Source: an uncultured Nitrososphaerales archaeon
GTDB lineage: Archaea > Thermoproteota > Nitrososphaeria > Nitrososphaerales > JAAOZN01
Direction of reading: 5' to 3'
NCBI GenBank assembly: GCA_938029515.1
Contig: CALJAQ010000092.1
Coordinates: forward strand, 1-10,190
DNA length: 10,190 bases
Part shown: positions 1 through 10,190 of the stretch, in pieces
How positions within the stretch are numbered: the first letter of the stretch is position 1
Layout of the letters: each line of letters opens with the position of its first letter
Program-made: the position numbers and the translations under genes
Notes under the pieces: model-generated
Told to the model about the DNA's origin: nothing
The model's input: only the letters and a program-made list of their open reading frames with translations
The model's database searches: none

Positions 1-34
1 ATAGCAGCATAGCAACCACTCTTATCCAACCCAC
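1..34 (-). other. Possible start of a leftward gene running off the window
   Basis: On the minus strand a frame is open from a stop near position 43 to the window edge. It offers a GTG at 34, a GTG at 19 and an ATG at 10, with mostly hydrophobic codons (VGWIRVVAMLL). A TATA-like box lies upstream at 74-82. Only about eleven codons are visible, so no product can be named, and the frame could be open by chance. It is listed because promoter spacing and open frame agree. Confidence 0.2.
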
Positions 35-72
35 AAAACAAGGCGTTCACACGATGCCTTAAACGCCTCCCC

Positions 73-83
73 CATTATATCCT
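73..83 (-). promoter_or_regulatory. TATA-like box for a possible leftward gene at the left edge
   Basis: The minus strand reads GGATATAATGG here. An archaeal TATA box acts about 26 nt upstream of transcription, which would put the start near position 52, ahead of the candidate GTG codons at 34 and 19. There is no independent support. Confidence 0.2.
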
Positions 84-250
84 CATCGCATCAACTTAGC
101 GTAGTTTGACTTGATGGTCTAGTTGTCTTTTTCTCTTAGGGTTTGAAGAAAGTTCTTGCTCTTATGCCTTGGTTTCAAAGAGATGGTGTCTCTTTGAGGC
201 TGTGTTGTACAGCCTATTCTTTTTAGTCTGGGTTTTAGGTGTGATGCTTT

Positions 251-716
251 AGGCCTTTTGAAAGGGTGCGTGTAGCTGTGTAGTGAGGGTTGGATGTCTT
301 GTTGATGGAGCTTTGGTTTCATCTGAAGCTTGGATCTCTGTTGCCTTTGAACCTATCCCTAGGTTCATCTTTGGTGTGCATCTCTCAAGGCATCAAAATA
401 TGCTCTTTGGAGAAGCCTTCCTGAGAAGCCTCGTTGAGAAGTATGGTAGGCATACAGCGATGAAGGCTCATGGTATCCTGAAGCCTGCAGATCCTTGGGC
501 TTAATGCGTAGACTACATTCACCTTATGAGAAGAGCTTCATAGAAAGGGCTATCCACCTCAAGGATAGCGCCGAGGGCTTCGACGACTATTGTCTGAAGG
601 AGGCTCTAAGGCATGTGGGCAGACGGCTCCATCTTTACATCTACCTTCATGATGCTAGAAGGAAGCACATCAGGTTTACAGAGCTGGTAAGGCTCTTAGG
701 GGTGAGTGGACCTTAA
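251..716 (+). pseudogene. Degenerate DDE transposase, 3' part
   Basis: This is the broken remnant of a DDE transposase gene. Three pieces in different frames join into one protein. The first is a short piece at 251-280 (RPFERVRVAV, then a stop at 281). The second, from about 283 to 452, includes VDGALVSSEAWISVAFEPIP and a stretch ending LVEKYGRH. The third, from 453 to the TAA at 714-716, contains YSDEGSWYPEACRSLGL, LHSPYEKSFIERAI, and a tail HARRKHIRFTEL-like block (read here as DARRKHIRFTEL). The candidate catalytic residues are all still visible: Asp in VDG near 304, Asp in YSDEGSWYP at 459-461, and Glu in SFIERAI near 545. The frame changes sit near 281 and near 452-455, where a few bases appear lost. 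Some codons also seem missing between 555 and 640. No N-terminal helix-turn-helix can be read, so the 5' end is lost or beyond recognition. It ends 12 nt from the stop of the convergent oxidoreductase gene. The family (IS6-like or a related archaeal DDE group) is inferred from overall appearance. Confidence 0.8.
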
Positions 717-728
717 GTTAACAGCACG

Positions 729-1679
729 CTACAATTCCAGATATATGGGCACACCATGTCTGCTTGAGATCAGGGCTGCTTCTGCTATCTTGGTATTATT
801 TAATGCGTCAACCGCTGTAACTATTGGCTTCTGCTTTCCTTCTACACACGCGACGAAGTGCTGCAGTTCAAGAAGCAGAGGTTCTCTCCACTCTCTTCTA
901 GGGATTGTTGTGCCATGTTCATCATCGATTTGGAGATCTTGTGTTATGAAGTCTATAGTCACTATTCCTTCTGTGCATACAGTTATAAGGCGCCTAACCT
1001 TCTTTGGCGTTACCCAGTTTGATGCTATGAATGCGGTCTTCTTCTGGTTAAATCCGAGTATTATGGTTGCAAAATCCTCGTTCTGGCTTATTATTTGTCC
1101 AGTTCTAGCGAATACAACCTTCGGTTCTGACCCAAAGACCCACCTTGCGGTATCGATATCATGCACAGCTGTGTCTAATATGATTCCAACGTCTCTGACA
1201 TTACCCAACCACTTACTCTCCCTATGGAATTCAAGTAGCAGAGGCTCACCTACTCTACCAGACACTATGATGTCTTTGAGAGCCGTAACAGCGGGGTTGA
1301 ACCTTTCGATGTACCCTGAGGTTAAGATCACACCTTGTTTTTCCGCAATCTCTAGAAGTTCGTCTCCCTCCTTTGATGTTATGGTTAAAGGCTTCTCTAC
1401 AAAGGTGTGCAGCCCAGAGTTAAGGGTCTTTTTCGCAAGTTCACTATGTGTAATAGTTGGCGTGCATATTGTAACTGCATCTAACGCCTCTTTTTGAAGC
1501 ATATCGTCCACAGAACGGTATCCTTGCACACCGTACTTTTTTTCATAAACTTTAACTCTACCTTCATTTACATCGCAAAAAGCCGCTAAGCAGCCTAGCT
1601 CACTCAGAACTCTCAGGTGATTTTTCCCCCATCCTCCTACTCCTATGACACCTATCTTCACGCTTCGCATATCAATCAC
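729..1679 (-). CDS. Gfo/Idh/MocA family NAD(P)-dependent oxidoreductase
   Basis: This predicted cytosolic dehydrogenase is most likely active on a nucleotide-activated sugar. The 316-residue product is of usual family length. It has an N-terminal Rossmann fold with the dinucleotide loop GVGGWGKN (residues 13-20) and an acidic residue after the second strand (CDVNEG, 35-40). The family signature VEKPLT follows (94-99, with the conserved Lys at 96), then YIERFNP (123-129) and the catalytic-region motif DTAVHDID (169-176) with its Asp/His pair. This arrangement is common in UDP-N-acetylhexosamine 3-dehydrogenases, but the substrate cannot be read from sequence. The GTG start at 1679 overlaps the TGA of the upstream gene (GTGA), so the two are translationally coupled. 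An ATG at 1670 that would give MRSVKIGV is a real alternative. The partner gene and the divergent DUF354 gene support a role in making sugars for glycoproteins or surface glycans. Confidence 0.88.
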   Translation of the reverse strand: MIDMRSVKIGVIGVGGWGKNHLRVLSELGCLAAFCDVNEGRVKVYEKKYGVQGYRSVDDMLQKEALDAVTICTPTITHSELAKKTLNSGLHTFVEKPLTITSKEGDELLEIAEKQGVILTSGYIERFNPAVTALKDIIVSGRVGEPLLLEFHRESKWLGNVRDVGIILDTAVHDIDTARWVFGSEPKVVFARTGQIISQNEDFATIILGFNQKKTAFIASNWVTPKKVRRLITVCTEGIVTIDFITQDLQIDDEHGTTIPRREWREPLLLELQHFVACVEGKQKPIVTAVDALNNTKIAEAALISSRHGVPIYLEL

Positions 1680-2872
1680 TCTAATCTACCTGTTCTAGCA
1701 GCGGTGGTTTCGCAAATTAAGTTAGCTTTTATGAATATATATTCACCCACAGGGCGCTCATTAGCAATCTTCTCCCATAGAACCTTGTGATCTACCTGTG
1801 AACCTGAAATAAGTAGCTTAGTCTTAGAGTCCCCGATTATCTCTTTAATCTTATAGTTTATGTTATTCTCATCCCAAGGAGCCGCTGAAGTGGATAATAT
1901 ATCGCCCACATAATCTCTTAACCTCTCCAGCAGATTCTGACGAACCCTCAGCCTATCACCTCTCATCTCATACTTGTCAACCGACCAGTTTAAGATGATC
2001 TTAGTCTTACTCGCCTTCAATTCAAAAGCCTTCATCAAAGCCTTCAGCTCGTCAACAAGCATTCTAGTGAAGCCTTCAACTATCTTTAGAATGTTTGAAG
2101 TGAGGTGCATCAGGGTTTCTTTAGGGGGTAGAGAAGATAAGATCAGCCTTACGTCAAGCATCTGGGAGAATAGGTCGTCGATGAAGACGTCTTTTCCACC
2201 AAGTTGCTTACCTATTTTACCACGCTCGGCAGCTTCAAGCATTTTATAGACTTCAATCTGTGTAGCGAGCAGAGAGTACGTAGATACGATCTTTGAGGCG
2301 TGGAAAGCTTCGGCTATTTCGCAGCTTGAGGTGTTAAAAGCTTTAAAGCCAAGTTTAGAAAGTAGGTTGATTAGCTCTTTCTTAGGTTTCCCTAAGAAAC
2401 CTATACAGTAGGGTTCAGTTGAGAGGGGTTTAAGCGGTGCATAAACATAATCAAATCCTTCTCTAATAGATAGTCCGCTGATCTTTTCAAGTAGTGCTGA
2501 GTTGCTTTCAGAGCCTCCTAATCCGACGGGCAGATTATAGATTAAGGTAGTGCCTTTACTCATGTTTCTAGCTACTTCACGCAGCCGTGAGTTTACTTCA
2601 CTCTCAACATCTTCAGGGGGGCTTCTGATCTTTGGTGCAAAGAAGATGTGTTGTGCCTCGCTTAAAGCAGCTTCAACAGGCTTTATCAAGAGAAGGTGCT
2701 CTCTCCCTATAAGGTCGTGCACGGTACGTGTGTTCTTTATAATATCTTGGTTGAGTTGTGTAGCCATCTGCATCTCTTCATCAACGATTGACGCTGAAAC
2801 ACCGTTTTTAATTAAGGTGGACGCCATACTATAGCTCTCTGCTGAAAGACCGTAAACGACTACATTTACCAC
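1676..2872 (-). CDS. Divergent nucleotide-sugar dehydrogenase-like protein
   Basis: The 398-residue protein resembles UDP-glucose/UDP-ManNAc dehydrogenases in outline. An N-terminal Rossmann-like segment (residues 1-35) is followed by a stretch that mirrors the 'TVPPGTT...PILE' region of those enzymes (LIYNLPVGLGG, 110-120, then LLEKISGL). Next comes a YAPLKPL block (144-150) and a helix like the central dimerisation helix (SCEIAEAFHASKIVSTYSLL, 183-202). Key features are missing or weak: the glycine-rich loop is GLSAES instead of GxGxxG, and no catalytic Cys motif (GGxCxxKD) is present. The nearest match is LGGKDVF (224-230), which lacks the Cys. The last 120 residues match nothing I recognise. 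It may therefore be a non-canonical or inactive relative that binds a nucleotide sugar or assists its coupled partner. GTG at 2872 is the likely start, since MVNVVVYG begins exactly at the first strand. It is first in a leftward pair with the oxidoreductase. Confidence 0.72.
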   Translation of the reverse strand: MVNVVVYGLSAESYSMASTLIKNGVSASIVDEEMQMATQLNQDIIKNTRTVHDLIGREHLLLIKPVEAALSEAQHIFFAPKIRSPPEDVESEVNSRLREVARNMSKGTTLIYNLPVGLGGSESNSALLEKISGLSIREGFDYVYAPLKPLSTEPYCIGFLGKPKKELINLLSKLGFKAFNTSSCEIAEAFHASKIVSTYSLLATQIEVYKMLEAAERGKIGKQLGGKDVFIDDLFSQMLDVRLILSSLPPKETLMHLTSNILKIVEGFTRMLVDELKALMKAFELKASKTKIILNWSVDKYEMRGDRLRVRQNLLERLRDYVGDILSTSAAPWDENNINYKIKEIIGDSKTKLLISGSQVDHKVLWEKIANERPVGEYIFIKANLICETTAARTGRLE

Positions 2873-2910
2873 TACTTACGCCCCCGGTTCTGATTATCAA
2901 CTTCACTCAT
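2872..2910 (-). other. Possible 12-codon upstream ORF before the dehydrogenase-like gene
   Basis: Directly upstream of the GTG at 2872 the minus strand reads an ATG-initiated frame, MSEVDNQNRGRK. Its TAG stop shares its last G with the GTG start (TAGTG). Such an overlap could couple translation. However, a TATA-like stretch at about 2911-2919 would place the transcription start inside this frame, in which case it would not be expressed whole. Chance is a serious alternative. Confidence 0.2.
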
Positions 2911-2950
2911 AATAATATGTTTTGCAAACTTCGCATTCTTCGACATAAAG

Positions 2951-2959
2951 TTAAGTATA
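2951..2959 (+). promoter_or_regulatory. TATA-like box for the DUF354 gene
   Basis: TTAAGTATA is centred at about 2955, 26 nt before the GTG at 2981. That is the expected distance from TATA box to transcription start in archaea. It predicts a leaderless transcript beginning at the codon that also gives the family's usual N terminus, so it helps decide the start. It lies in the 108-nt divergent interval shared with the leftward pair. Confidence 0.4.
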
Positions 2960-2980
2960 GAAAGGGTGCGTTATCGTGGT

Positions 2981-4039
2981 GTGAAGGTCTGGATAGACAT
3001 TCTTACAGCAAAGCAAGCCCTATTCTTTACACCGCTAGCCGAAGAGCTTGAGAAGAGAGGGCATAAAGTGGTCTTAACAACCAGACAATACTTTGAGGTG
3101 GTAGATTTGTTGCGTATTCTAGGTGTAGAAGCAGAAGCAATAGGTAGGCACGGCGGAGAAACGCTATACGGCAAGCTTGAAGCAAGCGCAGAAAGGGTAT
3201 GGAAGCTGGCTGCATACATATTAGAAAAGGCTCCAGAAGCGGCAGTCTGCTTCGCTTCTCCAGAATGCGCTAGAGTAGCGTTTGGATTAAGCATACCCCT
3301 TTTCTGCGTAAACGATTCGCCTCACTCTGAGAGGGTAGCCAGACTAACAACACCCTTAGCCAGCATACTTCTAAGCCCTTGGGTTATACCCTTATCCATC
3401 TGGACACGCTTCGGAATACCGAGAAGTAAAGTTGTGCTCTACCGCGCCCTTGACCCAGCTGCTTGGCTGAAGCGTGGGGTTAAGCCGAAGGTTGAACCTA
3501 AGTTAAATCAGATAGATCGATCTAAGAAGATTATTGCAATACGCCTCGAGGAATCTCAAGCCTACTACCTAAGCCCAGATGATTTAATGTGGACCAAATC
3601 TGTTATAGACAGCATACTTAACGAAGCCAGCGCAGCTAACATACTCATTTTAGCAAGAAACCCTGTGCAAAGGATAACAGTCAAAGAGAGATACGGCGGG
3701 CGAGTAACAATCCTAGATAAAGCATTCTTCGGACCGACGCTGCTGAAGAGCGTGGATGTTTTAGTAGGTATGGGTGGCACTATGACGGTTGAAGCAGCGC
3801 TTATGGGTGTACCGACCATATCAGCGCAAAGAGTGGGCAGACTATACACCGAAGAGTATCTGATCAAACAAGGACTAATCCTAAGACCAGGAACCCCAGA
3901 GGCGGTAGCCAAAACAGTAAGAGAGATTCTTAGAGACACACACTTAAGAATAGAGATAGAAGCAAAAGCGAAAAAGATGCTCAACAAAATGGAGGATCCG
4001 GTAGAAAAGATAGCTTCAACAATAGAAGTCTTTAAGTAA
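2981..4039 (+). CDS. DUF354 (COG1817) family glycosyltransferase-like protein
   Basis: This predicted cytosolic GT-B-fold protein belongs to the DUF354 family, which is related in fold to MurG and UDP-GlcNAc 2-epimerase. The family's biochemical reaction is not established. The chosen start gives MKVWIDILTAKQALFF, the usual DUF354 opening, then FTPLAEELEKRGHKV. The C-terminal half carries GMGGTMTVEAALMGVPTIS (about residues 263-281), the glycine-rich, Glu-containing loop that contacts the donor nucleotide in GT-B enzymes. The 352 residues match the family's length. A GTG 15 nt upstream (2966) is possible, but it adds MRYRG and fits the TATA-like box less well. The gene diverges from the dehydrogenase-like/oxidoreductase pair, and archaeal DUF354 genes often sit in sugar-modification loci. 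I infer a role in nucleotide-sugar conversion or surface-glycan assembly. Confidence 0.85.
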   Translation: MKVWIDILTAKQALFFTPLAEELEKRGHKVVLTTRQYFEVVDLLRILGVEAEAIGRHGGETLYGKLEASAERVWKLAAYILEKAPEAAVCFASPECARVAFGLSIPLFCVNDSPHSERVARLTTPLASILLSPWVIPLSIWTRFGIPRSKVVLYRALDPAAWLKRGVKPKVEPKLNQIDRSKKIIAIRLEESQAYYLSPDDLMWTKSVIDSILNEASAANILILARNPVQRITVKERYGGRVTILDKAFFGPTLLKSVDVLVGMGGTMTVEAALMGVPTISAQRVGRLYTEEYLIKQGLILRPGTPEAVAKTVREILRDTHLRIEIEAKAKKMLNKMEDPVEKIASTIEVFK

Positions 4040-4042
4040 GCG

Positions 4043-4051
4043 TTATAAGTA
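4043..4051 (+). promoter_or_regulatory. TATA-like box of the tRNA-Gln gene
   Basis: TTATAAGTA begins four bases after the DUF354 stop codon and is centred at about 4047. Transcription would then start near 4072-4073, giving a leader of eight or nine bases before the mature tRNA 5' end at 4081. The placement suggests that the tRNA is transcribed independently of the gene before it. Confidence 0.5.
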
Positions 4052-4071
4052 TACCGAACCAACCGTAGCAC

Positions 4072-4089
4072 AGCCCGGGAAGCCCGGTG
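4072..4089 (+). repeat. Nine-base tandem duplication covering the tRNA leader and 5' acceptor strand
   Basis: AGCCCGGGA (4072-4080) is followed at once by AGCCCGGTG (4081-4089). The two copies share AGCCCGG, the 5' strand of the tRNA acceptor stem. Either copy could pair with the 3' acceptor strand CCGGGCT at 4183-4189. The second copy is taken as the mature end because it is followed by T8-G9, whereas the first is followed by G-A and lacks the nearly universal U8. Confidence 0.75.
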
Positions 4090-4090
4090 G

Positions 4091-4108
4091 AGCACATCAA
4101 GCGCCGAT
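4091..4108 (+). other. Probable tRNA intron 1 (18 nt, D-stem position 10/11)
   Basis: The segment starts AGCACATC and ends GCCGAT, splitting the 5' strand of the D stem. The junction is set by the mature fold: G10 must meet TGC to pair with GCAT. A GCA (4092-4094) can pair with TGC (4109-4111), giving only a three-pair core of a bulge-helix-bulge. A relaxed motif is therefore possible but not proven. Confidence 0.6.
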
Positions 4109-4125
4109 TGCAGCGGTCAAGCATA

Positions 4126-4144
4126 GGCTTAAGCCTCTTGAATA
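4126..4144 (+). other. Probable tRNA intron 2 (19 nt, near position 26/27)
   Basis: The segment lies between base 26 and the anticodon stem. ATA is repeated at both edges, so the cut could equally be 23/24, 24/25, 25/26 or 26/27 with the same product. It overlaps the perfect palindrome AGGCTTAAGCCT (4125-4136), which can fold as AGGC/GCCT with a TTAA loop. For a 26/27 cut only three pairs (GCT with GGC, one a wobble) form the expected core helix. Confidence 0.6.
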
Positions 4145-4193
4145 CCGGCCTTTGGAGCCGGTGACGGCAGTTCGAATCTGCCCCGGGCTACCA

Positions 4194-4462
4194 ATTTCTT
4201 CTAACATCCCCATCACCTTGTTTAAGGAGATAAAAGTAGAATCAAGCGCTTTTGTGCTCTTTGAAGGCGAGAGGATGCCACACCCGAAGTGGACAAATTA
4301 TTAAACTTTAAGCTTTCTACCTCGGGAATAAAAGTGATCTTACAAAATAACATCCTTGATTACTTGAAGATAATTATATTGTGAATCTAATATCATCTTA
4401 CAAGACACTGTTGCTGCATAGAAAACACGTGAAAACCTTATTAGTTTACCCTTTTCTAAACA
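4194..4462 (+). other. Intergenic spacer, tRNA-Gln to coiled-coil gene
   Basis: Immediately after the CCA, ATTTCTTCT (about 4194-4203) is T-rich enough to end tRNA transcription. The rest is AT-rich without a convincing gene. A 28-codon frame at 4218-4304 (TTG start, ending MPHPKWTNY) is open but has no supporting signal. I found no C/D-box pair, no strong hairpin and no repeat. The last 26 bases hold the promoter of the next gene. Confidence 0.6.
4437..4444 (+). promoter_or_regulatory. TATA-like box for the coiled-coil gene
   Basis: CTTATTAG is preceded by AAAAC and centred 22-23 nt before the GTG at 4463. The spacing fits a leaderless or nearly leaderless transcript, and no Shine-Dalgarno sequence is seen before that GTG. 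It is probably the promoter of the two-gene unit 4463-7704. Confidence 0.4.
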
Positions 4463-6421
4463 GTGGTAAAAGTAGAGGTTTTAAGCTTGGAGGAAGAGCC
4501 GCTTATACTACCATATGCGCTTGAAATCGATAAGAAAGGGTGGATAAGGGGTTTCACAGAAGATGTAGAGGCGGCGCTCTTCCTCCTCTTCCTTGAACGC
4601 GAGCGTAAACGCACCTTTAAGAAAGCCGCAGATAATTCGCAGATCACTCTTTTAGCTAAGATCTACTACTCAGCTTGGATTACCCCTTGGAGGGATGGGA
4701 GGGGGTTAATGATCGATGGCCTTGGGCTCTTTCCGCAAACTATTTATTATGATGAACTTCCAGACTCTAAGACCTTCATTAACGAGCTTGAGAAGGCAAA
4801 TTCTGCTGAAGAATATCTTGATACTCTAAGAAGGCATGCGCTCACCTTCTTCACCGTCAAAGCGTCTAGACCGTTTATCGTTAGCCTTATTTCAAAAAAG
4901 GATTTGGTAGCTGACCTGCAATCCTACATCATTCATTATAAGAGAGGAGCTGTGACTAACGCCCTCTCTCTGAACCCAAGAGTTTCTTGGCAACAAGCTT
5001 CAACTTTCATGGAGATGTTGAATGGGGTTGAATCAGAAATCGAAGGGCTTAATGCTGTTAAGGAGCGTCTTACAACCCTGAGCAGCGAATGGGTAAGGAG
5101 GCAGAAAGAAGCGGTCGAGGATTCTCGGAGAGAGTATCTTACGCGGATTGAAGAGGAGAAGGTAAAAGCTAAACTTGATGAGTTACGGGCTGAGTATCAA
5201 TCAATGGTCGCTGAACTTGAAAAGAAGTTGGAAGAAGAGGTTAAAGCTCTACGTGATGAGGGGGAAAGACTTAGAGGTGATGCCCAACGCCTCCAGCAAA
5301 AGAAGGATGAATACTTTAAAATGATCGATGATCTACGTCAGCTGAGAGAAGCGTTATTAAAGCCTCTTAATGAGCCGCGGCGGAGACGAAACGAGATATC
5401 TAGTGAACTTACAAACCAGATTGCTAAGCTTGAGGCCCTAAAGATGGAACGCCTCCGTTTAGAAGATCTGGCAGAGGGGCAGAAAGGTGTTGCGTCTGAG
5501 CTCAGCGTCACAAGACAACGCATATCACAGATCAACTTAGAGATAGATGCGGTCAATGAACTTATCCTCAAGTTAAAGAAGGAACTTAAAGACGAAGATG
5601 AGAAACACGCAAGACTCCAAGAAGACTTAGTTAAGCTAAGTAAACAGATAGCTGATGTAGAGAAAGCGATTAAAGGTCTTGACGCCTCAATAGTTGAAAA
5701 TAGAGCTCGTCAGGCAAGCATCCCACACCAAATCGAAGATGTTAAAAAGAGAGGCCACGAGGAGATCCTGAAAGTTGATAGAGATTACAGGCTTAAGTTT
5801 GACGAAATAAGAGGAAAGATCAATACTCTACAGCTTGAGATGACACGTAGAATAGAAGCTGAGCAAAGGTTGATCGAGGAGATGGTGAGAAGAACTGATG
5901 AAATTATTGCGCAGATAGAGAAATTAGTTGAGATTAAGCGATCATTCATCCAAAGTTTTCAGGCTGTTTCGATCTATCTTCCTAAGAGCTTAGAGGTCAC
6001 CGCACCCACTTTGATACAAATACCTCTATACTTGCTCTGCTTTGAAACGTTAACTGATCGTAAACACATATTATATACACCTATAGTGGTTAAAGAGGTC
6101 AGCAAGATACCTTGGTTAAAGAAGGTGTCTTTGGAGACGATGCTGAAAAACTTTGATCAAATAGTGAAAAGTAGACTCTATGAAGCAATGGAGCAAGACT
6201 GCTCATTCGAAGAAGATCTACTCAACTCGTGCAGCCGACTTAACCTACTTAGTAACTCAGATTTTCTCGCAGCGGTCTTTAAAGGGCTTACTCAGCTAAA
6301 GAATCGAGCGTGGATCTCTACAAGTGAGGCTGATAGAGTGATGGCTATGCTTTACGGACCTACTTTGCCTGTTGAGGAGAAAAAAGGGTATGCGAAGCTC
6401 TCCTTTAAGATTTTAAGGTGA
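4463..6421 (+). CDS. Uncharacterised long coiled-coil protein with globular ends
   Basis: I do not recognise a named family for this 652-residue protein. Residues 1-180 look globular, with a hydrophobic-aromatic core (LLAKIYYSAWITPW, 63-76; GLMIDGLGLF, 81-90). Residues about 185-495 are highly charged Glu/Lys/Arg/Leu heptad-like sequence, a long coiled coil with proline breaks at 301-305 (PLNEP) and 421 (IPHQ). These breaks would let it bend or fold back. Residues 500-652 form a second globular part with strand-like segments (TLIQIPLYLLCFE, KHILYTPIVV) and a helical tail. There is no Walker A or B motif, so it is not an SMC or Rad50 ATPase despite the similar layout, and no signal peptide or membrane helix is seen. 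GTG at 4463 is chosen because the TATA-like box predicts a leaderless start there. The TGA overlaps a GTG and supplies the GGTGA ahead of the next gene, a GT4 glycosyltransferase, so the two are co-translated. A structural or scaffolding role is only a guess. Confidence 0.85.
   Translation: MVKVEVLSLEEEPLILPYALEIDKKGWIRGFTEDVEAALFLLFLERERKRTFKKAADNSQITLLAKIYYSAWITPWRDGRGLMIDGLGLFPQTIYYDELPDSKTFINELEKANSAEEYLDTLRRHALTFFTVKASRPFIVSLISKKDLVADLQSYIIHYKRGAVTNALSLNPRVSWQQASTFMEMLNGVESEIEGLNAVKERLTTLSSEWVRRQKEAVEDSRREYLTRIEEEKVKAKLDELRAEYQSMVAELEKKLEEEVKALRDEGERLRGDAQRLQQKKDEYFKMIDDLRQLREALLKPLNEPRRRRNEISSELTNQIAKLEALKMERLRLEDLAEGQKGVASELSVTRQRISQINLEIDAVNELILKLKKELKDEDEKHARLQEDLVKLSKQIADVEKAIKGLDASIVENRARQASIPHQIEDVKKRGHEEILKVDRDYRLKFDEIRGKINTLQLEMTRRIEAEQRLIEEMVRRTDEIIAQIEKLVEIKRSFIQSFQAVSIYLPKSLEVTAPTLIQIPLYLLCFETLTDRKHILYTPIVVKEVSKIPWLKKVSLETMLKNFDQIVKSRLYEAMEQDCSFEEDLLNSCSRLNLLSNSDFLAAVFKGLTQLKNRAWISTSEADRVMAMLYGPTLPVEEKKGYAKLSFKILR
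6417..6421 (+). promoter_or_regulatory. Shine-Dalgarno GGTGA that decides the glycosyltransferase start
   Basis: GGTGA, a perfect match to archaeal anti-Shine-Dalgarno, overlaps the stop codon of the coiled-coil gene and lies eight bases before the ATG at 6430. It favours 6430 over the GTG at 6418, which sits inside the motif itself. Confidence 0.5.
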
Positions 6422-6429
6422 ATTTTCGG

Positions 6430-7704
6430 ATGAAGATCTGCACGGTTAGCCAGTCTTTCTTCCCCTATACTGGAGGAGTTTCGTACTACCTTCTCTGGCT
6501 TGGGCGGAGATGTCATGAATTAGGCCATAAGCTTACTGTAATACATCTTCGGCCAAAGGATTCGCCGATAGAGGAGGATGTTGAATCTATAAAGGTCTAC
6601 CGCGCTCCAAAGGAGCAGCTAGAGCAAAGGGTGATGGAGGGTTATACCAGATTTAAGGACCTTATTTCGAAGGTCTTTCACGGCGTTGAGGCATCTGAGG
6701 AGAAGCTGATAAACAGACACCTCTACGGCTTTAACGAATACTTGGTAGTAAATCTACATTTAGCCGAAAGGGTGAGAGAAGTATATGCTAAAGAACCGTT
6801 CGATATTTTACACGTCCACGACTACCAAGTGCTGCCGCTCGCGCGAATGTTAAAAGATCTTAAAATACCTAAGGTCTTTACTTGGCACATCCCGTTTACA
6901 GAAGATGCACCTAAAGCTTGGCGAGATTTCATCATCAGTTATATGGCGGAGTATGATAATGTAGTGTTATCTACAAGGGCATATGTGGCAACCGTGATCG
7001 AACAAGGCTTGCCTTGGGACAAGGTTACCTGCATAAATCCATTTATAACTGTTGAGAAGCCTCAAAAGAATGACTTCAGAAGAAAGTATGGGATAAGTAG
7101 AGATGAAAAGATCATCTTGTGTGTGGCAAGAATCGATCCGCTAAAGGGTCAAGATAGGTTGATCAGGGCTCTACCTAATGTTGTTAAAGTTTTTCCAAAG
7201 ATAAGGTGTGTCTTTATAGGAGACGGCTCTATGACCAAAGAGATTCTGAAGACGAGTGAGAAAAGACTATATGAGCAGCATTTAAGAAGCCTTGTGGAAG
7301 AGTTAGGCTTACAAAAGTTTGTGGTCTTCGCTGGGAGCATCCCTAGGGGTGAATTGATGGAGGCGTATGAAGAGTGTGATGTTGTAGTGCTACCTTCGAT
7401 CAGAGAGGGGTTTGGATTAACGGTCACCGAAGGGTTGGCTTTCAGTAAACCAGTGATCGGCTCAGCTACAGGTGGGATAATGATGCAGATCTGGCCTGGG
7501 GTTAATGGATACCTTGTTAAACCCGGGGATGTTAAGCAAATTTCTGAAGCGCTAATAACATTGCTTTCGAACGATGAGCTTAGAAGGAGGTTAGGTGCTA
7601 ACGCTAGGGCGATTTATGAGCAGCATTTCAGCGTAGAGAGGGGGGTTAGAGATAATCTGCAGCTCTATGAATACATATTAGCATCCAAACCTAGAAAGGG
7701 TTGA
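6430..7704 (+). CDS. GT4 family retaining glycosyltransferase
   Basis: This predicted cytosolic GT-B glycosyltransferase transfers a sugar from a nucleotide donor. From the ATG it is 424 residues, usual for GT4. The N-terminal domain opens MKICTVSQSFFPYTGGVSYY with the glycine loop GGV (15-17), and continues with DILHVHDYQVLPLA (125-138) and TWHIPF. The C-terminal domain begins VARIDPLKGQDRL (about 232-244), carrying the conserved Arg and Lys that hold the donor phosphates. It also has the E-x7-E motif EGFGLTVTE (326-334), followed by GLAFSKPVIGSATGG. The VHDYQ and INPFI segments recall the trehalose-synthase-like (TreT) subgroup, but acceptor and product cannot be fixed by eye. Glycogen or surface-glycan synthesis remain possible. 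The start at 6418 would add MNFR; GGTGA upstream of 6430 favours the ATG. It is the second gene after the coiled-coil protein and ends 16 nt from the convergent nucleotidyltransferase gene. Confidence 0.9.
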   Translation: MKICTVSQSFFPYTGGVSYYLLWLGRRCHELGHKLTVIHLRPKDSPIEEDVESIKVYRAPKEQLEQRVMEGYTRFKDLISKVFHGVEASEEKLINRHLYGFNEYLVVNLHLAERVREVYAKEPFDILHVHDYQVLPLARMLKDLKIPKVFTWHIPFTEDAPKAWRDFIISYMAEYDNVVLSTRAYVATVIEQGLPWDKVTCINPFITVEKPQKNDFRRKYGISRDEKIILCVARIDPLKGQDRLIRALPNVVKVFPKIRCVFIGDGSMTKEILKTSEKRLYEQHLRSLVEELGLQKFVVFAGSIPRGELMEAYEECDVVVLPSIREGFGLTVTEGLAFSKPVIGSATGGIMMQIWPGVNGYLVKPGDVKQISEALITLLSNDELRRRLGANARAIYEQHFSVERGVRDNLQLYEYILASKPRKG

Positions 7705-7720
7705 ATAGAGTGTTTCTATC

Positions 7721-8734
7721 TTAGAGCGGTATGATGGTGTCTTGCTGCCCTTCACCTATAGCCATCTGTCTGATCACACCGCTTTTAAATGAGACCTCCT
7801 CTACAAACCCTTGTGCCAACACCGACTCGCCTTCAGACGCTTGCTCAGCAAACCTACCTCTCCAAGTAATCAGCCTATCTACAGTAAGCCAGCTTGAACC
7901 TGAAAGCACAGAAACATCTTTTAAGGTGTAGATCGCTGGCGACATATGTGCTTCACTCGCATCAGCGACTTTAGCGAATATCTTAGCGTATCCTAGCCTT
8001 CTAATCGAATACTCGCCGTATCGCTCCTTCACCTCACCCCATTCTTTAACATATCTGACGAAGAAGAGTGTACCTTGAAAGAGCCCTTGGTTACTCTTCC
8101 TCTGCTCCACTCTTCTAAAATCTTCGTAGCGCATCGCTGTATCCTTGGATCTAAATAGGTAAAGTTCTCTTAATCTAGCCTCTGGGAGCCTCTGTAAAAC
8201 TGACCCTTCAACCATAGCGTCTAAGATAGCACCCCTAACTTTAGACGACTCTTCTAAACCGTAGACGACTAGATCTATGTCTGAGCATTCTCCCTCTAAT
8301 CCAAGCATGATGGAGCCTGAGATGCCAAGCCTATCTACTGGTATGCCAGCTTCCTCAGAGATGTATTCGATGAACTTAAGCGCATTTAACCTCAGACCAG
8401 CAAGGTTGTGTGTTGACCTGAGTTCTCTTACCGTATCTTGAGGTTTAAAGTGTCTTTGAACACTGCACCAAGGTATTATGGGTAGTGGCCTATTGTAGTA
8501 GTGGTTTAAGGTGTAGTATTCTCTGAACCTCTCTTTAAACATCTCCTCCCTTTCTTCGATTGTGTAGAGTCTTCGATACCTTCTACCACCCCTTACTCTC
8601 TCACCCTCGTCGCTAGGTATGTAGCGTGGGTATGCTATTGCTCCGTAAGGTGGGTGGTTTAGACCCTTGACTTCGAAGATTGATCCGTCAACAAGCTCTA
8701 CGAAGTCCCCTTCTCTAACCTTTGGCATAAACAT
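7721..8734 (-). CDS. Predicted nucleotidyltransferase (Pol beta superfamily, COG1665-like)
   Basis: The 337-residue protein contains the Pol beta-type nucleotidyltransferase signature: GSIMLG (residues 140-145) then SDIDLVVYG (151-159). The two Asp residues of DID bind the catalytic metal. Such enzymes move a nucleotide from an NTP to a protein, RNA or small molecule; the target here is unknown. Around this core are a basic, aromatic N-terminal domain (1-125, with RGGRRYRRLYTIEEREE at about 48-64) and a strand-rich C-terminal part (250-337) that ends in an IIPL tail. The size and layout match what I recall of the archaeal COG1665 group, but that assignment was not searched. The ATG at 8734 lies two bases after the stop of the CooC-like gene. 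A second ATG at 8728 would give MPKVREGDF and is as likely. The position last in a tight cluster of CooC-like ATPases suggests co-expression and possibly a shared target. Confidence 0.8.
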   Translation of the reverse strand: MFMPKVREGDFVELVDGSIFEVKGLNHPPYGAIAYPRYIPSDEGERVRGGRRYRRLYTIEEREEMFKERFREYYTLNHYYNRPLPIIPWCSVQRHFKPQDTVRELRSTHNLAGLRLNALKFIEYISEEAGIPVDRLGISGSIMLGLEGECSDIDLVVYGLEESSKVRGAILDAMVEGSVLQRLPEARLRELYLFRSKDTAMRYEDFRRVEQRKSNQGLFQGTLFFVRYVKEWGEVKERYGEYSIRRLGYAKIFAKVADASEAHMSPAIYTLKDVSVLSGSSWLTVDRLITWRGRFAEQASEGESVLAQGFVEEVSFKSGVIRQMAIGEGQQDTIIPL

Positions 8735-8736
8735 CT

Positions 8737-9540
8737 TCAGCTGACTGCTGTTTTAAGCCGGTGAGTCAAGTCTTCAATCGCCCTGACTGCCAGCGAATCT
8801 GGGGCGTAGTCTATTGGCGATAACCCAGCCATTTCAGCGTCAGGCACAGAGCGGTCTAGGGGGATGTTAGCCAACAGGTCGAGTCCAAGCCTCTCCACTT
8901 CACCTTTGACAAAAAGAGCCTCATCGCTTCGACCAATCTTATTCCCGACGACGTAGATGCGCTTCACACCGAGATCCTGCGCCAGCTTCTTCACCCTGTA
9001 CGCTGTTTCGATAGATCTGAAGCTCGGCTCAACCACAGCTAGAAGTGCATCAACACCCTTAACTACACCCCTACCAAGGTGCTCTAACCCAGCCTCCATG
9101 TCCAAAACAACGACATCCTCTCTATCCAATAGAAGGTGGCGTAGAAGCGCTTTAAGAAGCGCGTTAGCTGGGCACATACACCCACCGCCAGCAGACTTGA
9201 CCGTGCCCAAGACTAGCAACGTGACACCATCAGGCCCTCTAATACCATATTTATCAGCGAGGTCACTCACCCTGGGCGTTAAACTGAAGACGCCTCCTAC
9301 TGAGCCAGGCCTTGCGCCAGTACGCTCTTCTATAAGGTCATCGTTTTCAGATAGCGGTGTGATGCCGGTCAAAGCTGACTTTGGCACCCCTAAGGATAGC
9401 CAGAGGTTCATCGCTGGGTCGGCGTCTATCGCCAGAACCTTCGAGCCTCTGCGTGCCATCGACCTTGCTAATACCCCGCTTATTGTAGTCTTGCCTACAC
9501 CCCCCTTACCAGCTACCGCTATCTTCAAATCTTCTGCCAC
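8737..9540 (-). CDS. CooC-like P-loop ATPase with CxC metal-binding pair
   Basis: This 267-residue ATPase belongs to the MinD/ParA (SIMIBI) group, close to CooC, which uses ATP to help insert nickel into carbon monoxide dehydrogenase. The deviant Walker A is GKGGVGKTT (residues 11-19), followed by AIDADP (37-42) and Walker B VVVLDMEAGLEHLGRG (143-158). GNK (199-201) contacts the adenine base. The sequence GGGCMCPAN (118-126, Cys121 and Cys123) is the CxC pair that in CooC joins two subunits around a metal ion. The length is normal for CooC. GTG at 9540 overlaps the end of the upstream CooC-like gene by 16 bases. A TTG at 9528, giving MKIAVAGKGG and overlapping that gene's TGA, is a strong alternative. 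The client enzyme is not in the window. A general MinD-like ATPase is unlikely because of the CxC pair. Confidence 0.87.
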   Translation of the reverse strand: MAEDLKIAVAGKGGVGKTTISGVLARSMARRGSKVLAIDADPAMNLWLSLGVPKSALTGITPLSENDDLIEERTGARPGSVGGVFSLTPRVSDLADKYGIRGPDGVTLLVLGTVKSAGGGCMCPANALLKALLRHLLLDREDVVVLDMEAGLEHLGRGVVKGVDALLAVVEPSFRSIETAYRVKKLAQDLGVKRIYVVGNKIGRSDEALFVKGEVERLGLDLLANIPLDRSVPDAEMAGLSPIDYAPDSLAVRAIEDLTHRLKTAVS

Positions 9541-10190
9541 CAGAGCTTCTGCTCCGCTTCTTTAAGGGGGAGGCTTTCAACGAGTTTATGCACCGCTTTG
9601 TATGCTTTAGACTCAGGTGGTAGGGTTGTGAGAGGTTTACCTTCTAGGTCAAACTCAGCCACTAGATCGTCTTCAGGTATGAGTGCTATACACTCTATCC
9701 CCATCTTAGCCGCTTCCTCAGCCACTTTATCCACTAGGCTCTGCGGCACTCGGTTAACCACCATATACATCTTGCCGAACTTCGTGTTCAACTCAGATAC
9801 AAGCTCCTTAACCCTCTTCGCAGTCATAAAACCCCTTGCAGTGGGGTCTGAGACGACGAGGAGAACATCTACGTCTCTGGTTGTGCGTCTGCTAAAGTGC
9901 TCTAACCCAGCTTCAGCGTCTATGACCACGAATCTGTATCTTTTGCTAACCTTATCAAGAACCTTCCTCAACAGGTGGTTAACGTAGCAGTAGCATCCAG
10001 GCCCTTCAGGTCTACCCATGCTGATTAGGTCAAAGCCTTCGCCTTCTACAGTAGAGCTTTGTATGAGCCCTTCTAGGTAGTCTGCTTTACCCTCTTCTGG
10101 AGGTATTTTGTCACCTAGTTTTAGCAAGTCTTCACGTATATCGCCTATACTCCTACCTGCCTCTACACCCAGCGCCTCGTGTAGGTTTGA
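9525..10190 (-). CDS. Second CooC-like P-loop ATPase, N terminus cut off by the window edge
   Basis: The open frame runs unbroken to position 10190, giving 221 visible residues. The first is in SNLHEALGVEAGRSIGDIR, the segment that follows the DADP motif in CooC-like ATPases. Walker A and roughly the first 40 residues therefore lie beyond the window. A TTG near 10127 would be read as a start by a simple ORF caller, but conserved sequence continues upstream of it. Visible features are GPGCYCYVN (the CxC pair), the Walker B region RFVVIDAEAGLEHFSRR, and VVNR in place of the usual nucleotide-binding NK. It differs clearly from its neighbour, so the pair is an old duplication or two functional types. 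The tail (LWWQKI) overlaps the start of the next gene by 16 bases, indicating translational coupling. The likely role is maturation of a nickel or other metal enzyme. Confidence 0.85.
   Translation of the reverse strand, partial: SNLHEALGVEAGRSIGDIREDLLKLGDKIPPEEGKADYLEGLIQSSTVEGEGFDLISMGRPEGPGCYCYVNHLLRKVLDKVSKRYRFVVIDAEAGLEHFSRRTTRDVDVLLVVSDPTARGFMTAKRVKELVSELNTKFGKMYMVVNRVPQSLVDKVAEEAAKMGIECIALIPEDDLVAEFDLEGKPLTTLPPESKAYKAVHKLVESLPLKEAEQKLWWQKI

Follow-up and report, generated by a model that had tools for sequence, protein, structure and literature searches.

How is a tRNA put together when its gene is broken by two tiny introns, neither of them in the anticodon loop? The question is raised by a tRNA-Gln(TTG) gene at positions 4081–4193 of the stretch of DNA analysed here (10,190 nt from an uncultured Nitrososphaerales archaeon, hereafter the window), in which an 18-nt insert follows base 10 and a 19-nt insert precedes the anticodon stem. 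The window comes from a draft genome (G000) of 1.11 Mb in 194 contigs that is 72% complete, and the tRNA gene lies between the genes for a DUF354 protein upstream (2966–4039) and for a protein without any Pfam match downstream (4463–6421). Two adjoining genes on the reverse strand of the window, 8737–9540 and 9525–10127, match CbiA/MinD/ParA-type nucleotide-binding domains, the match of the latter being weak, beginning within the domain and lying close to the window end.

A tRNA-Gln gene with two introns

ARAGORN, run in its bacterial setting without introns, found no tRNA either in the window or in the unspliced 150-nt piece. After removal of both inserts it returned a full tRNA-Gln(ttg), while removal of intron 1 alone led to a misreading as tRNA-Leu and removal of intron 2 alone to a distorted tRNA-Gln starting inside intron 1. 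The full tRNA-Gln is read only with both inserts removed, and the two introns named in the original prediction are borne out by the sequence. All parts lie on the forward strand: exon 1, tRNA bases 1–10 (AGCCCGGUGG), at 4081–4090, intron 1, 18 nt at 10/11, at 4091–4108, and exon 2, bases 11–24 with the D loop, at 4109–4123, all placed with ARAGORN on the spliced form, followed by intron 2, 19 nt at 24/25, at 4124–4142. Exon 3 (4143–4190) runs from base 25 to the discriminator A73 and holds the anticodon UUG and the 3' strand of the acceptor stem (4183–4189), and an encoded CCA can be read in the sequence at 4191–4193. The exons all lie in order within 4081–4190, an arrangement that sets the gene apart from split or permuted tRNAs.

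The precursor is kept in both same-genus genomes, with 93% and 90% identity, and for this reason the tRNA gene cannot be put down to chance. When compared with the Rfam tRNA model the unspliced gene reached 29.4 bits, barely above the gathering score of 29, and the folding energy of the precursor is unremarkable (z -1.88, with 11 of 200 shuffled sequences folding equally well). A search of phage records gave no match. According to the original prediction, an intact second tRNA-Gln(TTG) gene, together with no spliced product from this locus, would have spoken for a pseudo-tRNA. A BLAST search matched two genes in G000 and two in its same-genus relative G001 (98% complete), in each case one for UUG and one for CUG, with no second UUG gene found in G001 or among the 72% of the genome covered by G000. 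A pseudogene or unspliced relic, which ARAGORN's failure on the unspliced gene could suggest, is scarcely credible for a locus that yields a full cloverleaf when spliced, is conserved in relatives and was accompanied by no other UUG gene among the matches in G000 or G001. Judged from sequence, the locus is probably a working tRNA-Gln(UUG) gene, the sole UUG gene found in G000, and the proposal of two non-canonical introns in it is upheld.

Intron 2 forms a full hBHBh' motif in which an outer helix CGGU/ACCG (4114–4117/4144–4147), a central 4-bp helix CAAG/CUUG (4118–4121/4137–4140) and an inner helix AGGC/GCCU (4125–4128/4133–4136) with the loop UUAA are joined by the 3-nt bulges AA↓U and CA↓U. 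The 4-bp helix, the two 3-nt bulges and the flanking helices of an archaeal BHB are thereby all present. The 19-nt insert was originally placed at 26/27; its length stands and its junction is moved by the motif to 24/25, the two junctions giving an identical product because UA is repeated at both ends. Introns of the 24/25 type were seen in 31 genes, and the outer helix forms 3–4 of its 4 pairs in 30 of these; the central helix was built into the search expression, so its presence in 31/31 is no test, and 55 of 177 genes lay outside the fit of the expression and were left unjudged.

Further introns were noticed along the way. The tRNA-Gln(UUG) genes L018, L021, L023–L026, L028 and L029 apparently have three, at 10/11, at 24/25 and in the anticodon loop, and among the other tRNAs of G000 and G001 the genes L259, L261, L262, L285, L289 and L290 are lengthened by inserts (longest 162 nt) and apparently contain at least one intron each.

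An intron predicted to pair with the acceptor stem

The motif of intron 1 consists of the bulge GG↓A, the helix C5G6G7U8/GCCG, the bulge AU↓U and an inner GC/GC. The exon strand of this helix, CGGU at 4085–4088 on the forward strand with its partner GCCG at 4103–4106, is made of acceptor bases 5–7 and base 8 (splicing helix 1). All 4 pairs were found in 42/42 genes retrieved by BLAST, giving the 4-bp helix and, exactly at the splice sites, the 3-nt bulges of the archaeal motif; in genes retrieved by pattern, part of the helix was already required by the pattern. The outer helix is absent, bases 1–4 and 12–15 forming 0–1 of 4 pairs in 129/129 genes.

When 400 genomes of the class were searched with the 10/11 pattern, which carries no condition on the upstream sequence, 101 were matched, against 0 for a reversed-pattern control; the 101 are an undercount, as the window's own gene escapes the pattern. 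Together with the 31 genes of the 24/25 type, this number shows that neither intron is unusual in this lineage, and the view that neither junction has a full bulge-helix-bulge gives way to one in which the motif of intron 2 is complete and that of intron 1 misses the outer helix only. No other 10/11 intron was seen by eye among the tRNAs displayed for G000 and G001, nor was any seen among the tRNAs displayed for G421, from outside the class, which therefore offers no test. Searches with other versions of the acceptor gave 0/398 and 0/400, the zero of the first sample being uninformative since it held no f14 genome.

When searching for the splicing endonuclease, two PF01974 proteins were found in each of five relatives (98–99% complete). 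One of the two in G001 has catalytic-type His and Lys, which we take to be the residues expected of a catalytic PF01974 subunit, and the His is missing from the other. The PF01974 protein found in G000, at 72% completeness, is the non-catalytic-looking one only. An endonuclease of alpha2beta2 type is reported for Thaumarchaeota (PMC4090602), and the sequences of the G001 pair fit this type.

A copy of the acceptor strand in the leader

The sequence AGCCCGG at 4072–4078 on the forward strand, which the original prediction did not include, is a copy of the 5' strand of the acceptor stem. It can form 7/7 pairs with the acceptor 3' strand at 4183–4189 and is separated from the mature 5' end by the spacer GA (4079–4080). 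A copy was scored when a 7-mer within 15 nt upstream of a tRNA formed at least 6/7 pairs with the acceptor 3' strand and shared at least 5 bases with the 5' strand. BLAST over 101 genomes gave a match in at least 95, and most of the matches listed were analysed. The 235 mapped loci were made up of 177 distinct genes, 36 loci identical to a counted gene and 22 that were unparsed, 10 of the latter being pattern matches read by hand and 12 left unjudged. The hand-read L187 and L247 end before the 3' strand, for which CCGGGCU was assumed, and in 2 of the 131 parsed genes the intron ends were misplaced by the parser (helix 0/4).

A copy precedes 138 of the 141 tRNA-Gln genes in which a 10/11 intron was found (129/131 parsed and 9/10 read by hand). 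For genes found by BLAST the figures are 42/42 with the intron and 3/46 without it, where the query included the copy and could favour copy-bearing genes, those lacking it being matched through the 3' half. Shuffled upstream sequence satisfied the same definition in 198 of 2580 cases (7.7%), and the 3/46 is therefore at chance level. Such gene counts concern related genes and not independent events; family-by-isoacceptor units, which are a partial guard against this, gave a copy in 19/19 with the intron and 0/16 without (Fisher p 2.5e-10). Where a genome holds one gene of each kind, the intron-bearing gene alone has the copy in 14 of 15 cases, and in the genera g13, g17 and g11, where both states are present, the copy follows the intron. 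It is intron 1 that is tracked, with a copy in 73/73 genes having this intron alone against 1/13 having intron 2 alone, and a link of the copy to intron 2 was rejected.

As a forward test on new data, the 10/11 pattern was run over 398 genomes of the phylum and matched 10 genomes outside the class, and 10 of the 16 listed matches were examined, one per genome, with L304 read by eye. One of these, L308, turned out to be no tRNA and to lack a copy; the tRNA-Gln genes examined, from six families, carry it in 9/9 cases, each paired 7/7. Within the class, 14 further families have retained the copy. A poor copy despite a 10/11 intron was seen in L166, L237 and L149, and among non-Gln tRNAs, mostly of G000 and G001, 1 of 44 satisfied the definition, at 6/7 and chance-like.

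Some tRNA-Gln(CUG) genes without a 10/11 intron have upstream sequences of their own. In family f4 an acceptor copy lies 17–21 nt upstream of L081, L082, L083 and L084, beyond the 15-nt limit, and could in L081–L083 pair with a nearby GGGCU or GGGU; these copies are possibly relics. A decayed copy-like word (e.g. AATCTGG) stands one base upstream of L078, L080, L093 and L037 in family f13, as if intron loss came first. Extra altered tRNA-Gln-like pieces, L042 and L043, were also seen in G008 and G017, one of them at a contig end.

The spacer between copy and tRNA is 0–5 nt in 123 of 129 copy-bearing genes, with a full range of 0–13 nt. These distances bear on the idea that the copy is itself the true 5' acceptor strand, the first intron then being longer and including the second AGCCCGG, or the two copies being separated by a third tiny intron. 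Both strands are indeed able to pair with the 3' strand; base 8, however, is expected to be U, and a U follows the copy in only 13 of 131 genes, and spacers of 0–1 nt would leave an intron of 7–8 nt, presumably too short for a bulge-helix-bulge, which makes this idea most improbable.

Pairing and energetics of the copy

At positions 2–6 of the copy, 47 changes in 130 genes keep the pairing with the 3' strand, each of them a C-to-U change facing a G, against 2 that break it, a count aided by the choice of each copy as the best-pairing window, with 1 of 131 genes (L237) excluded by the pairing filter. A change of G to A is absent from these positions in the 130 genes and was met at position 2 of the hand-read L149, the copy of which pairs 5/7. 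The ends are freer, pairing being broken at position 1 in 48 genes and at position 7 in 31. In the five genes of family f14 everything is altered together, with the acceptor AGCCCCG, the 3' strand CGGGGCT, the compensatory splicing helix CCGU/GCGG and the copy AGCCCCG. The D loop is still CGGU in the three UUG genes of this family, and since the intron helix has changed with the acceptor it follows that the partner of the intron is the acceptor strand rather than the D loop. A promoter or other DNA signal as the function of the copy was rejected, on account of its match to the altered f14 acceptor and the changes that preserve pairing.

The same features weigh on the possibility that the copy is a functionless scar, for example a direct repeat that integration or slippage left behind on arrival of the intron. 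A precedent can be seen in the tRNA-Thr of Caldiarchaeum, where a direct repeat of a tRNA piece upstream of the gene is reported to be linked to an inserted element (PMC3293823). That repeat is described as comprising bases 1–27 at a distance of 1.8 kb, whereas here 7 nt are repeated at 0–13 nt and are conserved; in the window the copy is 2 nt away with nothing in between, unlike a direct repeat at an integration site. A scar would moreover not be expected to persist in 14 families of the class and six outside it, to change in ways that preserve pairing, to match the altered f14 acceptor or to fall to chance level in intron-less genes, and we regard it as very unlikely.

When comparing the duplex of the copy with that of the true strand, it was weaker in 86 genes, equal in 43 and stronger in 0 (n = 129), an outcome that is near-guaranteed because the true strand pairs fully. 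Across 57 genes, at most 8 per family, the median cost of forcing splicing helix 1 to form rose from 0.55 kcal/mol when the copy was intact to 3.30 kcal/mol when it was scrambled; the real copy was cheaper in 53/57 and scrambling was harmless in 4/57. For the window's own gene the corresponding costs are 0.95 and 3.91 kcal/mol. In its minimum-energy fold the copy is paired with the 3' strand, yet the GCCG of the intron lies on the D loop and not on bases 5–8.

Transcription start

A TATA-box-like TTATAA was read in the sequence at 4043–4048 on the forward strand, with 26.5 nt between its centre and the leader copy. In 138 intron-bearing genes, eight of them from outside the class, the A+T content peaks at 0.91–0.95 at 25–29 nt before the copy, while the profile before the tRNA in 44 intron-less genes shows more noise and has its highs at -36 (0.89) and -29 (0.84). 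In archaea the TATA box stands about 26 nt upstream of the transcription start, and with the composition peak as its sole support the transcript probably starts at the copy, which would then be the first thing transcribed. The spacing of the TATA box is no tighter to the copy than to the tRNA (sd 9.76 and 10.06, respectively).

A putative role for the copy in splicing

Comparison of the sequences shows the two introns and the copy, and also how the copy is linked to the 10/11 intron and which pairings it keeps; from these we infer how the precursor folds, the tethering by the copy, an exchange of strands and an order with splicing ahead of RNase P. Bases 5–7 cannot pair with the intron and the 3' strand simultaneously, a conflict that a spare strand would solve. 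In the precursor the leader copy (4072–4078) would pair with the acceptor 3' strand (4183–4189), and the true bases 5–8, left free, would form the splicing helix together with the 3' end of intron 1, to be read by a heteromeric endonuclease. The copy is joined to the 10-nt exon 1, which would thereby stay tethered after cleavage. Once the intron is removed and the exons ligated, the true strand would displace the copy, as it may regain the 3' strand by pairing at least as well, the D arm would close and the leader would finally be removed by RNase P. That the copy holds the acceptor 3' strand during splicing, frees bases 5–8 and tethers exon 1, splicing taking place before RNase P, appears to us likely.

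The pairing evidence fits equally well with a copy that pairs with the 3' strand for end processing or regulation, by holding back RNase P or tRNase Z or setting when they act, and not for splicing. In bacteria, pairing between the leader and the 3' RCCA is reported to inhibit formation of the RNase P encounter complex (PMC9433436). Such a role leaves the close tracking of the 10/11 intron by the copy unexplained and is considered unlikely.

In the preferred reading, with the copy acting in splicing, the copy must persist through splicing and RNase P would have to wait, so that a fixed processing order is predicted. In Methanopyrus, by contrast, the ends are reported to be trimmed first and the introns removed last (PMC3695527), and it is this opposite order that makes the splicing-first prediction a sharp one. 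Whether the leader is in fact a built-in RNA strand-exchange switch that forces splicing to precede RNase P, inverting the order reported for Methanopyrus, is a proposal we hold to be evenly balanced.

Relation to known systems and implications

Non-canonical tRNA introns reported from Crenarchaeota and Thaumarchaeota are short, lie outside 37/38 and may occur several per tRNA (PMC4090602, PMC8450103). The introns described here resemble them in these respects as well as in the 4-bp helix and the 3-nt bulges, and possibly also in the alpha2beta2-type endonuclease given in the same reports, but differ in that intron 1 has no outer helix, uses acceptor bases 5–7 and base 8, and is accompanied by a leader copy of the acceptor strand. 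A model for the introns of Thaumarchaeota, 107 of which are reported, is part of tRNAscan-SE 2.0, and the 10/11 or 24/25 intron may already have been annotated by it. There is also a likeness to the split, trans-spliced tRNA halves of Nanoarchaeum, where a paired leader is described as holding the tRNA pieces for the endonuclease (PMC4090602, PMC4033280); in the present case a single transcript carries a leader that duplicates the acceptor strand and would pair with the mature 3' strand, in contrast to the leader/trailer pairing of Nanoarchaeum. No description of the leader copy was found in the literature searched, in which a minority of subscription papers was covered, and an earlier report is possible.

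The leader copy offers a simple marker for the annotation of such tRNA-Gln genes, one of which was missed by ARAGORN here. The findings would explain how an intron may use bases of the acceptor stem for its splicing structure with the tRNA staying together, and they suggest that the leader of a tRNA, far from being waste, may be conserved as a working part.
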